Shown: one piece after another, positions 1 to 64,000 of the stretch | How positions within the stretch are numbered: position 1 is the first letter of the stretch | How the letters are laid out: each line of letters starts with the position of its first letter | Made by a program: the position numbers and the translations under genes | Notes under the pieces: generated by a model | What the model saw: the letters and a program-made list of their open reading frames with translations, nothing else | Database searches by the model: none | Told to the model about the DNA's origin: nothing | Assembly: GCF_902459525.1 (NCBI RefSeq) | Contig: NZ_LR699166.1 | Coordinates: 411,501-475,500 of the forward strand | DNA length: 64,000 bases | Direction: 5' to 3' | Source: Sideroxydans sp. CL21 | GTDB lineage: Bacteria; Pseudomonadota; Gammaproteobacteria; Burkholderiales; Gallionellaceae

Positions 1-170
1 TGCGCACAGGCGGGACAGTGCAACACATGTCCTCCCAGCGCCGCGCTGCGGCACTGCTCGATGGCGGACATGACCTTGAGCTGACCCAGACTCAGGTGAG
101 CGTACTGAGTCTGTCGCCAGGCGGGCCCGTGGGCGCGGAAGATATCCGCGACCTCCAGTGCGGGACGCAC
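1..170 (-). mobile_element. IS91-family transposase, N-terminal part (cut by window edge)
   Basis: The reverse strand reads an open frame starting RPALEVADIFRAHG and continuing with GQLKVMSAIEQCR and GGHVLHCPACA. This is the typical start of IS91-family (Y2, rolling-circle) transposases, including the beginning of their Cys-rich zinc-binding region. A GTG at 170 is the best visible start; an in-frame TAG lies just upstream, and that TAG is also the stop codon of the recombinase gene at 183-1058, so the two genes are nearly fused. The frame runs off the left edge, so the catalytic tyrosines are not in the window. Seen: N-terminal sequence and coupling. Known: IS91 relatives often carry such a recombinase directly upstream. 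Confidence 0.85.
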
Positions 171-182
171 GATGATCCCAAT

Positions 183-1058
183 CTATGCGGGAGGCAGGGT
201 CTCCAGCGGGCTGATCACCTCGCGCAATAGATCGGTGGCCACTTGGGCATACAGCGCCGTCGTGTCCAATTTCTTGTGCCCGAGCAAAACCTGAATCAGC
301 CGGATATCGGTCTTTTGTTCCAGCAAGTGCGTGGCAAAACTGTGCCTCAGTGTATGCATCGAAACGCGCTTGTCGATATTCGCCGCATCAGCGGCAGCGT
401 GGATGGCGCGATTCAGTTGACGGGAACTCAACTGGTCAATCGGGTTCTGGCCGGGAAATAACCAGCCTCCATCCAGCATCTTGCCTTGAGCTCGTGCCGT
501 CTTCCACCACGTACGCAGGCATTCGAGCAGTACCGGAGAAAGCATCGCGTAGCGATCCTTGCTGCCTTTGCCTTGTTCAATACGCAATGCCATGCGCTCG
601 CTATCAATGTCACTGACCTTCAACGCCAACACTTCACTGGCACGCAATCCTGCACCGTAGGCAATCGATAGTGCTGTCTTGTATTTCAGATTTCCCGCAG
701 CGGCGATCAGACGTGCTACCTCGTCCTGACTCAACACCACCGGCAACTTGTGCGGAACGTGTACCGGTTGCATCTTGTTCATCAGTTCGGCACGATCGAT
801 TGTCGTCTCGAAGAAAAACTTCAGGCCAGTGATCGCCGCATTGAGTGAAATCGGCGAGATGCCGCGATCGACCAGGTGCAACTGATAGCGTCGCAGATCC
901 TCTGCGCTGGCCGTGTCGGGAGATCGGCCAAGCCAAGTACTAAATTGAATGACTGCGCGGAGGTAGGCGCTTTGTGTCTTGGGGGAGAGTTTGCGCATCC
1001 GCATGTCGTCGAGAAAGCGTTGGCGCAATGGAGAAACAGCTTGAGTCGTTGTGTTCAT
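183..1058 (-). CDS. Tyrosine recombinase accompanying an IS91-type transposase
   Basis: A 291-residue site-specific recombinase with a full N-terminal SAM-like core-binding domain (about residues 10-95) and a C-terminal catalytic domain. The catalytic arginine (GLRASEV), the HTLRHSF box, the GHKKL histidine and the terminal tyrosine in TTALYAQV are all present, so the enzyme should be active. The start at 1058 is chosen over one 13 codons upstream because AGGAG stands 8 nt before it. Its stop touches the start of the IS91 transposase at 170. It resembles integron/XerD-like enzymes, but the context points to the accessory recombinase of an IS91 element rather than an integron integrase; no attC arrays were seen nearby. 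Confidence 0.85.
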   Translation of the reverse strand: MNTTTQAVSPLRQRFLDDMRMRKLSPKTQSAYLRAVIQFSTWLGRSPDTASAEDLRRYQLHLVDRGISPISLNAAITGLKFFFETTIDRAELMNKMQPVHVPHKLPVVLSQDEVARLIAAAGNLKYKTALSIAYGAGLRASEVLALKVSDIDSERMALRIEQGKGSKDRYAMLSPVLLECLRTWWKTARAQGKMLDGGWLFPGQNPIDQLSSRQLNRAIHAAADAANIDKRVSMHTLRHSFATHLLEQKTDIRLIQVLLGHKKLDTTALYAQVATDLLREVISPLETLPPA

Positions 1059-1352
1059 GATTCTGCTCCTGTCGGGAAATGAGGCGGATTGCCTCACTTC
1101 TCAACATAAGGAGCAGTACTTCTCTGTCAATCACCTGCAGCCGCTAATTCGGAGCGCCCAATACCGCGGAGCGGTTTAGTCCGTTGGCCGCGTTCTGCCC
1201 GTTTGCCTTTGCTAACACCACCGTCCGTAGCTTACCCGATACCGGACCTTCACGACCTGCTGTTCCTAACCCGGAACGGATGGTCGTCAATGAATTTAGG
1301 TTTCCCGAAACCTGCCATTCGTGACCTGCGGCAATCGACCCAAAACAAGCTT

Positions 1353-2255
1353 TTACATTGACGGATTCCATATCCGCACACAATTCCGCCCAGCGGCTTT
1401 GGCTGCATAAAGAGCCTTGTCGACGCGGTCAATGGTTGTTTCTACAGGAGTGTCCGGATCAAGGTCCGTCAGGCCGAAGGATGCGGAAACGTGTATAGGT
1501 CCACCTTCTCCGATGTCAATGTTCAATGAGGCAATTCCTTCCCTAAGGTCATTTACCTTCCTGTCACAACCTGGCGTTAAATCCGCTGGATAAGGCATGC
1601 TCAGCAGAAATTCTTCGCCTCCGTAGCGAAAAACCTTGTCGTAGGGGCGGAGATGCTTAATCAGGTATTGAACAGACTCAGTCAATACCCGATCGCCTGC
1701 GGGATGCCCATGAAGATCATTGACTGCTTTGAAGTTGTCCAGATCCATCATGGCAATGTAGCAAAGCTGGACGTGTCGCTTTACCAGTTCATGTTGCTCT
1801 CGCAATGTCGGCAATATGCCGTAGCGTGTAATCGCGCCGGTAAGCGAGTCGTGGTTGTATAGTGAGTCTTCAAGTTCTTTCTCCAATGCGGATATTTCTA
1901 GCCGCAACCGTGTGAGCGCATTGCCAAATTTATCGAAATCAATGACGTCAAGTGGTTTGCCGTCATCTGCGGCGACTAGCAACTGTCTGGCGAAGTGGTG
2001 CATGCGCTGGTGCTCATCGCCCACGGCTATAAAACCGGGATGCTTGCGAAGTTTTGTGGTCTCATAGCCGTAATACCATTGGCCGAAGAGGCATTTAGTG
2101 TGCGCTGCAGTGTCGGCGTCGCTCTTATTGCTTGGCAGTTTGCAAGCGATCGTGCGAACCAATGCTTCATGCCATTGCTGGTGGTTGTAGACGGCTTCTT
2201 TCAGGTGTGCGATAACGCTTTGCAGTTCATCGCGGGTGATTTCGTCGAGCGCCAT
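1353..2255 (-). CDS. dgcZ: Diguanylate cyclase with zinc-sensing CZB domain (DgcZ type)
   Basis: A 300-residue cytosolic enzyme expected to make cyclic di-GMP from two GTP. The N-terminal CZB domain (about 15-125) has His25, Cys55, His82 and His86. These sit at a constant +3 offset from the four zinc ligands of E. coli DgcZ (H22, C52, H79, H83), so allosteric inhibition by zinc is likely. The C-terminal GGDEF domain (about 135-298) has the variant GGEEF at 212-216, the metal/GTP motif DLDNFK at 171-176 and an intact inhibitory I-site, RPYD at 203-206, exactly five residues before GGEEF. The length matches DgcZ (296). No transmembrane segment is seen. It stands alone, between the IS91 element and another integrase. 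Confidence 0.9.
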   Translation of the reverse strand: MALDEITRDELQSVIAHLKEAVYNHQQWHEALVRTIACKLPSNKSDADTAAHTKCLFGQWYYGYETTKLRKHPGFIAVGDEHQRMHHFARQLLVAADDGKPLDVIDFDKFGNALTRLRLEISALEKELEDSLYNHDSLTGAITRYGILPTLREQHELVKRHVQLCYIAMMDLDNFKAVNDLHGHPAGDRVLTESVQYLIKHLRPYDKVFRYGGEEFLLSMPYPADLTPGCDRKVNDLREGIASLNIDIGEGGPIHVSASFGLTDLDPDTPVETTIDRVDKALYAAKAAGRNCVRIWNPSM

Positions 2256-2600
2256 GATTGCTCCCTATAAACTGTGCGCAGTATTATCCTCAACCCTATG
2301 AGTCAATACTCGACTTACCGTATTGGGTCGCCGCAATGACCTTGATTCATTGGTCTTCATGTTTGTCGGATGTTCAAGCACACTTTCGAATATCTCAAGC
2401 TGGCACGTCGCCGAACTTCAGTCTGCCATATTGGTCGCCGCAAAGCCACCGTTGGCGAATGGCCCAAAGTGGCCGATTTGAGTCTATTACCATGCTCAAC
2501 TGCGGATGACCGTTCCCCTCTCGGATGCGGTCATTCGCAATGTCGAATACTCCTTGAATTGTGTCGGCTAAGCAACACTCAAAAGTATATAGGCCAGTAT
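2256..2600. other. Gene-free stretch with degenerate repeat modules
   Basis: No convincing gene was found. Two imperfect copies of a TATTGG(G)TCGCCGCAA motif (about 2321-2337 and 2429-2444) and the phrases AAAGTGGCCGATTTGAGTC (about 2466) and GCGGTCATTCGCAATG (about 2527) belong to a family of decayed intergenic modules that recurs near 1.2, 3.5 and 11.0 kb. Short open frames here look like shadows. Confidence 0.45.
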
Positions 2601-3224
2601 CTAGACCTCCGTCTGTTCAGCCATCTCCAGCGCATCATCTACTTCGACCCCAAGGTAACGAACAGTACTCTCCAGCTTGGTATGTCCCAGCAATATCTGT
2701 ACTGCTCTAAGATTCTTGGTTCGGCGGTAAATCAACGTAGGTTTGGTTCTGCGCATCGTATGCGTGCCATAGCACGTCGTATCCAATCCGATCTCGCTGA
2801 CCCATTTATGTACGATCCTTGCGTACTGGCGCGTCGACAGATGAGGGGAGCCATCTATCCGACTGGGGAAGAGATGGTCTTCTGATCTCAAACCTGCGAC
2901 TTTGACCCAATTCATCAGGGATGTGCGCGTTGGCTCTGTAATCTCGAACTGAACGGGCCGTTGCGTCTTTTGCTGCAAGATAATGGTGCGTGTGGCTATG
3001 CGTTCCCCATGCGATACGTCCCGTACTCTAAGATTCATCAGATCGCATGCTCTGAGTTTGCTGTCGATGGCCAGGTTGAACAATGCAAGATCTCGTGGAT
3101 GTTCTTTCAACTGCAGTCGGACACGAATAGCCCAGATGTCCTGCAACCTGAGCGGCGCTTTCTGTCCTGTCAACTTTCCCTTGTTCCATGGCTCATGATG
3201 ACGAACGGCAATATCGGTTTCCAT
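2601..3224 (-). CDS. Short tyrosine recombinase (catalytic domain only)
   Basis: A 207-residue phage-integrase-family protein. It has almost no core-binding domain: about 25 residues precede the catalytic fold, which contains the active-site Arg (SKLRACDL), the HTMRRT box, GHTKLES and the nucleophile Tyr in VRYLGVE. Such truncated recombinases are common, usually solitary, proteobacterial proteins with unknown targets. The start at 3224 (METDIAV) is preferred over the codon four residues upstream, because homologous proteins begin with a short polar leader before PWNKGKLTGQKAPL. That choice is not certain. It sits among decayed repeats and may be a relic of an integrated element. Confidence 0.8.
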   Translation of the reverse strand: METDIAVRHHEPWNKGKLTGQKAPLRLQDIWAIRVRLQLKEHPRDLALFNLAIDSKLRACDLMNLRVRDVSHGERIATRTIILQQKTQRPVQFEITEPTRTSLMNWVKVAGLRSEDHLFPSRIDGSPHLSTRQYARIVHKWVSEIGLDTTCYGTHTMRRTKPTLIYRRTKNLRAVQILLGHTKLESTVRYLGVEVDDALEMAEQTEV

Positions 3225-3692
3225 GATTCTCTCCAAGTGAAAACGGAAAGATCACTTTGCGCCTTCCTGGGGGTGGTAATCAAGTAGCCCCATGTAGGCG
3301 AATACAGTCGAACTCTGCCTAGCAGAACGTACCGAGGTCTAGATACGGGTCTATATAATTTCCGGGGTTGCCTCGGCGCCACAATTCAAGCAGGATGCTG
3401 ATATCGTATGACCGCTTTCAATATTGGAACAGACGCTTGCATTTATGATCAACAAAGGACGCAAGTCGGCCACTTTGAGTCAGTCAAGATCGAGAATTCA
3501 CCGCCATAAAGCTGCCACTCATTTTCATCTACAACGTGCCAGTAACTGCCAGTTTTGACTGGCAGCTTTGCGGAAATTAAATGGCATCTGGAGTAGCCAT
3601 TCGCAGTTCTAGTACATATGTAATAGTTATATCAGGAGGTGTGACAATCTTCTCTCAGTCGCTGAAGGTTAACAGGCGATTTGAGTGAATCC
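3225..3692. other. Gene-free stretch with degenerate intergenic module
   Basis: No gene was recognised. Around 3461-3480 the phrase GTCGGCCACTTTGAGTCAGT echoes the module at 2466. It is followed by an internal inverted pair, CTGCCAGTTTTGACTGGCAG (about 3547-3566), able to form a short hairpin. The rest is featureless. Confidence 0.4.
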
Positions 3693-4217
3693 CTATTGCA
3701 TCCGGAAGCTCTCATGACAGGCAACGCATTGACGTGCGATCTTAGTAAGTGCCATATTGGCTTCTGTGATGCTTTGGATATTCTTGTCTGCATCGCGAGC
3801 TTTGACTGCAAACTCATTGGCAGCTCTATGCATATTCTGCCCAAGAACTCGCATTTCTTCAGGCATTAGCTGCTGCATTTGATAGTCAAGGTGATATGTT
3901 TTGGACATCTGCATCATCTTCATGTCTTTCGGCTGGCACCCAACAGCAGCAGATGAATTCATTCCTAGCCGATTGTCTGCGATATCAGCGGCCACTGCAT
4001 AATGTGCATTTGCAACTGCATCCATAATGTCAGCCAATGCTTTCAGATGGCCTCGCATGTTTGCCAATGCATGCGCTTTAACATCGGGCGGATAATTCAC
4101 CAGTTGGCGACTATCGTCGTTGATTACAGAAAGTGGTTGAGTGTGGCTTGTCATATCTTCAGCAAGAGCGGGAAAGTTGACGACCGTGCAAATTAATATG
4201 GCGAATAGAGTTTTCAT
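3693..4217 (-). CDS. Periplasmic cytochrome c'-like protein
   Basis: A 174-residue exported protein. The start at 4217 gives a clean signal peptide (MKTLFAILICTVVNFPALA, cleavage before EDM); a longer frame upstream would bury it. A single haem-binding CVACH lies six residues from the C-terminus, the position it takes in four-helix class II cytochromes c (c', c-556). The middle is helical and Met/Gln-rich (MKMMQMSK, MQQLMPEEM), with one further Cys before PKDMK. A role in electron transfer, or in gas or metal binding in the periplasm, is inferred from the fold only. It lies 136 nt downstream of the Met-rich outer-membrane protein gene on the same strand. An inverted repeat fills the gap, so co-transcription is plausible. 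Confidence 0.75.
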   Translation of the reverse strand: MKTLFAILICTVVNFPALAEDMTSHTQPLSVINDDSRQLVNYPPDVKAHALANMRGHLKALADIMDAVANAHYAVAADIADNRLGMNSSAAVGCQPKDMKMMQMSKTYHLDYQMQQLMPEEMRVLGQNMHRAANEFAVKARDADKNIQSITEANMALTKIARQCVACHESFRMQ

Positions 4218-4270
4218 AATGTCTCCGTAGACTGAAAATGTTGGTTCAATTGTTGTAAGCTTAGCAAGCG

Positions 4271-4307
4271 TTTCCTGAATGTCATGTATTTTCAATCATT
4301 CAGGAAA
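4271..4307 (-). promoter_or_regulatory. Hairpin between outer-membrane protein and cytochrome genes
   Basis: Perfect 11-bp arms TTTCCTGAATG (4271-4281) and CATTCAGGAAA (4297-4307) enclose a 15-nt loop in the intercistronic gap. No T-run follows on either strand, so an mRNA-processing or stability element fits better than a terminator. Confidence 0.5.
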
Positions 4308-4353
4308 TGCTTGTGATCATCCTGTCCATGCCCATGCCAATCCAGATGGAACT

Positions 4354-5526
4354 TTAAAACTCAGTTCCGAGTAACGCATTAAACGTCCAGGAATGACCCA
4401 ATTGAGGGCCATTGAGATTTTGAGTTATCGTTTTACCTATCTCGAATGCGGCATGTTGCTTCTTATATCCGAAGGGACCACCCGCTATCTCGACACCTCC
4501 GAGCAAATCGGTATGCTTCCCCCCATAAAAGTTCGGGTTTGTACCTTCCATCAAGCCCGAAATCATCGGATCAGAACCTCGAATCTGTCCCTGAATCGAT
4601 TCTGCGATACGGATAGTTGCGGTGATTCCAGGTGAAGAGGAATAACCACCCCATGCTGTCAATTCGTTTAAATTGCCATAACGGTATCCTTCCGAGTTAT
4701 TACCGAGTGGAAAACGGCTACGCCAGGCAGTACCCCATGACCAGTTATTTGTGTGGCTTGTCACGGTTAAGCCGGGCATCAGATCATAGGTACCTGTCCC
4801 GAGCTGCATTCCATAACTTGCACGCATGGTCATAAACTTATTCATTGGGCTTAACATGGCTATATTTTGCGTTGCACTACCAGTTGGCAGGCTAAGTCCG
4901 AGGTTCAGAATAACTGCATATGAGTGATCTTTGTATACCCGCCACAACGAGCCGATGATGGTATCGCCCACCCCCTCGGTGGTTGCCGAGCTTGAGCCAA
5001 GTACGGTTGTGCCTGATGCGCCTGAAAATGTAATCATGTTCATTGACTTGCGTAGATAAGAGGCCATGGCCATTAAATTGAAATTGTCAGTCACTCCGTA
5101 CATTAAGTTGAACATATGTGACTGCACGTCCATAGTTGTCGGCACAATTCTATACATTTCCTTTATTGGCCCCATAGCCCCAGTCATTGTCACTTGAGAG
5201 GGAATCGTGGTCGCAATTGTTTGAGGCGAAACCGTGGAGGAGCCGATGTAGTTATCTTCCATATGCATAAACATTGGCGTATAGCTGAACGCGAATTTTC
5301 CTGTACTTACTACATTTCCTCCTTGGACCCCTGCCGGCATTTTGCTGTGGTCGTTCATGTGGTGATCTGGCATGGACTTGTCGTCGATGCTGGCTTCTGT
5401 GGACGGATCGGACGAAATATCAGCCGCCTGTACTGGTGATATGGATACTGCTGAAACTAAAACAGATAGAGACATGATCAGTGCTGCGGTGGGTTGAAAA
5501 AAAAATGAGCGTGGCATAATTGGCAT
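4354..5526 (-). CDS. Met-rich outer-membrane beta-barrel transporter-like protein
   Basis: A 390-residue protein with a long signal peptide (ending near ISPVQAADI), a His/Met/Asp-rich N-terminal segment (DHHMNDHSKMP) and then alternating strands typical of the MetA-pathway/transporter family of outer-membrane barrels. It ends in aromatic Phe (LLGTEF), as barrel proteins do. Methionine is strikingly frequent (for example MFMHMEDN, FNLMAMASY, MNMITF), which suggests contact with soft metals such as copper; this is inference. The start at 5526 is supported by GGAAAG 7 nt upstream; the frame itself extends 33 codons further without a good site. A sigma-54 promoter (5596-5611) and a ModE-like box (5680-5703) lie upstream. 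The substrate is unknown. Confidence 0.75.
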   Translation of the reverse strand: MPIMPRSFFFQPTAALIMSLSVLVSAVSISPVQAADISSDPSTEASIDDKSMPDHHMNDHSKMPAGVQGGNVVSTGKFAFSYTPMFMHMEDNYIGSSTVSPQTIATTIPSQVTMTGAMGPIKEMYRIVPTTMDVQSHMFNLMYGVTDNFNLMAMASYLRKSMNMITFSGASGTTVLGSSSATTEGVGDTIIGSLWRVYKDHSYAVILNLGLSLPTGSATQNIAMLSPMNKFMTMRASYGMQLGTGTYDLMPGLTVTSHTNNWSWGTAWRSRFPLGNNSEGYRYGNLNELTAWGGYSSSPGITATIRIAESIQGQIRGSDPMISGLMEGTNPNFYGGKHTDLLGGVEIAGGPFGYKKQHAAFEIGKTITQNLNGPQLGHSWTFNALLGTEF

Positions 5527-5595
5527 GACAATTCTTTCCAAAAGGTTAATGCAGTCGCTATATATTGCTATACATAACGAAGCTGAGCCATTTTG

Positions 5596-5611
5596 AGCAA
5601 GACCGATGCCA
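5596..5611 (-). promoter_or_regulatory. Sigma-54 promoter of the Met-rich outer-membrane gene
   Basis: The reverse strand reads TGGCATC-GGTC-TTGCT, matching the -24 (TGGCA) and -12 (TTGC) elements of RpoN promoters with exact GG-to-GC spacing. It lies 70 nt before the start codon at 5526. Confidence 0.75.
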
Positions 5612-5679
5612 GCAATAAATAACATTAATAAACAATAAGGTAAATAATTAATGGAATGTATCTGTCATAAGTACTACAA

Positions 5680-5703
5680 CGACATGTAGTAATGTATACA
5701 ACG
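5680..5703 (-). promoter_or_regulatory. ModE-like operator / upstream activating site 1
   Basis: The reverse strand reads CGTTGTAT-N7-TACATGTCG. This has the length and layout of the E. coli modA operator recalled as CGTTATAT-N7-TACATAACG. A further half-site, CGTTGTAGT, overlaps its end. The gap to the sigma-54 promoter at 5596-5611 is 68 nt, identical to the arrangement at 7168-7275. The following stretch to 6024 shows no other clear signal. Confidence 0.7.
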
Positions 5704-6024
5704 ATGATATGTGGCCTTTTTATGAGCGAATAAACACAAAATAGACAAGAAGCGGATAGTGAATTATTTCTTTATAGATTTTGACTGGCGACAACTCGAT
5801 GCCCACAATTGCGAATGTCCGGTTTGAAAAGCGAATTTACGAAGCTCAGTGGCAGTTCCAGTTACGCTGAGACCTATGAAAAATTGAAAATAGAGCGGCA
5901 GCTATGAGGTTGGAAGCGCATGTTCGCAGGTAAGATGAACAAAGGGTATTCATTATGAATATATTTTGATTGCGCTAAATGTAGCTATTATTTTCGTGCG
6001 CCACAAATTTAGTGTGAGGTCTAA

Positions 6025-6825
6025 ATGGCAAAGTCGAGTAATACTGGAAAAAGTGAACCAAGTGTTGCGTCCATCTTCAAGGGAAGAAGATGGGATCAGT
6101 TGGAATTATTAGAGCTAATAGACTCAACGGGTTCCATCACGGCAGCGGCATCTGCTATGAACATTAGCTATAAAACTGCTTGGGAAGCAGTTGAAAGTAT
6201 CAACAATCTGTCTGGTCAGCCATTGCTTGAGCGCAAGACAGGTGGTAAGCATGGCGGTGGTACGACACTCACTGTTTATGGTCGCCGTGTGGTTGGTGCA
6301 TACCGCCGTTTGGAGCAGGAACGGGAACAAGTATTAAAAAAGCTGGCGTTGGTGATTGACGATTTCGATGAGTATTATCGTTTGATAAGAGGGTTCGATA
6401 TGAAGACGAGCGCTCGCAATCAATTTGTTGGAAAAATACAAAGCATCAAGCTTGGAGCAATCAACGCCGAAGTAGTGATGGACATCGGCGGCGGCGATAC
6501 CTTGGCTGCAGTGGTTACCAACGATAGCATCAATCATCTCGGATTGAAAGTTGGTATAGATGTCCATGCCTTGATCAAGGCACCTTGGGTGATCGTAACC
6601 ACTTCCGAAGATTTTAAAAGCAGTGCTCGTAATGAACTACGCGGCACAGTAGTGCGTTGCCAGGATGGAGCCATCAACGGCGAAGTCATCATCGAACTCA
6701 CCGGCGGCAAGACTGTTGTGGCCATCGTAACCAACGATAGCATCAAGTCGTTAGGTCTCAAAGAGGGTGTGAAGGCAACAGCGTTGATCAAGGCATCACA
6801 CATTATATTGGCTGTCTATTCATAA
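6025..6825 (+). CDS. modE: Molybdate-responsive regulator ModE, copy 1
   Basis: A 266-residue transcription factor with the standard ModE layout (E. coli 262). The N-terminal winged helix-turn-helix (about 20-120) has the STGSITAAASAM recognition region and the GGKHGGG wing. It is followed by two tandem Mop/TOBE molybdate-binding repeats (about 130-195 and 200-265), each opening with SARN (SARNQFVGKI, SARNELRGTV) and carrying N-D-S-I near the end. It should bind molybdate or tungstate in the cytoplasm and control genes through ModE boxes. It stands between two outer-membrane protein genes whose upstream regions carry such boxes, and has a close paralogue at 9049-9855. No ModE box or sigma-54 promoter was seen in front of this copy. 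Confidence 0.93.
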   Translation: MAKSSNTGKSEPSVASIFKGRRWDQLELLELIDSTGSITAAASAMNISYKTAWEAVESINNLSGQPLLERKTGGKHGGGTTLTVYGRRVVGAYRRLEQEREQVLKKLALVIDDFDEYYRLIRGFDMKTSARNQFVGKIQSIKLGAINAEVVMDIGGGDTLAAVVTNDSINHLGLKVGIDVHALIKAPWVIVTTSEDFKSSARNELRGTVVRCQDGAINGEVIIELTGGKTVVAIVTNDSIKSLGLKEGVKATALIKASHIILAVYS

Positions 6826-7167
6826 ATAGAAAGAAATGTGCCGCAAAAGAAAGCAACGCCACAAGTTTTCCTCGCACGGAATGTCAACCTGATGAGTTGA
6901 AGTGCTGATTGAATGCACTTTGGTTCTAAATCGGATTATCCAGAACTTTCATTTCCCAAGAGTTGATATTTCCACGCCATTGGGCCAGAAATCAGCTGCA
7001 TCCCTAGTTACAACCATCACAAGGCCGTTGTGCCTATAAACGCGTCTCGATTCACTCGCGGATCAGGCGCATATGGCTTTGCACATTGCTGAAGACTTAA
7101 ATTATCCAAAATGCGCTCATGGTTTCCAAGCACCAGATGCCTGTCCAGGTAAAGCGACTTCGTTAAT
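6826..7167. other. Gene-free stretch after modE copy 1
   Basis: No gene, terminator or RNA gene was recognised between the modE stop and the ModE-like box at 7168. On the reverse strand a 43-codon open stretch (7017-7148) contains LGNHERIL, reminiscent of a phosphoesterase GNHE motif. It has no start codon and is probably chance or a tiny relic. Confidence 0.35.
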
Positions 7168-7191
7168 CGTTGTAGATAACACTACATATCG
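7168..7191 (+). promoter_or_regulatory. ModE-like operator / upstream activating site 2
   Basis: Reads CGTTGTAG-N7-TACATATCG, the best match among three to the ModE operator pattern, immediately followed by another half-site CGTTGTAAT. The following 17 nt align without gaps to those after box 1 and share TTGTA and TGACA. The gap to the sigma-54 promoter at 7260 is 68 nt. Confidence 0.75.
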
Positions 7192-7259
7192 TTGTAATGT
7201 CTCTGACATTCATAAATAATGAAAATTTTAACATAATGAAAGTAAAGGTAATTAATTTC

Positions 7260-7275
7260 TGGCATGTACTTTGCG
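7260..7275 (+). promoter_or_regulatory. Sigma-54 promoter of outer-membrane gene at 7398
   Basis: Reads TGGCATG-TACT-TTGCG, with -24 and -12 elements at consensus spacing. It lies about 120 nt before the ATG at 7398. A long AT-rich leader follows, then AAGGAG as ribosome-binding site. Confidence 0.75.
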
Positions 7276-7397
7276 ATGGCTGATGTGGAAACGTTAGTAA
7301 TAAAAGTACATTACGCAATTACTAATGAATTTATTAATATGTAATATGTTCGTTATTCCCGATAGGGAATAACGTTTAATTTAAGGAGACTACCGAA

Positions 7398-8264
7398 ATG
7401 ATCAAACCCAATAGAATTTATTCCGCAGCGATTGTCATAGCCGCCGGCTTGATTGCATCGCCTGCGTTTGCCGAAGATGAATCATTTTTCTCAAACTGGT
7501 TAGCCAATGTCAGCAGCACTCAGGAAGAACAACCGCACTGGATGACACCCCTGGTGACAGTAACCCCGCGTCTGGAGCAGGAGTACAGATTCGACTATAG
7601 CCATTCAGATGTGCCCAAACCTAAAGCAGGCACAACCATTGACAGTTACGGGGGCGGCAAAGGGATTGAAATTATCCCAAGCAGAAATACCGAGATCATT
7701 GTCGGTGTGCCGGCCTATCAAGTAAAAGACGTTCCAAACAAGCCGAGCGTCACCGGAGTGGCTGATGAAAATCTGTTGCTGAAATATCGGATACTTACGG
7801 CGAATGAAGAACATGGCAATTACATCGTCACCGCTTTCCTCGGAACGAGCCTGCAAACCGGGGGCAATGCATTTACCACCAATCACACGCTTGTCACGCC
7901 CACCATCGCTGCCGGTAAGGGGTGGGGCGATCGACAGTCGGGGGTAGATATTCAGAGCACATTGGGAATGGCCGTTCCATCAGGCGGGGTGAGCACTCTA
8001 GGAAGGCCCCTTACCTGGAATATGGCATTGCAAGGACATGTGGGCAAGTTCTGGCCGGAGATTGAAACCAACTATATACACTGGTATGACGGGGCGCTTG
8101 CCGGTAAAAGTCAAATGATGATCACCTATGGGACTACTATCGGCCGATTCGTGATCAAGGACCGCGTCAAGGCAATAGTTGGGATTGGATATCAGATCGT
8201 ACAGGGAACACAAGTTGTCAACCTGAACCACGCTACGCTGGCCACAATGCGTATTACATTCTAG
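7398..8264 (+). CDS. Outer-membrane beta-barrel transporter-like protein
   Basis: A 288-residue protein with a signal peptide (MIKPNRIYSAAIVIAAGLIA..., cleavage after SPAFA) and a body of amphipathic strands ending in Phe (MRITF), as in the MetA-pathway/transporter outer-membrane family. It is shorter than, and not obviously paralogous to, the Met-rich protein at 4354-5526, but both share the same promoter design (ModE-like box, 68-nt gap, sigma-54 promoter). AAGGAG 9 nt before the ATG supports the start. An attractive inference is uptake of an oxyanion or metal needed by molybdenum or tungsten metabolism; the sequence itself does not show a substrate. It converges with the HTH gene at 8296. 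Confidence 0.7.
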   Translation: MIKPNRIYSAAIVIAAGLIASPAFAEDESFFSNWLANVSSTQEEQPHWMTPLVTVTPRLEQEYRFDYSHSDVPKPKAGTTIDSYGGGKGIEIIPSRNTEIIVGVPAYQVKDVPNKPSVTGVADENLLLKYRILTANEEHGNYIVTAFLGTSLQTGGNAFTTNHTLVTPTIAAGKGWGDRQSGVDIQSTLGMAVPSGGVSTLGRPLTWNMALQGHVGKFWPEIETNYIHWYDGALAGKSQMMITYGTTIGRFVIKDRVKAIVGIGYQIVQGTQVVNLNHATLATMRITF

Positions 8265-8295
8265 GAGGGCTAACAGGTTGAAAAAGGTGGGGTAC

Positions 8296-8640
8296 TCATT
8301 TTTGAGATAAGTTGGAAAGAATTTGGTTAAGCTCCTTATCGGCAAAGCGGGAAACTTTGGTTTCCAAATCCCGATAATTTTGGAGAATTGTAATTCCTAA
8401 TTCACTGACTTCTGCCCCACCGCCATGAGTACCTCCCTTCGCGGTTAGAACGAGTGGATATTTAAAACATTGATTCATAACATTCACCAACTCCCAAGCG
8501 CGGCGATATGACATCTTCATTTTTTTCGCTGCTTTTGTAATGGAGCCAAATTCCTGTATGGCTTCGAGCAATTCTGCTTTACCTGGCCCCATAGCGGTGT
8601 CTATTCCGCTTGAAATTCTAATTTTTAAATTCTTGTTCAT
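8296..8640 (-). CDS. ModE-type helix-turn-helix protein lacking molybdate domains
   Basis: A 114-residue protein consisting only of the ModE N-terminal winged helix: AIQEFGSITKAAKKMKMSYRRAW is the HTH and KGGTHGGGAEVSELG the wing. No Mop/TOBE repeat follows, so molybdate would have to be sensed by a partner, or the protein is constitutive. Such single-domain ModE relatives exist next to molybdate genes in other bacteria. The start at 8640 (MNKNLK) or a GTG four codons upstream cannot be decided: neither has a strong ribosome-binding site. It is divergent from modE copy 2, and ModE-like box 3 lies in the shared region. It might compete with or modulate the two full-length ModE proteins. Confidence 0.85.
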   Translation of the reverse strand: MNKNLKIRISSGIDTAMGPGKAELLEAIQEFGSITKAAKKMKMSYRRAWELVNVMNQCFKYPLVLTAKGGTHGGGAEVSELGITILQNYRDLETKVSRFADKELNQILSNLSQK

Positions 8641-8852
8641 GTAGGTACGCACAGAGCTCGCTCAGCCTAAAGCCTTAACAAGGCTAGACTCATTCATTTT
8701 CTGTAGCAAAATTTGAATATCAAATAGTATCTCAAGCGACAATCACCTCTAATCTAATTCACCATTTCGAAGGGTCAGCAATGTCCAAAACATATTGATC
8801 GATTTAGTTGCATTATCAATGTAATGAAATTAACCAAGTCCGATTAAAAAAT

Positions 8853-8876
8853 CGTTGTAGCGAGAAATACATAAGA
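8853..8876 (+). promoter_or_regulatory. ModE-like operator / upstream activating site 3
   Basis: Reads CGTTGTAG-N7-TACATAAGA. The left half is identical to box 2 and the right half is weaker. It lies between the divergent ModE-type genes, 116 nt before the sigma-54 promoter at 8993, and lacks the extra half-site found after boxes 1 and 2. Confidence 0.6.
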
Positions 8877-8992
8877 GACATCAATATTGTGTCGAATGCA
8901 ACAAATTCGCCGTTTTAATTTGAAACTGACTTTCAGCTAAATTGGCTTGAATACTAGTATCTGTGCGGCATGAGTACATATGCAGTTCAATA

Positions 8993-9008
8993 TGGCATCG
9001 CTTTTGCT
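8993..9008 (+). promoter_or_regulatory. Sigma-54 promoter of the modE2-modA unit
   Basis: Reads TGGCATC-GCTT-TTGCT, a full -24/-12 match with correct spacing, ending 40 nt before the ATG at 9049. Confidence 0.75.
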
Positions 9009-9048
9009 GACCGTTATGTTGTGAATAGTTATAACGCATGAGGTCGCA

Positions 9049-9855
9049 ATGGCACAATTAGCTGAAATGAAGACAGAACCTATTAATTTGCCGAAGTTGA
9101 AAATTGCCAAGGGGCACCGTTGGGATCATCTTGAATTGTTGGAACGTATCGAAACAACAGGTTCTATTACTGCTGCAGCGAGTGCGATGAAAATGAATTA
9201 TGAGGCAGCTTGGGAAGCGGTTGAGATAGTCAATAACCTTTCCGAGCAGCCGTTGGTTGAACGCAAAGCTAGCGGACAACATGGTACCAGGGCTACACTG
9301 ACGACCTATGGTCGACGAGTGGTAGGAGCATATCGCCGCTTGGAGCAGGAGCGCGAGCAAGTACTCAAAACGCTCGGTCGAATCATGGATGACTTTGATG
9401 AGTATTATCACATGATGAGGAGATTCGACATGAAGACGAGCGCACGCAATCAATTTCTTGGAAAAATTAAAAGCATCAAAATTGGAGCGGTAAATTCAGA
9501 AGTGATTTTGGATATTGGAGGTGGCGATTCAATTGCAGCCATCATCACCAATGAAAGTGTGGATCATCTTGCATTGAAGGTCGGTAAAGAAGCTTATGCG
9601 TTGATCAAAGCCCCTTGGGTTATCGTAACCACCTCCGATGGATTCAAGACAAGTGCGCGCAACGAGTTGAGGGGTACGATTGTGCGTTGCCAGGAAGGTG
9701 CAGTAAACGGCGAAGTTATCATCGAGCTGGCTGGCGGAAAGAGTGTGGCCGCAGTGGTGACGAATGACAGCATCAAGACATTAGGACTTAAAGATGGTGT
9801 AAAGGCTTGTGCGTTGATCAAAGCTTCGCACGTTGTATTGGCGGTTAATGCATAA
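9049..9855 (+). CDS. modE: Molybdate-responsive regulator ModE, copy 2
   Basis: A 268-residue ModE closely resembling copy 1 over its whole length. The HTH is at about 22-120 (TTGSITAAASAMKMNYEAAWEAV), followed by two Mop repeats starting SARNQFLGKI and SARNELRGTI. It differs in the wing (SGQHGTRATL instead of the Gly-rich KHGGG), a region that contacts DNA, so target choice may have diverged. The start at ATG 9049 follows GAGGTCGCA. It is transcribed together with modA, which begins 10 nt downstream, from a sigma-54 promoter with a ModE-like box upstream; autoregulation is likely. The duplication looks lineage-local because the copies flank one outer-membrane gene. Confidence 0.93.
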   Translation: MAQLAEMKTEPINLPKLKIAKGHRWDHLELLERIETTGSITAAASAMKMNYEAAWEAVEIVNNLSEQPLVERKASGQHGTRATLTTYGRRVVGAYRRLEQEREQVLKTLGRIMDDFDEYYHMMRRFDMKTSARNQFLGKIKSIKIGAVNSEVILDIGGGDSIAAIITNESVDHLALKVGKEAYALIKAPWVIVTTSDGFKTSARNELRGTIVRCQEGAVNGEVIIELAGGKSVAAVVTNDSIKTLGLKDGVKACALIKASHVVLAVNA

Positions 9856-9865
9856 AGGAACCAAT

Positions 9866-10633
9866 ATGAATTCGCGTCATTTTGAGTTGTGGGCTATTGC
9901 TGCTGCACTATTGTTTGGTACGATAGCTAGTTCGGTGAATGCAGGTGAAGTGAATGCGGCTGTTGCGGCTAATTTCACTGCACCAGTGCAACAGATCGTC
10001 GAACTTTTCCAAAAGGAGACTGGGAATACGGTAAAACTCAGTTTTGGCTCCACCGGAAAGTTCTATTCCCAAATCAAAGAAGGCGCGCCATTCGATGTGT
10101 TACTCGCAGCAGATGAAAAGACTCCCAAGCTGATAGAGCAGGAAGGTCTAGCCGTCGCCAACAGCCGCTTTGTCTATGCTTTGGGCAAGCTGGTATTGTG
10201 GAGTGCAAAGCCCGGATTTGTGGATGACAAAGGTGCGGTGCTGAACAAGGGTAACTATAATAAGCTATCCTACGCCGACCCCAAGCTTGCTCCCTACGGA
10301 TTGGCAGCCCAAGAGACTTTGCAAAAACTCGAACTGTGGGACAAGGTGCAAAACAAGCTAGTGACAGGCGAAAGTATTTCTCAAGCCTATCAATTTGCTG
10401 CAACGGGCAATGCCGAATTGGCATTCATTGCTCTGTCGCAAATTACAAAAGACGGCAAAGTAACTGAAGGTTCGTCGTGGGTAGTTCCAGCGAATCTATA
10501 TACACCCATCAAACAAGGTGCAGTATTGTTGTCTGCCGCGAAAGATAAAGCAGCAGCACAAGCTTTTCTGGCATTCCTGAAGAGCGAAAAAGCCGAAGCT
10601 ATTATTCGTAGCTTTGGGTACGAGTTGCCCTGA
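9866..10633 (+). CDS. modA: Molybdate-binding periplasmic protein ModA (orphan)
   Basis: A 255-residue precursor of the substrate-binding subunit of a molybdate ABC transporter. A signal peptide (ending SSVNAGEV) precedes the ModA fold with VAANFTAPVQQI, FGSTGKFYSQI and the PFDVLLAADEKTP segment that lines the oxyanion pocket. AAAGGAA before ATG 9866 fixes the start; a longer frame overlapping modE is unlikely. Unlike most mod operons, no modB permease or modC ATPase follows: the next 500 nt are gene-free. The binding protein must therefore work with a permease encoded elsewhere, or serve as a periplasmic buffer for molybdate delivered by the outer-membrane proteins nearby (inference). Confidence 0.9.
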   Translation: MNSRHFELWAIAAALLFGTIASSVNAGEVNAAVAANFTAPVQQIVELFQKETGNTVKLSFGSTGKFYSQIKEGAPFDVLLAADEKTPKLIEQEGLAVANSRFVYALGKLVLWSAKPGFVDDKGAVLNKGNYNKLSYADPKLAPYGLAAQETLQKLELWDKVQNKLVTGESISQAYQFAATGNAELAFIALSQITKDGKVTEGSSWVVPANLYTPIKQGAVLLSAAKDKAAAQAFLAFLKSEKAEAIIRSFGYELP

Positions 10634-11145
10634 CGCATTATTTGGTTATTTCAGTACAAAGCGGTTAAGACGGAGTCAGGATTGTTTCTTATAGCTATGT
10701 AAAGTGCGCTAGACGCCAGCGGCCAGCAAAATGAATGCTACCTATGACTTTCAGTATTTGATCGGTAGTAACAATCAACAACCAACAAGTGCGATTCCAA
10801 GCAACGCCAATTTGGGTAGTTTCTATTCTGCAAACCAGTTTCAACCGAAAACAATTTGGGGCCGATTTAGCAAGATTGACTGTCCGGATATGCGAGTGAC
10901 GGAAATAGGTTAGAAGTGTGAAGTCGAATAGTAATAAAGCGGACATCACTCAAACATACTTAAAAGCCAATTCGGGTCGTAGAAGAGAATGTCAGCCTTG
11001 AAAATAGACTGCCCGATAGCGGCCGTTCGTCACAGACGGCAATGGGTTAGAAGCGGTCGTACATGTGACATCGAAATGCAGGATTTGGATGACCGCTTCC
11101 GGAGGTACAACGGACAGTTAGATTTAGATGGCAACTAACTGACGG
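10634..11145. other. Gene-free stretch with degenerate intergenic module
   Basis: No modBC, terminator or RNA gene was recognised. From about 11005 to 11105 the text (ATAGCGGCCGTTCGTCACAG ... GCGGTCGTACATGTGAC ... GATGACCGCTTCC) belongs to the same family of decayed modules as those at 1.2, 2.5 and 3.5 kb. A 60-codon frame at 10731-10913 has no homology that I recognise and no ribosome-binding site. Confidence 0.45.
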
Positions 11146-11397
11146 TTATTTGGCGCGCCTGTGTTTCTGAGCATCCTTTTGTTTAGCCTCGACTAACCCC
11201 ATTAGTTCGGAGACAGTGATGCCGAACGTTTTTGCAAGCTTGAAGATCATCTTCAGACTTGCACTATTCTTCCCAAGCTCTAGCAACGAAATGTAATTTC
11301 GTTCCATTCCAGCTTCATAAGCAAGAGTTTCTTGTGAAAACTCTCGTTGTTTTCTCAGCTCTCTCAGCACAATTCCAAACGCTACTTCAGGCTCCAA
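11146..11397 (-). CDS. Small XRE-family DNA-binding regulator
   Basis: An 83-residue Cro/CI-type helix-turn-helix protein. The HTH covers about residues 8-65, with FSQETLAYEAGMERNYISLLELGK as helices 2-3, followed by a basic tail (KQKDAQKHRRAK). It resembles the regulators found in restriction-modification and toxin-antitoxin loci, but no obvious partner is adjacent. The divergent gene at 11471 is unidentified. It might control itself and the divergent gene from the 70-nt gap between them. Confidence 0.8.
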   Translation of the reverse strand: MEPEVAFGIVLRELRKQREFSQETLAYEAGMERNYISLLELGKNSASLKMIFKLAKTFGITVSELMGLVEAKQKDAQKHRRAK

Positions 11398-11470
11398 TTA
11401 ATCCCCCTATATTTGCTTATAGAAGTTACGTGTGAGCCACGGCTACGTCTTCACAATATATTGGGCAAAG

Positions 11471-11971
11471 ATGGCAAATCTATGTATCATTTGGATAGAG
11501 CTTGATCTTTCGGCTAATAAACCTCCCAACTACACAATAGGTGTTTTCATGTTTCATACCTATCCACAAGCAGAATTAAAACTTCCTCCACCCCTTGCGC
11601 CTGAAGGTGAGCGATGCTGGCGTTGGGTTGAGCTTTTCGCACATATTCCAATTTTCTACCTTAGTGTAAACGTGAAGGTCGGCGAAGAAGCCACCTGTGG
11701 ACGCGAGTTCTTTTTTTGCCTTTTAAGCGATATGTTGGGACTAATAAATGCATCACGAGATGAATTCCAAGATATAGAGGTTGGACTGATGACAACCGGA
11801 AATATGAATGGCAGCGGCTTCTACCAGCTAAGTCGTGTAAAAGAAATATGGGAACGCCGGAGCGATCACAAGAATATGTTCGTCATGACAGATGGAGCGA
11901 AGCTTTACCATCCAACAGACGAGGATGACGGCAGAGTGGATATAGAGATGGAGTTAATTATTAGTTTGTGA
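11471..11971 (+). CDS. Hypothetical protein
   Basis: About 166 residues if started at 11471; a start at 11549 (MFHTYPQ) with AGGTG upstream is equally possible. I do not recognise a family. The protein is acidic at its end (DEDDGRVDIEMELI), has no signal peptide or membrane helix, and contains WRWVELFAHIPIFYL in the middle. It is divergent from an XRE regulator. Lower GC content than the core genes suggests acquired DNA. Confidence 0.5.
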   Translation: MANLCIIWIELDLSANKPPNYTIGVFMFHTYPQAELKLPPPLAPEGERCWRWVELFAHIPIFYLSVNVKVGEEATCGREFFFCLLSDMLGLINASRDEFQDIEVGLMTTGNMNGSGFYQLSRVKEIWERRSDHKNMFVMTDGAKLYHPTDEDDGRVDIEMELIISL

Positions 11972-12115
11972 TTGCAGGTATTTTTCGAGAGACAGGAATT
12001 TGTCGTTTTGATTTGCAATGCTATCTTGTTTGTCGCGACTTACCGTAGTCGGCCAAACATTGTGATTGGCATAAATAGAGCTAAATATGGATATTCAGGC
12101 AGATAGATTTAACGT

Positions 12116-12232
12116 ATGGCCGATTTTAAAGCCCATGCGGAGAGTGTCTTTGGTGATGCCAAGAAAACACAAAGCTGGTTCCCGACTGTCGAAAAGTTAA
12201 GTTCAGGCACTGCCTGTCAAATTAAGTCTGAA
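12116..12232 (+). pseudogene. Possible remnant of a ParS/MbcA-type antitoxin C-terminus
   Basis: The frame opens with HAESVFGDAKKTQSWF, which resembles the start of the C-terminal DUF2384 region of Xre/MbcA/ParS antitoxins (E-x-VFGD-x-x-x-A-x-xWL). The expected PN-x-x-LGG-x-x-P part is lacking and the text becomes unrelated. No toxin gene is adjacent. Treated as a decayed fragment with low confidence. Confidence 0.25.
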
Positions 12233-12336
12233 CTACTACACACTACTACACTTAATATAAGTTTGCACACAGGTACGAGAGGCAATCTAGGTGGCGACAC
12301 TTTCTCTCAAATCCTGGTTGAACACTATATTTCTTC

Positions 12337-12852
12337 TTACACACCGCGCCTGATCGCAAACTTCCAAGCGTATCTCAGGCTTTTCGCATCTACCAATGCA
12401 TGATGCCGCCTTGCGCGATGTTCATTCCAATAGACAGCCAAGCCATCGTCATATCGATTCTGGTGACGCTGAGTCCTGAAATAGATCATCCCGCACCTGC
12501 GGCGTAGATTCACTGGCCAGCACCCATAGAAATTGAACATCTCTGCGACCCACGGCCAGTCGTATATGGGTGCGTCACTCCTTAGCACCACCTCATCGCC
12601 ACCTAATGCTTCTATCCATTCTTTCAGCCGGATCACCGTCTGCTCCTCGGTCAGACGATACTTGCCTCCCTCCAATAGTGGCAGCACGACATCGATGACG
12701 AAGGAAGAACACATGTTCGAGTTCCACGTATCGCTGAGCTCAGCGTAAAACTCGCGCCCGTCTTCAGCTACCAGACCAATGCTGATCAACGCCAGATAGC
12801 CTTTCACATCTAGTGTCGTGAACTCTGTATCAAAAAACACTCCGATAGCCAT
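12337..12852 (-). CDS. DEDDh-type 3'-5' exonuclease domain protein
   Basis: A 171-residue protein of the RNase T/exoribonuclease-like fold. It begins with FFDTEFT (the D-x-E metal pair of motif Exo I), continues with SDAPIYDWPW (second Asp) and ends with HHALVDAKSL, the H-x4-D of the DEDDh Exo III motif. These residues support metal-dependent 3'-5' trimming of RNA or DNA. It is short, a bare catalytic domain, like the Rv2179c-type exoribonucleases. It is the last gene of a phosphoesterase-rich minus-strand operon, starting 1 nt after the stop of the HAD gene, so translation is probably coupled. Confidence 0.75.
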   Translation of the reverse strand: MAIGVFFDTEFTTLDVKGYLALISIGLVAEDGREFYAELSDTWNSNMCSSFVIDVVLPLLEGGKYRLTEEQTVIRLKEWIEALGGDEVVLRSDAPIYDWPWVAEMFNFYGCWPVNLRRRCGMIYFRTQRHQNRYDDGLAVYWNEHRARRHHALVDAKSLRYAWKFAIRRGV

Positions 12853-12853
12853 T

Positions 12854-13339
12854 TCAGTCTTCTTTCAGTCTTTCAAGCCAGTCAATTAAATTTTGCTGAG
12901 CTTTTGTATCCCCTAAACCGCCCCATTCGTTGGTATGAACGAGGTGTTGGCGCTTATCAGCCGGCCAGCCGATATCGTTGTCATCGACTGCGATCCAGTT
13001 CGTCAGCCGACGGCGTGCCACATATGAATTGATCTGCTGATACCGGGTCATACTGTCCCAAGTCAGTTTGATTCGCGCACCTTGCCATGTCGTACCAACC
13101 AAACGCCTCTGCAAAGCGACGGGAAGACATTCCTTTGCCGTTGCAAAGCCCAGCGTCGGCACCCACGACGTCGACAGAACGATCTTGACGCGAGGATGAG
13201 GATCAAGAATCCCGGCCAGCAGTTCTGCATGCTCGAAGAGATCGTGCCCGTCCGCATCCAGCACGATTTTTCCGTTGCTATGCCTGAAAGCCCCGTTCGG
13301 ATGCAGGACACCGTCGAAATCAAGAAACAGAATTGTCAT
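12854..13339 (-). CDS. HAD-like phosphatase of the RNA-repair (Swiss Army Knife) type
   Basis: A 161-residue HAD-superfamily protein. The start at 13339 gives MTILFLDFDGVLHP, the D-x-D-G-V motif I at the extreme N-terminus. VLSTSW is motif II and the later WIAVDDNDIGW supplies the acidic motif IV. This arrangement (short, with STSW) is that of HAD domains found with Swiss Army Knife RNA-repair proteins, which are thought to remove phosphates from nucleic-acid ends. It directly precedes the DEDDh exonuclease gene and lies about 240 nt after the second phosphatase of the operon. A palindrome TCTCA-G-TGAGA (13362-13372) stands just upstream. Confidence 0.75.
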   Translation of the reverse strand: MTILFLDFDGVLHPNGAFRHSNGKIVLDADGHDLFEHAELLAGILDPHPRVKIVLSTSWVPTLGFATAKECLPVALQRRLVGTTWQGARIKLTWDSMTRYQQINSYVARRRLTNWIAVDDNDIGWPADKRQHLVHTNEWGGLGDTKAQQNLIDWLERLKED

Positions 13340-13361
13340 ATCCAGGTTCCACATTCAATAA

Positions 13362-13507
13362 TCTCAGTGAGACACACTCTTTTCGAACGCCACGCCGGTT
13401 CGGACTTGCACCATGTCGGATCGCTATTTATCGGTAGAATTTGAGCCTGTAACCGAGCGAACTACTTTTTACCGGTTGTCAGACCGGTTGAGTGCATCTC
13501 ATTGAGA
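13362..13507. promoter_or_regulatory. Two copies of the palindrome TCTCA-N-TGAGA
   Basis: Perfect 5-1-5 palindromes at 13362-13372 and 13497-13507, 135 nt apart, lie in the only sizeable gap of the phosphoesterase operon, together with a direct repeat of ACCGGTT (about 13470-13487). They may be operators for a separate promoter of the HAD-exonuclease pair. No clear -35/-10 was assigned. Confidence 0.35.
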
Positions 13508-13580
13508 CGACTGCTAAAGCAAAGTACCGGGCAACAACTTTCTGAGTCATGACCATCTCAAAATCTTACTTACGCCCCGC

Positions 13581-13991
13581 TCACAAACTGGCTCTGCACA
13601 ACGTCGCGTAAACGTGCTTGTTGTACAACATATAGCCCGCGGGAAAGTCCAGGCCGAACTTCTCGGCCATCCATTTAGCCACGGCAGCGCTCCGGCTGAT
13701 GCCGGCATGGCAGTGCACAACAATGCCAACCACGCCGCATTCGTTGCACTTATGAGCAAATTTGATGATCTGTTTCGCATGGTCATTACCGAACAGGATG
13801 TACGGATCTTCGGCAATCAAAGCCTTGGGATCTGGATCGATATCATCGAATTGCAGCCGCAGCACCGAATGCCAACCCTCACGTAGCAGCGCAGGATCAA
13901 GTCCAGAGATCGAGATTACCGCCCAGCGCGGATTCACCGAGTTTTCGGCGTCTTTCCTGCTGATAAAAACCACCTGTTCCAGCGCCATCAT
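13581..13991 (-). CDS. Dual-specificity-phosphatase-like protein, copy 2
   Basis: A 136-residue protein with the cysteine-phosphatase signature VVHCHAGISRSAA: nucleophile Cys94 and Arg100 form the C-x5-R loop, followed by the Ser typical of DSP/PTP enzymes. A general-acid Asp is likely in FDDIDPD (about 48-54). It is compact, without extra domains. Such small DSP-like enzymes in phages and islands may act on phosphorylated proteins, nucleotides or RNA 5' ends; the substrate here is unknown. It is a paralogue of 15069-15479 (shared VLRLxFDDI, HCxAGxSRSAAVAKW). It follows the unidentified gene 14002-14436 by 10 nt. Confidence 0.8.
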   Translation of the reverse strand: MMALEQVVFISRKDAENSVNPRWAVISISGLDPALLREGWHSVLRLQFDDIDPDPKALIAEDPYILFGNDHAKQIIKFAHKCNECGVVGIVVHCHAGISRSAAVAKWMAEKFGLDFPAGYMLYNKHVYATLCRASL

Positions 13992-14001
13992 TCACCCCAA
14001 A

Positions 14002-14436
14002 TCAATAAAACACATGCAACACGCCGAAGAACTCACCAAGGTTGATCGAGTGCAAGAAGTTGCAGACATGCAATCGCAGCGCCAGGTCAGGCTCGCTCTC
14101 GCCCTTTGTACCGAGCTTGTACACGCTGTTTCTGGTGACAACCAGACCTGCCTCCGGGCTGATTGCCACTACAGGCGACGTACGAAATACCCGACCATTC
14201 TTATAACCAAACATAATGTCAGCAATAAACAACTTGGACGGTATGTCCAATCTAACAACGTACCAACCCTCAATCATCCCTTTGACAGACATCTGGCGAT
14301 CCATAGCAACATTCGGAATAAATGCGATATGAGCGTCATCCAGCACGCTAAGCGATGCATTTTCACGATGAAGAGTGATGATGCTATCGATAGACTCCGG
14401 CACTGCTGTCTTGAAAGCTTTGGCAAGTCCGTTCAT
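14002..14436 (-). CDS. Hypothetical protein in phosphoesterase operon
   Basis: A 144-residue protein that I do not recognise. There is no signal peptide. It has mixed alpha/beta composition with a beta-rich middle (GWYVVRLDIPSKLFIADIMFGYKNGRVFRTSPVVAI) and an odd C-terminus, FFGVLHVFY. It starts 3 nt after the stop of the upstream phosphoesterase gene and ends 10 nt before the next phosphatase, so it is certainly part of the same transcript. It could be a substrate-recognition or scaffold subunit; this is only inference from position. Confidence 0.6.
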   Translation of the reverse strand: MNGLAKAFKTAVPESIDSIITLHRENASLSVLDDAHIAFIPNVAMDRQMSVKGMIEGWYVVRLDIPSKLFIADIMFGYKNGRVFRTSPVVAISPEAGLVVTRNSVYKLGTKGESEPDLALRLHVCNFLHSINLGEFFGVLHVFY

Positions 14437-14439
14437 GTC

Positions 14440-15072
14440 CTATCCTTTCAACGATTCGAATTTGGCGACGATCTCGGCTTCTGAGACCGGCTTCAAACTC
14501 CACAGATCAACGCCGACATTGACCATCGGCGGCATGCCTCGATATTTGGCGTCTTGCCATTCAGAGTGAACGTGGCCGTGAATCAGTAAGCTCTCGCCTT
14601 TAGCTTTTGGTCGATGCTCCAGATACCGCTTCTCAAATTCCTGCAGATCTCCAAGATTCGGAGGCGCATAAGGAAAGTGATTCAACCGAACAAGACCAAT
14701 GCCTGGAACTGTCAGTTCGAGTTCTGCATGCAGATCGCTGAAGCCAACTTCAATAGCGATGGCGCGCGCCTCTTCTATCCTGCCGTTCACTGCACGTTTG
14801 AAGAACGGATCATGGTTGCCCACGATCAGAATCTTCCGGCCATTCAAAAATGGCAGGATCTCGCGCAAAAGCATCATCTTCATGCACATGTCACCAATAC
14901 AAAAGACCTCGTCATTTTCCTTGACGACGCTGTTCCATTGATCAACAAGGAAATCGTCCATCAAGTCAACGTTCTTGAACGTGCGACCGTGCTCATTCAC
15001 CCGATTCTCGGCCTCATACTTCAAAATGTTGGCATGTCCAAAGTGCTGGTCACTCGTAAAAAATCTGCTCAT
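14440..15072 (-). CDS. Calcineurin-like metallophosphoesterase, phage type
   Basis: A 210-residue enzyme with the complete motif set of metallophosphoesterases: D-x-H in SDQHFGH near the N-terminus, GD in CIGDMCM, GNHD, a mid-protein His in LNHFPY, and GHVH near the end. The SDQHFGHANIL opening is characteristic of a phage/plasmid subfamily of small phosphoesterases. It should hydrolyse phosphomono- or diesters with two metal ions; the substrate is unknown. Its start codon overlaps the stop of the upstream DSP gene by 4 nt, which indicates coupling. It is not closely related to the other phosphoesterase of the operon (15505-16257). Confidence 0.85.
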   Translation of the reverse strand: MSRFFTSDQHFGHANILKYEAENRVNEHGRTFKNVDLMDDFLVDQWNSVVKENDEVFCIGDMCMKMMLLREILPFLNGRKILIVGNHDPFFKRAVNGRIEEARAIAIEVGFSDLHAELELTVPGIGLVRLNHFPYAPPNLGDLQEFEKRYLEHRPKAKGESLLIHGHVHSEWQDAKYRGMPPMVNVGVDLWSLKPVSEAEIVAKFESLKG

Positions 15073-15479
15073 ATCAACAAACTCTCCTCCCGCAACAGCA
15101 TGTACACGTGCTGATTGGCATATGCGTAATCTTTCGGAAATGACAACCTATACCGTTCCGAGATCCACTTCGCCACCGCAGCCGATCTGCTCACGCCGGC
15201 CCAACAGTGAACCAGGATGCCTTCGCATCGCTTGTCTTCATTCATGCGTTGCACAAACTCGATGACCGCGCGAGCCTGTAATTCACCCATCCGAACGTAG
15301 CCATCGTGATTTATCTCAGAAATATCGTCGAACTTCAGGCGAAGAACATCCTGCCAGCCACTTTGCAATGGTGCGTCGACGAAGTTTATGTCAGTGATGC
15401 TAATCACAGACCAATTGCGCCATGCTGCGCGCTCACAGGCACTTTGCTGGGATACAAAAATTACGTGTTTGATAGTCAT
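15069..15479 (-). CDS. Dual-specificity-phosphatase-like protein, copy 1
   Basis: A 136-residue protein with LVHCWAGVSRSAAVAKW: Cys92 and Arg98 make the C-x5-R phosphatase loop. The start at 15479 is chosen because GAGGAAG stands just upstream; a longer frame would add 24 residues overlapping the previous gene. It is a clear paralogue of 13581-13991, and both have FDDI with a candidate general acid. It lies between two metallophosphoesterases, 25 nt after the first and overlapping the second by 4 nt. The substrate is unknown. Confidence 0.8.
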   Translation of the reverse strand: MTIKHVIFVSQQSACERAAWRNWSVISITDINFVDAPLQSGWQDVLRLKFDDISEINHDGYVRMGELQARAVIEFVQRMNEDKRCEGILVHCWAGVSRSAAVAKWISERYRLSFPKDYAYANQHVYMLLREESLLI

Positions 15480-15504
15480 TTCTTCCTCTTGGCAATTAAG
15501 CTCC

Positions 15505-16257
15505 TCATATCTCGACCACCAGCGATTCATTGAAATTGAAGTTCTCTGCACCGCGATAAGTCACGTAGCCGCGTGGATTGCAGATCACTCGCGTTCCGTT
15601 CACGGTGTAGTCCAGGTTGTCGTGGGTGTGTCCGTGTATCCAAAGTGCGGCTTTGCCGAACAGAAGATCCAGATCGGACGCAAAGCAGGCCGAAAGCAGA
15701 TCGTGCTTGAACCTTTCCACGACTGACCTGGCGGATGGCAGGTGATGCGTGACAACCACGGTATCGCCGGCATACGCCTCGTCCAATTTTCCGGAGAGCC
15801 AAGCCAAGGACTTTTCGTGAAGCTCGATTGAGCGCGCCGGACTGAAGTGTCCGAGCGCTCCCTCGTGAATCACGCGGAAGTCATTCAAGCCATTCTGACC
15901 TGCTACCATCGCCGCTATCTTGGCTTTCTCGCCGAACAGGCGGAAATCCGTCCATAGCGTAGAGCCCAGAAAGCGGATGCCACCAATCACGACCTCATCG
16001 TCATCCAAAAAATGGACGTTGCATTCCTTAGCCGCGATTCGCAACAATGCCAACGTTTCTAGGCGCTGTGTGCCATAGAGCTCGTGGTTTCCAGGGACGT
16101 AGATGATCTCTTTGTCCGGGAATGCACCACGTGCCCATATGAGCCCGTTCGCGACTTTTCCGATGTCGCCGGCCAGCACTACTATGTCAGCATCCGTTTT
16201 GATGGGCTCGAACGTCGAGAACTCCAGATGCAGGTCACTCATGATTTGCAGTTTCAT
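15505..16257 (-). CDS. Calcineurin-like metallophosphoesterase
   Basis: A 250-residue enzyme with SDLHLEF (motif I, at residues ~7-13 from the chosen start), LAGDIG (II), PGNHELYG (III), a VTHHLPS His pair (IV) and HGHTHDNLDY (V), a complete dinuclear-metal centre. The start at 16257 (MKLQIMSD) is preferred over an upstream codon six residues earlier, as families of this type begin right at the beta-strand before motif I. It follows the AAA+ gene by 14 nt. Proteins of this subfamily are common in islands and phages; the substrate is unassigned. Confidence 0.87.
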   Translation of the reverse strand: MKLQIMSDLHLEFSTFEPIKTDADIVVLAGDIGKVANGLIWARGAFPDKEIIYVPGNHELYGTQRLETLALLRIAAKECNVHFLDDDEVVIGGIRFLGSTLWTDFRLFGEKAKIAAMVAGQNGLNDFRVIHEGALGHFSPARSIELHEKSLAWLSGKLDEAYAGDTVVVTHHLPSARSVVERFKHDLLSACFASDLDLLFGKAALWIHGHTHDNLDYTVNGTRVICNPRGYVTYRGAENFNFNESLVVEI

Positions 16258-16271
16258 ATCTATATTCCTTA

Positions 16272-17543
16272 TCAATCAGGTTTCGCTTCAGTACGGATGA
16301 ATCCGATCCCCCTCTGGATTACCTTTTTTTCCGGCATCACGGGAACAGCGATCTTGCTGCCAGTGCGCAACGCCCTCGCAAATGCGCTACGTACCGCCAT
16401 AATCAACGCCCGGATGTCGATGTCTGCCTCAGACAGCTCTAGAACTGCATTGCAATCCAAATCAATTCGCTCACTGCGACGAGCCTCACTGCTGAGGTCA
16501 CCGTGCACGCGCTTGGCAATCGACACCCTCTGTTCAACCCCAGGCGCCTTGATCATGAACGTACGGCATCTAGACAGAAGTGCTGCATCCATGTCATTCA
16601 TCTTGTTCGATGCCATCAGCACAATCAGACGCGATGCGTCGAAATGCATGCCGACGCTCTCATCTCTGTATTTCCGAGCAGATTCAGGCTCTAACAAGTC
16701 CAGCAACGCTGGCAAGATTGCGTACTCTTGTCGATTGGACAGCTTGTCAGCCTCGTCGATCAGCAATACCCCGCTCGCCCATTGGCTATGCGAGATCAGG
16801 TTGAACACTTCACCTGCCTGCGCGTTGGCCCAATGCGATGCTGTTCCCGTCAGTATTGATGCATGCTGCATGCCTCCCGCACTCAGTTTGCAGAACGGTA
16901 GTCCAAGCATTGACGCGAACGTCTGCGCGAAGGCGGTTTTACCGACACCGGGATCTCCATCGAACAGAACCGGCGAAATCCGGAAATACTCTGCCTTGCT
17001 TGCTCCTGCCAATGTCATTTCTTCTGCGAAATGATCGAGCACGGACCGAAAGTTGCCGAACTGCCCCTCCAGGCGCGTCAGTGTTCGCCCAATGTTCTTG
17101 AACGTAGGTAGCTTGCGATAGCCTTCATGCTCCTCTGCGATCTTTATCGTTGACTCAAACCGCCGCTTTGTATCGCCTGACGTCGCTTTTCCCACGTTTT
17201 TCACCCGTGCGATTTCACTGGGCTCGAAAACGCGCACACAACGCTTGAACGGACGCAAGGGTTTGCGCACGATCTTACGAATCGATTCTGCAGAAGCCAT
17301 GCCGGCGGACGTACCGTCATTGCTGGTGGCAATGGACGCTTTTCCATTTTTGTCGCAATCAACCCTGTCTTTCTCATCGTCGATATCGTCATCTTTTCCC
17401 AGCAGGCTGGCCGGCACGAAGATTCTGGTTTCAAAGTTATGAACGAGGTCGTATTCGGACATCGTCTTATCAACCATAATTTCCCTCGCGGCCTTTCTCT
17501 GCTCAATGGCAAGAGCACGGGCATTCCGTTGTAAATTTTTCAC
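16272..17543 (-). CDS. Lon-like AAA+ ATPase without protease domain
   Basis: A 423-residue protein. An N-terminal region of about 170 residues (charged, KDDDIDDEKDR and KPLRPFKRC) precedes an AAA+ module with Walker A GDPGVGKT near residue 196, Walker B VLLIDEADK and a sensor-1 LMASNKM. The order GxxGVGKT...LSAGGM...GTASHW...LLDLLEPE is that of the Lon ATPase module, but no S16 Ser-Lys protease follows; the chain ends about 50 residues after the AAA lid. GTG 17543 is the chosen start, since AAAGGA stands 7 nt before it; the frame extends 23 codons further into a hairpin. It is the first full-size gene of the operon and may remodel the phosphoesterases' substrate. Confidence 0.8.
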   Translation of the reverse strand: MKNLQRNARALAIEQRKAAREIMVDKTMSEYDLVHNFETRIFVPASLLGKDDDIDDEKDRVDCDKNGKASIATSNDGTSAGMASAESIRKIVRKPLRPFKRCVRVFEPSEIARVKNVGKATSGDTKRRFESTIKIAEEHEGYRKLPTFKNIGRTLTRLEGQFGNFRSVLDHFAEEMTLAGASKAEYFRISPVLFDGDPGVGKTAFAQTFASMLGLPFCKLSAGGMQHASILTGTASHWANAQAGEVFNLISHSQWASGVLLIDEADKLSNRQEYAILPALLDLLEPESARKYRDESVGMHFDASRLIVLMASNKMNDMDAALLSRCRTFMIKAPGVEQRVSIAKRVHGDLSSEARRSERIDLDCNAVLELSEADIDIRALIMAVRSAFARALRTGSKIAVPVMPEKKVIQRGIGFIRTEAKPD

Positions 17544-17604
17544 AGCAGTTTCCTTTGAAAAATATGAGGCACCGCTGCGATAAAGACGCGCGATGACGCT
17601 CATA

Positions 17605-17620
17605 CAGGGCACAAGCCCTG
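17605..17620. promoter_or_regulatory. Hairpin in operon leader
   Basis: CAGGGC-ACAA-GCCCTG forms a perfect 6-bp stem between the 38-codon ORF and the AAA+ gene. A second small stem (AGCCC/GGGCT, 17642-17656) lies inside the leader close to the ORF stop. An attenuation-like role is conceivable. T-runs are weak, so these are not assigned as terminators. Confidence 0.35.
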
Positions 17621-17662
17621 TTCAATTTAATAAATTCGGTTAGCCCGGTGTGGGCTGGTTAA

Positions 17663-17779
17663 TCAGCCAAGTATTCGTTTTGAGGTCGAATAACTTGGCA
17701 TAACGTCTGAAGTGGTTGTGACGCGATTCACCAGATCGACATTTGCCTGGAGACGGTGGTTGGTATTTTGGTTTTTCAT
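17663..17779 (-). CDS. 38-residue leader ORF
   Basis: ATG 17779 is preceded by AAAGGAG at ideal distance and opens a 38-codon frame (MKNQNTNHRLQANVDLV...SKRILG) that is too short for most gene callers. It is Asn/Thr/Ser-rich, basic and without a membrane segment. It is the first ORF after the operon promoter (17898-17926) and ends about 120 nt before the AAA+ start. It could be a small functional protein, such as an antitoxin or phage-type peptide, or a regulatory leader peptide. I do not recognise it. Confidence 0.5.
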   Translation of the reverse strand: MKNQNTNHRLQANVDLVNRVTTTSDVMPSYSTSKRILG

Positions 17780-17897
17780 GACCTACTCCTTTCTTTCTCT
17801 GGTTAATCGCAGGTGACAATCGACTCAACTAGATCGCTCTAATGAGCCAAAGTTTTTGCTGCATGCTTATTCTCAGGCATCGCTACCCGAGGATTGA

Positions 17898-17926
17898 ATA
17901 ATTCCCGAAACAATTGAGCTTGTCAA
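17898..17926 (-). promoter_or_regulatory. Sigma-70 promoter of the AAA+/phosphoesterase operon
   Basis: The reverse strand shows a perfect -35 TTGACA (17921-17926), a 17-nt spacer and a -10 AATTAT (17898-17903). Transcription would start near 17890, giving a ~110-nt leader before the 38-codon ORF. Confidence 0.65.
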
Positions 17927-17954
17927 CACATTAATTAAGTAATATCAATGTGTT
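17925..17954. promoter_or_regulatory. Inverted repeat overlapping the -35: candidate operator
   Basis: Arms AACACATT (17925-17932) and AATGTGTT (17947-17954) are separated by 14 nt, and the inner arm overlaps the -35 hexamer. Two further flanking bases nearly match. The layout fits a dimeric repressor blocking RNA polymerase. The regulator is not identified; no gene for it adjoins. Confidence 0.5.
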
Positions 17955-18132
17955 AAGTGTATGTTTGAGACTTACACAAAATACTATTTGAAGGTTAGTT
18001 GAGGGTAAGAAATAGCATGCCGGATGTGCGCTGGTTGTCCCGACACATGGTCCATGGGTAAACTGCCCTATTGCGCATCGACTAAATATAAACAACAATC
18101 CTCCTCTTCACCAATAACAAATGGACTCTCAA

Positions 18133-18276
18133 ATGAACCGTCAAGAACTAATCGAAGCGCTCGCAACCAAGACTGGAAACACCAAAGCAGATGCTGATCG
18201 CAGCATTGCAGCTCTGCTTGAAATCGTTACTACCACACTGAAAAAAGGTGATATGCGTTTTTCGTCGCCGATTTGA
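18133..18276 (+). pseudogene. Truncated HU-family DNA-binding protein gene
   Basis: The frame reads MNRQELIEALATKTGN...KADADRS...LEIVTTTLKKGD, the N-terminal helical half of an HU protein (about 41 residues). It then leaves the family exactly where the beta-arm sequence should begin and stops seven codons later (MRFSSPI). The DNA-binding arms are absent, so the gene is broken, probably by a recombination event at 18.25 kb. A start at 18121 is also in frame. Confidence 0.8.
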
Positions 18277-18716
18277 TTTCGACAATGAGAGGCAAGCCGA
18301 ATGGTCGCCACCCATCAGTTTCGACTTTTATGCGGCCGTCGTCGTTACGTCAAAGTCAAAGTTTGAGCTCGACTATTTTGCGTATTTGCCTTGTATCGGG
18401 TGTACTTTAATTGCACTTTCAATTTGATGCTCATGTTACTGGTACGCGAATTCGGTGTAGATGCGCCAATCGGCCAGTTTGCTAGCATCGGCTCCCCAAA
18501 AGATTTTTGGTGATAGTCTCTAGATAACCGCCCCAGAAATCGGACATTCGCGCGAGCATGAATTCAAGGGATTGTGGGAGGCGTTGGCTAGTCGCTCTCC
18601 ACAACGCACCTTAGATTTTGGTTTGTACATTGGAGGTGTTGAGCTAGCCTGTCCACAACCACCACATACACCACTTAGGTTCTGGTTGGTTTCCGGAATG
18701 GGGGCCATTTCATTCT
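18277..18716. other. Gene-poor stretch downstream of the HU fragment
   Basis: No gene was recognised. A 66-codon Cys-rich frame on the reverse strand (18520-18720) starts at a GTG overlapping the stop of the gene at 18717, but has no known relatives that I can name. In another frame the same DNA reads ARMSDFWGGYLETITKNL, so the region may be a scrambled remnant of mobile DNA. Confidence 0.3.
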
Positions 18717-19709
18717 TCACTTACCAAGCGGCAAGATCGCTTTTATTTCTTCAACGGTGATGTCGTAGCGGTTCAATTCCTTGTCAAATTCCGTGATAGC
18801 GGCCAGCAACAATAAATAGAACTGATCGCCTTCTGGCAGTGCGTCCTTGAAGCTGTGGCATCGCATTCGGAGCCATTCTTTTGGATCGTCGCTGCCTGCC
18901 AGTGACCCTCGATACTGGATGAACGAAGCGAGCAACATGGCAACAATATCTGCCGCCGGATCGTTAAGTTGATCCACCGGAAACTCTGTCTTGTTGATAA
19001 ATGATTTTATGAAGACCGCAGCGGCCAGAATATCAAAAACCCACTCCACAAAATGCGGGCCGTCTTGCACATGCAGGTAATGCCCAACCCACAGCATCAG
19101 CTCAAGAATGCTGGCTGGCTTTAAGGGCTGATATGATGAAGTGATCCAGGCAGGATCGACACGCTGATCCGAGAGTTTGGGCATTTTCCAACCTATGTAT
19201 CGGATTGACCTGGCTGTGCCTTCCTTAATTGCGACAGGCCGCCACTCATGATTGATCCTCAGCAAGGCTTGCATCGACAAGTCGGAATCGTTCTGTACCC
19301 CTGCAATCAAATCAAGCGCGAACAGGAAATTCTGAACAGGATTGTTGCCAGGCTGGGAACGAAACCAACTCTGAGAATCAGGCACCAGCTTATTTATCAG
19401 TTCAACTGTGCCGGGGTGAGGATGTACTCCATCCCACCATTCTTTCCATCTTCCGCGCGAGACGATTTCCGCGCCGCCCATGGTTTTTGCATCAACCAGC
19501 TTTTTGGCGGAAGGGATTTTGCCTGCTTTGGCAATGATCGCTTCATTGATCGGATTTGAAGCCCTGGCAACATTTCTTACCGCAAGACGCGCATTGGGTC
19601 GTGTGACCTTATTGTCAGCGAGCAGCGCCTGACGCACATGGCGCGTCCAACACTTACCGCGCAGCTGTGCTGTGGGTAGTGCAATGAACGCATCTTTCTT
19701 TCTGCCCAT
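18717..19709 (-). CDS. Hypothetical protein of accessory region
   Basis: A 330-residue soluble protein of unknown family. The N-terminus is basic (MGRKKDAF..., RPNARLAVRNVARASN), the middle is Trp-rich (GRWKEWWDGVHPHPGT), and the C-terminal two-thirds are predicted helical with LLLLAAITEFDKELNRYDITVEEIKAIL at the end. There is no signal peptide or clear membrane helix. It is divergent from the excisionase/integrase pair that follows, so it may be cargo of that element. Confidence 0.55.
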   Translation of the reverse strand: MGRKKDAFIALPTAQLRGKCWTRHVRQALLADNKVTRPNARLAVRNVARASNPINEAIIAKAGKIPSAKKLVDAKTMGGAEIVSRGRWKEWWDGVHPHPGTVELINKLVPDSQSWFRSQPGNNPVQNFLFALDLIAGVQNDSDLSMQALLRINHEWRPVAIKEGTARSIRYIGWKMPKLSDQRVDPAWITSSYQPLKPASILELMLWVGHYLHVQDGPHFVEWVFDILAAAVFIKSFINKTEFPVDQLNDPAADIVAMLLASFIQYRGSLAGSDDPKEWLRMRCHSFKDALPEGDQFYLLLLAAITEFDKELNRYDITVEEIKAILPLGK

Positions 19710-19915
19710 TAATTTACCTTAATTGAAAATGTTCCGGTTATGCCATCAATAAGCTGAGCTTATCCGGAATTATGCCATTACAGCAATTAGTTATCATTCG
19801 CTTCATACGGTGATAAATATTGCTAGGTCATTTTCGGGGTGGGTAGGCAGTGCGGAATCAGAGACGGATAACTGAAATTGAGCCAGTGGATCAAATCGAG
19901 GATGAATCCTTGAAT

Positions 19916-20230
19916 ATGACCCTGCGAACTCACGTACCGAAGCCGCTGACGGTTGAGCAGGTGTGCGCACTCTATACGTTGCACCCTAAAACGGTGCAAC
20001 GGATGGCGCGGCATGGCGAGATGCCAGCCTTCAAGATGGGAAAAAACTGGCGCTTTTATGACGTTGACCTTGTTACACACTTTAGAGCACAATCGATGCC
20101 GCTGGTGTTGGTAGGTGCGCATGCAAAGGAAATTAAACCATGTCACTTTACCAAAGAAAAAACTCCCCCTATATCTGGTGTAAGTTCACCGTCAAAGGAA
20201 AGCTTGTACAACAGTCTACTGGGGCTGTAA
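19916..20230 (+). CDS. Excisionase-like helix-turn-helix protein
   Basis: About 104 residues from ATG 19916; a longer frame begins at 19850. The core, PLTVEQVCALYTLHPKTVQRMARHGEMPAFKMGKNWRF, is the MerR-like helix-turn-helix with wing of the excisionase/DNA-binding family. The end of the gene overlaps the start of the integrase (20140) by 91 nt in another frame, so the C-terminal tail after KPCHFTK is dictated by that overlap. It likely controls directionality of recombination or integrase expression. Confidence 0.75.
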   Translation: MTLRTHVPKPLTVEQVCALYTLHPKTVQRMARHGEMPAFKMGKNWRFYDVDLVTHFRAQSMPLVLVGAHAKEIKPCHFTKEKTPPISGVSSPSKESLYNSLLGL

Positions 20231-21174
20231 CACGTAAAGAAGCAAAAGAGTTTGAAGCAAAACTCAGAGTGGAATTGTTAAACAAGGCCGAACAAGTCGT
20301 AAAGCCGGTTCGAACCTGGAATGATGCCGTTGAAAAGTTTTACGCTGAAAAGCTGATCGTCGTAGCGCCCGAACCTGATCGCTCCATCTTGAAATGGCTA
20401 CACCCGCACCTTTCCGGTGTCGATATTGCCACGATGAATCGAGAGTATCTTTCTAAGGTCGGTGACAAGAAGTTGGCCGAAGGAGTTAAACCCTCGACGG
20501 TGAATCGGTTGATGAAGTTGGTGAGAGCAGTTCTGCATCAAGCGGTGGTTTGGGAGTGGTTGGACAAATCACCCAAGGTTAGGATGTTTCCCACCAGTGA
20601 AGTCAACTTGCGGTTTATCACTCGGGACGAGGCCGATAAATTGGTTGCGGCTTTACCAGACCATCTGGCTATTTTGGCAGAGTTCAGTTTTCAGACGGGT
20701 TTGCGCAGGTCGAATGCAACCCATTTGAAATGGTCTCAGCTGAATTTGGAGAGGAAGCAGGCGTGGGTGAATGCGTCGGATGCCAAGATGCGTAGGCCGA
20801 TTCCCGTTCCATTAAGTGATGTTGCAATCCGCTTGATCGAGTCGCAGAAGGGTAACCATGATGTGTACGTTTTTGCACACAATGGTAAACCGATTGTGAG
20901 TACGGCACGCCCTGATTGGTATGCGGCATTGAAGGCAACAGGCATCAAGTCCTTTCGCTGGCATGACATTCGGAAGACGTGGGCATCATGGCACGTGCAG
21001 AACGGAACGACATTGCTGGAATTGAAAGAGCTTGGTGGTTGGACTGACTATAGAAGTGTGTTGGTCTATGCGCATTTGGGTAGCCAGCATCTTGCCAAGT
21101 GTGTCAATCTGCCCGTAGGTTTGGCTACATTAAAAGCTACACAAGCAGTACAAGAGATGGCGCTAGCGGCCTAA
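20140..21174 (+). CDS. Phage-type tyrosine integrase
   Basis: A 344-residue integrase. The N-terminal arm-binding part (MSLYQRKNSPYIWCKFTVKG) is followed by a core-binding domain (about 60-160) and a catalytic domain with Arg in TGLRRSN, HDIRKTW, a second His in GGW context and the nucleophile Tyr in VLVYAHL. All catalytic residues are present. It is preceded by an overlapping excisionase gene. The attachment site was not found; no tRNA gene lies close. Confidence 0.87.
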   Translation: MSLYQRKNSPYIWCKFTVKGKLVQQSTGAVTRKEAKEFEAKLRVELLNKAEQVVKPVRTWNDAVEKFYAEKLIVVAPEPDRSILKWLHPHLSGVDIATMNREYLSKVGDKKLAEGVKPSTVNRLMKLVRAVLHQAVVWEWLDKSPKVRMFPTSEVNLRFITRDEADKLVAALPDHLAILAEFSFQTGLRRSNATHLKWSQLNLERKQAWVNASDAKMRRPIPVPLSDVAIRLIESQKGNHDVYVFAHNGKPIVSTARPDWYAALKATGIKSFRWHDIRKTWASWHVQNGTTLLELKELGGWTDYRSVLVYAHLGSQHLAKCVNLPVGLATLKATQAVQEMALAA

Positions 21175-21222
21175 CCTCTTGATTTGGAAGTGCACTTGAA
21201 GGCGCTCTGTTTCATGTAATTT

Positions 21223-21463
21223 CCCCCGTCGGGGGTTGCCCGACAGCAAGTTACTTTCTTTTGCTTCGCCAAAAAGAAAGTAACCAAAGAAAAGGCACCC
21301 CGGTGAGCCCCTTCGGGGTTCCCTGCGTTGCTCGACTGATCAGGCCTCCTCATAAACTCGCACGACCCGCTACGCGGTCACGTGCTCAAACATATTCGTC
21401 GGACTACCCCTGACCAGCCTGCGCTACTCGGCGGCGCACAGGGGAATGAAAGTCAAAAGCAGA
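21223..21463 (+). repeat. Left arm of a ~230-bp inverted repeat
   Basis: This stretch (from CCCCCGTCGGGGG through GCTTCGCCAAAAAGAAAGTA, CCCCTTCGGGG and CCTGCGCTACTCGGCGGCGC to GTCAAAAGCAG) recurs in inverted orientation at 22208-22431 with many small differences. It is typical of interspersed, hairpin-rich repeats in betaproteobacteria. Confidence 0.8.
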
Positions 21464-21620
21464 AACAAGCATGGCGGGCAAGGCCCGCCATGCTTGCTTT
21501 TTAGGATGCAATAAGCGTAACGCATTGTATGGGGTATGCATCATTGCGGCGAAATGCCGTTGGTTATTGCGCTCTACGCGAGCTAAAATATTTTCTGCCG
21601 GATCGATAGGGAGATTGGTT

Positions 21621-22181
21621 ATGGTAATCGAGCATTACAACTCTGAAGTATTTATGACTCAGTTCCCCATAGTGAAGAGGTTTGTGTATCACGTGATTTA
21701 TTACCGAGCTCTTCACAAACAGTATTCAGAACGTCAGTTTCAAAACGAATTCTGGACACTCACAATCGATGCACATCTTCTTCAGGCTGTTGTTCATTGG
21801 TGCATGATCTTCGGTTCTGATGGGACCAATCCAACACATTGGAAACATTTGTCCACGAGTCAATCTAGCCAACTGGAACAGACTTTTCGTGACGGTCTAT
21901 TTAGAGGGGCATATATCAATCAGGAGGAATGGAATCGATACTGGAAAGAGATGAAGCACTTTCGAGATAATTATGCCGCACATCGGGCACTGAATAATTT
22001 ATGTACACCCCCTCACCTTGATATGGCTTTGAAGGTTGCCTATTTTTACGATGACTGGATTAGGGAGGTGATTTCTCCACATACGTTTGACGAACCACCT
22101 TTGAAGGAATTTGCAACAATCTTGTTGGGCCCAACCAGTGCTTTAGCAAGAAGGCTTTTTGATGCGACCAAAGTTCAATAG
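21621..22181 (+). CDS. Hypothetical protein, possible HEPN fold, between inverted repeats
   Basis: A 186-residue protein. The start at 21621 is supported by GGGAGA before the ATG; the frame upstream lies in the repeat. It is helical and rich in aromatics (HVIYYRALHKQYSERQFQNEFW). EMKHFRDNYAAHRAL contains R-x5-H, a spacing compatible with the catalytic R-x4-6-H of HEPN ribonucleases such as AbiU2/AbiV relatives. That identification is suggestive only. The gene has lower GC than its surroundings and is flanked on both sides by arms of an inverted repeat, so it may have been moved as cargo. Confidence 0.5.
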   Translation: MVIEHYNSEVFMTQFPIVKRFVYHVIYYRALHKQYSERQFQNEFWTLTIDAHLLQAVVHWCMIFGSDGTNPTHWKHLSTSQSSQLEQTFRDGLFRGAYINQEEWNRYWKEMKHFRDNYAAHRALNNLCTPPHLDMALKVAYFYDDWIREVISPHTFDEPPLKEFATILLGPTSALARRLFDATKVQ

Positions 22182-22207
22182 CGTAAGCACAGGGCGTCAC
22201 GAATTGG

Positions 22208-22431
22208 TTCTGAATTTTGCTTTCGTCCCCTGTGCGCCGCCGAGTAGCGCAGGCTGGTCAGGGGATGTCGGCGAGGACTGTCTGAGCGCGTAGCGCGAGT
22301 TCCGCAGCCGCCTGACCAGTCGAGCAACGCAGGGGACCCCGAAGGGGCGGTGCACCGGGGGCGATTTCTTTTGGTTACTTTTCTTGGCAAGACAAGAAAA
22401 GTGACTAGCTGTCGGGCTACCCCCGACGGTG
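22208..22431 (-). repeat. Right arm of the ~230-bp inverted repeat
   Basis: The reverse complement matches 21223-21463 over nearly its whole length: GTCGGGGGTAGCCCGACAGC, GCGTTGCTCGACTGGTCAGG and the GCCTGCGCTACTCGGCGGCG segment. Together the arms bracket one gene of unknown function. Confidence 0.8.
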
Positions 22432-22455
22432 TTGATTCTAAAACCGGCGGGCTTC

Positions 22456-22512
22456 GCCCATCCTTCGACAAGCTCAGGACGAACGGTCACAGGTACTCAC
22501 GGTGAACGGTCT
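22456..22512. repeat. Interspersed REP-like palindromic repeat
   Basis: Contains CCTTCGACAAGCTCAGGACG followed by AACGGTCACAGG and GGTGAACGGTC, a repeat family spread over many proteobacterial genomes. It lies between the inverted repeat and the end of ubiX. Confidence 0.6.
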
Positions 22513-22516
22513 GGCG

Positions 22517-23116
22517 TTACTCTCCCCACTTCTTCATCAAACTCTGTTCCACCCCAAGATGATCCAAAATCCGCGCCACCACAAAATCCACAATATCCTG
22601 CACACTCTGCGGATGGTGATAGAACCCCGGATTCGGCGCCATGATCACCGCACCCGCATGCGACAGCTTCAGCATGTTCTCCAGATGGATCGCCGAGAAA
22701 GGCATCTCTCTGGGCACTAATATCAACGTGCGTTTTTCCTTCAACATGACATCCGCCGCGCGGGCGATGAGGTCATCGCTGATGCCGCCCGCGATCTTGC
22801 CCAGCGTGCCCATGGTGCAGGGGCAGACCACCATCGCATCGCCGGGGTTGGAGCCGGAGGCCATCGGCGCGTACCAGTCCTGAATGCCGAACACTTTGAG
22901 TTCGCCGCTGAAATTGCCGATGCGATCAGCAAACATCTGTTCCGCTTCCTGCGGACGGTTCGGCAGCGTGAAATCCAGTTCCTGCTTGGCGACGATCTGC
23001 GCGGCCTGGGTGTACACCAGATGCACACGCTGTCCCCCTTGCAGCAGGCATTCGAGCAGTCGCATGCCGTAGGGCAATCCCGAGGCTCCGGTCAAAGCGA
23101 GGGTGATTGTTTTCAT
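22517..23116 (-). CDS. ubiX: Flavin prenyltransferase UbiX
   Basis: A 199-residue enzyme that prenylates FMN with dimethylallyl phosphate to make the prFMN cofactor used by the decarboxylase UbiD in ubiquinone synthesis. It has the flavoprotein opening LALTGASGLPYGMRLLE (FMN phosphate loop), the MVVCPCTMGTLGKIAGG segment and the RTLILVPREMPFSAIHLENMLKL signature near the active site. Length is as expected. It is the last gene of a minus-strand run and overlaps the Gx transporter gene by 4 nt. Confidence 0.95.
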   Translation of the reverse strand: MKTITLALTGASGLPYGMRLLECLLQGGQRVHLVYTQAAQIVAKQELDFTLPNRPQEAEQMFADRIGNFSGELKVFGIQDWYAPMASGSNPGDAMVVCPCTMGTLGKIAGGISDDLIARAADVMLKEKRTLILVPREMPFSAIHLENMLKLSHAGAVIMAPNPGFYHHPQSVQDIVDFVVARILDHLGVEQSLMKKWGE

Positions 23117-23733
23117 GGTTGATTTTCCGTTTTTTCCTTGTTGCCATTATCCATGAAACTGGCCGCGATCAATCCGTTCACCGTGCCGAATATCAGGGAT
23201 GCCGTGGCGAAGATGGGGATCAGGTAAGCGATGCCGCTGTGCGGGATGAGCCAGAGATAGACCACGATCATCTGCCCTGCGATGTGGGCGAAGGCGGCGA
23301 GGATGCTGTCGGTCACCGGACCGAACCAGCGCGCCGGCAGGTGCAGGCTGAGTGCGAGTACGGCGAGGCTGCATATCGCACCGGACAGGCTGAGGAAGAA
23401 TCCGGGTGCAAGGAAGTTGCCGAACAGCAGGCTGCCCGCCAGAACGCGCAGCAGCGACACCCATGCTGCCGTTTTCCATCCGTAACGCGACAGCACGATC
23501 AGCGTGACGATGTTGGCCAGTCCCGGTTTGACGCCGGGCAAGGGCGATGGGATGGCGTTCTCCAGCACCGTGAGGCCGAGTGCCACCGCAGCCATCCTGG
23601 CGATGTGATGGTCCTCGGCGGTGGTGTTGAGCAGGATACGGGATGCAGGATGCGGGATACGGGGATTCCGCTGCTCCCCTGTCTCCTGTTTCCCGTATCC
23701 TGAATCCTGTTTGTCAGTAGTTGAGGCTGTCAT
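23113..23733 (-). CDS. Gx transporter family membrane protein
   Basis: A 206-residue integral membrane protein with five or six hydrophobic helices (about 40-190) and the family pattern LENAIPSPLPGVKPGLANIVTLIVL. The family is also annotated as heptaprenyl diphosphate synthase component I; transport of a small molecule is now favoured but unproven. It overlaps the upstream NusG-II gene by 20 nt. These two are a regular pair, so they probably act together at the membrane. The first ~38 residues are odd: they are encoded by a CAGGATACGGGATG-type repeat that seems to have inserted at the start and been read in frame. Confidence 0.8.
   Translation of the reverse strand: MTASTTDKQDSGYGKQETGEQRNPRIPHPASRILLNTTAEDHHIARMAAVALGLTVLENAIPSPLPGVKPGLANIVTLIVLSRYGWKTAAWVSLLRVLAGSLLFGNFLAPGFFLSLSGAICSLAVLALSLHLPARWFGPVTDSILAAFAHIAGQMIVVYLWLIPHSGIAYLIPIFATASLIFGTVNGLIAASFMDNGNKEKTENQP
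23635..23715. repeat. Inverted GGGATAC/GTATCC-rich repeat
   Basis: Units such as GGATACGGGATGCAGGATGC and, inverted, TTTCCCGTATCCTGAATCC form an imperfect palindrome across the N-terminal codons of the Gx transporter gene. This is an intergenic-type repeat captured in coding DNA. Confidence 0.55.
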
Positions 23734-24082
23734 ATTTCTTCGCCCCTCCCGTCAGTTCCACACTCACCTGATTCGGCAAACAGATGGCGATTTCGCCCGC
23801 CTGTTGCAGCCAGCCCTGGCGCACGCAATATTGCCTTGGGCTGGGGTCGGAGGTGATGCGTGCCCTGCGCTTTTCGATGGTAACGATGCTGGTCCCGAGC
23901 GGGCCGGGCACTTCGATCTGCTGGTCGCGCGACAGCGGCACTTCAAGAAATACTTTGCCGCCGCTGCGGATCAGGGCCTTGTCTGCCGGTCCGCCGGACC
24001 AGACAGCAACCGTTATCCAAATGGTACACAGGCCGCCGACAAGCAAAGTGAGGTAGTCGCCGGGCTTGATATGTTGCAGCAC
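23714..24082 (-). CDS. NusG domain II-containing membrane-anchored protein
   Basis: A 122-residue protein. It has one N-terminal membrane helix (LTLLVGGLCTIWITVAVW) and then a NusG-II-like beta domain (VFLEVPLSRDQQIEVPGPLG ... YCVRQGWLQQAGEIAICLPNQVSVEL). GTG 24082 is the only sensible start: it lies 2 nt after the rapZ stop, and the longer open frame is a shadow of rapZ. The family co-occurs with Gx transporters and is located in the periplasm, with unknown function. It overlaps the next gene by 20 nt. Confidence 0.8.
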   Translation of the reverse strand: MLQHIKPGDYLTLLVGGLCTIWITVAVWSGGPADKALIRSGGKVFLEVPLSRDQQIEVPGPLGTSIVTIEKRRARITSDPSPRQYCVRQGWLQQAGEIAICLPNQVSVELTGGAKKYDSLNY

Positions 24083-24084
24083 GG

Positions 24085-24930
24085 TCAGGCTTGTTGCGTG
24101 AGTTCGCGATGGCGCAGCAGGACCTGTTGCTGCGATTTGAAATGTTGCGCCAGCTTTTCGGCGAAGTAGACCGAGCGATGCTGTCCGCCGGTACAGCCGA
24201 TGGCAACGGTGAGGTAGCTGCGGTTGTCGGCGATGAAGCTGGGCAGCCAGTTCTCGATGAAGTTGCGGATGTCGGTATACATCTTTTGCGCGAGCGGCGT
24301 GCCATCCAGGAAATCGATCACCGGCTTGTCGCGTCCGGTGTAAGGGCGCAACACAGGGTCGTAATGCGGGTTGGGCAGGCAGCGCACATCGAAAACCAGA
24401 TCGGCATCCAGCGGCAAGCCGTTCTTGAACGCGAACGATTCGAACAGCAGGGTGAGGCGCGCGCGATCCAGCGCGATGAACTGTTTGATCCAAGCGCGCA
24501 AGGCGTTGGCATTGAGGTCGCTGGTGTCGATGTGATGGCCGATGCTGGCAATCTCGGCCAGCAATTCGCGCTCCAGAGTGACGCTTTCCGGCAGCGTCTT
24601 CACGCCATCGCTCAGGGGATGCAGACGGCGTGTTTCGGAGAAGCGTTTGACCAGCGTCTCATTATTTGCGTCGAGGAACAGCAAATGCACATCGATATCC
24701 TGCTGCTTGAGTTTCTCGATGTATTGCGGCAGCAGCACGACGCTGTTGCCGCTGCGCACATCGACGCTGACGGCGACTTTTTGCACGCCTGCCAGTTTCA
24801 GGTTGTTCGTCAGCACATGCAGCAGTTCGGCAGGCAGATTGTCCACGCAGTAATATCCGCTGTCTTCGAGCACATTGAGCGCGACGCTCTTGCCGGAACC
24901 GGATAAGCCGCTGATCAAAAATAACTGCAC
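24085..24930 (-). CDS. rapZ: RNase adapter protein RapZ
   Basis: A 281-residue nucleotide-binding adapter that in enterobacteria senses glucosamine-6-phosphate and directs RNase E to the sRNA GlmZ. Visible are Walker A GLSGSGKS at residues 8-15, [12 protein letters not shown], the Walker B-like [10 protein letters not shown] and the C-terminal [11 protein letters not shown] (P-loop-like) of the effector domain. The length equals the family (284). It lies 1 nt after hprK in the conserved nitrogen-PTS cluster. Confidence 0.95.
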
Positions 24931-24931
24931 G

Positions 24932-25867
24932 TCACGCCCCCCGCATCAGAATTTCCTGGCGCGAAATGAATTCCTGCATGGTGTTGATCCCGCGCTGCTG
25001 CAGCACGAAGTTGCGAGCCGCGGCTTCCACCAGCACGGCGAGGTTGCGGCCTGCCATCACGGGCAGCTCGACCTTGCTGATTTTGACGCCCATGATCTCC
25101 TCGAAGCCGGAAGTCGGCAGGCGCTCCAGTTTGGAAAGGTCGTCGTGCGGCGGACGATAAAGATGCACGATCAGCTTGAGGCTCTTCTTGCGGCGCACCG
25201 CTGTCTCGCCGAACATGGTGCGAATGTTGAGCATGCCCAGGCCGCGCACTTCCAGGAAGTCGCGCAACAATTCCGGGCAGCGTCCTTCCAGCGTCTCCGG
25301 CGAGATGCGATACAACTCGGTGATGTCGTCGGCCACCAGTCCGCTACCGCGCGTGATCAGTTCCAGCGCCAGCTCGCTCTTGCCCACGCCGCTGTCGCCG
25401 GTGATCATGACGCCGACGCCGAGCGCATCGAGAAAAACGCCGTGGCGCGTGGTCGAATCGGCCAGCCCCTTGACGATGTAGTGGCGAATCATCCACATCA
25501 GTTGCACGCTGCCCAAGGGTGACTGGAACAACGGGGTATGGGTGCGATTGGCGAAGTCCAGCAGACCCTTTGGTATCTCGGTCTCGCCCGCCACGATCAG
25601 ACATAGAGGCTCGCTTTGTTCCAACTGCGTCAGCGTAACGGCCAGATCGGAAGGCGAGAGCGCATGCAGATAATCGAGTTCGGTGCTGCTGAATACCTGT
25701 ACCCAGTTCGGATGGATCACATTCATGTGGCCGATCAGGCCGCGGTTGGAAGCGTTGACGATCTCGCTCTCAAGCATGCGGTCACCGCCCTTTGCGCCGC
25801 CCACCCAGGTCAGGCCCAGGCGTTCCTGCTTGTCCTCGAAGAGTTGCTGGATGTTGACCTGAGCCAT
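24932..25867 (-). CDS. hprK: HPr kinase/phosphorylase
   Basis: A 311-residue bifunctional enzyme that phosphorylates and dephosphorylates a Ser of HPr-type carriers. It has an N-terminal MurF-like domain (1-130) and a C-terminal kinase domain with Walker A GDSGVGKS and the family signature [15 protein letters not shown]. The start at 25867 (MAQVNIQQ) is chosen; the longer frame overlaps ptsN. It sits between ptsN and rapZ, which is typical of betaproteobacteria, where the system regulates metabolism rather than sugar uptake. Confidence 0.95.
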
Positions 25868-25877
25868 ATGGATTTCC

Positions 25878-26333
25878 TTATCCCTGCCAGTCGACGAAGA
25901 GTTTGTGGATCGCGACAGTATCGTCGGTGGCCTGCAATTTTTCGCGGAACGATTTGTCGCAGAACATCTGCGCCAATTCGCCCAACAGTTGCAGATGCAG
26001 GTCGGTTGCACGTTCGGGAACGAGCAACACAAAAATGAAACTCACCGGCAATCCGTCCGGTGCGTCGAAAGGGATGGGGTTCTGCATTTTGACGAAGGCA
26101 GCTGCAGCTTCGCGCAGACCTTTCACCCTGCCATGCGGGATGGCTACTCCTTGCCCCAATCCGGTGGAACCTAGTTTTTCGCGAGCGAACAGGCTGTCGA
26201 ACACCTGGCTGCGTCCGATATGGAGCGTGTTTTCGAACAATAAGCCGACACGTTCGAATACGCGTTTTTTGCTGGTGGACTCGTTGTCCAGCAGGACACA
26301 TTCAGGGGTTAGAATTTTGCTGATCAGGCTCAT
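25878..26333 (-). CDS. ptsN: Nitrogen-PTS EIIA protein
   Basis: A 151-residue EIIA(Ntr). The phosphorylatable His lies in GVAIPHGRV (about residue 65), and FIFVLLVP and HLQLLGELAQMF are the expected core strands. It accepts phosphate from PEP via EI(Ntr) and NPr and regulates, among others, potassium transport and nitrogen responses. It starts about 45 nt after hpf; a strong hairpin terminator stands in that gap, so it may rely on its own promoter or on readthrough. Confidence 0.94.
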   Translation of the reverse strand: MSLISKILTPECVLLDNESTSKKRVFERVGLLFENTLHIGRSQVFDSLFAREKLGSTGLGQGVAIPHGRVKGLREAAAAFVKMQNPIPFDAPDGLPVSFIFVLLVPERATDLHLQLLGELAQMFCDKSFREKLQATDDTVAIHKLFVDWQG

Positions 26334-26348
26334 ACTATTTCACCATAA

Positions 26349-26382
26349 CAAGAAAACGGGGCAACCACTTCTGGTTGCCCCG
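26349..26382 (-). terminator. Intrinsic terminator between hpf and ptsN
   Basis: On the reverse strand CGGGGCAACCA-GAAG-TGGTTGCCCCG forms a perfect 11-bp stem with a tetraloop, followed by TTTTCTTG. It would end transcripts of the rpoN-hpf unit before ptsN, at least partly. Confidence 0.75.
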
Positions 26383-26389
26383 CATCGCT

Positions 26390-26713
26390 TCAGTCTGCTG
26401 CGCTTTGCTTGCCGGTTTCGTCATGGCGACGCGCGGTGTACTTTTCCTTGTGTTTCAACACCTGGCGGTCCAGCGAATCGACCAGTGCGTCTATGGCCAC
26501 ATACAGGTTGCTGTCCTCGGTTTCGGCGAAGATGGCTTTGCCGGAAACATGGACGTTGGCTTCGGCTTTCTGCACCAGCTTGTCCACAGACAGGATCACG
26601 TTGATGTCGATCACGTTGTCGAAATGGCGTTTGACCTTGTCCAGTTTGCTGAGCACATGTTCGCGGATGGCCGGCGTGATTTCGAGGTGACGTCCTGTGA
26701 GGTTGAGGTTCAT
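26390..26713 (-). CDS. hpf: Ribosome hibernation promoting factor
   Basis: A 107-residue protein of the short HPF/YfiA family. It has the beta-alpha-beta-beta-beta-alpha fold starting MNLNLTGRHLEITPAIREHV and the conserved segment EDSNLYVAIDALVDSLDRQVLKHKEK. It binds the ribosomal A/P sites to promote inactive 100S dimers in stationary phase. Located after rpoN, as in most proteobacteria. There is no long C-terminal dimerisation domain. Confidence 0.94.
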   Translation of the reverse strand: MNLNLTGRHLEITPAIREHVLSKLDKVKRHFDNVIDINVILSVDKLVQKAEANVHVSGKAIFAETEDSNLYVAIDALVDSLDRQVLKHKEKYTARRHDETGKQSAAD

Positions 26714-26729
26714 GGCCTGCTCCTTTTGG

Positions 26730-28169
26730 TTAGAGTGATTTACGAAGATTTACCGGAAGGATGTTCATCCCCTCGCGGTATTTTGCCACGGTACGGCGGG
26801 CGACTAGAATGCCCTGCTGTGCCAGGATTTCTGACATGCGACTGTCGGTGAGCGGGTGTTTCCCGTCTTCCTCGCTGACCAATTGCTTGATCAGTGCACG
26901 GATGGCGGTGGATGAGCACGCACCGCCCGCTTCGGTGGCAAGGCCGCTGCCGAAGAAGTATTTGAATTCGTAGATGCCGCGCGGGGTGAGCATGAACTTC
27001 TGTGTAGTCACGCGCGAAATGGTGGATTCATGCAGTTCGAGTTGTTCGGCGATCTCGCGCAGCACCAGCGGGCGCATGGCGATGTCACCGTGCTCGAAGA
27101 ACTGGCGCTGCCTTTCGACGATGGCCTGCGATACGCGCAAAATAGTTTCGAAACGTTGCTGCAGGTTTTTGATGAACCAGCGCGCTTCCTGCAGTTGCCC
27201 GGCCATTTCCTGCGCGTTCTTCTCGTTGCGCTGTTGCAGGATGTTGGCATACACCTGATTGATGCGCAGGCGCGGCATGGCTTCCGGATTCAAACGTGCG
27301 CGCCAGATGCCGCCGTGGCGTTCCACCAGTACGTCCGGCACCACATAGTCCGCAGCACGATGCTCGAAGGCCGAACCGGGTTTGGGTTGCAGATGCACGA
27401 TCAGATCCTGTGCGCAGCGCAAGGCGTCATCGTCGCAGCGCAGGGCCTTTTTCAATTTGCTGAAATCCCGCGCGGCCAGCAAGTCCAGATGATCGCTGAC
27501 AATGGCCAATGCCAGATCGCGGCCCGGTATATCTTCCGGCATGGCACGCAGTTGCAATGCCAGGCATTCGCTCAGGTTGCGTGCGCCGATACCGGGTGCA
27601 TCCAGATATTGCAACTGCACCAGAGCCGTTTCCAGATCGTCCAGCGAAATGTCCAGTTCGGGCGGCAGCAGTTCGAAAATTTCTTCCAACGGTTGCGACA
27701 GGTAGGCATTTTCGTCCAGCGCGTCGATGAGTAGTCCGATGATCTTCTTGTCGCGCGGATCCATCTGGCTCATGTTCAATTCCCAGAGCAAGTGCTCACG
27801 CATGCTGGGTTTCTCGGCGGCGACTTCGGAATAGCCGTCGTCCTCGTCGTCAGGGCCGGACGAGGATGACGATGAAGAGAACGTAGGTTCGGGCCATTCG
27901 TTGCCGTCGTCTTTGCGTGATTCAGCTTCGGCAGGGGCGCTGCTCGTTTCGGTACTGCCGGAAGGGGCGGGGATGTCGGAGCTGCTGTTGCCGCTATAGG
28001 TCTGGTTGGTACTGTCGTCCTCGCGCTCAAGGAAGGGATTCTCGTCCAGCAGGCGCGCAGTCTCCTGATTGATCTCCAGCGTCGAAAGTTGCAGCAGCTT
28101 GATGGCCTGCTGCAACTGGGGCGTGAGCATCAGTTGTTGGGATTGCCTGAGTTGGAGAGAGTGTTTCAT
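26730..28169 (-). CDS. rpoN: RNA polymerase sigma-54 factor
   Basis: A 479-residue sigma-54. Region I is Gln/Leu-rich (LRQSQQLMLTPQLQQAIKLLQLS), an acidic low-complexity region II follows (SSSSSSGPDDEDD), and region III carries the core-binding part, the HTH and the RpoN box ARRTVAKYREGM near the C-terminus. It recognises -24/-12 promoters and needs AAA+ activators. Four good promoter matches occur in this very window (5596, 7260, 8993, 34621). It lies between lptB and hpf in the classical order. Confidence 0.97.
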   Translation of the reverse strand: MKHSLQLRQSQQLMLTPQLQQAIKLLQLSTLEINQETARLLDENPFLEREDDSTNQTYSGNSSSDIPAPSGSTETSSAPAEAESRKDDGNEWPEPTFSSSSSSSGPDDEDDGYSEVAAEKPSMREHLLWELNMSQMDPRDKKIIGLLIDALDENAYLSQPLEEIFELLPPELDISLDDLETALVQLQYLDAPGIGARNLSECLALQLRAMPEDIPGRDLALAIVSDHLDLLAARDFSKLKKALRCDDDALRCAQDLIVHLQPKPGSAFEHRAADYVVPDVLVERHGGIWRARLNPEAMPRLRINQVYANILQQRNEKNAQEMAGQLQEARWFIKNLQQRFETILRVSQAIVERQRQFFEHGDIAMRPLVLREIAEQLELHESTISRVTTQKFMLTPRGIYEFKYFFGSGLATEAGGACSSTAIRALIKQLVSEEDGKHPLTDSRMSEILAQQGILVARRTVAKYREGMNILPVNLRKSL

Positions 28170-28206
28170 CGTGGCTATTCGGTGAGTGGCGGTTTTATCC
28201 TGATCT

Positions 28207-28929
28207 TTACAGCTTGAAGTGTTCGCCCAAATACACCTTCCTCACGCCCTCATTATAGATGATTTCGTCGGGATTGCCCTCCGCCATTACCGAACCGGCG
28301 TTGATAATGTAAGCGCGGTCGCAGATACCCAGCGTCTCGCGCACGTTATGGTCCGTAATGAGTACGCCGATACCGCGTTCCTTGAGGAAACGGATGATCT
28401 TCTGGATGTCGATCACGGCGATGGGATCGACCCCGGCGAAAGGTTCGTCGAGCAGGATGAAGCGCGGGTCGGTTGCCAGCGAACGGGCGATTTCCACCCG
28501 CCGCCGTTCGCCGCCGGACAGGCTGATGGCCGGATTGTCGCGGATATGGGTAATGTGCAGATCGTTCAGCAACGCTTCCAGCCGCAGGTCCATCTCGGCA
28601 TCGGCATAACCCTGCAACTCCAGCACGGCCCGGATGTTTTCGGTCACGGTCAGGCGGCGGAAAATGGAGGCTTCCTGCGGCAGATAGGCCAGACCGAGGC
28701 GCGCGCGACGATGGATGGGGAGGTGCGTGATTTCCTGGTCGTCGATGAATATCTCGCCGCCGTCCGCAGCGACCAGGCCGACGATCATGTAGAAGCTGGT
28801 GGTCTTGCCCGCACCGTTTGGTCCCAGCAACCCGACCACTTCGCCGCTTTTTACGGACAGCGATACATCATGCACTACAGTGCGGGCGCGATAGCGCTTG
28901 TTCAGCGAGACGGTTCTGAGTTCACTCAT
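28207..28929 (-). CDS. lptB: Lipopolysaccharide export ATPase LptB
   Basis: A 240-residue ABC ATPase that powers LPS extraction from the inner membrane with LptFG. Visible are Walker [10 protein letters not shown], the Q-loop LPQEASIF, the signature [10 protein letters not shown], Walker [11 protein letters not shown] and the H-loop ITDHNVRE. The start overlaps the lptA stop by 4 nt, and the order lptC-lptA-lptB-rpoN is standard. Confidence 0.96.
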
Positions 28930-29525
28930 GGTTTTTCGTTGGTCAATGTCGGGCTGGATTCGATGGTGAGCGGCGCATTCTTGGGCGCGGGTTTGTCGGG
29001 GCTCTCTTCGGCTTTTGGCTGGATCACCGCATGCACGCGGCCCTTGTTCGGGTCGTTGGCATGAGCGGGATCGCCAAACACCTTGAACACCTCGGTACGG
29101 GTACTGTACTCGATGTGGTCTCCCTGCACATCGTCCAGTTCGCGCTTGACGCGGGCGTGCACGTAGAAATCGACAACCTCGGCACGGGTATCGTACACGA
29201 TTCGTTCACCGTAACCTTCCATGTACTGATCCGTGCCTTCCTGTTTCTGGCGGAAATTGGCGAGGTGTCCGGTGGCGGTGCAATGCTTGAAGCCCAGTTT
29301 GTCCTGCGTCACGACGACTTTTTCCGCCCGGATGCGGATCGTTCCCTGGGTGAGTTCGACTTCGCCCTCGAACACGCTGACTTGCTTGACGTCATCGACG
29401 ACGACGCGATCCGACTCCAGATGGATGGGTTTGTCGCGATCCGCATCTTCGGCGTGCAGCAGGCCGCTCCAGATCAGGAGCAGCAGGCCGCACAGCGCGG
29501 CGGCGTTAGTGCGGGATTGGCTCAT
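28926..29525 (-). CDS. lptA: Lipopolysaccharide transport periplasmic protein LptA
   Basis: A 199-residue exported protein. The start at 29525 gives the signal peptide ending SGLLHAEDA; an upstream extension in the same frame overlaps lptC and is rejected. The OstA-like beta-jellyroll repeats include [30 protein letters not shown]. It forms the periplasmic bridge for LPS between LptC and LptD. The tail after RVHAVIQPK is Pro/Lys/Glu-rich and probably disordered. Confidence 0.92.
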
Positions 29526-30093
29526 GGGTGGCTCTGACGTGCGACAGCAGCTTGACCGTGCCCGCTTTGTTATCGAGTTGCATGCCGACAGCATTGATGA
29601 CGTTGTACTTGTCGCTCATCACCACAGCCCGGTCGGTCTCGGCAAAGTCGCGGTCGGGGATGGCATGCAGGTAATCGGTGGTGAAGTCCTGTTCGAGGGA
29701 GTCGGCCGTGGCAGGGCGCACGATGTGCACCTCATCGTAGAGGTACACTTCGTCGCCTTTGCTGGTAAGCATCCCGGTTAGAGACGTGGTGAGCGTCGGC
29801 GGACGACCGGGGGATAGACTCGTGAGGTGCGGCATCTGCAAGTGTGTGGTGTCGTCGTCCGGGTAATGCCACAGTTTTTCTGCTTTCAGGATGAAGCGGG
29901 GCTGGCCCAGGATGTTCAGCGAGGTTGCAGTGAAGTTGTCGACATAGTAGTCGACATCGTGGCGCTGCTGGCTCTCCGCTTGCGGCAACGGCTGCACCTG
30001 CAAATTGAGCCAATAGGTTGCCGCCAGCATCAGCAGCAAAGGCAGCAAGGGCAGCCATGAGCGGGCTTTTTCGAAGACGCGGGTAGCGAACAT
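29506..30093 (-). CDS. lptC: LPS export protein LptC
   Basis: A 195-residue bitopic protein with one N-terminal membrane helix (WLPLLPLLLMLAATYWLNL) and a periplasmic OstA-like domain (YYVDNFTATSLNILGQPRFIL ... IVRPATADS). It passes LPS from LptBFG to LptA. The start at 30093 overlaps the kdsC stop (ATG/TGA); the longer open frame upstream is a shadow of kdsC. It overlaps lptA by 20 nt. Confidence 0.9.
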   Translation of the reverse strand: MFATRVFEKARSWLPLLPLLLMLAATYWLNLQVQPLPQAESQQRHDVDYYVDNFTATSLNILGQPRFILKAEKLWHYPDDDTTHLQMPHLTSLSPGRPPTLTTSLTGMLTSKGDEVYLYDEVHIVRPATADSLEQDFTTDYLHAIPDRDFAETDRAVVMSDKYNVINAVGMQLDNKAGTVKLLSHVRATHEPIPH

Positions 30094-30614
30094 CACTTCA
30101 GGTAGGGCGCGAGTTGCGCGTCTAATGTGCCTTGCGCGCCAAGGATCATTTCGCACACTTCCCGCACCGCGCCATGCCCTGCTTCGCGCAGGCTGACGTA
30201 ATGTGCATGGTCGCGCACCACTTGCGGCGCTGCGGGTACGCTCAGGGCCAATCCGACCCGGCGCATCACCGGCAAATCGACCACGTCGTCGCCCATGAAG
30301 GCGGCGGCTTCCGGCGCCAGTTTCAATTCCGCCAGCAGCGATTGCATTACCGCGAGCTTGTCTTCCACGCCCTGATACAAACGCGCAATCCCGAGATTCT
30401 TTGCGCGCTGCTCCACGCAACGCGATGTGCGGCCGGTGATGATGGCCAGTTCCACCCCGGATGCCTTGAGCATTTTCAAGCCATGCCCGTCGAGCGAATT
30501 GAAGCGTTTGAACTCTTCACCGGAATCCGAAAGGTACAGCCCGCCGTCGGTCAGCACGCCGTCCACATCGAAGGCGACCAAGCGCAGTGGTTTGATTCTT
30601 TCGGCGAGCGTCAT
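30093..30614 (-). CDS. kdsC: Kdo-8-phosphate phosphatase KdsC
   Basis: A 173-residue HAD phosphatase of the C0 subclass, which lacks a cap and works as a tetramer. Motif I is FDVDGVLTDG, motif II IITGRTS, and motif IV GDDVVDLPVM. It removes phosphate from Kdo-8-phosphate, giving Kdo for the lipid A core. It overlaps the stop of kdsD by 4 nt, so the two successive Kdo enzymes are translationally coupled. Confidence 0.95.
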   Translation of the reverse strand: MTLAERIKPLRLVAFDVDGVLTDGGLYLSDSGEEFKRFNSLDGHGLKMLKASGVELAIITGRTSRCVEQRAKNLGIARLYQGVEDKLAVMQSLLAELKLAPEAAAFMGDDVVDLPVMRRVGLALSVPAAPQVVRDHAHYVSLREAGHGAVREVCEMILGAQGTLDAQLAPYLK

Positions 30615-31597
30615 ATGACCTTGGCTTTCAGCAGGTCGTGCATGTTCAGTGCACCGACCAGTCTCTTGTGGTCGTCCACGACCGGCAACTGGCTGATGTT
30701 GTATTTCTCCATCATCTGCACTGCGTCGACCGCCAGCGCGTCGGGGCCAATGCAGCGCGGGTTTTTCGACATGACGGTGTTGACCGGCGTGGTGCTGAAG
30801 TCCACTTTCTTTTCCAGCGTGCGGCGCAGGTCGCCATCGGTATAGATGCCGAGCAGATGTTTTGTGTCGTCCACGATGGCGGTCATGCCCAGCCCTTTGC
30901 GCGAAATCTCCAGCACCGCATCGGCCAGCGTCGCATTGTTCGGAACGGACGGGATACTGGCGTTGGTATGCATGACGTCGCTCACATGGGTAAGCAGGCG
31001 GCGCCCCAGGCTGCCGCCGGGATGTGAACGCGCGAAATCTTCTTCGCCGAAACCTTTGGCATCGAGCAAGGCTACGGCCAGCGCATCGCCCAGCGCGAGT
31101 GCGGCCGTGGTGCTGGCCGTGGGAGCGAGGCCCATGGGGCAGGCCTCCTGTGCCACGGAACCGTCGAGATGCGCATCCGCCGCCAGCGCCAGGCTGGATT
31201 GGGGATTGCCGGTCAGGCTGATGAGGTGCGCCCCCTGGCGCTTGACGGCGGGAACGATGGTGAGCAGCTCATCGCTTTCGCCGGAATAGGAAATCGCGAT
31301 GAACACATCCTGTGCCGTCACCATGCCGAGATCGCCGTGGCTGGCTTCGCCCGGGTGCACGAAATAAGCGGGCGTGCCGGTGCTGGACATGGTTGCCGCG
31401 ATCTTGCGCGCGATGTGGCCGGACTTTCCCATGCCGCTGATGATGACTCTTCCCTTGCACGCGAGGATGAGATTCAGCGCCTTCAAAAAGTTGTTGTCGA
31501 TACGCTGCGTGAGCGCCCGCACAGCGTCGGCTTCGATGATTAAAACTTGACGCGCAAGGTCGAGCGCATGCGGTGCGGCGGAGAATGGTTTGTTCAT
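30611..31597 (-). CDS. kdsD: Arabinose-5-phosphate isomerase KdsD
   Basis: A 328-residue enzyme interconverting ribulose-5-phosphate and arabinose-5-phosphate, the first step to Kdo. The SIS sugar-isomerase domain (about 35-170) has GMGKSGHIARKIAATMSSTG and SYSGESDELL; two CBS domains follow (about 200-325: TDGDLRRTLEKK, QLPVVDDHKRLVGALNMHDLL). It is the first gene of the kdsD-kdsC-lptCAB-rpoN-hpf run and is divergent from the antiporter gene at 31662. Confidence 0.95.
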   Translation of the reverse strand: MNKPFSAAPHALDLARQVLIIEADAVRALTQRIDNNFLKALNLILACKGRVIISGMGKSGHIARKIAATMSSTGTPAYFVHPGEASHGDLGMVTAQDVFIAISYSGESDELLTIVPAVKRQGAHLISLTGNPQSSLALAADAHLDGSVAQEACPMGLAPTASTTAALALGDALAVALLDAKGFGEEDFARSHPGGSLGRRLLTHVSDVMHTNASIPSVPNNATLADAVLEISRKGLGMTAIVDDTKHLLGIYTDGDLRRTLEKKVDFSTTPVNTVMSKNPRCIGPDALAVDAVQMMEKYNISQLPVVDDHKRLVGALNMHDLLKAKVI

Positions 31598-31661
31598 GCG
31601 CAGGATTATAACAGTGCCGTTTGGAGGCGGCGTTTTTTTGAAAATGTGGCATCATCGGATC

Positions 31662-33638
31662 ATGAACAGTTCGCTCCATCTCATCCTCATCTTGCTGGCC
31701 GTCGCTGTCGGCGTGGTGGTGTTGTGCCGCATTTTGAAGCTGCCCGCGATGCTCGGTTATCTGCTGGTCGGTATTCTGATCGGGCCGCATGCCCTGGGCT
31801 GGATACCCGACGCGCCCGAGACGCGACATCTGGCCGAGTTCGGCGTGGTGTTCCTGATGTTCAGCATAGGCTTGGAGTTCAGCCTGGCGCGTTTGCGTGC
31901 CATGCAACGCCTGGTGTTCGGCCTGGGTACGGCGCAGGTTGCGGCAACCATGCTGCTGGTGATGCTTTCGTCGCTGTTTTTCGAGATCGACTGGCGCGCC
32001 GGCCTGGCACTGGGCGGCATCCTGGCCATGTCTTCCACCGCCATCGTCAGCAAGATGCTGGTCGAGCGCGCCGAACTGAACACGCCGCACGGGCAGAAAA
32101 TCATGGGCGTGCTGCTGTTTCAGGATCTGGCCGTTGTGCCGCTCATCATCATCATCCCCGCGCTGGCGGAAAGCGGCACTCATCTCGGAAGTACCATTGC
32201 GCTTGCCATGCTCAAGGCCGTTGTCCTGCTGACGGCATTGCTGACCTTCGGGCAACGCTTGCTGCGTCCGTGGTTCCATCTGGTGGCCGGGCAAAAATCC
32301 TCCGAGCTGTTCATGCTCAACGTGCTGTTGTTCACGCTCGGCATGGCCTGGCTCACCGAGCTGAGCGGGCTGTCGCTGGCGCTGGGCGCGTTCGTGGCGG
32401 GTATGCTGATCTCCGAGACCGAATACCGCTACCAGGTGGAAGAAGACATCAAGCCGTTCCGCGATGTCTTGCTCGGACTGTTCTTCGTCACCATCGGCAT
32501 GATGCTGGACCTGGGCGCGGTGATCGCCGGCTGGGGATGGATACTGTTGCTGCTGCTCATCCTGATCCCCTTCAAGGCCGCCGTGGTGGCCTTGCTGGTA
32601 CGTGCTTTCGCGGGCGAGTGGGGCGCGGCGCTGCGCACCGGTATCGGCCTGGCCCAGGCGGGCGAGTTCGGTTTTGTGTTGTTGACGCTGACGGGCGAAG
32701 TGCAACTGCTGCCCGCGGATGTGACACAAAACGTGCTGGCTGCCATGCTGATCTCCATGCTCATCGCACCGTTCCTGATCCAGCATGCCGAAGCCATCGT
32801 GCGCCGCCTGTCGCCGGAAGAATGGATGAACCGCGCCATGCAGATGCACCAGATCGCCGTGAGCAGCATGTTAAGCAAACAGCACATCATCATTTGCGGC
32901 TACGGGCGTAGCGGACATACATTGGGCAAATTTCTGACCGAAGAAGGGATCAGCTTCATCGCGCTCGATCTCGATTCGCGCAATGTGCGCGAAGCCGTGG
33001 CGGCTGGAGAAAAAGTCGTGTACGGCGATGCGGGCAAATTTGAAGTACTGCAGGCAGCCGGTTTGATGCGCGCCAAGGCATTGGTTATCACCTACGACGA
33101 CAAACCTTCCGCACTCAAGATATTGCATCACACGAAGAGAGCGCGCCCCGATCTGCCGGTGGTGGTGCGCACTGCCGACGACACTCACATCGGCGCACTC
33201 AAACAGGCGGGTGCGGCCGAAGTGGTGGCCGAAGTCACCGAAGGCAGCGTCATGCTTGCCTCGCAGGCGCTGCTGCTCTCCGGCGTGCCGCTCAGTCGCG
33301 TGATCCGCCACATCCAGGAGACGCGCGCCAAGCGCTACAGCATGTTCAGCGGCTACTTCCGCAACGCGCCGGCACCGGATTCGGTGGGAGAAACCACTGA
33401 AAGTCTGCAGCAGCGCTTCCAGAACATCATGCTCAACGAAGGCGATGCCGCGGTCGGCAAGCCTTTGCAGGCGCTGAAACTGGCCGAACTCAACGTCGAA
33501 GTGAATGCCGTGCGCCGCCACAACGTGGAAGGCAGCCAGCCGGCCGGCGACATGGTGCTGCGTGCGGGCGATGTGCTGGTGATGCTCGGGCAGTCGGTGA
33601 CGCTGGAAGCGGCGGAGAAGCGGCTGCGCCAGGGTTGA
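31662..33638 (+). CDS. Kef-type cation:proton antiporter with TrkA-N and TrkA-C domains
   Basis: A 658-residue protein: about twelve membrane helices of the CPA2 family (1-385) containing GVVFLMFSIGLEFSLARL and the ion-site region GLAQAGEFGFVLL, then a cytoplasmic Rossmann RCK domain (from IIICGYGRSGHTLGKFL, about 405-525) and a C-terminal TrkA-C domain (about 570-655). It probably exchanges potassium (or sodium) for protons, gated by nucleotide or thiol ligands as in KefB/KefC. The start at 31662 (MNSSLHLIL) is preferred over longer options, placing the first helix at once. It is divergently transcribed from kdsD. Confidence 0.88.
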   Translation: MNSSLHLILILLAVAVGVVVLCRILKLPAMLGYLLVGILIGPHALGWIPDAPETRHLAEFGVVFLMFSIGLEFSLARLRAMQRLVFGLGTAQVAATMLLVMLSSLFFEIDWRAGLALGGILAMSSTAIVSKMLVERAELNTPHGQKIMGVLLFQDLAVVPLIIIIPALAESGTHLGSTIALAMLKAVVLLTALLTFGQRLLRPWFHLVAGQKSSELFMLNVLLFTLGMAWLTELSGLSLALGAFVAGMLISETEYRYQVEEDIKPFRDVLLGLFFVTIGMMLDLGAVIAGWGWILLLLLILIPFKAAVVALLVRAFAGEWGAALRTGIGLAQAGEFGFVLLTLTGEVQLLPADVTQNVLAAMLISMLIAPFLIQHAEAIVRRLSPEEWMNRAMQMHQIAVSSMLSKQHIIICGYGRSGHTLGKFLTEEGISFIALDLDSRNVREAVAAGEKVVYGDAGKFEVLQAAGLMRAKALVITYDDKPSALKILHHTKRARPDLPVVVRTADDTHIGALKQAGAAEVVAEVTEGSVMLASQALLLSGVPLSRVIRHIQETRAKRYSMFSGYFRNAPAPDSVGETTESLQQRFQNIMLNEGDAAVGKPLQALKLAELNVEVNAVRRHNVEGSQPAGDMVLRAGDVLVMLGQSVTLEAAEKRLRQG

Positions 33639-33845
33639 GAGCCAAGGTAAATTTGTTATCGAAAAAATCGCAGGGTGGGCAGACAACTTTATCGTCTGCC
33701 CACACGGTTCGGCATCCGCGTGGGCAGAGCGCACGGGTAAAGGCGTAGCCGTTGGGAACCCGTCGGCCTCCCCTTTGCGGGGACAAAGGCGTGCCCGCAC
33801 TACATTCTGAAATTTCCGGCACTAGGCCATGCACAAAGTGACGGC

Positions 33846-33873
33846 AAGAAAAAAGCCCGCCGAAGCGGGCTTT
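33846..33873 (-). terminator. Intrinsic terminator of the pilin gene
   Basis: The reverse strand has AAAGCCCGC-TTCG-GCGGGCTTT (stem 33852-33860 with 33865-33873), followed by more Ts (TTTTTTC), about 20 nt after the pilin stop. Confidence 0.8.
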
Positions 33874-33894
33874 GATTGTCACGCCGGAGTTTTA

Positions 33895-34563
33895 TCAAAC
33901 GCCCATGCAGACGGTGTAAGTTTGATTGTCATCAATCATACCGTTCGTCAATGTAGGTACCGTAAGTGTCGAAGGACGACTATTGCTGCTAGAGAATTCC
34001 CTTATCGAACCTCCAATTGGATTGCTGTCATCCATCTGAAGATCCAACTGCTTTGCATACTTGCCCAAAATGCCAGAAGAACAAATGATATAACTACCGT
34101 TTATCTTAGGGTTCGCTGCTGTTCCTGCTGATGGATCAGTGAAATTGGCCGAGCTAGTGATGCCGATTACGCCACCAACCGAGTTTGTAGGTAGAAGATC
34201 TCCTCCGCTCGTTGGCCCTGCTGCTAATCCAGCAAGCCTGATATGCTCCCAGAAATATTGGCTCTCATCAGTTAATGTGATTGAATCCCATGCCCCACCA
34301 ATTAGCCCATCTCCATTGCCGTTATGTCCGGCTGCAGCCCCAACATGGCTTACCGCTTGGATATCATCGCCTGGCAGCGCCCTGAACTTGTCCTGATAAC
34401 CATAAATGTATACTGGAACATTCCTGAAGTCCGTCGCCAGATTTTTCACCTTGGCACTATTGATGAGCTCCTGACCCTTGAGCACGCCGCCGAGCAGGAG
34501 GCCGATGATCACCAGTACGATGGCGATTTCAATTAAGGTGAAGCCGGATTGGTTGCGTTTCAT
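33895..34563 (-). CDS. Type IV pilin-like protein
   Basis: A 222-residue prepilin. The start at 34563 gives the short basic leader MKRNQSG followed by FTLIEIAIVLVIIGLLLGGVLKG: PilD cleavage after Gly, then the N-methyl-Phe and the conserved Glu5. The globular part is Gly/Ser/Asn-rich (HNGNGDGLIGG, GTAANPKINGSYIICSS) and ends in YTVCMGV; Cys residues at the end may form the pilin disulfide loop. It is a single gene with its own sigma-54 promoter and terminator, not part of a pil cluster here. It could be a major or an adhesion/secretion pseudopilin. Confidence 0.85.
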   Translation of the reverse strand: MKRNQSGFTLIEIAIVLVIIGLLLGGVLKGQELINSAKVKNLATDFRNVPVYIYGYQDKFRALPGDDIQAVSHVGAAAGHNGNGDGLIGGAWDSITLTDESQYFWEHIRLAGLAAGPTSGGDLLPTNSVGGVIGITSSANFTDPSAGTAANPKINGSYIICSSGILGKYAKQLDLQMDDSNPIGGSIREFSSSNSRPSTLTVPTLTNGMIDDNQTYTVCMGV

Positions 34564-34620
34564 TGTTATGTTTCTCCAAAGGGGTCGTTGTTTGCTAAAT
34601 GTAGCCGTGCTCGGAGAATT

Positions 34621-34637
34621 TAGCAATAGCCATGCCA
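34621..34637 (-). promoter_or_regulatory. Sigma-54 promoter of the pilin gene
   Basis: The reverse strand reads TGGCATG-GCTA-TTGCT with consensus spacing, 58 nt before the pilin ATG. PilR-dependent sigma-54 promoters are the rule for major pilin genes. No ModE-like box is found upstream of this one. Confidence 0.7.
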
Positions 34638-34850
34638 TACAATGAGGTGCAGGCAAATCTTGTTGTTGTTTCCATCCGGGGCAAAATCCGGCGGATCGAG
34701 AGCTTCCGCCCGGGTGCCGCCCTGTCGAGGTTCAGCCGATTCCCGGCGGACCGCATGCCGGGAATGCGTGCCCGTAGGACTGGCGGATTATCTGGGTTAA
34801 ACTTGAAGCATTTACTCTCAAGATGATGAATTTCAGACGAAATTGACGAG

Positions 34851-36527
34851 ATGCGGACATTTTCCCTAAAAAAACTGATGCGTTCCAGCCGCTGGATCTC
34901 GTATGCCATGCTGGTGGCGTTGCACTTGGCGCTTTGGCTGGGACCCGGTAGTTTGTGGATGCACCCGCTGTTGCTGATGCATCTGGGGTCGTTTCTGTTG
35001 TGGCAACCGTTGTGGCACGGGGAAAGAAAGCTGCGCACCAGCGCTGCGGCGTTCATCATCGCCATCAGTCTGGTCACGATTTTCCTGTTCAACTGGTGGG
35101 TGCTGGCGTTCTGGGTCAGCGTGCTGTTCGCGTTGGTCGGCGGTCGCGTGTTTTCCTTTCATGCGCGCTGGCAGCGTCTGTATTACCTGCTGGTGATGGC
35201 TTACCTGCTGTCCATACTGATCTTGTATGTTGCGCCGCACTTGTTTAGCCTGCCCGGCATGGATGAGGTGATGAGCGGCCTGATGGACGTGGGTTTGCCG
35301 CTGCTGCTGGTCGGCATGGCGCTCATACCCGCCGAGCGCGATCAGGCGGAAACCGAACAGGCGGTGGACTTCATCTACATCCTGCTGCTGTTCACCCTGC
35401 TGGCTTCGCTGGTGCTGGGCAGTCTCGCCTTCATGACCCTGGAACATATCGACTATCTCAATGCCTTGCTGCGCACCTTGTTCTTTATCGCCATCGTACT
35501 GTTGGCGCTGGGCGGGTTGTGGAATCCGCGCCTGGGATTTTCCGGTTTTCAGGCCCTGTTCTCTCGCTATCTGTTGACCATCGGCACTCCGCTCGAGAAA
35601 TGGCTGGGGCGGCTTTCGGCGGCGGCAAATCAGGAACAGAATCCGGAAGCCTTCCTGATTCGCGCAACCGAATATCTTGCCGAGATGCCCTGGATATCGG
35701 GGCTGTTGTGGACATCGGAATGCGGGCAAGGAAAGCTGGGAACTTTCAACAAGCATCGTATAGAAATGGTTGACCAAGACCTGAAGCTTGTCCTGTTCAG
35801 CCGCCAATCCGTTACACCCACCGTGCTGCTGCATGTCCGTTTGCTCACTCATTTGATGGGGCACTTCTACCAGGCCAAGCGACGCGAGCAGTCCTTGCGC
35901 GAGATCACACGCCAGCAGGTTATCTACGAGACGGGCGCGCGCCTGACCCATGATCTCAAGAACATGCTGCAATCCCTGTTCGCACTGACTTCGGTGGCCC
36001 AGCATCAGCCGGAAAAGGCGCAACCCATTCTGCAACGCCAGTTGCCTGTGCTGACCCAGCGCATCGAACTTATCCTGACCAAACTCAAGAATCCGCAGGC
36101 TCAGGAGGAGGAGGTTGAAATGCCGCTGGCGGCCTGGTGGGAAGGATTGCGGCAGCGGCACCAGCATCGCGGCATTGCCTGGAATGCGCCGAAGCGCCTG
36201 GATGACCGGCCGATACCGGCCCCGCTGTTTGATTGCGTCTCCGACAACCTGATCGACAACGCCTGCAAAAAATCCCAGAGCAATTCCGCGATCACCGTCG
36301 ATGTTTCCCTGGAAACCGAGCCGTTCAGTCTCTGCATCAGCGATAGCGGTAGCGCCATTCCCGGCAACATTGCCCAGCAAGTACTGAATACGATCGTCCC
36401 GTCGGAAAGCGGCATGGGGATCGGCCTGTATCAGGTTGCGCGCTGGGCGGCGCAATCGGGCTACCTGCTGGAGTTGAGCGAGAACAAGGAAGGGAAAGTG
36501 ACGTTCCGGTTGACGAAGACGCAATAG
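34851..36527 (+). CDS. Membrane sensor histidine kinase with GAF-like region
   Basis: A 558-residue kinase. The first ~230 residues form about seven membrane helices. A GAF-like segment (EAFLIRATEYLAEMPWISGLLW, about 255-370) follows. Then come the phosphoacceptor box ARLTHDLKNMLQSL (His near 366), an N-box DNLIDNACKK, G1 CISDSGSAIP and G2 GMGIGLYQVARW. This layout recalls the PrsK kinases of PEP-CTERM systems, though shorter. No response regulator gene is adjacent, so it is an orphan. It is divergent from the pilin gene, but a role in pilin control would be speculation. Confidence 0.8.
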   Translation: MRTFSLKKLMRSSRWISYAMLVALHLALWLGPGSLWMHPLLLMHLGSFLLWQPLWHGERKLRTSAAAFIIAISLVTIFLFNWWVLAFWVSVLFALVGGRVFSFHARWQRLYYLLVMAYLLSILILYVAPHLFSLPGMDEVMSGLMDVGLPLLLVGMALIPAERDQAETEQAVDFIYILLLFTLLASLVLGSLAFMTLEHIDYLNALLRTLFFIAIVLLALGGLWNPRLGFSGFQALFSRYLLTIGTPLEKWLGRLSAAANQEQNPEAFLIRATEYLAEMPWISGLLWTSECGQGKLGTFNKHRIEMVDQDLKLVLFSRQSVTPTVLLHVRLLTHLMGHFYQAKRREQSLREITRQQVIYETGARLTHDLKNMLQSLFALTSVAQHQPEKAQPILQRQLPVLTQRIELILTKLKNPQAQEEEVEMPLAAWWEGLRQRHQHRGIAWNAPKRLDDRPIPAPLFDCVSDNLIDNACKKSQSNSAITVDVSLETEPFSLCISDSGSAIPGNIAQQVLNTIVPSESGMGIGLYQVARWAAQSGYLLELSENKEGKVTFRLTKTQ

Positions 36528-36600
36528 GCCTCATTCCAAATATAAAACCCCGGCTCTATTTTGTGCGGGCAGCATCCGTAGCAGGTAAAATCACGTTTCC

Positions 36601-39600
36601 ATGAATGCCGTCTTGTCACCCCTTGCCCAGCGCCGCCTGGCGCGTATACAGCAACTCTCCGCCATCGAATACCCCGCCGACCTGCCTGTCGTGGCGCGGC
36701 GCGAGGAGTTGGTGCAGGCGATCGAAAAGCATCAGGTCATCATCGTGTGCGGCGAGACGGGTTCGGGCAAGACCACGCAACTACCCAAGATTTGCTTGAG
36801 TCTCGGACGCGGTGTGCTGGGTGTCATCGGGCATACCCAGCCGCGCAGGGTGGCGGCACGTTCGGTGGGTGCGCGTATTGCGCATGAGTTGAAGTCTGAA
36901 CTCGGTGGACTGGTCGGCTACAAGGTGCGCTTCAACGACAAGGTGTCGCCCGATACCTGCATCAAACTGATGACCGACGGCATCCTGCTGGCGGAGATAC
37001 ACCACGACCCGCAGCTCAGGCAATACGACACCATCATCATCGACGAGGCGCATGAACGCTCGCTGAACATCGATTTTCTGCTGGGCTATCTGCGGCAACT
37101 GCTCCCGCGCCGCCCCGATCTCAAGCTGATCATCACCTCGGCGACGCTGGATGCGGAGAGATTTGCGAAGCATTTTGCTGCGAGTTCCCTCACCCCAACC
37201 CCTCTCCCAGAGGGCGAGGGGCTAACCCCGCTCCGCAACTCTGGCTCCCTCGCCCTCTGGGAGAGGGCTGGGGTGAGGGAGAATTACCCAATAATCCCGG
37301 AAATCCTGCTTACCCACGCACGCGAATTACGCAAGAACTCAACAGACGCAGAGCAGTTGCTTTGGGCGCTACTGAGAGACAGGCAACTGCTAGATTGCAA
37401 GTTTCGCCGCCAGCACCCGCTGGGTTCATACATCCTCGATTTCTATTGTCATGAAGTGAAACTCGCCATTGAGCTGGATGGTGGACAACACACAGAGGAT
37501 GCGCAAAACAAGCATGATGAAAAACGCAGTGCATGGTTGCAGGAGCAGGGGATCACCGTGCTGCGGTTTTGGAACAACGAGGTGCTGACGAATACGGAGG
37601 GGGTGCTGCAATCGCTGTTTGATTGGTTGAATGCGGTGGGTTCCCTCATCCCACCCCTCTCCCGGGGGGAGAGGGAGTCTGAGCGGCTCTCTGAATTAAA
37701 CCCCTCTCCCCCCGGGAGAGGGGTTGGGGTGAGGGAGCGCTCAGTCAGCGAAGCTCAATCTCCAAGCATGCAGCCGGCTCCCATCATCCAAGTTACCGGT
37801 CGTACCTACCCTGTCGAGATACGCTACCGCCCGCCGCAACAAAACGAAGAAGGCGATACGCAGGATGTTCCGCAGGCGATATGCAGTGCGCTGGATGAAT
37901 TAAGTATCGGCGGCTTAAAAGGCGATGTGCTGGTATTCCTGCCCGGCGAACGCGAGATACGCGATACCGCAGAGGCCCTGCGCAAGCATCAGCACAAGGG
38001 TATCGAAATCCTGCCGCTGTTCTCGCGCCTGTCCATCGCCGAGCAGGATCGCGTGTTCAAACCCGCTTCCGGTGTGCGCCGCGTGGTGCTGGCGACCAAT
38101 GTTGCGGAGACGTCGCTTACCGTGCCCAACATCGGCTACGTGATCGACAGTGGTCTGGCGCGCGTCAACCGCTACAGCGTGCGACAGAAGGTGGAGCAGT
38201 TGCGCATCGAGAATATCTCGCGCGCCGCCGCCAACCAGCGCGCCGGTCGTTGTGGCCGGGTGATGAGCGGCGTGTGCATCCGTTTGTATGAAGAAGCGGA
38301 TTTTCTGCAACGCCCCGAGTTTACCGATGCCGAGATATTTCGTGTATCGCTGGCTACCGTGATTTTGCGCATGAGCGCATTGGGGCTGGGAGAGGTGGAA
38401 GAATTCCCGTTCATCGAGCCGCCGGGTTCGCGCGCCATTGCGGATGGTTATCAATTGCTCACTGAGTTGGGGGCGATAGCGGAGGGCGTGCCCTCACCCC
38501 AACCCGTGAATAACCCCTCTCCCCCTGGGAGAGGGCATGGGGTGAGGGAAGGGGGAGGGAGCCAGTTCCCCTCGCCCTCGGGAAGAGGGGCTAGGGGTGA
38601 GGGTGCTCGCCAGCTCACACCGCTCGGCCACGAACTGGCCAAGCTGCCGCTTGACCCCAAGGTAGCGCGGCTGTTGCTCGCGGGGCGGCAATACCAATGT
38701 CTCAACGAGATCCTCATCATCGCCAGCGCGCTGGCCCTGCAAGACCCGCGCGACCGCCCGGCGGAACGGCGCGAGGCAGCCGATGCGGCGCATCAGCGCT
38801 TCAACGACGAGCGCTCGGATTTCCTCGCCTACATCAAGTTGTGGGCGTGGTTCCAGGACGCGATCAAACACAAGAAGACCAACAAGTTGTGGGCGACCGA
38901 GTGCCGCGACAAATTTCTGTCGCCGCTGCGCCTGCGCGAATGGCACGAGCTGCACCAGCAGTTGCATGCACAGGTGTCGGAGATGGGCATGCGCTTCAAC
39001 GAGCAACCCGCCACCTACGAACAGATACACAAGGCGCTGTTGACCGGCCTGCTCGGTAACATCGGCTGCAAGGGGGTGGACAAGGAGCCGTATTACCTCG
39101 GCGCGCGCGAGATCAAGTTCTTCATCGCGTCGAACTCGGTGCTGGCGAAGAAGGGCACCAAGTGGGTGGTGGCGGCGGAGATCGTGGAGACGACCAAGCT
39201 GTTCGCGCGCTGCGTGGCGCGCATCGAACCGGAATGGCTGGAAGAAGTCGGCGCGCACCTGATCAAACGCAGCTACTTCGATGCGCACTGGGAGAAGAAG
39301 GCGGCCCAGGTGGCGGCATGGGAACGCAGTACCTTGTACGGTCTGATCATCAATCCGAAGAAACGCGTGCATTACGGGCCGATGAACGTGGCGGAGTCAC
39401 GCGAAATTTTCATACGCGAGGCACTGGTGACAGGCGAGTTTAACACGCAGGCGCCGTTCTTTACCCACAACCAGAAACTGATCGCCGATATCGAAGCGCT
39501 GGAACACAAGGCACGCCGCCCCGATGTGCTGGTGGACGACGAACTGATCTTCGCGTTCTACGATGAGCGTATCCCGGCAGGAATACACAACGGCGCGGCA

Positions 39601-41070
39601 TTCGAGCATTGGCGCAAGGAGGCCGAGCGCGAGCAACCGAAACTGTTGTACCTGAAGAAGGACGACCTGATGCGGCACGAGGCGGCCGGCATCACCACCG
39701 AACAGTTCCCGCCGCAGATGATGATGAACAACGTGAGCTATGCCTTGGCTTACAACTTCGCGCCGGGCAAGAACGACGACGGCGTCACGCTGACCGTGCC
39801 GCAGGCCTTGCTCAATCAAGTGTCAGCGGCGCGCTGTGAATATCTGGTGCCGGGAGTTTTGCCGGAAAAGATTGCGCAGTTGGTGAAGTCGCTGCCGCAG
39901 AAGATTCGCCGCAATTGCGTGCCGGTACCGGAATTCGCGGCGGCGTTCAGTGCGGCTGTAAAGCCTTCGGATACGCCGCTGTTGCAGGCGCTGTCACGTT
40001 ACATCCGCGAGCAGAAACAATTGGATGTGCCGCTGGATGCGTTCCGGTTGGAACAATTGCCTGCGCACCTTCTGATGAATTTCCGGGTGGTGGACGAGCA
40101 CGGGCGACAACTCGGCATGTCGCGCAACTTTGCGCAGTTGCGCGGGGAGTGGGCGCCGAAGCAAACCGTCGCGGCACCGGTGGCCGTTGCGAAGAATGCG
40201 GCTCCGCAGCTGAAGAGCGCCGGGGAGCATTACACCGAATGGAAATTCGAGGATTTCAAGGCTACGCGCGAGGAAAGCCGTGCAGGACAGACCATCACCG
40301 TGTTCAACGCGCTGGTGGACGCGGGCGACGCGGTGACCTTGCAGAGTTTCGACACGCGCGATACAGCACAAGCCGCGCAGCGTCTGGGCTTGCGGCGCTT
40401 GTTCATGCTGGCGCTGAAAGAGCAGGTGAAGTACCTGGAGAAGAACCTGCCGGGTCTGCAAGCGATGGCCATGCAGTTTTTGCCTTTCGGCTCACAACAG
40501 GATTTGCAGCGGCAGGTGCTCGCTGTAACTTTCGATCGCTGCTGCCTGAACGAGCCGTGGCCGGAAACTGAGAAGGATTTCGCCGCGCGCTGCAAAGATG
40601 CGAAAGCGCGGCTGAATCTGGTGGCACAGGAAATCGCGCGTCTGGTTGCGGCAGTGCTGGCAGAGCATCATGCCCTGCAAAAAATGCTGCCCGGATTCAA
40701 GGCGCACGCTCAGGTGTTGCAGGACATACGCCAGCAGTGTGACTGGTTGCTGGGCAAGGAGTGGGTCGCGCGCACGCCGTATGAACGCATGCAGCATATG
40801 CCGCGCTATCTGAAAGCGATCAACGTGCGTCTGGAAAAACTGCGTACGAACCCGGCACGCGATGCGCAGAACATGGCGCAGATGTATCCTTTGCTGCAGC
40901 AATGGCAGCGAAGATTATCTGCACAGCATGGCGAGGTTGATGCGCGGCTGGAAGATTTCGGCTGGATGATGCAGGAGTTGCGCGTCTCGCTCTATGCGCA
41001 GGAGCTGAAAACACCGGTGATCGTGTCGGTAAAGCGTCTGGAAAAGATGCTGGCAGGCTTAAGCAGTTAA
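36601..41070 (+). CDS. hrpA: ATP-dependent RNA helicase HrpA with inserted nuclease domain
   Basis: A 1489-residue DEAH-box helicase (typical HrpA about 1300). Motif I GETGSGKTTQLPK lies near residue 58, motif II DEAH near 149, motif III SAT near 179 and motif VI QRAGRCGR near 548; helicase-associated and DUF3418 domains fill the C-terminal half. It is likely to act on structured mRNA or stalled ribosomes. Directly after motif III (TSATLDAERFAKHFAA) the chain is interrupted by about 195 residues: two translated hairpin repeats around a complete DUF559 endonuclease domain. The helicase then resumes with APIIQVTGRTYPVEIRY. A third translated repeat adds about 40 residues near 631-668. The frame is open throughout, so a functional fused protein is possible. 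Confidence 0.93.
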   Translation: MNAVLSPLAQRRLARIQQLSAIEYPADLPVVARREELVQAIEKHQVIIVCGETGSGKTTQLPKICLSLGRGVLGVIGHTQPRRVAARSVGARIAHELKSELGGLVGYKVRFNDKVSPDTCIKLMTDGILLAEIHHDPQLRQYDTIIIDEAHERSLNIDFLLGYLRQLLPRRPDLKLIITSATLDAERFAKHFAASSLTPTPLPEGEGLTPLRNSGSLALWERAGVRENYPIIPEILLTHARELRKNSTDAEQLLWALLRDRQLLDCKFRRQHPLGSYILDFYCHEVKLAIELDGGQHTEDAQNKHDEKRSAWLQEQGITVLRFWNNEVLTNTEGVLQSLFDWLNAVGSLIPPLSRGERESERLSELNPSPPGRGVGVRERSVSEAQSPSMQPAPIIQVTGRTYPVEIRYRPPQQNEEGDTQDVPQAICSALDELSIGGLKGDVLVFLPGEREIRDTAEALRKHQHKGIEILPLFSRLSIAEQDRVFKPASGVRRVVLATNVAETSLTVPNIGYVIDSGLARVNRYSVRQKVEQLRIENISRAAANQRAGRCGRVMSGVCIRLYEEADFLQRPEFTDAEIFRVSLATVILRMSALGLGEVEEFPFIEPPGSRAIADGYQLLTELGAIAEGVPSPQPVNNPSPPGRGHGVREGGGSQFPSPSGRGARGEGARQLTPLGHELAKLPLDPKVARLLLAGRQYQCLNEILIIASALALQDPRDRPAERREAADAAHQRFNDERSDFLAYIKLWAWFQDAIKHKKTNKLWATECRDKFLSPLRLREWHELHQQLHAQVSEMGMRFNEQPATYEQIHKALLTGLLGNIGCKGVDKEPYYLGAREIKFFIASNSVLAKKGTKWVVAAEIVETTKLFARCVARIEPEWLEEVGAHLIKRSYFDAHWEKKAAQVAAWERSTLYGLIINPKKRVHYGPMNVAESREIFIREALVTGEFNTQAPFFTHNQKLIADIEALEHKARRPDVLVDDELIFAFYDERIPAGIHNGAAFEHWRKEAEREQPKLLYLKKDDLMRHEAAGITTEQFPPQMMMNNVSYALAYNFAPGKNDDGVTLTVPQALLNQVSAARCEYLVPGVLPEKIAQLVKSLPQKIRRNCVPVPEFAAAFSAAVKPSDTPLLQALSRYIREQKQLDVPLDAFRLEQLPAHLLMNFRVVDEHGRQLGMSRNFAQLRGEWAPKQTVAAPVAVAKNAAPQLKSAGEHYTEWKFEDFKATREESRAGQTITVFNALVDAGDAVTLQSFDTRDTAQAAQRLGLRRLFMLALKEQVKYLEKNLPGLQAMAMQFLPFGSQQDLQRQVLAVTFDRCCLNEPWPETEKDFAARCKDAKARLNLVAQEIARLVAAVLAEHHALQKMLPGFKAHAQVLQDIRQQCDWLLGKEWVARTPYERMQHMPRYLKAINVRLEKLRTNPARDAQNMAQMYPLLQQWQRRLSAQHGEVDARLEDFGWMMQELRVSLYAQELKTPVIVSVKRLEKMLAGLSS
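37187..37279. repeat. Long hairpin repeat inside hrpA, left of nuclease insert
   Basis: Arms 37187-37220 and 37247-37279 are nearly perfect inverted copies (CCCTCACCCCAACCCCTCTC... against its complement) around a 26-nt loop. It is translated as SLTPTPLPEGEG ... LALWERAGVRE. Confidence 0.85.
37283..37640 (+). other. DUF559 (Vsr-like) endonuclease domain inserted in hrpA
   Basis: About 119 residues with the full DUF559 pattern: AREL-RKNSTDAEQLLWALLRDR, CKFRRQHPLGSYILDFYC, VKLAIELDGGQH and ITVLRFWNNEVL, ending ...LFDWLNAV. The D (in LDF) and E-L-D residues expected to bind metal in this PD-(D/E)xK-like fold are intact. Free-standing DUF559 genes are common and often sit beside the same kind of hairpin repeats. 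Here the gene has lost its start and stop codons and is read as part of the helicase. Confidence 0.85.
37643..37735. repeat. Long hairpin repeat inside hrpA, right of nuclease insert
   Basis: Arms 37643-37675 (CCCTCATCCCACCCCTCTCC...) and 37701-37735 pair almost perfectly. Same family as 37187-37279, so the nuclease is bracketed by two copies. Confidence 0.85.
38491..38603. repeat. Third hairpin repeat cluster in hrpA
   Basis: CCCTCACCCCAACCC ... CCCCTCTCCCCCTGGGAGAG ... GGGGTGAGGG, followed by a partial second unit ending GGGGTGAGGG. It is translated in frame as a Pro/Gly/Arg-rich stretch (NNPSPPGRGHGVREGGG) between two helicase C-terminal segments. Confidence 0.8.
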
Positions 41071-41102
41071 AATGGGAACAAGTTGAATCGGGGCGGATAA
41101 AA

Positions 41103-42584
41103 ATGTCGCAAAAGAAAGTGGATGTGGTGTTGGTGGGCGGGGGTGTGATGAGTGCCACGCTGGGAACGTTGCTGTCGCATCTTGATCCTGCGCTGAAGAT
41201 CATGATGGTCGAGCGCTTGAGCACGGTTGCGCACGAAAGCACGCACAGCCTGAACAATGCCGGTACCGGACATGCCGGTTACTGCGAACTGAACTACACG
41301 CCACAATTGGCCGATGGAACGGTGCAGATCAAACGCGCACTGGAGATCAATGCGGCATTCGAAATGTCGCTGCAGTTCTGGTCTTACCTGGTCGAGCAGG
41401 GCGTGTTGCCCGAGCCGGGGAAATTCATCAATCCGATCTGCCACCAGAGTTTTGTGTGGGGGGCGGAAGATGTGGCGTTCCTGCGCAAACGCTATATGGC
41501 ATTGCACAAGCATCATCTGTTCGAAGAGATGGAGTACAGCGAAGACCATGCGGTGCTGCGCAAGTGGATGCCACTGGTGATGAAGCATCGCGATGCCAAG
41601 CAGGCGGTCGCCGCGACGCGGGTCAAGCACGGCACCGATGTGGACTTCGGGTTGATGACACGCAAACTGGTGAAGGCGCTGACCAGGCATCCGACTTTCG
41701 AACTGAAGCTGAGCCACACCATCATGAGCATGAAGCAGCATGACGATGGCCGCTGGCATGTGCGGGTGAAAGACAATCACACGGACAAGACCAGGACGGT
41801 CGATGCCGGGTTCGTTTTCCTCGGTGCAGGCGGTGGCGCGCTGCCGTTGCTGCAGAAATCAGGCATCCCCGAAGCGCGCGGCTATGGTGGTTTCCCGGTC
41901 AGCGGCCAGTGGCTGATCTGCAAGAATCCGGACGTGGTGAAGCGCCACTGCAGCAAGGTGTATGGCAAGGCCGCCGTAGGTGCGCCGCCGATGTCGGTGC
42001 CGCACCTGGATGCGCGCATCATCGACGGCGAGCCGGCGCTGTTGTTCGGGCCGTTCGCCAGCATCACCACCAAATTCCTCAAGGAAGGCTCGGCGCTTGA
42101 TCTGTTCTCGTCGCTCAAGACGAACAACCTGAAGCCGATGCTGGCCGTGGCCCGCGACAATTTTGAGCTCACCCGTTATCTCATCACCGAGGCGTTCCGT
42201 TCGCACAAGGAGCGCATGGCCATTCTGCGCGGCTTCTATGCGGATGCCAAAGACGATGATTGGGAGCTCGCTTCGGCCGGGCAGCGCGTACAGATCATCA
42301 AGGGGTGCGACAAGAATGGCGGCAAGCTGGAATTCGGCACCGAGATTGTTACCGCAAAGGACGGCACGCTGGCCTCGTTGCTGGGCGCCTCGCCCGGCGC
42401 CTCCACTTCGGTGCAGGCGATGGTCGAGGTGATCGAGCGGTGTTTCAAACAGCGCATGAAGAGCGCCGGTTGGAAACACAAGATGAAGGAAATGATCCCA
42501 TCCTACGGCGAATCGCTGGATGAAAATGTGAAATTGCTGCATGAAGTGCGGCGGCGAACGTTGAGCACGCTCCGGCTGGGATAA
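41103..42584 (+). CDS. mqo: Malate:quinone oxidoreductase
   Basis: A 493-residue FAD enzyme that oxidises malate to oxaloacetate and passes electrons to the quinone pool, replacing or assisting malate dehydrogenase. The N-terminal dinucleotide motif VVLVGGGVMSATLGTLL binds FAD. STHSLNNAGTGHAGYCELNYTP, QFWSYLVEQG and the C-terminal PSYGESLDENVKLL are family hallmarks. Length as expected. With maeB nearby it places malate metabolism at this locus, though they are separate transcripts. Confidence 0.96.
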   Translation: MSQKKVDVVLVGGGVMSATLGTLLSHLDPALKIMMVERLSTVAHESTHSLNNAGTGHAGYCELNYTPQLADGTVQIKRALEINAAFEMSLQFWSYLVEQGVLPEPGKFINPICHQSFVWGAEDVAFLRKRYMALHKHHLFEEMEYSEDHAVLRKWMPLVMKHRDAKQAVAATRVKHGTDVDFGLMTRKLVKALTRHPTFELKLSHTIMSMKQHDDGRWHVRVKDNHTDKTRTVDAGFVFLGAGGGALPLLQKSGIPEARGYGGFPVSGQWLICKNPDVVKRHCSKVYGKAAVGAPPMSVPHLDARIIDGEPALLFGPFASITTKFLKEGSALDLFSSLKTNNLKPMLAVARDNFELTRYLITEAFRSHKERMAILRGFYADAKDDDWELASAGQRVQIIKGCDKNGGKLEFGTEIVTAKDGTLASLLGASPGASTSVQAMVEVIERCFKQRMKSAGWKHKMKEMIPSYGESLDENVKLLHEVRRRTLSTLRLG

Positions 42585-42657
42585 CGATTACGGTTGGGAA
42601 CCAAGCGCCAGGGCCGCGCAGGGTACCGGTTGAAAATGCGTGGTATGGCTGTGGAGA

Positions 42658-43899
42658 TCAGCCGTTGAAGCGTTTCGCGATCAATACCGCGTTGCTGCCG
42701 CCGAAGGCGAAAGAGTTCGACATCACGGCGTCGAGTTTGACATTGCTGCGGCCCTGGTTGGGTACGTAATCCAGGTCGCATTCGGGATCGGGTTCGTGCA
42801 GGTTGATGGTCGGGGGAATGGCCTGGTTGTGCAGGGCCAGCACCGCGGCCATGAATTCAACCGCGCCGGTCGCGCCCATCAGGTGGCCGTGCATGGATTT
42901 GGTCGAACTGACCGGAACCTTGGCGGCATGAATTCCGAACACTTGCCTGATGGCTTTGGTTTCTTCGATGTCGCCCGCCAGCGTGGCGGTTCCATGGGCG
43001 TTGATGTAATGGATATCCTGCGGCTGCAACTGCGCGACGCGCAAGGCATTGAGCATGGTGCGCGTCTGTCCGGTGGCATCCGGCTTGGTGATGTGGCTGG
43101 AATCGGACGAGCAATCGTAGCCGACCAGTTCGGCATATATTCTTGCGCCGCGCGCTGTCGCGCGCTCCGCGTCCTCCAGCACCAGCATGCCGGCACCTTC
43201 GCCGAGCACCAGGCCATTGCGGTTTTTGGAGAACGGTTTGCAGGATGCTCCCGCATCGTTCGGGTCTTCCTGCGCCAGGGTGCGCAATGCTTCCCACGCT
43301 TTCATCGCGCCCAATGTAAGCATCGCCTCCGAGCCGCCGGCCAGCATCACATCGGCATAGCCGTGCTTGATCTGGCGATAGGCTTCGCCGACAGCGATGG
43401 CCGAGGAGGAACAGGCGGTGGCGTAAGTCATGTTCGCGCCTTGCAGGTGGTACTTGATGGAAACGTGCGAGGCTGCGGCATTGTTCATGCTGAGCAGGAC
43501 ACTTAACGGTTTGACGCGCGGCGGGTTGCGCAGGAGCGTCTCTATGTAGCCGTCTTCCAGCGTGCCGGCGCCGCCCAGGCAGGAACCCATGCAGACACCG
43601 GCGCGCGGTTGTTCTGCTGCACCGAGTTCGAGTTGCGCATCCTGCACGGCTTGCTCTGCGGCAACCAGTGCGAACTGGCTGAAACGTTCGATGCCGCTGA
43701 GCTGGATCTTGCTGAAGTGGGCGGTGGGGTCGAATCCATCAACCGGCGCACCGATGCGGATGGACAGTTGTTCGATGAAGTCTGCCTGCAGGCGCTTGAT
43801 GCCGGAACGGCCTGCCATCAGGTTGCTGAAGAATTCGGCCGGATTCTTGCCGACCGGGGAGATGATGCCCAGTCCGGTGATGACGACACGCCGGTCCAT
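42658..43899 (-). CDS. Beta-ketoacyl-ACP synthase II-like enzyme
   Basis: A 413-residue condensing enzyme of the FabF type. The catalytic Cys is in YATACSSSAIAVGEA, and the two His in NAHGTATLAGD and STKSMHGHLMGATG; GGSNAVLI closes the domain. It extends acyl-ACP with malonyl-ACP. The context is not the fatty-acid operon (no fabD/fabG): it pairs with a dedicated acyl carrier protein 8 nt upstream and a hydrolase further up. It may therefore serve a specialised acyl product rather than housekeeping synthesis, where fabF would be the name. Confidence 0.88.
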   Translation of the reverse strand: MDRRVVITGLGIISPVGKNPAEFFSNLMAGRSGIKRLQADFIEQLSIRIGAPVDGFDPTAHFSKIQLSGIERFSQFALVAAEQAVQDAQLELGAAEQPRAGVCMGSCLGGAGTLEDGYIETLLRNPPRVKPLSVLLSMNNAAASHVSIKYHLQGANMTYATACSSSAIAVGEAYRQIKHGYADVMLAGGSEAMLTLGAMKAWEALRTLAQEDPNDAGASCKPFSKNRNGLVLGEGAGMLVLEDAERATARGARIYAELVGYDCSSDSSHITKPDATGQTRTMLNALRVAQLQPQDIHYINAHGTATLAGDIEETKAIRQVFGIHAAKVPVSSTKSMHGHLMGATGAVEFMAAVLALHNQAIPPTINLHEPDPECDLDYVPNQGRSNVKLDAVMSNSFAFGGSNAVLIAKRFNG

Positions 43900-43907
43900 G
43901 GTGCCTG

Positions 43908-44153
43908 CTACGCCGCGCCTTTTTGCTCGGCGACGAGCTTGTCCACCAGACTGACCACGTCCTGCAGCGTCTTGAGCTCGACGCGCTCCTCGGGCATGGT
44001 GATCTTCAGCTCGTCCTCAAGATTGAACGTGAACTCGATCACCGACAGCGAATCCAGTCCCAGGCTTTCCAAAGTCGCCTCGGGCGTAAGGTCTTCCGGT
44101 TTGAGGTCGAATTGCTTGACCATCATGTTTTGTATGGTTTGCAGGGAGCTCAT
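43908..44153 (-). CDS. Acyl carrier protein
   Basis: An 81-residue ACP: four-helix fold with the phosphopantetheine attachment Ser in LGLDSLSVIEF (Ser near residue 36). It is acidic, with EDELKITMPEE in helix II-III. It lies directly upstream of the condensing enzyme gene and differs from the canonical AcpP (DSLDTVEL replaced by DSLSVIEF), which supports a dedicated pathway. Confidence 0.9.
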   Translation of the reverse strand: MSSLQTIQNMMVKQFDLKPEDLTPEATLESLGLDSLSVIEFTFNLEDELKITMPEERVELKTLQDVVSLVDKLVAEQKGAA

Positions 44154-44205
44154 AGTTGCTTGTTTCCAGTAAGAATTCAGTTCTGATTATAGCAGAAGAT
44201 GAACA

Positions 44206-45021
44206 TTAGCTGGGGGTATGTTGGGCAAGTACGTTGCCGAAGAAACGGATGGTATCCGAGGCAACCTGCTCCCGGTCGTTGTCCACGGTGACCATGTGGT
44301 AGCTGTTGTGCAGCATTACGCTTTCCACCGTCCCGGAGCCGATATGCTGGGCGATATAGTAAGCGCTGCGCGGCGAGGCGACTTCGTCTTCCACGGCGTG
44401 AATGACGATAGCGGGGGCGGTGATGCGCGACATGGTCTTCTTGACGGCGGCGATCAAGCGCTCCGCTTCCTGGATGGCGGGCAGGTTCAACCGGCTGGCA
44501 CCGACCATGGAAGCATCCTTGTGCGCCATTTCGCGCGCGACCCAGCGGCGCAATTGTTCGTTCTTGAGGCCGAAGGGTTCGCGCTCTTTATAGGTATACC
44601 AGTAGCGGATCGGCCAGATGTAGCCGAGATATCGAAAGCACCGGTACCAAGGCATGGACCAGCCGTCGTACCACAGCGTGGTAGACAGCAGCGTCAACGC
44701 CGCAACCTCGTCACCCAGTTCTGCGGCGATACTGAGCGACAAGGTTGCACCTATGCACAGTCCGCCCAGCGCCACGGTTTTATATTGCCGTTTCAAAGTC
44801 CGGAACTCGTCCAATGCCTTCGCGTGCCAGTCCTGCCAATGGGTGACCGAGCGCGGCGTATCGCCGTGCTCGAAGCCGTAACCCGCAATGTGCGGCAGAT
44901 GTACCGTGTAACCGGCCTGCTGCAGGCGCTTGGCCAGCGGCAGGAGTTCGGCCGGGCTGCTTTGCAGTCCGTGGATCAGCAGCACAGCGTGTTCACCACC
45001 AGCAAGCGTGATTGGACTCAT
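44206..45021 (-). CDS. Alpha/beta hydrolase with apparent cysteine nucleophile
   Basis: A 271-residue cytosolic hydrolase. HGLQSSPAELLPLAKRL forms the oxyanion region, and ALGGLCIGATLSLSI is the nucleophile elbow, where the usual G-x-S-x-G reads G-L-C-I-G, with Cys instead of Ser. The acid and base are in VEDEVASP and NSYHMVTVDNDREQV. Overall it resembles monoacylglycerol lipase/Est30-type carboxylesterases; Cys in this place is known from dienelactone hydrolases. It may release or transfer the acyl product of the adjacent FabF/ACP pair (inference). Confidence 0.75.
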   Translation of the reverse strand: MSPITLAGGEHAVLLIHGLQSSPAELLPLAKRLQQAGYTVHLPHIAGYGFEHGDTPRSVTHWQDWHAKALDEFRTLKRQYKTVALGGLCIGATLSLSIAAELGDEVAALTLLSTTLWYDGWSMPWYRCFRYLGYIWPIRYWYTYKEREPFGLKNEQLRRWVAREMAHKDASMVGASRLNLPAIQEAERLIAAVKKTMSRITAPAIVIHAVEDEVASPRSAYYIAQHIGSGTVESVMLHNSYHMVTVDNDREQVASDTIRFFGNVLAQHTPS

Positions 45022-45173
45022 TAATCAAATTCGGTAACCAGAGGGGGCGGCATTCTAACAAATCCGGCCGCATCCGGTTTGGCATGTCTGCACCGCTTGG
45101 TTATCCCGCATGCAGCGCCATAGTCCGCTGCGCTATAATCAGAGAGAGATTCATTCAGGTATTTAAAAAAATC

Positions 45174-47444
45174 ATGGACAAACAACTGCGCGAAGCCGCG
45201 CTGCAATATCACCGTCAGTCTCCAGCCGGAAAGATTTCGGTCAATTCCACCAAGCCGATGATCACCCAGCGCGATCTTTCGCTGGCGTACTCGCCCGGCG
45301 TAGCGGCGGCCTGCGAACTCATTGTGGAAAATCCGGCCGAAGTCCGCAATATGACTGCCCGCGGCAATCTGGTGGCGGTCATCACCAACGGTACGGCGGT
45401 ACTGGGTCTGGGCAACATCGGCCCGCTGGCAGCCAAGCCGGTGATGGAAGGCAAGGGCGTGCTGTTCAAGAAATTCGCCGGTATCGACGTGTTCGATCTG
45501 GAGATCAATGAGCACGATCCGGACAAACTGGTGGACATCATTGCGGCGCTGGAGCCCACTTTCGGCGGCATCAACCTGGAAGACATCAAGGCGCCCGAGT
45601 GTTTCTACATCGAGCGCAAGCTGCGCGAACGCATGCGCATCCCCGTGTTCCATGACGACCAGCACGGCACCTCCATCATCGTCGGTGCGGCGCTGCTGAA
45701 CGGACTTAAGGTGGTGGGTAAAGACATCGCAAAGATCAAGCTGGTAGTGAGCGGCGCCGGTGCGGCCGCTTTGGCTTGCCTGGACATGCTGGTGGATCTC
45801 GGCGTGAGGATGGAGAACATCATCGTCACCGACATCAAGGGCGTGGTGTACAGGGGCCGCACCGAGGAAATGGACGACAACAAGGCGCGTTATGCGGTGG
45901 AGACTTCGGCGCGCACGCTGGGCGAAGTCATCGCCGGGGCGGATGCGTTTCTGGGTTTGTCCGCCGGCGGGGTGCTGAAGCCGGAGATGGTCAAGCTGAT
46001 GGCAGCCAAGCCGTTGATCTTTGCCTTGGCCAATCCTACGCCCGAGATTTTGCCGGAACTGGTCAAAGAGGCGCGATCCGACGCCATCATGGCGACCGGT
46101 CGTTCCGACTATCCGAACCAGGTGAACAACGCGCTGTGCTTCCCCTACATCTTCCGCGGTGCGCTGGACGTCGGTGCGACCACCATCAACGAAGCGATGA
46201 AAAGGGCGGCGGTATACGCCATTGCCGAACTGGCCGAGGCCGAACAGTCGGATGAAGTGGCAGCGGTATATGGCGAGGAGAACCTCTCCTTCGGTGCCGA
46301 ACACCTGATCCCCAAGCCGTTCGATCCCCGCCTGATCACGCGCATCGCGCCCGCGGTCGCCCAGGCGGCGATGGACAGCGGCGTGGCGGAACGCCCCATC
46401 GCCGATATGGAAGCGTATCGCGAGCAGTTGTCGCAGTTCCTGTATCACTCGAACATGCTGATGAAGCCGGTGTTCAACCTTGCCAAAAAGTATCCGAAAC
46501 GCCTGGTTTATGCGGAGGGAGAGGACGAGCGCGTGTTGCACGCTGTGCAGATCGTGGTGGACGAAGGTCTTGCCCATCCTATCCTGGTCGGCCGTCCCGC
46601 GGTGATCGAACAGCGCATTGCCAAGCTGGGTTTGCGCATACGCGCAGGCGAACATTTCGAACTGGTGAACCCCGAGTTCGACAGCCGCTACCGGGAATAC
46701 TGCGCCGAATACCATCGTGTCATGCAACGCCAGGGCGTGACGCCGGAGACGGCCAAGCGCGAGATGCGCCGCCGCAACACGCTGATCGCGGCAATGCTGG
46801 TGCGCATGGACGCGGCCGACGCCATGCTGTGCGGTACCGTGTCGCAGCCGCTGAGCCATCTGCGGTATATCAACGAGGTGATCGGCCAGCATCCGGGCGC
46901 ACATGTGTATGCGGCGATGAACATCCTGATGTTGCCCAGGCATACCGTGTTCATTTGCGACACGCACGTGAATCTCGACCCGACGGCCGAGCAGGTTGCC
47001 GCAATGACGCTGCTGGCGGCGGAAGAAGTGCGACGTTTCGGCCTGACTCCCAAGGTGGCGCTGTTGTCGCATTCCAACTTTGGCAGCCACAAGGATGCCT
47101 CGGCGCAGAAAATGAGCCGTGCGCGCGAATTGCTGGAGCAGCTCGCACCGGAACTGGAGGTGGAAGGCGAGATGCACGGCGATGCGGCGCTGTCGGAAAC
47201 GCTGCGTCTGCAGGCATTTCCGGCGTCGCGCCTGAAGGGCGAGGCTAACCTGCTCATCATGCCGAATCTGGATGCGGCGAACATCGCGTACAACCTGCTG
47301 AAGATAACTGGGGGCGAAGGCATCACCATCGGTTCGATCCTGCTGGGGGCGAACAAATCGGTACATATCCTGACAACGACTGCGACAGTACGCCGTCTCG
47401 TGAACATGAGCGCACTGGCGGTTGCCGGTGTAAAAAAACATTAA
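45174..47444 (+). CDS. maeB: NADP-dependent malic enzyme with phosphotransacetylase-like domain
   Basis: A 756-residue protein. The N-terminal malic enzyme (1-430) has [32 protein letters not shown] and the nucleotide motif [16 protein letters not shown]; the C-terminal phosphate acetyl/butyryltransferase-like domain (about 435-756) is regulatory in MaeB enzymes. It decarboxylates malate to pyruvate with NADPH formation. The start at 45174 (MDKQLREAA) is chosen; a TATAAT hexamer at 45134-45139 suggests the transcript begins just upstream, which excludes the longer frame from 45012. Confidence 0.95.
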
Positions 47445-47453
47445 GGGGAAGCA

Positions 47454-47693
47454 ATGAACAAGCATGAAGTAGAACTGCTCAGCCAGGAAATCGAGATGCT
47501 GATGAATGAGCGTGCCCGTCTGCTCAAGGTGGTGGGCGCGGCGGCCGTGTTGGTGGCGAATGCGGATGCCGCGTTGCTGCAACCCAACGCGGTGGAAGCG
47601 GCAGAGATGCTGTCGGAAACGCTGAACGCGTTACCCGAGGAAACACTGAGGGATGCACTAGAGGCGGTCCATGCGGAGCAGGATGAGGCTTAG
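47454..47693 (+). CDS. Small hypothetical helical protein
   Basis: A 79-residue, acidic, entirely helical protein (HEVELLSQEIEMLMNERARLLKVVGAAAVLVANADAALL). It starts 9 nt after maeB with GGGGAAGC as ribosome-binding site and ends 14 nt before the patatin gene, so it is in one transcript with both. No family recognised. Confidence 0.65.
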   Translation: MNKHEVELLSQEIEMLMNERARLLKVVGAAAVLVANADAALLQPNAVEAAEMLSETLNALPEETLRDALEAVHAEQDEA

Positions 47694-47707
47694 TCGTTGA
47701 GGCGATA

Positions 47708-48883
47708 ATGAGCCAGACTCCGCAAAAGATCGGACTCATCCTGACCGGCGGCGGGGCACGTGCCGCCTATCAGGTCGGCGTGTTGAAGGCCATTGCGGAG
47801 TTCATGCCGCGCCGTGCACGCAACCCGTTCCAAGTTATCTGTGGCACGTCGGCAGGCGCACTGAATGCAGTGACACTGGCGGTGAACGCGCAACACTTTC
47901 GCAAGGGTGTGAAATACCTGCTTGGTATCTGGACCAATGCCCACGTGAGCGATATCTACCGTTCGGACGCACTCGGGGTTCTGAAGAACAGCAGCCGCTG
48001 GGTGGCCGGTCTGGTGCTGAGTTTGATCGGCATCAATCGCATGCACCATATCTCGTTGCTGGACAACGCTCCGCTGGCAAAATTCCTGGAACAGGCGCTG
48101 CCCTGCGACAAGATACAGGAGAACATCGACGCGGGTGCGCTGCATGCCTTGAGCATCACGGCCTCGGGCTACGGTTCGGGCCATTCGGTCACGTTCTATC
48201 AGGGTATTCCGGGAATACAGCCCTGGAAACGTGCGCGTCGTCTGGGCGTGGAAGCCAAGATCGGCATCGAACATCTGCTGGCTTCATCCGCCATCCCTTT
48301 TATATTTCCGGCTGTGCGTATCCACCGCGAATACTTCGGCGACGGTTCCGTGCGCCAGATCGCGCCGATCAGCTCGGCACTGCATCTGGGGGCCGACAAG
48401 GTGCTGCTGATGGGAGCATGGCATGCCGACGATGAAGAAGGGCGGCGCCACCGGATGGACACTTATCCCACGCTGGCGCAGATCGCAGGGCACGCCCTGG
48501 ACAGTATTTTTCTGGATGGACTGGAAGTCGATCTGGAGCGCCTGGAGCGCATCAACAAGACGGTCAGTCTGATTCCCGAAGAATTGCGGCAGGCCACCAA
48601 CATGCGTCATGTCGATGTGCTGGTCATCACGCCCAGCCAGCCGCTGGAAAAAGTCGCCGAACGGCATATCCAGCGCCTGCCGTGGGCCATACGCCTGCTG
48701 CTGCGCTCGGCCGGTGTGATGCGACGCAGCGGCGCCAATCTGGTGAGCTATCTGCTGTTCGATAAATACTATTGCCAGGCTTTGATCGACCTGGGCTATC
48801 AGGACGCCCTGAAGCGCCGCGAGGAGATACTCGAGTTTCTCGGCTATGATTTGCCAGCCTCCGGCTGTGACATGCCGCAATGA
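47708..48883 (+). CDS. Patatin-like phospholipase
   Basis: A 391-residue lipid acyl hydrolase. The oxyanion loop is GGGARAAYQVG near the N-terminus, the nucleophile Ser is in GTSAG, and the catalytic Asp in the DGS motif of FGDGSVRQ, the Ser/Asp dyad of patatins. No signal peptide is seen. The C-terminal 180 residues (from YPTLAQIAGHALDSIFLDGLE) belong to the bacterial long patatin subgroup. It overlaps birA by 4 nt. Confidence 0.88.
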   Translation: MSQTPQKIGLILTGGGARAAYQVGVLKAIAEFMPRRARNPFQVICGTSAGALNAVTLAVNAQHFRKGVKYLLGIWTNAHVSDIYRSDALGVLKNSSRWVAGLVLSLIGINRMHHISLLDNAPLAKFLEQALPCDKIQENIDAGALHALSITASGYGSGHSVTFYQGIPGIQPWKRARRLGVEAKIGIEHLLASSAIPFIFPAVRIHREYFGDGSVRQIAPISSALHLGADKVLLMGAWHADDEEGRRHRMDTYPTLAQIAGHALDSIFLDGLEVDLERLERINKTVSLIPEELRQATNMRHVDVLVITPSQPLEKVAERHIQRLPWAIRLLLRSAGVMRRSGANLVSYLLFDKYYCQALIDLGYQDALKRREEILEFLGYDLPASGCDMPQ

Positions 48884-49872
48884 GTGCAACCGATGCGCCC
48901 AGGCAACTGACCTTTTCATTGCTGCGCATACTGGCGGACGGCGAGTTCCATTCCGGCGAAGTGCTGGCCCGGCAATTTGGCGTAGCGCGCGCCACTGTAA
49001 ATAATGCTTTGCGGGATGTCGAGAATTACGGGCTGACGCTGTACAGCGTGCGCGGTCGCGGCTACCGCCTGGCGCGGCCTTTGCAATGGCTGGACGCAGA
49101 AACAATCCGTGGCGGGCTCGGGGCTGAGCGTGATGCCCTGCATATTGAAATACTCGAATACGCTACTTCCAGCAATGCATTGCTGCTGCAACGCGCTTTT
49201 CAAGGCGCGCCCGGCGGAAGTGTGCTGGCAGTGGAGTGGCAAAGTGCTGGGCGCGGGCGCCTGGGCAGGACATGGTTTTCCGGCTTGGGCGATGCGCTCA
49301 CTTTTTCCCTGTTGTGGCGTTTCGAGAGCGGGCTGGCTGCGTTGTCCGGTTTGAGTCTTGCGGTTGGCGTTGCCATGATGCGCGCGCTGACCGGGCTCGG
49401 TGTGCCCGGCGTCGGGCTGAAGTGGCCGAATGATGTGCTGTTGAACGATGGCAAGCTCGCCGGGATATTGCTGGAAGCGCAAGGCGACATGCTTGGACCC
49501 AGCTCGGTGGTAATCGGTATCGGCCTCAACTTGGCCGTGCCGGAGACGCTGCGCGGACGTATCGACCAGGCGGTGAGCGATCTTGCCTCGCTGGAGATGC
49601 CGGTGCCGGAACGCAACCTTGTGCTTGCGGTACTATTAAAAAATCTGGCGAAAGTGCTGAGCGAATTTGCCGAACACGGCTTTGCGCCCTTGCGTGCGGA
49701 GTGGGAGAGCCACCATGTATTTCAAATGCGACCGGTGAAGCTGTCACTGCCCGATGGCTTGCTGGTCGTCGGCACGGCAATGGGCGTGACGGATGAAGGC
49801 GCCCTGCGCCTGGCGACAGAACAGGGCGAAAAAATATTCCACGCGGGCGAAGTCAGCCTGAGGGGGGCATGA
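48880..49872 (+). CDS. birA: Bifunctional biotin ligase/repressor BirA
   Basis: A 330-residue protein. The N-terminal winged helix (about 10-75: FHSGEVLARQFGVARATVNNALRDVE) binds the biotin operator. The central ligase has GRGRLGRTWFS (biotinyl-AMP loop) and KWPNDVLLNDGKLAGILLE, and a C-terminal SH3-like domain follows. It attaches biotin to carboxylase subunits and represses biotin synthesis. Start and stop overlap its neighbours (patatin by 4 nt; coaX starts right after). Confidence 0.95.
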   Translation: MSATDAPRQLTFSLLRILADGEFHSGEVLARQFGVARATVNNALRDVENYGLTLYSVRGRGYRLARPLQWLDAETIRGGLGAERDALHIEILEYATSSNALLLQRAFQGAPGGSVLAVEWQSAGRGRLGRTWFSGLGDALTFSLLWRFESGLAALSGLSLAVGVAMMRALTGLGVPGVGLKWPNDVLLNDGKLAGILLEAQGDMLGPSSVVIGIGLNLAVPETLRGRIDQAVSDLASLEMPVPERNLVLAVLLKNLAKVLSEFAEHGFAPLRAEWESHHVFQMRPVKLSLPDGLLVVGTAMGVTDEGALRLATEQGEKIFHAGEVSLRGA

Positions 49873-50595
49873 ATGTTGTTGCTGGATATTGGAAACAGCC
49901 GCTGCAAGTGGGCGCTGGTGCAAGACGGGGAATGGGTGCAACAGGGCGTGGCGGGCAACACCGAGTGGGTGTCCCTGCAGCTGGCGTTTGCAAGTGTGCC
50001 GCCGCCGTCGCGTATCCTGGCCTCAAATGTGGCGGGCGAGGCCATGGCGCAGTGCTTGCGCTCCGTCTGTGCCGGATGGAAATGCCCGCTGGAGTTTTTG
50101 TCGGTGCGTGCCGAGCAATGCGGCGTGCGCAACGGTTATCAGCAAACAGAGCGCCTGGGCAGCGACCGCTGGGCGGCGCTGATCGCGGCCTGGAACATCG
50201 CGCACGGTGCGTGCCTGGTCGTGAATTGCGGAACGGCGACGACAGTCGATGCGCTCTCTGATCGGGGCGAATTTCTGGGCGGATTGATCCTGCCCGGTGC
50301 GGGGCTGATGCAGCAAAGTCTGGCAACGAATACCGCGCAGCTCATGGCAGAGAAGGGCGTGTTGCAGGATTTTCCGCTGAATACCGCCGATGCCATCCAT
50401 AGCGGGATGCTGCGCGCCACTGTGGGGGCGATCCGGCATCAGTTCGATTTGTTGCAGGCGCGGTATGGCTCGGTGCGCTGCCTGATCGGCGGCGGCGCGG
50501 CAGACGTGGTTCAGCCACATCTCGACCTGCCATCGGAACGGGTGGACAATTTGGTATTGAAGGGATTGCAGATCATTGGAGAGAACAAGGAATGA
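49873..50595 (+). CDS. coaX: Type III pantothenate kinase
   Basis: A 240-residue enzyme catalysing the first step of coenzyme A synthesis. The N-terminal phosphate loop is LLLDIGNSRCKWAL, GSDRWAALIAA forms the middle, and NCGTATTVDAL is the second ATP/pantothenate motif. It belongs to the ASKHA fold and is not feedback-inhibited by CoA. It directly follows birA, a common betaproteobacterial pair. Confidence 0.95.
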   Translation: MLLLDIGNSRCKWALVQDGEWVQQGVAGNTEWVSLQLAFASVPPPSRILASNVAGEAMAQCLRSVCAGWKCPLEFLSVRAEQCGVRNGYQQTERLGSDRWAALIAAWNIAHGACLVVNCGTATTVDALSDRGEFLGGLILPGAGLMQQSLATNTAQLMAEKGVLQDFPLNTADAIHSGMLRATVGAIRHQFDLLQARYGSVRCLIGGGAADVVQPHLDLPSERVDNLVLKGLQIIGENKE

Positions 50596-51428
50596 CGAAG
50601 TGGATCGTGGGATTGTTGTTGCTGGCCAATCTGGCGCTGTTCGGCTGGATGCGTTGGGGTAGCCTGCTGACCGAGGATGCGGATGTCGGACCGGCACAAA
50701 CGGCATTGCACCCTGACAAGATCAGGCTGCTGGAGGCGTTGCCTGCTTCTGCGGTTTCTGCGGTGTCAGGCAGCGCACCGGGTTTGGCGCTGACTTTGTC
50801 GCAAGTCCCGGTTTCTGCCGTTAGTGCATCCACACCTGCACATTCTCCTGTTCCGGCATCCGCGCCAACGCACCTGCCGGCGATTCCCGCACCCGCTCCT
50901 CCGGCATCAACTCCCGCATCAACACCTGCGCCGGTTGCTGCAGTGGCACCTTCTCCCAAGGCGGCAAATTGTGCCGAATGGGGGGAGTTTTCCGGAGATG
51001 ACCTTACTCGCGCGCAACAGGCGCTTTCCTTGATGAAACTGGGTGACAACCTGACGCAGCGTACAGTGGAACGCAATCACGGCTACTGGGTATATATACC
51101 GCCGCTGAAAAAACACGCAAGTGTGGAAAAAAAGATCGCACAGTTGAAAGAGCGCGGGGTGAAAGATTACTTCGTGGTGCAGGAAAAAGGGAAGTTACAG
51201 AACGCCATCTCGCTGGGTATATTCAGGACCCAGGACGCCGCGGAAAAATATATTGCCATGTTGCGCACCAAGGATGTCCGCACGGCCAAAGTCGGCGAAC
51301 GCGTGAGCAAACTCAAATACACCGTGTTCGACATCAAGGACCTGGATTCGGGGACGACAGACAAGCTGAATGCCTTGCAGAAGGAGTTTCCCGATAGCGA
51401 GCTCAAGCTATCGGCATGCAATAATTGA
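50592..51428 (+). CDS. SPOR-domain membrane protein
   Basis: A 278-residue protein. A single N-terminal membrane helix (WIVGLLLLANLALFGWM) is followed by a Pro/Ala/Ser linker of about 85 residues (PASAPTHLPAIPAPAPPAST) and a C-terminal SPOR-like domain (about 150-275: YWVYIPPLKKHASVEKKIAQLKERGV...AISLGIF). SPOR domains bind denuded septal peptidoglycan, so a division-site role is likely. It overlaps coaX by 4 nt. Confidence 0.8.
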   Translation: MTKWIVGLLLLANLALFGWMRWGSLLTEDADVGPAQTALHPDKIRLLEALPASAVSAVSGSAPGLALTLSQVPVSAVSASTPAHSPVPASAPTHLPAIPAPAPPASTPASTPAPVAAVAPSPKAANCAEWGEFSGDDLTRAQQALSLMKLGDNLTQRTVERNHGYWVYIPPLKKHASVEKKIAQLKERGVKDYFVVQEKGKLQNAISLGIFRTQDAAEKYIAMLRTKDVRTAKVGERVSKLKYTVFDIKDLDSGTTDKLNALQKEFPDSELKLSACNN

Positions 51429-51509
51429 CAGGAGGGGGTGAAATCAGCAAAATGCCGCCCTTCCTTGAAGTACGCGGTCGGCTACAGCGGTCGCAAAGCG
51501 CAAGAACAT

Positions 51510-51586
51510 GGTGATATAGCTCAGTTGGTTAGAGCACAGCACTCATAATGCTGGGGTCGGTGGTTCAAGTCCACCTATCACCACCA
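51510..51586 (+). tRNA. tRNA-Met (elongator, anticodon CAT)
   Basis: A 77-nt cloverleaf: acceptor stem GGTGATA pairs with TATCACC before an encoded ACCA-type end; D-arm AGCTCAGTTGGTTAGAGC; anticodon stem CAGCA/TGCTG around loop CTCATAA; T-arm GGTGG-TTCAAGT-CCACC. The anticodon loop and GGGGTC variable region resemble elongator tRNA-Met (metT/U) of E. coli. A CAT anticodon modified to lysidine (Ile2) cannot be fully excluded. Its 3' end is the likely attachment site of the island that follows. Confidence 0.95.
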
Positions 51587-51595
51587 AATACCACC
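51573..51595 (+). other. Candidate attL of the tRNA-Met island
   Basis: The tRNA 3' end and the next bases read ACCTATCACCACCAAATACC. A copy lacking one A occurs at 59151-59169. Confidence 0.6.
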
Positions 51596-51679
51596 CCAGC
51601 CCGGCACAAATAAGCTCACTAACCCCGCATTAATAAACGCATTGTGGGTTTTTTGTTGTCTAAAGCAGTTCATTCCCGT

Positions 51680-51755
51680 TTGTTGGTATCTGGTGCCCAA
51701 TATTGGTATTTATGTTGGTATCTGGTATGTTGGCATCACCTGATACCAACATACG
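51680..51755. repeat. Direct and inverted GTTGGTATC repeats upstream of integrase
   Basis: GTTGGTATCTGG occurs twice (about 51682 and 51715) and its inverse GATACCAAC once (about 51743). This forms a long-spaced palindrome just before the integrase start at 51764, fitting arm-type integrase sites or autoregulation. Confidence 0.5.
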
Positions 51756-51763
51756 GGGGCAAC

Positions 51764-52978
51764 ATGGCACTGACCGACATTGCGGCAAAGAAGGCAAAGG
51801 CAAGCGACAAACCCTTGAAGCTAACAGATGGCGGCGGCTTGTTTCTACTGGTGCAACCCAATGGGGCGAAGTATTGGCGGCTGGCCTATCGCTTCGCAGG
51901 CAAACAAAAAACGCTGGCACTTGGGGTTTACCCAGACGTGAGCCTAGCCGATGCACGCAGCCGCCGCGATAGTGCACGCAAGCTACTGGCGAACGACACT
52001 GACCCCGGCGCAGTAAAGCAGGCGCAAAAGGCAGCGAAAGCCGAGGAGGGGGCGAACAGCTTCGAGGTAATCGCCCGCGAGTGGTTTGTGCGTCATTCGC
52101 CCAATTGGAAAGAAAATCATTCAAGCAAGATCATCGCACGGTTGGAAAATGACATTTTCCCGTGGATTGGTTCACGGCCTGTTGCTGATGTTGCCGCGCC
52201 TGAATTGCTTGCCGCGATCCGGCGCATTGAGAACAGGGGCGCACTTGAAACCGCACACCGCGCTCTTGCCAATTGCGGGCAAGTGTTCCGTTACGCTGTG
52301 GCAACCGGACGCGCTCTGCGAAACCCTTCCGGCGATCTGCGCGGCGCGCTGCCCCCTGTAAAACGTGACAAGCATTTTGCTGCAATCACCGATCCGCAAA
52401 AGGTGGGTGAACTGATGCGAGATATAGATGGCTATCAAGGATCGTTCATCGTGAAATGTGGATTCAAGCTTTCGCCTCTATTGTTCGTGCGCCCCGGTGA
52501 ACTTCGCAAAATGGAATGGACAGACGTTAACTTGGATACTGCCGAGTGGGTCTATTTCGTGACCAAAACAGAAACGAAACACATAGTCCCGCTGGCACGG
52601 CAGGCCGTGGAAACTCTGCGAGAGATTCAACCGTTGACCGGACATGGCAAGTACGTGTTCCCCGGTGAGCGTGACCATGACCGACCAATGAGCGATAACG
52701 CGATCCGATCCGCCCTACGGCGGCTTGGGTGGAGCAATGAGGAAATGACACCGCACGGCTTCCGCGCAATGGCTTCAACTATCCTCGATAACATGGGCTA
52801 CAAGCAGGAATGGCTAGAACGACAACTTGCCCATGAAGAACCCAACAAGGTAAAAGCGGCATACAAGCGGGACGCATGGCGCATGTATATGGCAGAGCGC
52901 ACGGCAATGATGCAAGCATGGGCTGACTATCTGGACAAGTTAAAAGCGGGTGCCGAAGTATTACCGCTGCGAGCATGA
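51764..52978 (+). CDS. P4-type tyrosine integrase
   Basis: A 404-residue integrase of the P4/CP4-57 type. The N-terminal DUF4102 arm-binding domain is MALTDIAAKKAKASDKPLKLTDGGGLFLLV. The core-binding domain covers about 100-190, and the catalytic domain has Arg in VRPGELRKMEW, HGFRAMAST, His in LAHEEPN and Tyr in AAYKRDAW. The start at 51764 follows GGGGGC. It sits 178 nt after the tRNA-Met gene and points away from it, the standard position for an element integrated in a tRNA 3' end. Confidence 0.93.
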   Translation: MALTDIAAKKAKASDKPLKLTDGGGLFLLVQPNGAKYWRLAYRFAGKQKTLALGVYPDVSLADARSRRDSARKLLANDTDPGAVKQAQKAAKAEEGANSFEVIAREWFVRHSPNWKENHSSKIIARLENDIFPWIGSRPVADVAAPELLAAIRRIENRGALETAHRALANCGQVFRYAVATGRALRNPSGDLRGALPPVKRDKHFAAITDPQKVGELMRDIDGYQGSFIVKCGFKLSPLLFVRPGELRKMEWTDVNLDTAEWVYFVTKTETKHIVPLARQAVETLREIQPLTGHGKYVFPGERDHDRPMSDNAIRSALRRLGWSNEEMTPHGFRAMASTILDNMGYKQEWLERQLAHEEPNKVKAAYKRDAWRMYMAERTAMMQAWADYLDKLKAGAEVLPLRA

Positions 52979-53065
52979 TTCAATTTATCCATTCCTTAGG
53001 CAGAATATGCAAAATGCAAACGTCTATACCGCTTGGTTTGGTAATGTCCAGTCTCGGGAATAACT

Positions 53066-53779
53066 TTGAAAAGACACCTTAGCGCTTGGATTCAACCATT
53101 CTCGTTCAGTGACTCTCAGCGAAGTGAATTGCTGCGTGTGCTACCTAGGCGATCCACTAAAGACCGAGAAGCGGCCAATTATTTTGTAGATGGGACACAG
53201 CGCGAGGTCGAAACATGGCTTTCACTGGATATCAAGGTGCTCAATACTCCACCCAGCCAACACAAAGCAAAATTGGAACGCCTCCAAAATGCCTCAGCAG
53301 AGTTACTTTTGGCGATTTCTGACATTCCAGCGGATACAGGTGCAATGCTTCACGCAATCGTAATTACAAGGTTGCTTTGCGATCCATATAAGCGTGAACA
53401 TTATCGAATAGCCAATCAATTAAAACAGCTTGGTTTGTACGACCCCTTGGACAATGACTTTTTTGAAGAGTTAATCTGTCTGGTTGAAAAATCAGCTATC
53501 CAAATGATGAATAATCTCAAAGTGAGATCAGGAGTACACAACGGTTTGATGATTGGACTGACAGCAAAGCTTGCAGACCGTTATAGCGAATGCTTTCAGA
53601 AAGAACCCACCTCGGGTAACGGGAGCAACTTTAGAAAATTTATGTCTGAATTGTCGTGCATTCTTGGGGAATCCGATTGGCAACTGACCGAAAGTTTCGG
53701 GGCGCAGACGGTAAGGGATGCACTCGAAAGACGTTCAGAAATCCGCAAGCAAAACCTGCAATCCTCGACTGAAAAATAA
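53066..53779 (+). CDS. Hypothetical island protein
   Basis: A 237-residue soluble, mostly helical protein that I do not recognise. It starts MKRHLSAWIQPFSFSDSQRSELLRVLPRRSTKD; the middle (DIPADTGAMLHAIVITRLL) and the end (FGAQTVRDALERRSEIRKQN) are helical. It lies between integrase and AlpA and may be part of the element's maintenance module. Confidence 0.6.
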   Translation: MKRHLSAWIQPFSFSDSQRSELLRVLPRRSTKDREAANYFVDGTQREVETWLSLDIKVLNTPPSQHKAKLERLQNASAELLLAISDIPADTGAMLHAIVITRLLCDPYKREHYRIANQLKQLGLYDPLDNDFFEELICLVEKSAIQMMNNLKVRSGVHNGLMIGLTAKLADRYSECFQKEPTSGNGSNFRKFMSELSCILGESDWQLTESFGAQTVRDALERRSEIRKQNLQSSTEK

Positions 53780-53889
53780 AAGCGTTTGGATTAACTTAAA
53801 ATCCAGAAAAAGCCATACGCGCCAGCATCCTGATTCGTTCTTACTATCCGCATCGCTGCCATGTGGCAGATACACACAAGGACGATGCG

Positions 53890-54117
53890 ATGCACTCCAA
53901 TACTGCAACACACACCATTTTTTATCGTTTACCAAAAGTCCGCGAAATCTGTGGCGGCGTTTCCGCTTCTACCGTATGGGCATGGGTCAAGCAATCCGAC
54001 AAAACCGGGTTTCCCAAACCAATCAAACTCTCCGAAAACTGCACGGCATGGAATGCCGCCGAGATTGAATCTTGGGCGCAATCCCGCATCGCTGCATCAC
54101 GTGAACATAAAACCTAA
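53890..54117 (+). CDS. AlpA-family regulator
   Basis: A 75-residue MerR-like helix-turn-helix protein: FYRLPKVREICGGVSASTVWAWVKQ...GFPKPIKLSENCTAWNAAEIESW is the AlpA pattern. AAGGA before ATG 53890 decides the start. AlpA proteins activate excision or integrase genes of P4-type islands. Confidence 0.85.
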   Translation: MHSNTATHTIFYRLPKVREICGGVSASTVWAWVKQSDKTGFPKPIKLSENCTAWNAAEIESWAQSRIAASREHKT

Positions 54118-54171
54118 CCATAAGCATTCGAGAGGGTGTTTATTCTCTAATGTCAGGGGAATGGTTAGGCT

Positions 54172-54630
54172 ATGGCAAAGAAGCAATATAAAAATGCAGC
54201 CTATAAACGAGATAGTGGCGGGTATGTCGCCATTCCATTTTCAGTGCTAAATAGCGTGGCTTATCTTGGCTTGGGTTCCCATGCGCGAATGCTGCTTTTC
54301 GATCTTGCGGCACAGTATCGCGGTAACAACAATGGCAACTTATGCGCGGCATGGAAGTTGATGCACCCACGCGGTTGGAAGTCCGAAGACACTTTGAATA
54401 AGGCAAAGCGTGGATTGCTGGAATCTGGTTTGATTGTGGAAACCCGAAAAGGGGCGCGCCCAAACAAATGCAGCCTTTACGCTTTAACATGGTTCGCATT
54501 GGACGACTGCGGCGGTAAGTTAGATATGTCGGCGCAATCTTTCCCGCGTGGTGCATACAGACTGAAAGATAAGCTGCCTGAGATTGCTTCGAGTAATGCT
54601 AAATCGCAGCGCTTACTACGGCAGGCGTAG
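54172..54630 (+). CDS. Putative replication/winged-helix protein of the island
   Basis: A 152-residue protein. YVAIPFSVLNSVAYLGLGSHARMLLFDLAAQYRGNNNGNLCAAWKLMHPRGWKSEDTLNKAKRGLLESGLIVETRKG resembles the helix-turn-helix 'replication protein' that accompanies P4-type islands. It should bind DNA. Its stop codon lies in the first of four palindromic iterons that follow, which supports a replication-initiator or copy-control role (inference). Confidence 0.6.
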   Translation: MAKKQYKNAAYKRDSGGYVAIPFSVLNSVAYLGLGSHARMLLFDLAAQYRGNNNGNLCAAWKLMHPRGWKSEDTLNKAKRGLLESGLIVETRKGARPNKCSLYALTWFALDDCGGKLDMSAQSFPRGAYRLKDKLPEIASSNAKSQRLLRQA

Positions 54631-54748
54631 TCATTGAACAGGATAGCTACGGTAGGCGTAGCAAGGAAACGGAATTTGAAGCTCTACTGCTACGGCAGGC
54701 GTAGCTATGTGGGCTGTTTTCTCGCCTTTTCTACTACGGCAGGCGTAG
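54616..54748. repeat. Four palindromic iterons CTACG-GCAGG-CGTAG
   Basis: 15-bp units CTACGGCAGGCGTAG at 54616-54630, 54647-54661 (one T variant), 54690-54704 and 54734-54748. Start-to-start distances are 31, 43 and 44 bp, close to three and four helical turns. Each unit is an inverted repeat with 5-bp arms. Candidate replication origin or partition site. Confidence 0.75.
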
Positions 54749-55141
54749 TCCTCTATAGAATTACCATCTACCCTGCCGTTAGATCAAGATATGCGAGGAT
54801 TTGCTAGATTCAAGTCGAATCGACTTCCAAAATTCCAAGGTACTTACTGAAGTGTTTCACTGCGGGTGCCAAGACCGCATTTATATTCTAGTATCGAGGC
54901 TTGCAAGGGGGTTGTACTCAATAGGCATGTGAGACATACCGCTTAGGGGTAAGGCGGTTAAATCTCTACAGCCTCAGTACCCTAGACCGGGTGCTTAGCC
55001 AAATTTTTTCGTGCGGGAGTTTTTGGGGAGGGGGTGGGGATATGAATCTCTATAGTTTTCGCAACCACGACCGACCGTGAACCAATGTATTTACAACCGC
55101 GATATGTACAGGGGTGGGTGTCGAATCAGGAGGGTATGGAT
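54749..55141. other. Gene-free stretch after the iterons
   Basis: No gene was recognised between the iterons and the DUF4236 gene. The stretch is of mixed composition with a G-rich segment (about 55014-55040, GGGGAGGGGGTGGGG). It could hold origin functions; nothing further is visible. Confidence 0.35.
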
Positions 55142-55420
55142 ATGGGACTTCGTTTTCGCAGGCGCATCAAGATTCTTCCCGGCGTATGGTTCAACCTGAG
55201 CAAAAGCGGAATCAGCACGTCTATTGGCGGCAAAGGGCTGACCGTCAACCTCAAGGGCGGCAAGACCAAAACGACTGTCGGCATTCCCGGAAGCGGCCTG
55301 AGTTACAGCGAGACAACGACCACCAGCCATGCCGATCCGACACCTGCGCGGCGAATTGTCCCGGCATGGGTTTGGTTGCTGATCGTCGTAGTTGTCGCAG
55401 TGGTGTTTATTGTGAAGTAA
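55142..55420 (+). CDS. DUF4236 membrane protein
   Basis: A 92-residue protein. The start at 55142 is 8 nt after AGGAGG; the ATG at 55136 is too close. The DUF4236 domain fills the first 55 residues (MGLRFRRRIKILPGVWFNLSKSG ... GGKGLTVNLKGGKTKTTVGIPGSGLSY), followed by a polar linker and one C-terminal membrane helix (WVWLLIVVVVAVVFIV). Function unknown; such proteins are frequent in islands near defence genes. Confidence 0.85.
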   Translation: MGLRFRRRIKILPGVWFNLSKSGISTSIGGKGLTVNLKGGKTKTTVGIPGSGLSYSETTTTSHADPTPARRIVPAWVWLLIVVVVAVVFIVK

Positions 55421-55528
55421 CGCCAATGTTCAAGACAAGCAATTATGTTGGGTCTATTTCTGGCAAACCTCATAACCGTAATATTGCATCCGTAGTACCA
55501 TTCGCCAGTTAAAAAAACCGACGAACCT

Positions 55529-58420
55529 ATGACCCCTCACCAGTTCATCCAAAAATGGAAAGATAGCCAGCTTGGTGAGCGAGCAAGTTATCAAATCCAT
55601 TTTTCTGATCTATGCGCCCTCGTCGGCGTTCCCGCACCATCCCCCGACAGCAAAGAAACCTATTGCTATGAGCGCGGAGCAACCCGCACCGGGGCAGGAA
55701 GAGGTTGGGCGGATGTATGGAAGCAAGGCCATTTCGCATTTGAATATAAGGCTAGAGATCGAAACCTTGGCGATGCGTTGAAGCAGTTGATGACATACGC
55801 ACTGGCTTTAGAAAATCCGCCCCTACTAGTGGTGTGCGATACCAACATCATCCAGATACATACCCACTTCACCAATGCACCCAGCGAAGTTCACACCATC
55901 GCACTGCAAGATATTGGCGAACGTAGCAACCTCGAAAAACTGCGTTGGCTGTTCACCGATCCTGACAAGTTCCACCCCAAGCGCACTATCACGCAAATTA
56001 CGGAAGAAGCGGCGGGCAAGTTTGCCGCACTTGCGCAATCGCTGAACACCAGAGGCCACGATTCGCAGACGGTCGCCCACTTCCTGAATCAATGCTTGTT
56101 CTGTCTGTTCGCCGAGGATGCGGGGTTGCTCCCCGAAAAACTATTTGAGCGCTTACTGGATAAAAGCCAGACCGACCCCGCAAAACTGACTTTGCGTCTG
56201 GAAGAACTGTTTAGCGCGATGCGCAAAGGTGGCGACTTCGCGCTAGAGGACATTCACTGGTTCAATGGTGGCCTGTTCGAGAAAATCAACGTTCTACCGA
56301 TTACCACTACCGAAATAAAAATGCTCCATGAAGCCGCCAAGCTCGATTGGAGCGGTATTGAACCCTCAATATTCGGCACGCTGTTCGAGCGCGGCCTAGA
56401 CCCCGGCAAGCGCTCCCAACTTGGTGCGCACTACACCGACCCGCAATCTATCTTGCGCATCATTAATCCCGTTATTGTTGAACCGCTGGCAAAAGAATGG
56501 GAAACCGCCCGCGCCGAAATTGCCGAGAAAATCGCCAAACGCAAGAAGAGTGGCGACAAGGCAGAGCGTGACGCGCAAGCCGTGTTTACAACCTACCTCG
56601 ATAGACTCCAAGCCTTTCGCGTACTTGATCCGGCCTGTGGCAGCGGAAATTTCCTTTACGTCGCCTTGCGTGTGTTGAAAGACCTTGAGCACAAAGCGAA
56701 TCTAGACGCCGAAGCCTTGGGACTTCATCGGCAAATCAATATCGAGGTGTCGCCCGCCAATGTGCTTGGCATCGAACTCAATTCCTATGCGGCTGAACTT
56801 GCACGCGTCACCGTCTGGATTGGTGAAATCCAGTGGATGCTCAAAAATGGCTACCCCATCCGCAAGAATCCTATCCTGCAACCGCTAGACCATATCGAGC
56901 ACCGCGATGCGGTAATGAATTTGGATGGTAGCGAAGCTGAATGGCCTTGTGTGGATGCAATCATTGGTAATCCGCCATTTTTGGGTGGGTCAAAAATGCG
57001 TAGTGAGTTGAGTGATGATTACACCGAAGCCCTGCGCAAGTGCTATGCCGACCGCGTGCCAGGTGGCGCTGACTTGGTGGTGTATTGGTTCGAGAAGGCC
57101 CGCGCACAAATCGAAGCAGGCAAATGCAACCGTGCGGGATTGGTTTCAACAAACTCAATACGCGGCGGAGCAAACCGCAAAGTGCTAGATAAAATTCTGG
57201 ATACCTCCCAAATCTTTAATGCGTGGAGTGACGAAGAATGGATCAATGAGGGGGCGGCGGTACGTGTTTCACTAGTGTGCTTTGAAACAAAGCAACGTCG
57301 CTATTCCTTGATGTTGGATGGTATGGCGGTAGGTGCTATCTACGCCGACTTGACGGGCATGATTCCAGCAACGGTTAACAGTAGTGTTGGAAGTCCTCTG
57401 AGAACATTTGTAGGCGTCTACAACGACTTAACAAAATCCAAACAACTGCAAGAGAATGTAGGCATATGTTTTATGGGCGCGTCAAAAAAAGCGCCTTTCG
57501 ATATACCCGGACAGCTAGCGCGGCAATGGCTCAAGCAGCCCAATCCTAATGGCAAGCCGAACAGTGAAGTGTTGCGCCCCCTGTGCAATGCGATGAATAT
57601 CACTCGCCGCCCTAGCGACGTTTGGATTATTGATTTTGGCACTGATATGAACGAAAAAGATGCCGCTCTATACGAGATACCATTTGCCTATGTAGTTGAA
57701 CACGTCAAGCCGATCAGCGAGAAAAACAGAGATCAGGGCGTGGCGCGCAACTGGTGGAGGCATGCACGGCCACGCATTGAAATGCGCCACGCACTTGCAT
57801 CACTCAAACGTTTTATTGCCACACCTGCGGTTTCCAAGCATCGTCTGTTTGTATTTCTTGATGCTTCCGTGCTACCGGATCAAGCAACCTTAGCTATCGC
57901 TCGTGACGACGACACCACCTTTGGCATATTGCATTCGCGCTTCCACGAGCTATGGGCATTACGGACGTGTACTTGGATGGGAGCGGGCAACGATCCACGC
58001 TATACGCCAACAACTACCTTTGAAACTTTCCCATTTCCGGAAGGGCTAACGCCCAATCTTCCGCCAGCAGATTACACCAACACCGCAGCCACAGAGATTG
58101 CAACCAACTCACAGAAGTTGAACGAGCTGCGAGACAACTGGCTCAATCCATCTGAGTGGGTGGAGTGGATGCGTACACTGGAAGAAGAAAAGGCAGAATA
58201 TCCATTGCGTCCTTTTGCCAAAATCGGGCACGAAGCCGAACTAAATAAACGTACCCTTACCAACCTCTATAATGCCCGCCCCGCATGGCTGGACAATGCC
58301 CACAAAACGCTAGATCAAGCAGTCGCCAAGGCTTACGGGTGGAACGATTACACGCCGGAAATGACCAATGACGAAATTTTGCGTCGATTATTGGCGATGA
58401 ATTTGGAACGGGTGCAATGA
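55529..58420 (+). CDS. MmeI-like single-chain restriction-modification enzyme
   Basis: A 963-residue protein of the type IIL/IIG kind. The N-terminal part has Asp62 and Glu72-Tyr-Lys74 (FAFEYK), a PD-ExK nuclease site; a helical connector follows. The gamma-class adenine methyltransferase has motif I LDPACGSGNFL (near 367) and motif IV IIGNPPFLGG (near 480). The C-terminal half carries a target-recognition region (up to about 840) and a helical tail. A single protein would thus both methylate adenines and cut unmodified DNA. The related BREX/Pgl methylases lack the ExK site. It overlaps the HEPN gene by 4 nt. Confidence 0.85.
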   Translation: MTPHQFIQKWKDSQLGERASYQIHFSDLCALVGVPAPSPDSKETYCYERGATRTGAGRGWADVWKQGHFAFEYKARDRNLGDALKQLMTYALALENPPLLVVCDTNIIQIHTHFTNAPSEVHTIALQDIGERSNLEKLRWLFTDPDKFHPKRTITQITEEAAGKFAALAQSLNTRGHDSQTVAHFLNQCLFCLFAEDAGLLPEKLFERLLDKSQTDPAKLTLRLEELFSAMRKGGDFALEDIHWFNGGLFEKINVLPITTTEIKMLHEAAKLDWSGIEPSIFGTLFERGLDPGKRSQLGAHYTDPQSILRIINPVIVEPLAKEWETARAEIAEKIAKRKKSGDKAERDAQAVFTTYLDRLQAFRVLDPACGSGNFLYVALRVLKDLEHKANLDAEALGLHRQINIEVSPANVLGIELNSYAAELARVTVWIGEIQWMLKNGYPIRKNPILQPLDHIEHRDAVMNLDGSEAEWPCVDAIIGNPPFLGGSKMRSELSDDYTEALRKCYADRVPGGADLVVYWFEKARAQIEAGKCNRAGLVSTNSIRGGANRKVLDKILDTSQIFNAWSDEEWINEGAAVRVSLVCFETKQRRYSLMLDGMAVGAIYADLTGMIPATVNSSVGSPLRTFVGVYNDLTKSKQLQENVGICFMGASKKAPFDIPGQLARQWLKQPNPNGKPNSEVLRPLCNAMNITRRPSDVWIIDFGTDMNEKDAALYEIPFAYVVEHVKPISEKNRDQGVARNWWRHARPRIEMRHALASLKRFIATPAVSKHRLFVFLDASVLPDQATLAIARDDDTTFGILHSRFHELWALRTCTWMGAGNDPRYTPTTTFETFPFPEGLTPNLPPADYTNTAATEIATNSQKLNELRDNWLNPSEWVEWMRTLEEEKAEYPLRPFAKIGHEAELNKRTLTNLYNARPAWLDNAHKTLDQAVAKAYGWNDYTPEMTNDEILRRLLAMNLERVQ

Positions 58421-59022
58421 AAGAGATTGCTTTACCGATAACTCAGACTTTCACCATGTCACTTGACATGGAAGCTCTTAGAAAGGCCAAAGGCGGCGAA
58501 AGTGGCCGTTTAAGGATTCCATTAGGGACTCTCGTTTTTGACCAAAAAACATCTTTAGAAATCGAGACTGCAAGAAAAAACGGTGGACTGGTGCTGTATG
58601 CAACGACTTCGATAGAACAGAAATTGGAGTCAGTCCTTCTCGATTATTTTATGGGGCGCTTCGTCAAGCCTAATGAGAGAAGGGATATGTTTCAAAGAGA
58701 AATCCTACAATCGACGGCATTATCTTATAGTGCAAAAAAAGAATTAGTTACAAAAGTAATAACAAAGGAAGAGTTGTTGCCGGGAAAAAGGAAAAATGTT
58801 TTTCAGGGTCATCTGAAAACCATTATGGAATGGCGAAATGCATTTGCTCACGGCAAAATTGAATACGACACCAAAATTGGTTGTCTCATTTCATACTATT
58901 CAGGACATGCCAAGAAATTGCATCTGACCGACGAATACTGGATCGAAGTAGAAAAATGCTATAAGGAATGCGATGCTATATTAGATGAAGTACTATTGAA
59001 ATTGGGAGAGGCAGCAGCTTAA
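58417..59022 (+). CDS. HEPN-domain protein coupled to the restriction enzyme
   Basis: A 201-residue protein. The C-terminal helical part contains EWRNAFAHGKIEY with Arg140-x4-His145, the R-x4-6-H active site of HEPN ribonucleases, including the polar residue after Arg. The first 55 residues (beta-rich, LRIPLGTLVFDQKT) are unrecognised. Its ATG overlaps the stop of the MmeI-like gene, so both are made together. It may act as an RNA-cutting effector when the restriction step fails, or as a modulator; this is inference. Confidence 0.7.
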   Translation: MKEIALPITQTFTMSLDMEALRKAKGGESGRLRIPLGTLVFDQKTSLEIETARKNGGLVLYATTSIEQKLESVLLDYFMGRFVKPNERRDMFQREILQSTALSYSAKKELVTKVITKEELLPGKRKNVFQGHLKTIMEWRNAFAHGKIEYDTKIGCLISYYSGHAKKLHLTDEYWIEVEKCYKECDAILDEVLLKLGEAAA

Positions 59023-59330
59023 ATCATCTAGGGCAATCCATAGCAGTTCGACGCAATCCTGCAAAGCTGTTGGTATATTTGTTGGAATTTGTGAATCTTG
59101 AAAAATGCCTTTTCAAGCCTGTAACTGGTTGTATGCCATGATTCTGGTGAACCTATCCCACCAAATACCCCTCCCGCAACACAAGAACACGCTTGTTGCC
59201 TGTTTCTGACTATATGCAATTCGTCCGGTAACTGCTAGATTACTTGTGCGGTACATGCAATTGCACATTTTTTGCAAGTATGGGTTTACTGCTACAACAT
59301 CAATACAGTTTCCGTGACTTTTGACACGCC
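59023..59330. other. Island/chromosome junction region
   Basis: No gene seen. It contains the candidate attR (59151-59169). After it the text is short intergenic DNA before the gene at 59331. Confidence 0.4.
59151..59169 (+). other. Candidate attR of the tRNA-Met island
   Basis: ACCTATCCCACCAAATACC equals the tRNA 3' end plus flank (51573-51592) except for one missing A. It lies just past the defence pair and before core genes, giving an island of about 7.6 kb. Confidence 0.55.
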
Positions 59331-59660
59331 ATGCCTGAATCGGATAAAAGCCCATTAAATTGGGACATACAACTGAATTTCGACAGCCTTGAAATCAGGA
59401 AGGAGATTCCTGCTGTAGTGCAAAAAATTCCACCCAGACAAATAATCGGGGAGAAATTCCCCAAAATTCTGGAGCGCATCGAATTGCTCTGGTGTTCTTT
59501 GGAACTTCACAGATATCTAGAACAGACGCTGTTTACCGATCGTTCCAACAGGCAGGGTTTTCCGAAGGAAGTGATGCAAGCCTTGGGGGAAATACACATC
59601 GAACACACAAGGATTCTGAAACTGAAAAAGATCATTACTGAAGACGTGTGGGATGTATAA
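59331..59660 (+). CDS. Hypothetical protein
   Basis: A 109-residue soluble protein with helices ILERIELLWCSLELHRYLEQTLF and KEVMQALGEIHIEHTRIL. No family recognised. It is preceded by the island junction and followed by a tandem 14-bp repeat (ATTTTGAAGTTTCC twice, 59679-59706). Confidence 0.6.
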   Translation: MPESDKSPLNWDIQLNFDSLEIRKEIPAVVQKIPPRQIIGEKFPKILERIELLWCSLELHRYLEQTLFTDRSNRQGFPKEVMQALGEIHIEHTRILKLKKIITEDVWDV

Positions 59661-59825
59661 ACCACCAATTGGGCTGGCATTTTGAAGTTTCCATTTTGAA
59701 GTTTCCCCGGTTTTGCTTAATGTGCAAATTTTGTCTCCTCGTATTGCTGACCTTATTGGACGTTCACCATTCAAAGCCCCTTTAATACATAACGACACTT
59801 TAGGGCGACAGTTGCATTTAAAAAT

Positions 59826-60617
59826 ATGAACGAAACGAGTTACTGGCTGCTTCGGTGCGGCAATCAATTGTTGACTCCTGTTGACATGGCTGCCGGAAAT
59901 ATCTTTCTACACGGTCAGGCCTCGGACTTTGGCGGTCCTGAGGAAGTCTTGCTGGTCGGGGAATGGAAAGGGATTCCTTGCTACGCTGCCGAATTCGATG
60001 CGCTCCCGGGAAATATTTCCGGAGAACTGATGTCAGCCCGCAGCCTGTTCAATTTGGCCGACGCAGAGGCAGTTTCATTGGCGACACGCGCCATTCAACT
60101 TCTGGACTGGAAGAAAAATCACCGGTACTGCGGCAGATGCGGTGCTCCAACCACCATGAGAATCCCGGAGTATTCCATGTTGTGCTCCGCATGCGGCCTT
60201 GTCGTGTACCCAAGAATTTCACCCGTCGTCATGGTGCTGATCAGTCGCGGCGACGAACTGCTGCTGGCCCGCAGTCCCCGTTTCAAACCCGGCGTCTTCA
60301 GCGCCCTGGCTGGGTTTGTTGAAGCCGGTGAAACACTGGAGCAATGCGCAAAACGCGAAGTGCGCGAAGAAGTGGGAATCGAGATAAGCAATTTGCGCTA
60401 TTTCAAAAGCCAGCCATGGCCGTTTCCGGACTCCCTGATGATGGCTTTCTTCGCCGATTATGCGGGCGGAACCATCAATCCTGACCCGTCTGAAATTGAA
60501 GCCGCAGGCTGGTTTTCACGCAACGCATTACCGACATTGCCTGAACCCGTGACTATTGCCCGCCAGTTGATTGATGCGGCGTGCTCGGGATCAAAGTATT
60601 CCGAAATGATTAGCTAG
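59826..60617 (+). CDS. nudC: NADH pyrophosphatase NudC (NAD-capped RNA decapping)
   Basis: A 263-residue Nudix hydrolase. A zinc ribbon with CGRCG and CSACG sits near residues 100-120, then the NADH-specific Nudix box GFVEAGETLEQCAKREVREEVG (about 160-181), followed by SQPWPFPDSLMMAF, the SQPWPFPxS signature unique to NudC. It cleaves NADH and removes NAD caps from RNA. It is a single gene. Confidence 0.95.
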   Translation: MNETSYWLLRCGNQLLTPVDMAAGNIFLHGQASDFGGPEEVLLVGEWKGIPCYAAEFDALPGNISGELMSARSLFNLADAEAVSLATRAIQLLDWKKNHRYCGRCGAPTTMRIPEYSMLCSACGLVVYPRISPVVMVLISRGDELLLARSPRFKPGVFSALAGFVEAGETLEQCAKREVREEVGIEISNLRYFKSQPWPFPDSLMMAFFADYAGGTINPDPSEIEAAGWFSRNALPTLPEPVTIARQLIDAACSGSKYSEMIS

Positions 60618-60670
60618 AGTGCCACTCATGCGCTCTGACTTCCGCAGCCTTATAATTCCAGATGCAAATA

Positions 60671-60696
60671 AAAACTCCAGCACAGGCTGGAGTTTT
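60671..60696. terminator. Bidirectional intrinsic terminator
   Basis: AAAACTCCAGC-ACAG-GCTGGAGTTTT, an 11-bp perfect stem with A/T tails on both sides. It can end nudC transcripts on the plus strand and the small gene at 60723 on the minus strand. Confidence 0.85.
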
Positions 60697-60722
60697 CTGA
60701 TCTGGTGCAGGTAAGTATTTGC

Positions 60723-60824
60723 TTAATTGTTTTTGCTGGAAAAAAGTTGTTTCACCATCCATGCGCTGTAAATAAGAAAACCAACAGTGGAAGCGGCTAC
60801 GACGATATCTGCGACGAATGACAT
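60723..60824 (-). CDS. 33-residue single-pass membrane protein
   Basis: ATG 60824 is preceded by AGAGGAG at 6-7 nt and opens a 33-codon frame (MSFVADIVVAASTVGF..., ending KQLFSSKNN). It has a single hydrophobic helix with inside-positive end. It aligns without gaps over most of its length with the next small ORF (ADV/ADI, VGF, AW, QLF, K), so both are real. Known small membrane peptides (CydX, holin-like or filamentous-phage coat proteins) have similar size, but no specific match is claimed. Confidence 0.75.
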   Translation of the reverse strand: MSFVADIVVAASTVGFLIYSAWMVKQLFSSKNN

Positions 60825-60971
60825 TTTCTGCTCCTCTCAAGAGAATTTGATTACACGCACTTTTAAAGTGGTATTTAAATCGTAGCACAGATGGATTTTT
60901 CTTAACAAGAATTTTACACAAGCGAAAACAGTCTGGCGGGAGTGCCGCAGAAAAACAGAAGGGAGTAGGGG

Positions 60972-61010
60972 AGAAAAGAAGTGGGAAGTTACTGCGACAA
61001 ACCTCCCACT
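60972..61010 (-). terminator. Terminator of the small membrane gene at 61020
   Basis: The reverse strand has GTGGGAGG ... TTCCCAC followed by TTCTTTTC, 10 nt after the stop codon. The loop is about 15 nt and the stem 6 bp. Confidence 0.5.
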
Positions 61011-61019
61011 TTCTTTGGA

Positions 61020-61118
61020 TTAGTCAGCTTTCTTGAACAACTGGATGGTGATCCATGCTGCGAAGCCAACTGCGAAGATTGCGGTACCGATGGATGCTAC
61101 GTCTGCAATGATAGCCAT
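61020..61118 (-). CDS. 32-residue single-pass membrane protein, paralogue
   Basis: ATG 61118 follows GGGGAGTAGAAAGT and opens 32 codons (MAIIADVASIGTAIF..., ending QLFKKAD). One membrane helix, basic at the C-terminal end. It is a paralogue of 60723-60824. A TATAAT -10 (61197-61202, reverse strand) and a 24-bp near-perfect palindrome (61167-61190) stand upstream, so it is separately and probably strongly expressed. Function unknown. Confidence 0.75.
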   Translation of the reverse strand: MAIIADVASIGTAIFAVGFAAWITIQLFKKAD

Positions 61119-61166
61119 ACTTTCTACTCCCCAGATGCATTAGTTATTGGATGAACGCTATAAAAT

Positions 61167-61190
61167 GGCTTTAATCAATTGACTAAAGCC
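61167..61190. promoter_or_regulatory. 24-bp palindrome: operator upstream of the small membrane gene
   Basis: Arms GGCTTTA and TAAAGCC surround the self-complementary centre TCAATTGA, with only one mismatched pair. It lies just downstream of the -10 TATAAT at 61197-61202 and 49 nt before the ATG at 61118. Confidence 0.6.
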
Positions 61191-61303
61191 TTTCGAATTA
61201 TAAGAGTAATTTTGTATGACATTCCCACAAAATTATTAAGGTTTATAACGGTGAGGCGAAAAAGCCGACTGACAGGAAAACAAGGAATATTCGGGTATCA
61301 AGC

Positions 61304-62635
61304 GTGACAACAAAACTATATATAAAGACATACGGCTGCCAGATGAACGAGTACGACTCGGACAAAATGGCGGATGTGTTGCGTGCCTGCGGGGACATGG
61401 AGCAGACCGACAAGCCGGAAGAGGCGGACATCATTCTGTTCAATACCTGTTCAATACGCGAGAAAGCAGAAGAAAAAGTGTTCTCCGATCTGGGGCGGGC
61501 GCGAGCCTTGAAACAGCACAACCCGAATCTGCTGATCGGTGTGGGTGGTTGCGTCGCCAGCCAGGAAGGCGAGACCATCATCAAACGCGCTCCCTATGTA
61601 GATGTGGTGTTCGGCCCGCAGACTTTGCACCGTTTGCCGCAACTCATCGCGGCGCGGCGCGCAAGCGGGGAATCCCAAGTGGATATCAGTTTCCCCGAGA
61701 TCGAGAAGTTCGACCATGTGCCGACAGCACAGACGACCCATGGCTCGGCATTTGTCTCCATCATGGAGGGGTGCAGCAAGTACTGCACGTTTTGTGTAGT
61801 GCCCTATACCCGCGGCGACGAGGTGTCGCGCCCGTTCGACGATGTGATACGCGAAGTGGAAAGCCTGACGGCACAAGGCGTGAGCGAAATCACGCTGTTG
61901 GGGCAAAACGTAAATGCTTATCAGGGCACGATGGGAGATGGTGACACCGTCGATTTTGCATTTTTACTGCAAGCCGTGGCGGCGTTGCCGGGCGTGCAGC
62001 GTCTGCGTTATACCACCTCGCATCCGCGCGAAATGACACAACGCCTGATCGATCTGTACGCGACCACGCCCAAGCTGGCCAGCCATCTGCATCTGCCGGT
62101 ACAGTCGGGCTCGGATCGCATTCTGGCAGCGATGAAGCGCGGTTACACCGCCCTTGAATACAAATCCGTCGTGCGCAAACTGCGCGCGGTGCGGCCGGAC
62201 ATCTCTATCACTTCGGATTTCATCATCGGTTTTCCGGGTGAGACCGAGGCTGATTTTGCCGCGACCATGAAACTGGTCGAGGACGTCGGGTTCGATGCCA
62301 GTTTCAGCTTCATCTTCAGCCCGCGCCCGGGAACGCCCGCAGCGGAGATGGCCGACGATACGCCTTACGAAACCAAGCTTGAGCGTTTGCATCGCCTGCA
62401 AACCCGCATCCATGGCATGGAACAGCAGGTCAGTGCCGCGATGAGTGGCAGCGTGCAGCGCGTCCTAGTCGAAAATATTTCGCGGAAGAATGCGCAGGAA
62501 CTGGCGGGGCGCACCGAAAACAACCGTGTGGTCAACTTCGCCGGATCGCCCGGCATGCTGGGGCGTTATGTGGACGTGCGGATATTGCCGGGAACGTTGC
62601 ATACACTGCGCGGTGAGCTGGTGATACAGCCATGA
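61304..62635 (+). CDS. miaB: tRNA-2-methylthio-N6-dimethylallyladenosine synthase
   Basis: A 443-residue radical-SAM methylthiotransferase that modifies A37 of tRNAs reading UNN codons. The N-terminal UPF0004 domain has [23 protein letters not shown] and GGCVASQEG (three Cys of the second cluster). The radical-SAM [15 protein letters not shown] gives C-x3-C-x2-C, and a TRAM domain ends the chain. The start is GTG 61304. It is followed by ybeZ with a 4-nt overlap. Confidence 0.96.
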
Positions 62636-63579
62636 GTAATGCGCTGAATCTTTCATTCGAGCCGGTAGACAACACCCGCCTGGCAAACCTGTGCGGAGCG
62701 TTCGACGAGAACCTGCGCCAGATCGAGACTGCGCTGGAAGTGAACATCGCGCGCCGGGGCGAGCGCTTCACCATCACGGGAGCGCAAGCCGCTTTGGCGC
62801 GCGAGGTGATGGAACGCTTCTATCTCGAAGCGAAACACGATATCTCACTGGAGCGCCTGCAGCTCGGCCTCATCGAAGTCATGAAACCTGATTTGCCGGA
62901 TGCACAAAGCGAATCGGTGCCGCTGCTGATGACGCGTAAAGCCGAAGTGCGCGGGCGCACCGTGCGGCAGAATGAGTATCTGCAGGCCATACAGGAGCAT
63001 GACATTACATTCGGCGTGGGGCCTGCCGGCACCGGCAAGACCTATCTTGCCGTCGCCTCTGCAGTGGATGCATTGCAGCGCGAGACCGTGAAACGCCTGG
63101 TGCTGGTGAGACCGGCAGTGGAGGCTGGCGAACGCCTGGGATTTCTGCCCGGAGACATGGCGCAAAAAGTCGATCCGTATTTGCGTCCTTTATACGATGC
63201 ACTCTACGACCTGATGGGCTTGGACAAAGTGAGCAAAGCATTCGAGCGCGGCATGATTGAAGTTGCGCCGCTGGCCTATATGCGCGGACGCACGCTGAAC
63301 CATTCCTTCATCATCCTCGACGAAGCGCAGAACACCACTCCCGAGCAGATGAAAATGTTTCTCACGCGTATTGGTTTCGGCAGCAAGGCGGTCATCACCG
63401 GCGACGTGACGCAGATCGACCTTGCGCGGGGCCAGAAGAGCGGGCTCAATGATGCGCGCGTGGTATTGAAGGATGTGCGCGGCATCGCGTTCCAGAACTT
63501 CCTTGCCGAAGACGTCGTGCGCCATCCGCTGGTGCAGAAAATCGTTGCCGCTTACGAAAAATACGAGCACAAGCCATGA
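62632..63579 (+). CDS. ybeZ: PhoH-like ATPase YbeZ
   Basis: A 315-residue PhoH-family protein. Walker A is [11 protein letters not shown] (near 129-136), Walker [22 protein letters not shown], and [11 protein letters not shown] is a sensor-like motif. It works with the endonuclease YbeY in rRNA maturation and quality control. It overlaps miaB and ybeY by 4 nt each, making one translationally coupled unit. Confidence 0.95.
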
Positions 63580-64000
63580 ACGGAACGCATCGGCTTTCGC
63601 TGTCGGTACAGTACGCAAGTAACGCCGGAAAATTGCCGACGCGGCAGCAATTCCGCCGCTGGGTGAAGATCGCACTGGAGCAGGATGTGCAAATGGCATT
63701 GCGCATTGTGAACGAGGCCGAGGGGCGTGCGCTGAACCGGAGTTATCGCGGCAAGGATTACGCAACCAATGTGCTGACATTCGTCTATGACGATGCTCTG
63801 CCGATATATGGAGATGTCGTCATTTGCGCGCCAGTTGTGGCACGCGAAGCCAGGGAACAGGGCAAGGACTTGCTCGCGCACTATGCACACCTCACCCTAC
63901 ATGCGGCGTTGCACCTGCAAGGATACGACCACGAGAAGAAGCGCGATGCAGAAAAGATGGAGGCGCGCGAGACTGCGTTGATGCTCAAATTAAGGTATCC
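63576..64000 (+). CDS. ybeY: Endoribonuclease YbeY (cut by window end)
   Basis: At least 141 residues. The start ATG overlaps the ybeZ stop. GKDYATNVLTFVY is the family core, and HAALHLQGYDHEKKRDAEKME holds the zinc-binding H-x3-H-x5-H motif (first Gly of the usual HGxLHLxGYDH replaced by Ala). It is a single-strand endoribonuclease for 16S rRNA 3' processing. The end lies beyond the window. Confidence 0.93.
   Translation, partial: MNGTHRLSLSVQYASNAGKLPTRQQFRRWVKIALEQDVQMALRIVNEAEGRALNRSYRGKDYATNVLTFVYDDALPIYGDVVICAPVVAREAREQGKDLLAHYAHLTLHAALHLQGYDHEKKRDAEKMEARETALMLKLRY

Follow-up and report, generated by a model that had tools for sequence, protein, structure and literature searches.

The window analysed here is a stretch of 64,000 nucleotides from the genome of Sideroxydans sp. 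CL21, a relative of iron oxidisers. It holds a group of genes which the initial annotation had described as a molybdate-linked set, and our analysis supports this description (Table 1). The molybdate-uptake set is located outside the main nif cluster. Neither modB nor modC appears behind modA in the list of open reading frames, and neither a NifA-type promoter nor a ModE box was found just upstream of modE1. OMP1 and OMP2 are putative channels and may carry molybdate. OMP1 reached 18.1 bits against the Pfam family Phenol_MetA_deg, under its gathering score of 22, and OMP2 did not match this family. A PDB profile search with OMP2 returned nothing credible (best E 0.061), and single-sequence AlphaFold models were uninformative on the fold (mean pLDDT 32.3 for OMP1, 28.6 for OMP2).

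Table 1. Genes and predicted promoter elements of the molybdate-linked set (positions are those of the window)
Feature	Position	Strand	Remarks
Small CxxCH protein behind OMP1	3693..4220	-	weak cytochrome c' match, below cut-off; possibly same transcript
OMP1, putative outer-membrane channel	4354..5526	-	signal peptide and C-terminal F by eye; ATG by eye, downstream of predicted start
modE1, full-length ModE	6025..6825	+	two Mop/TOBE domains; lies between OMP1 and OMP2
OMP2, putative outer-membrane protein	7398..8264	+	unnamed family; signal peptide and C-terminal F by eye
ModE-N, ModE DNA-binding domain alone	8296..8652	-	convergent with OMP2
modE2, full-length ModE	9049..9855	+	
modA, molybdate-binding protein	9866..10633	+	
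Sigma-54 -24/-12 core, OMP1	5597..5611	-	TGGCATCGGTCTTGC; full core
Sigma-54 core, OMP2	7260..7274	+	TGGCATGTACTTTGC; full core
Sigma-54 core, modE2-modA	8993..9007	+	TGGCATCGCTTTTGC; full core; identical to core of modE paralogue in nif cluster
NifA-type upstream activator, distal, OMP1	5685..5700	-	TGT-N10-ACA within box 5680-5703; ModE-like, 3/16 mismatches to E. coli consensus
NifA-type upstream activator, proximal, OMP1	5663..5678	-	22 bp from distal copy
NifA-type upstream activator, distal, OMP2	7171..7186	+	within box 7168-7191; ModE-like, 3/16 mismatches
NifA-type upstream activator, proximal, OMP2	7193..7208	+	22 bp past distal copy
NifA-type site, distal, modE2	8856..8871	+	within box 8853-8876; 121 nt before core; extra to conserved-spacing site
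NifA-type upstream activator, modE2	8888..8903	+	conserved spacing, 89 nt before core; 32 bp past distal copy
ModE-type operator, OMP1	5556..5579	-	about +7 to +30; 1/16 mismatches to E. coli consensus, best site in 164 kb
Weak ModE-type operator, OMP2	7292..7315	+	about +7 to +30, offset as in OMP1; 4 mismatches to local, 5 to E. coli consensus
ModE-type operator, modE2	9012..9036	+	25 bp over predicted start; 5 mismatches to E. coli consensus; position conserved in relatives

NifA-type sites and sigma-54 cores

The initial annotation reported three boxes, with the right letters and coordinates, and placed them as upstream activating sites of sigma-54 promoters. Their common pattern, CGTTGTA-N8-TACAT, occurs exactly at 5684-5703 (-), 7168-7187 (+) and 8853-8872 (+), and it has no other exact match in the 3.77-Mb genome. 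Allowing up to two mismatches gives eight matches in the window, two of them second copies of the box, whereas 2.66 are expected and the largest count in 100 shuffles was 6. Genome-wide, the one-mismatch form gave nine matches compared with 24 in a reversed control; at that scale, only the exact form is therefore distinctive. The same pattern with an N7 instead of an N8 spacer was rejected, none of its 14 matches being the boxes.

Each box contains an exact TGT-N10-ACA, which is given as the NifA consensus, usually placed upstream of the transcription start, in the available parts of PMC7294313 and PMC2820453. All three promoters carry two copies within about 150 bp upstream of the predicted start, the distal modE2 copy lying at the edge of this range (centre about -153). 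The 17 nt after the box, said to align between the two outer-membrane promoters, do align, and represent the second TGT-N10-ACA copy 22 bp on. A core of the form TGGC-N7-TTGC is present at each promoter, and the gap from box to core is indeed exactly 68 nt for both outer-membrane genes (68, 68 and 116 nt for the three). The sigma-54 pattern by itself is common in the window (109 matches at up to one mismatch, 96 expected) and was dropped as stand-alone evidence. Between 5000 and 10000, three of the four exact cores are preceded at 40-130 nt by two or more TGT-N10-ACA sites and followed by a box at up to four mismatches from a local ModE consensus; 2000 dinucleotide shuffles yielded neither a core with two sites nor a core with such a box, the local consensus being drawn from these very boxes.

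The genome encodes NifA (684.6 bits in a profile search, including its second stretch; cut-off 528.85) and NifD (877.6 bits, above cut-off), and a match to the nifH model scored 442.3 bits. Its nif promoters have the same layout as the three promoters, i.e., TGT-N10-ACA upstream of a sigma-54 core: of the 20 exact cores in the 100-kb nif region, 6 are preceded by the site at 40-130 nt (mean 0.14 and maximum 2 in shuffles). At the closer spacing of 40-70 nt, the combination occurs five times genome-wide and never in the control; two of the five are the OMP promoters and one lies in the nif region. These results support the placement of the boxes as upstream activating sites. The initial annotation also supposed an unknown enhancer-binding protein, which was not borne out: since the boxes are NifA sites, the genome has a nifA above its cut-off and the nif genes share the layout, the activator need not be unknown. 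The predicted sites, their spacing, their conservation (below) and the presence of nifA are read directly from the sequence.

ModE-type operators and conservation in relatives

The local ModE consensus, CGTTATGT-N8-ACATAACG, is circular because it was taken from boxes found here, and the test was therefore redone with the E. coli consensus CGNTATATA-N6-TATATANCG (16 scored positions), as given in the accessible part of PMC545781. Compared with the local consensus, it makes the start boxes of OMP2 and modE2 weaker and the upstream OMP boxes of the initial annotation stronger. An E. coli-type match lies at the predicted start of OMP1; the five mismatches of the OMP2 and modE2 start boxes are reached at 24 places in 164 kb. 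The upstream boxes differ from the E. coli consensus at 3 (OMP1), 3 (OMP2) and 6 (modE2) of 16 positions, and in 164 kb only one site is better than the two OMP boxes (one mismatch) and one equal. The three boxes are also the most ModE-like of the 31 TGT-N10-ACA sites in 164 kb, a result that is unchanged when these are counted on both strands as 62 readings with two possible ModE frames per site. Thus, the claim that the boxes are ModE sites holds in part: ModE-type sites do take part, but the boxes are above all NifA sites, the strongest ModE site (OMP1) lies at the start, outside the box, and the third box has six mismatches. ModE boxes at up to three mismatches from the local consensus show no genome-wide excess (12 places, control 18). 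A two-mismatch palindrome at C1:2800531 was discarded, as it follows another open reading frame and could represent a terminator or some other hairpin.

The modE promoters were surveyed at 28 loci in this genome and its relatives. A sigma-54 core with up to one mismatch lies upstream of modE at 27 loci (the exception is L063), and a NifA site lies 40-160 nt upstream at 25 (mean 0.95, maximum 5 in 500 Markov resamples), L056 and L069 having no site in range. At 22 loci the site falls at 84-91 nt (resample mean 0.08, maximum 1). While TGT and ACA are fixed by the search, the inner and flanking bases of these sites vary. An operator with up to five mismatches to the local consensus is present at 24 loci; the modE start boxes of relatives have 5-8 mismatches to the E. 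coli consensus and hence rest on position and conservation. At 13 of the 28, a second core lies on the opposite strand, which shares the NifA site and has an operator; at such a locus in this genome, the gene divergent from modE encodes a TonB receptor. The modE2 paralogue in the nif cluster (81 percent) has the same promoter.

Among OMP2 homologues from other families, a core with a NifA site was found at 9 of 26 new loci, six of which have an E. coli-type ModE box downstream of the core (0, 1, 1, 1, 1 and 3 mismatches). The other 17 loci lack the combination; among these, L126 and L138 have the core without the site. OMP2 follows nifA in the same orientation in three genomes, with 326-348 nt between the matched stretches. 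Of the nine genomes in which OMP2 has this architecture, two (G214, G284) have no nifA above the cut-off. None of 26 loci with distant OMP1 homologues showed a core with a NifA site.

Proposed control, alternatives and known systems

We propose, with a probability of roughly 0.85, that the OMP1, OMP2 and modE2-modA promoters are activated by NifA in a sigma-54-dependent manner, each with a ModE operator as a brake, making up an AND gate. We infer binding of both regulators and the direction of ModE control from the kind and position of the sites. When fixed nitrogen is short, NifA would occupy the two TGT-N10-ACA sites of each promoter and, from there, bring sigma-54 polymerase to open at the -24/-12 core. 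Once molybdate entry is sufficient, ModE-molybdate would bind the operators over or just past the start and block transcription, so that the set would be produced only when Mo-nitrogenase is needed and molybdate is in short supply. At the distal boxes, where a ModE-like sequence lies on a NifA site, ModE would probably impede NifA as well. OMP1 and OMP2 would let the oxyanion pass across the outer membrane, and ModA would capture it in the periplasm. The closest OMP2 paralogue in the genome counts against the proposal: it has a sigma-54 core at one mismatch and a palindrome that fits the local ModE consensus perfectly, but no TGT-N10-ACA.

The boxes could instead be ModE sites only, with bound ModE aiding or hampering a different sigma-54 activator, as at E. 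coli hyc with FhlA, which is itself a sigma-54 activator. ModE acts as a secondary activator of the FhlA-dependent fhl regulon in the accessible text of PMC2636881, and the likeness of the boxes to the E. coli consensus, as well as the two genomes with the OMP2 layout and no nifA above cut-off, would fit. We nevertheless regard this as improbable: TGT-N10-ACA is exact in all the boxes as well as in their second copies, ModE likeness is absent from those copies and from almost all conserved sites of the modE promoters, the same site stands at the nif promoters of this genome, and separate operators lie at the starts. Use of the sites by another enhancer-binding protein of the genome, or one of the AnfA/VnfA type, appears quite improbable. 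The central domain of the nifA model does find seven further matches in the genome, all below the cut-off (E 7.8e-104 to 5.9e-79), and the two genomes just mentioned keep the sites; however, TGT-N10-ACA is the stated consensus of NifA itself in the part of PMC7294313 consulted, OMP2 adjoins nifA in three genomes, and the host has both nifA and nif genes. It is very improbable that the likeness of the promoters is a leftover of gene duplication without present function. The three promoters lie within 3.5 kb and the modE2 paralogue shares its promoter, as duplication would predict, yet the motif positions are kept while the intervening DNA differs, across families too.

NifA and ModE-family control of molybdate transport is already known. 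In the available sections of PMC6925177, the molybdate-transporter-like genes morAB of Rhodobacter capsulatus are activated by NifA and RpoN and repressed, in a Mo-dependent manner at Mo-boxes, by the ModE-like MopA/MopB. The three-promoter scheme is thus a variant and, contrary to the impression of the initial annotation, not wholly new; its putative outer-membrane genes and shared NifA/ModE sites look new. Whereas morAB are described there as ABC transporter genes, the genes here are putative outer-membrane genes, modE-modA and a TonB receptor, and we note two NifA sites per window promoter and NifA sites resembling ModE boxes. Sigma-54 promoters also serve the Mo-related modA2B2C2 and anfA of Azotobacter vinelandii; from what is accessible of PMC9542535, a putative ModE site lies over one of three anfA starts, whereas modA2B2C2 is activated by VnfA1 with no ModE regulation apparent. 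Similarly, modAB in the nif island of Pseudomonas stutzeri A1501 is among the predicted NifA-sigma-54-dependent operons, an operon without outer-membrane genes for which the available text (PMC2820453) mentions no ModE operator. At E. coli hyc, ModE likewise works alongside a sigma-54 activator, but as a secondary activator in the excerpt of PMC2636881 seen, whereas the site positions here predict repression.

No description of outer-membrane genes under NifA and ModE was found in the literature searched, most subscription papers being outside its scope. To our knowledge, molybdate passage through the outer membrane of nitrogen fixers has been little studied. Genes under NifA and ModE make good candidates for a dedicated outer-membrane molybdate route, namely the two unnamed putative outer-membrane proteins and the TonB receptor.

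Distal boxes as possible dual sites

A tentative extension, to which we give slightly less than even odds, is that the distal boxes are dual sites, in which the same 24 bp serve as NifA enhancer element and ModE operator, and molybdate-loaded ModE competes with NifA. The ModE likeness of NifA sites was scored at the ten positions outside the fixed TGT/ACA. In promoters without a start operator (G023 OMP1; G359, G301 and G387 OMP2), the likeness is 10, 9, 8 and 9, with 4, 4, 5 and 4 mismatches to the E. coli consensus, whereas in six promoters with a start operator it is at most 2 or 3 of 10, with 9-10 of 16 mismatches. The strong ModE site of a promoter seems to occupy one of two places, the start or the NifA site. 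Two other lineages have a NifA site that is itself a good ModE box, suggesting NifA/ModE competition. The window OMP2 promoter (weak start box, NifA site with three mismatches) and the OMP1 promoter (both sites good) would then be intermediates in operator turnover. Such promoters would form a compact natural two-input gate, in which enhancer site and repressor operator may occupy the same DNA. Separately, the OMP2 leader contains a palindrome at 7351-7374, not seen in the leaders of two paralogues, which could be an RNA hairpin or an operator.

Paired NifA-type sites and ModE-type operators at three promoters

The initial annotation placed three 24-bp ModE-like boxes ahead of sigma-54 cores, i.e., -24/-12 promoter elements, at two putative outer-membrane genes, OMP1 and OMP2, and at modE2. 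The letters and positions of these boxes, as well as their gaps of 68, 68 and 116 nt to the cores, are as claimed, and a whole-genome scan finds the exact pattern CGTTGTA-N8-TACAT three times in 3.77 Mb, always in this region. Read as CGT-TGT-N10-ACA-T, each box contains an exact TGT-N10-ACA, which is described in the available extracts of two papers as the NifA binding consensus, usually located at most 150 bp from the start (PMC7294313; also PMC2820453). A second copy lies downstream of the first at every one of the three promoters, and the 17 nt that had been noted to align after the two outer-membrane boxes are real, being the beginning of this second copy. The activator, which had been left unnamed, can now be given a candidate, since the boxes hold the NifA consensus, nifA is present in the genome (684.6 bits including a second stretch, cut-off 528.85) and nif promoters are arranged alike. 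nifH and nifD were also found.

Separate from these distal boxes, ModE-type inverted repeats (operators) lie downstream of the cores; they were scored at 16 positions against the E. coli ModE consensus as quoted in an extract of PMC545781.

Promoter features, with mismatches counted against the E. coli ModE consensus
Feature	Position	Strand	Remark
OMP1 distal box	5680-5703	-	
OMP1 second TGT-N10-ACA	5663-5678	-	22 bp downstream of first
OMP1 core TGGCATCGGTCTTGC	5597-5611	-	
OMP1 operator CGTTATGTATAGCAATATATAGCG	5556-5579		1/16 mismatches; best in 164 kb scanned
OMP2 distal box	7168-7191	+	
OMP2 second TGT-N10-ACA	7193-7208	+	22 bp downstream of first
OMP2 core TGGCATGTACTTTGC	7260-7274	+	
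OMP2 operator CGTTAGTAATAAAAGTACATTACG	7292-7315		5 mismatches; offset as in OMP1, about +7 to +30
modE2 distal box	8853-8876	+	
modE2 second TGT-N10-ACA	8888-8903	+	32 bp downstream of first
modE2 core TGGCATCGCTTTTGC	8993-9007	+	
modE2 operator CGTTATGTTGTGAATAGTTATAACG	9012-9036		5 mismatches
Operator of TonB-receptor gene divergent from nif-cluster modE CGTTATGTACTAATTTACATAACC			3 mismatches

The distal boxes themselves differ from the E. coli consensus by 3 (OMP1), 3 (OMP2) and 6 (modE2) mismatches. Throughout the 164 kb, sites with 3 mismatches are limited to the OMP1, OMP2 and TonB-receptor boxes, and there are none with 2. TGT-N10-ACA leaves ten ModE positions free, and among its 31 occurrences in the 164 kb at least 6 of these are ModE-like only in the three distal boxes (7, 7 and 6), all other occurrences showing at least 7 mismatches to the E. 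coli consensus. The distal boxes may serve both NifA and ModE.

Best supported is a scheme in which NifA would activate the OMP1, OMP2 and modE2 promoters and molybdate-loaded ModE would repress them, so that the molybdate set would be made when nitrogen fixation runs and molybdate is scarce. The binding, the sign of control and the transport function are deduced from sequence; the basis consists of the motifs, their order and spacing, their conservation and the presence of the regulators.

Arrangement and conservation at nif and modE promoters

In the nif region, a 100-kb stretch elsewhere in the same genome, TGT-N10-ACA precedes the nifH core by 96 nt. A modE paralogue in the nif cluster has a core identical to that of modE2, with TGT-N10-ACA 89 nt ahead, and is followed by putative modA, modB and modC (read from the ORF list). 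Across this region, 6 of 20 exact cores have TGT-N10-ACA 40-130 nt upstream (shuffles: mean 0.14, maximum 2). Between positions 5000 and 10000 of the window, three of four cores have at least two TGT-N10-ACA sites plus a ModE-like box, a result reached in 0 of 2000 shuffles; the pair of site and core 40-70 nt apart occurs 5 times in the genome versus 0 in the reversed control.

A search of 149 relatives with the modE2 protein, whose closest named matches include Sideroxydans and other Gallionellaceae assemblies, gave 30 loci. L071, whose match starts at residue 81, and L072, at 60 percent identity, were left out, and the remaining 28, own genome included, were used. A core (at most 1 mismatch) is present in 27 of 28 and a NifA-type site in 25; no site was found in range at L056 and L069, and no core at L063. 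Operators with at most 5 mismatches to a local ModE consensus, which is circular in being drawn from boxes found here, occur in 24; L044 and L061 have 6 mismatches, and L047 has a good operator just beyond the scanned range. Against the E. coli consensus, mismatches in the start boxes number 5 to 8. The NifA-type site is 84-91 nt ahead of the core at 22 loci, against a mean of 0.08 and a maximum of 1 in 500 first-order Markov resamples. Through shared descent the 28 loci are not independent, although the site does vary in its inner and flanking bases. At 13 of 28, a separate core and operator lie on the opposite strand, and the NifA-type site is common to both strands; the divergent gene is confirmed as a TonB receptor in the window's genome only. 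nifD scores over its cut-off in 41 of the 149 relatives; among the 28 genomes with modE loci the number is 22. Five others have lower-scoring matches only, and G086, the genome of the coreless L063, has none.

OMP2 and OMP1 promoters in other genomes

An OMP2 homologue is present in 24 of 399 genomes of the order. Core and TGT-N10-ACA occur together at nine of 26 new OMP2 loci, with a core but no site at two and no core at 15; none of six distant loci found earlier (L025-L029, L032) has both. An E. coli-type ModE box follows the core at six of the nine: L117 and L119-L123 show 1, 3, 1, 0, 1 and 1 mismatches, respectively, to the E. coli consensus. Such a box was looked for and is absent at L128, L129 and L132, which belong to one genus; at these three loci OMP2 follows nifA on the same strand by 326-348 nt (between matched stretches). 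Their NifA-type site, CGTTGTATCGAAAGAAACATAACG or near, forms a conserved island in the alignment; it is ModE-like at 9, 8 and 9, respectively, of its 10 free positions and differs from the local consensus at 2-3, and from the E. coli consensus at 4-5, of 16 positions. The OMP1 orthologue of genome G023 (57 percent) has two NifA-type sites 22 bp apart, of which the distal, CGTTGTGTTATTTAATACATAACG, is ModE-like at 10 of 10 free positions and departs from the E. coli consensus at 4 of 16; no start operator was found at this promoter. This either-or pattern of start operator or ModE-like NifA site sets six promoters against four, both groups coming from two families, and is suggestive without being proof.

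Of the 9 genomes with the OMP2 architecture, 7 have nifA above the cut-off, versus 5 of 19 others searched, among which G023 had been taken in for OMP1 (Fisher one-sided p 0.015, with lineages that are not independent). However, G214 and G284 have the OMP2 architecture with no nifA over the cut-off, which speaks against NifA as the sole user of TGT-N10-ACA.

Precedents and neighbouring observations

The control logic is already known, and related systems are described in the available extracts of the respective papers: in R. capsulatus, morAB depends on NifA and is under repression by MopA/MopB (PMC6925177), A. vinelandii modA2B2C2 has a VnfA1-dependent sigma-54 promoter (PMC9542535), P. stutzeri modAB figures in a list of predicted NifA-sigma-54-dependent operons (PMC2820453), modA1 and modE of Azoarcus BH72 increase under nitrogen fixation (PMC3916325), and Sideroxydans ES-1 has molybdate-transport genes next to its nif cluster (PMC3770913). 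No description of outer-membrane targets, paired sites or shared NifA/ModE sites was found in the literature searched, as far as its available extracts go.

modE2 and the nif-cluster modE are 81 percent identical and have the promoter core in common; by the ORF list, the window copy at 9049-10633 consists of modE2 and modA, with no modB or modC there. The nif-cluster TonB receptor is followed (L113 2200-4823) by a solute-binding protein and by a di-haem oxidoreductase (DHOR), which may belong to one NifA/ModE unit with it. Convergent to OMP2, window positions 8296-8652 encode the DNA-binding domain of ModE alone, lacking the molybdate-binding domains. Similar domain-only copies (64-66 percent identical) lie beside OMP2 homologues (L025 1156-1494 and L116) in two genomes from another family, G130 and G313, which have no nifA over the cut-off. 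An OMP2 paralogue, 95 percent identical (L030, G000 C1:590088-590951), has a promoter quite unlike that of OMP2: it combines a one-mismatch sigma-54 core with a palindrome that matches the local ModE consensus perfectly, both common to a second species (L024), and it lacks TGT-N10-ACA. Three integrase genes are located at the ends of the left 21 kb of the window, one at 183-1097 identified by Pfam and those at 2601-3236 and 20140-21174 judged by eye; this left part may be an acquired island bearing the molybdate set. The OMP2 leader contains a perfect 10-bp inverted repeat at 7351-7374, CGTTATTCCC-GATA-GGGAATAACG, and its folding is better than that of shuffled sequences (z -3.1; as good in 1 of 200).
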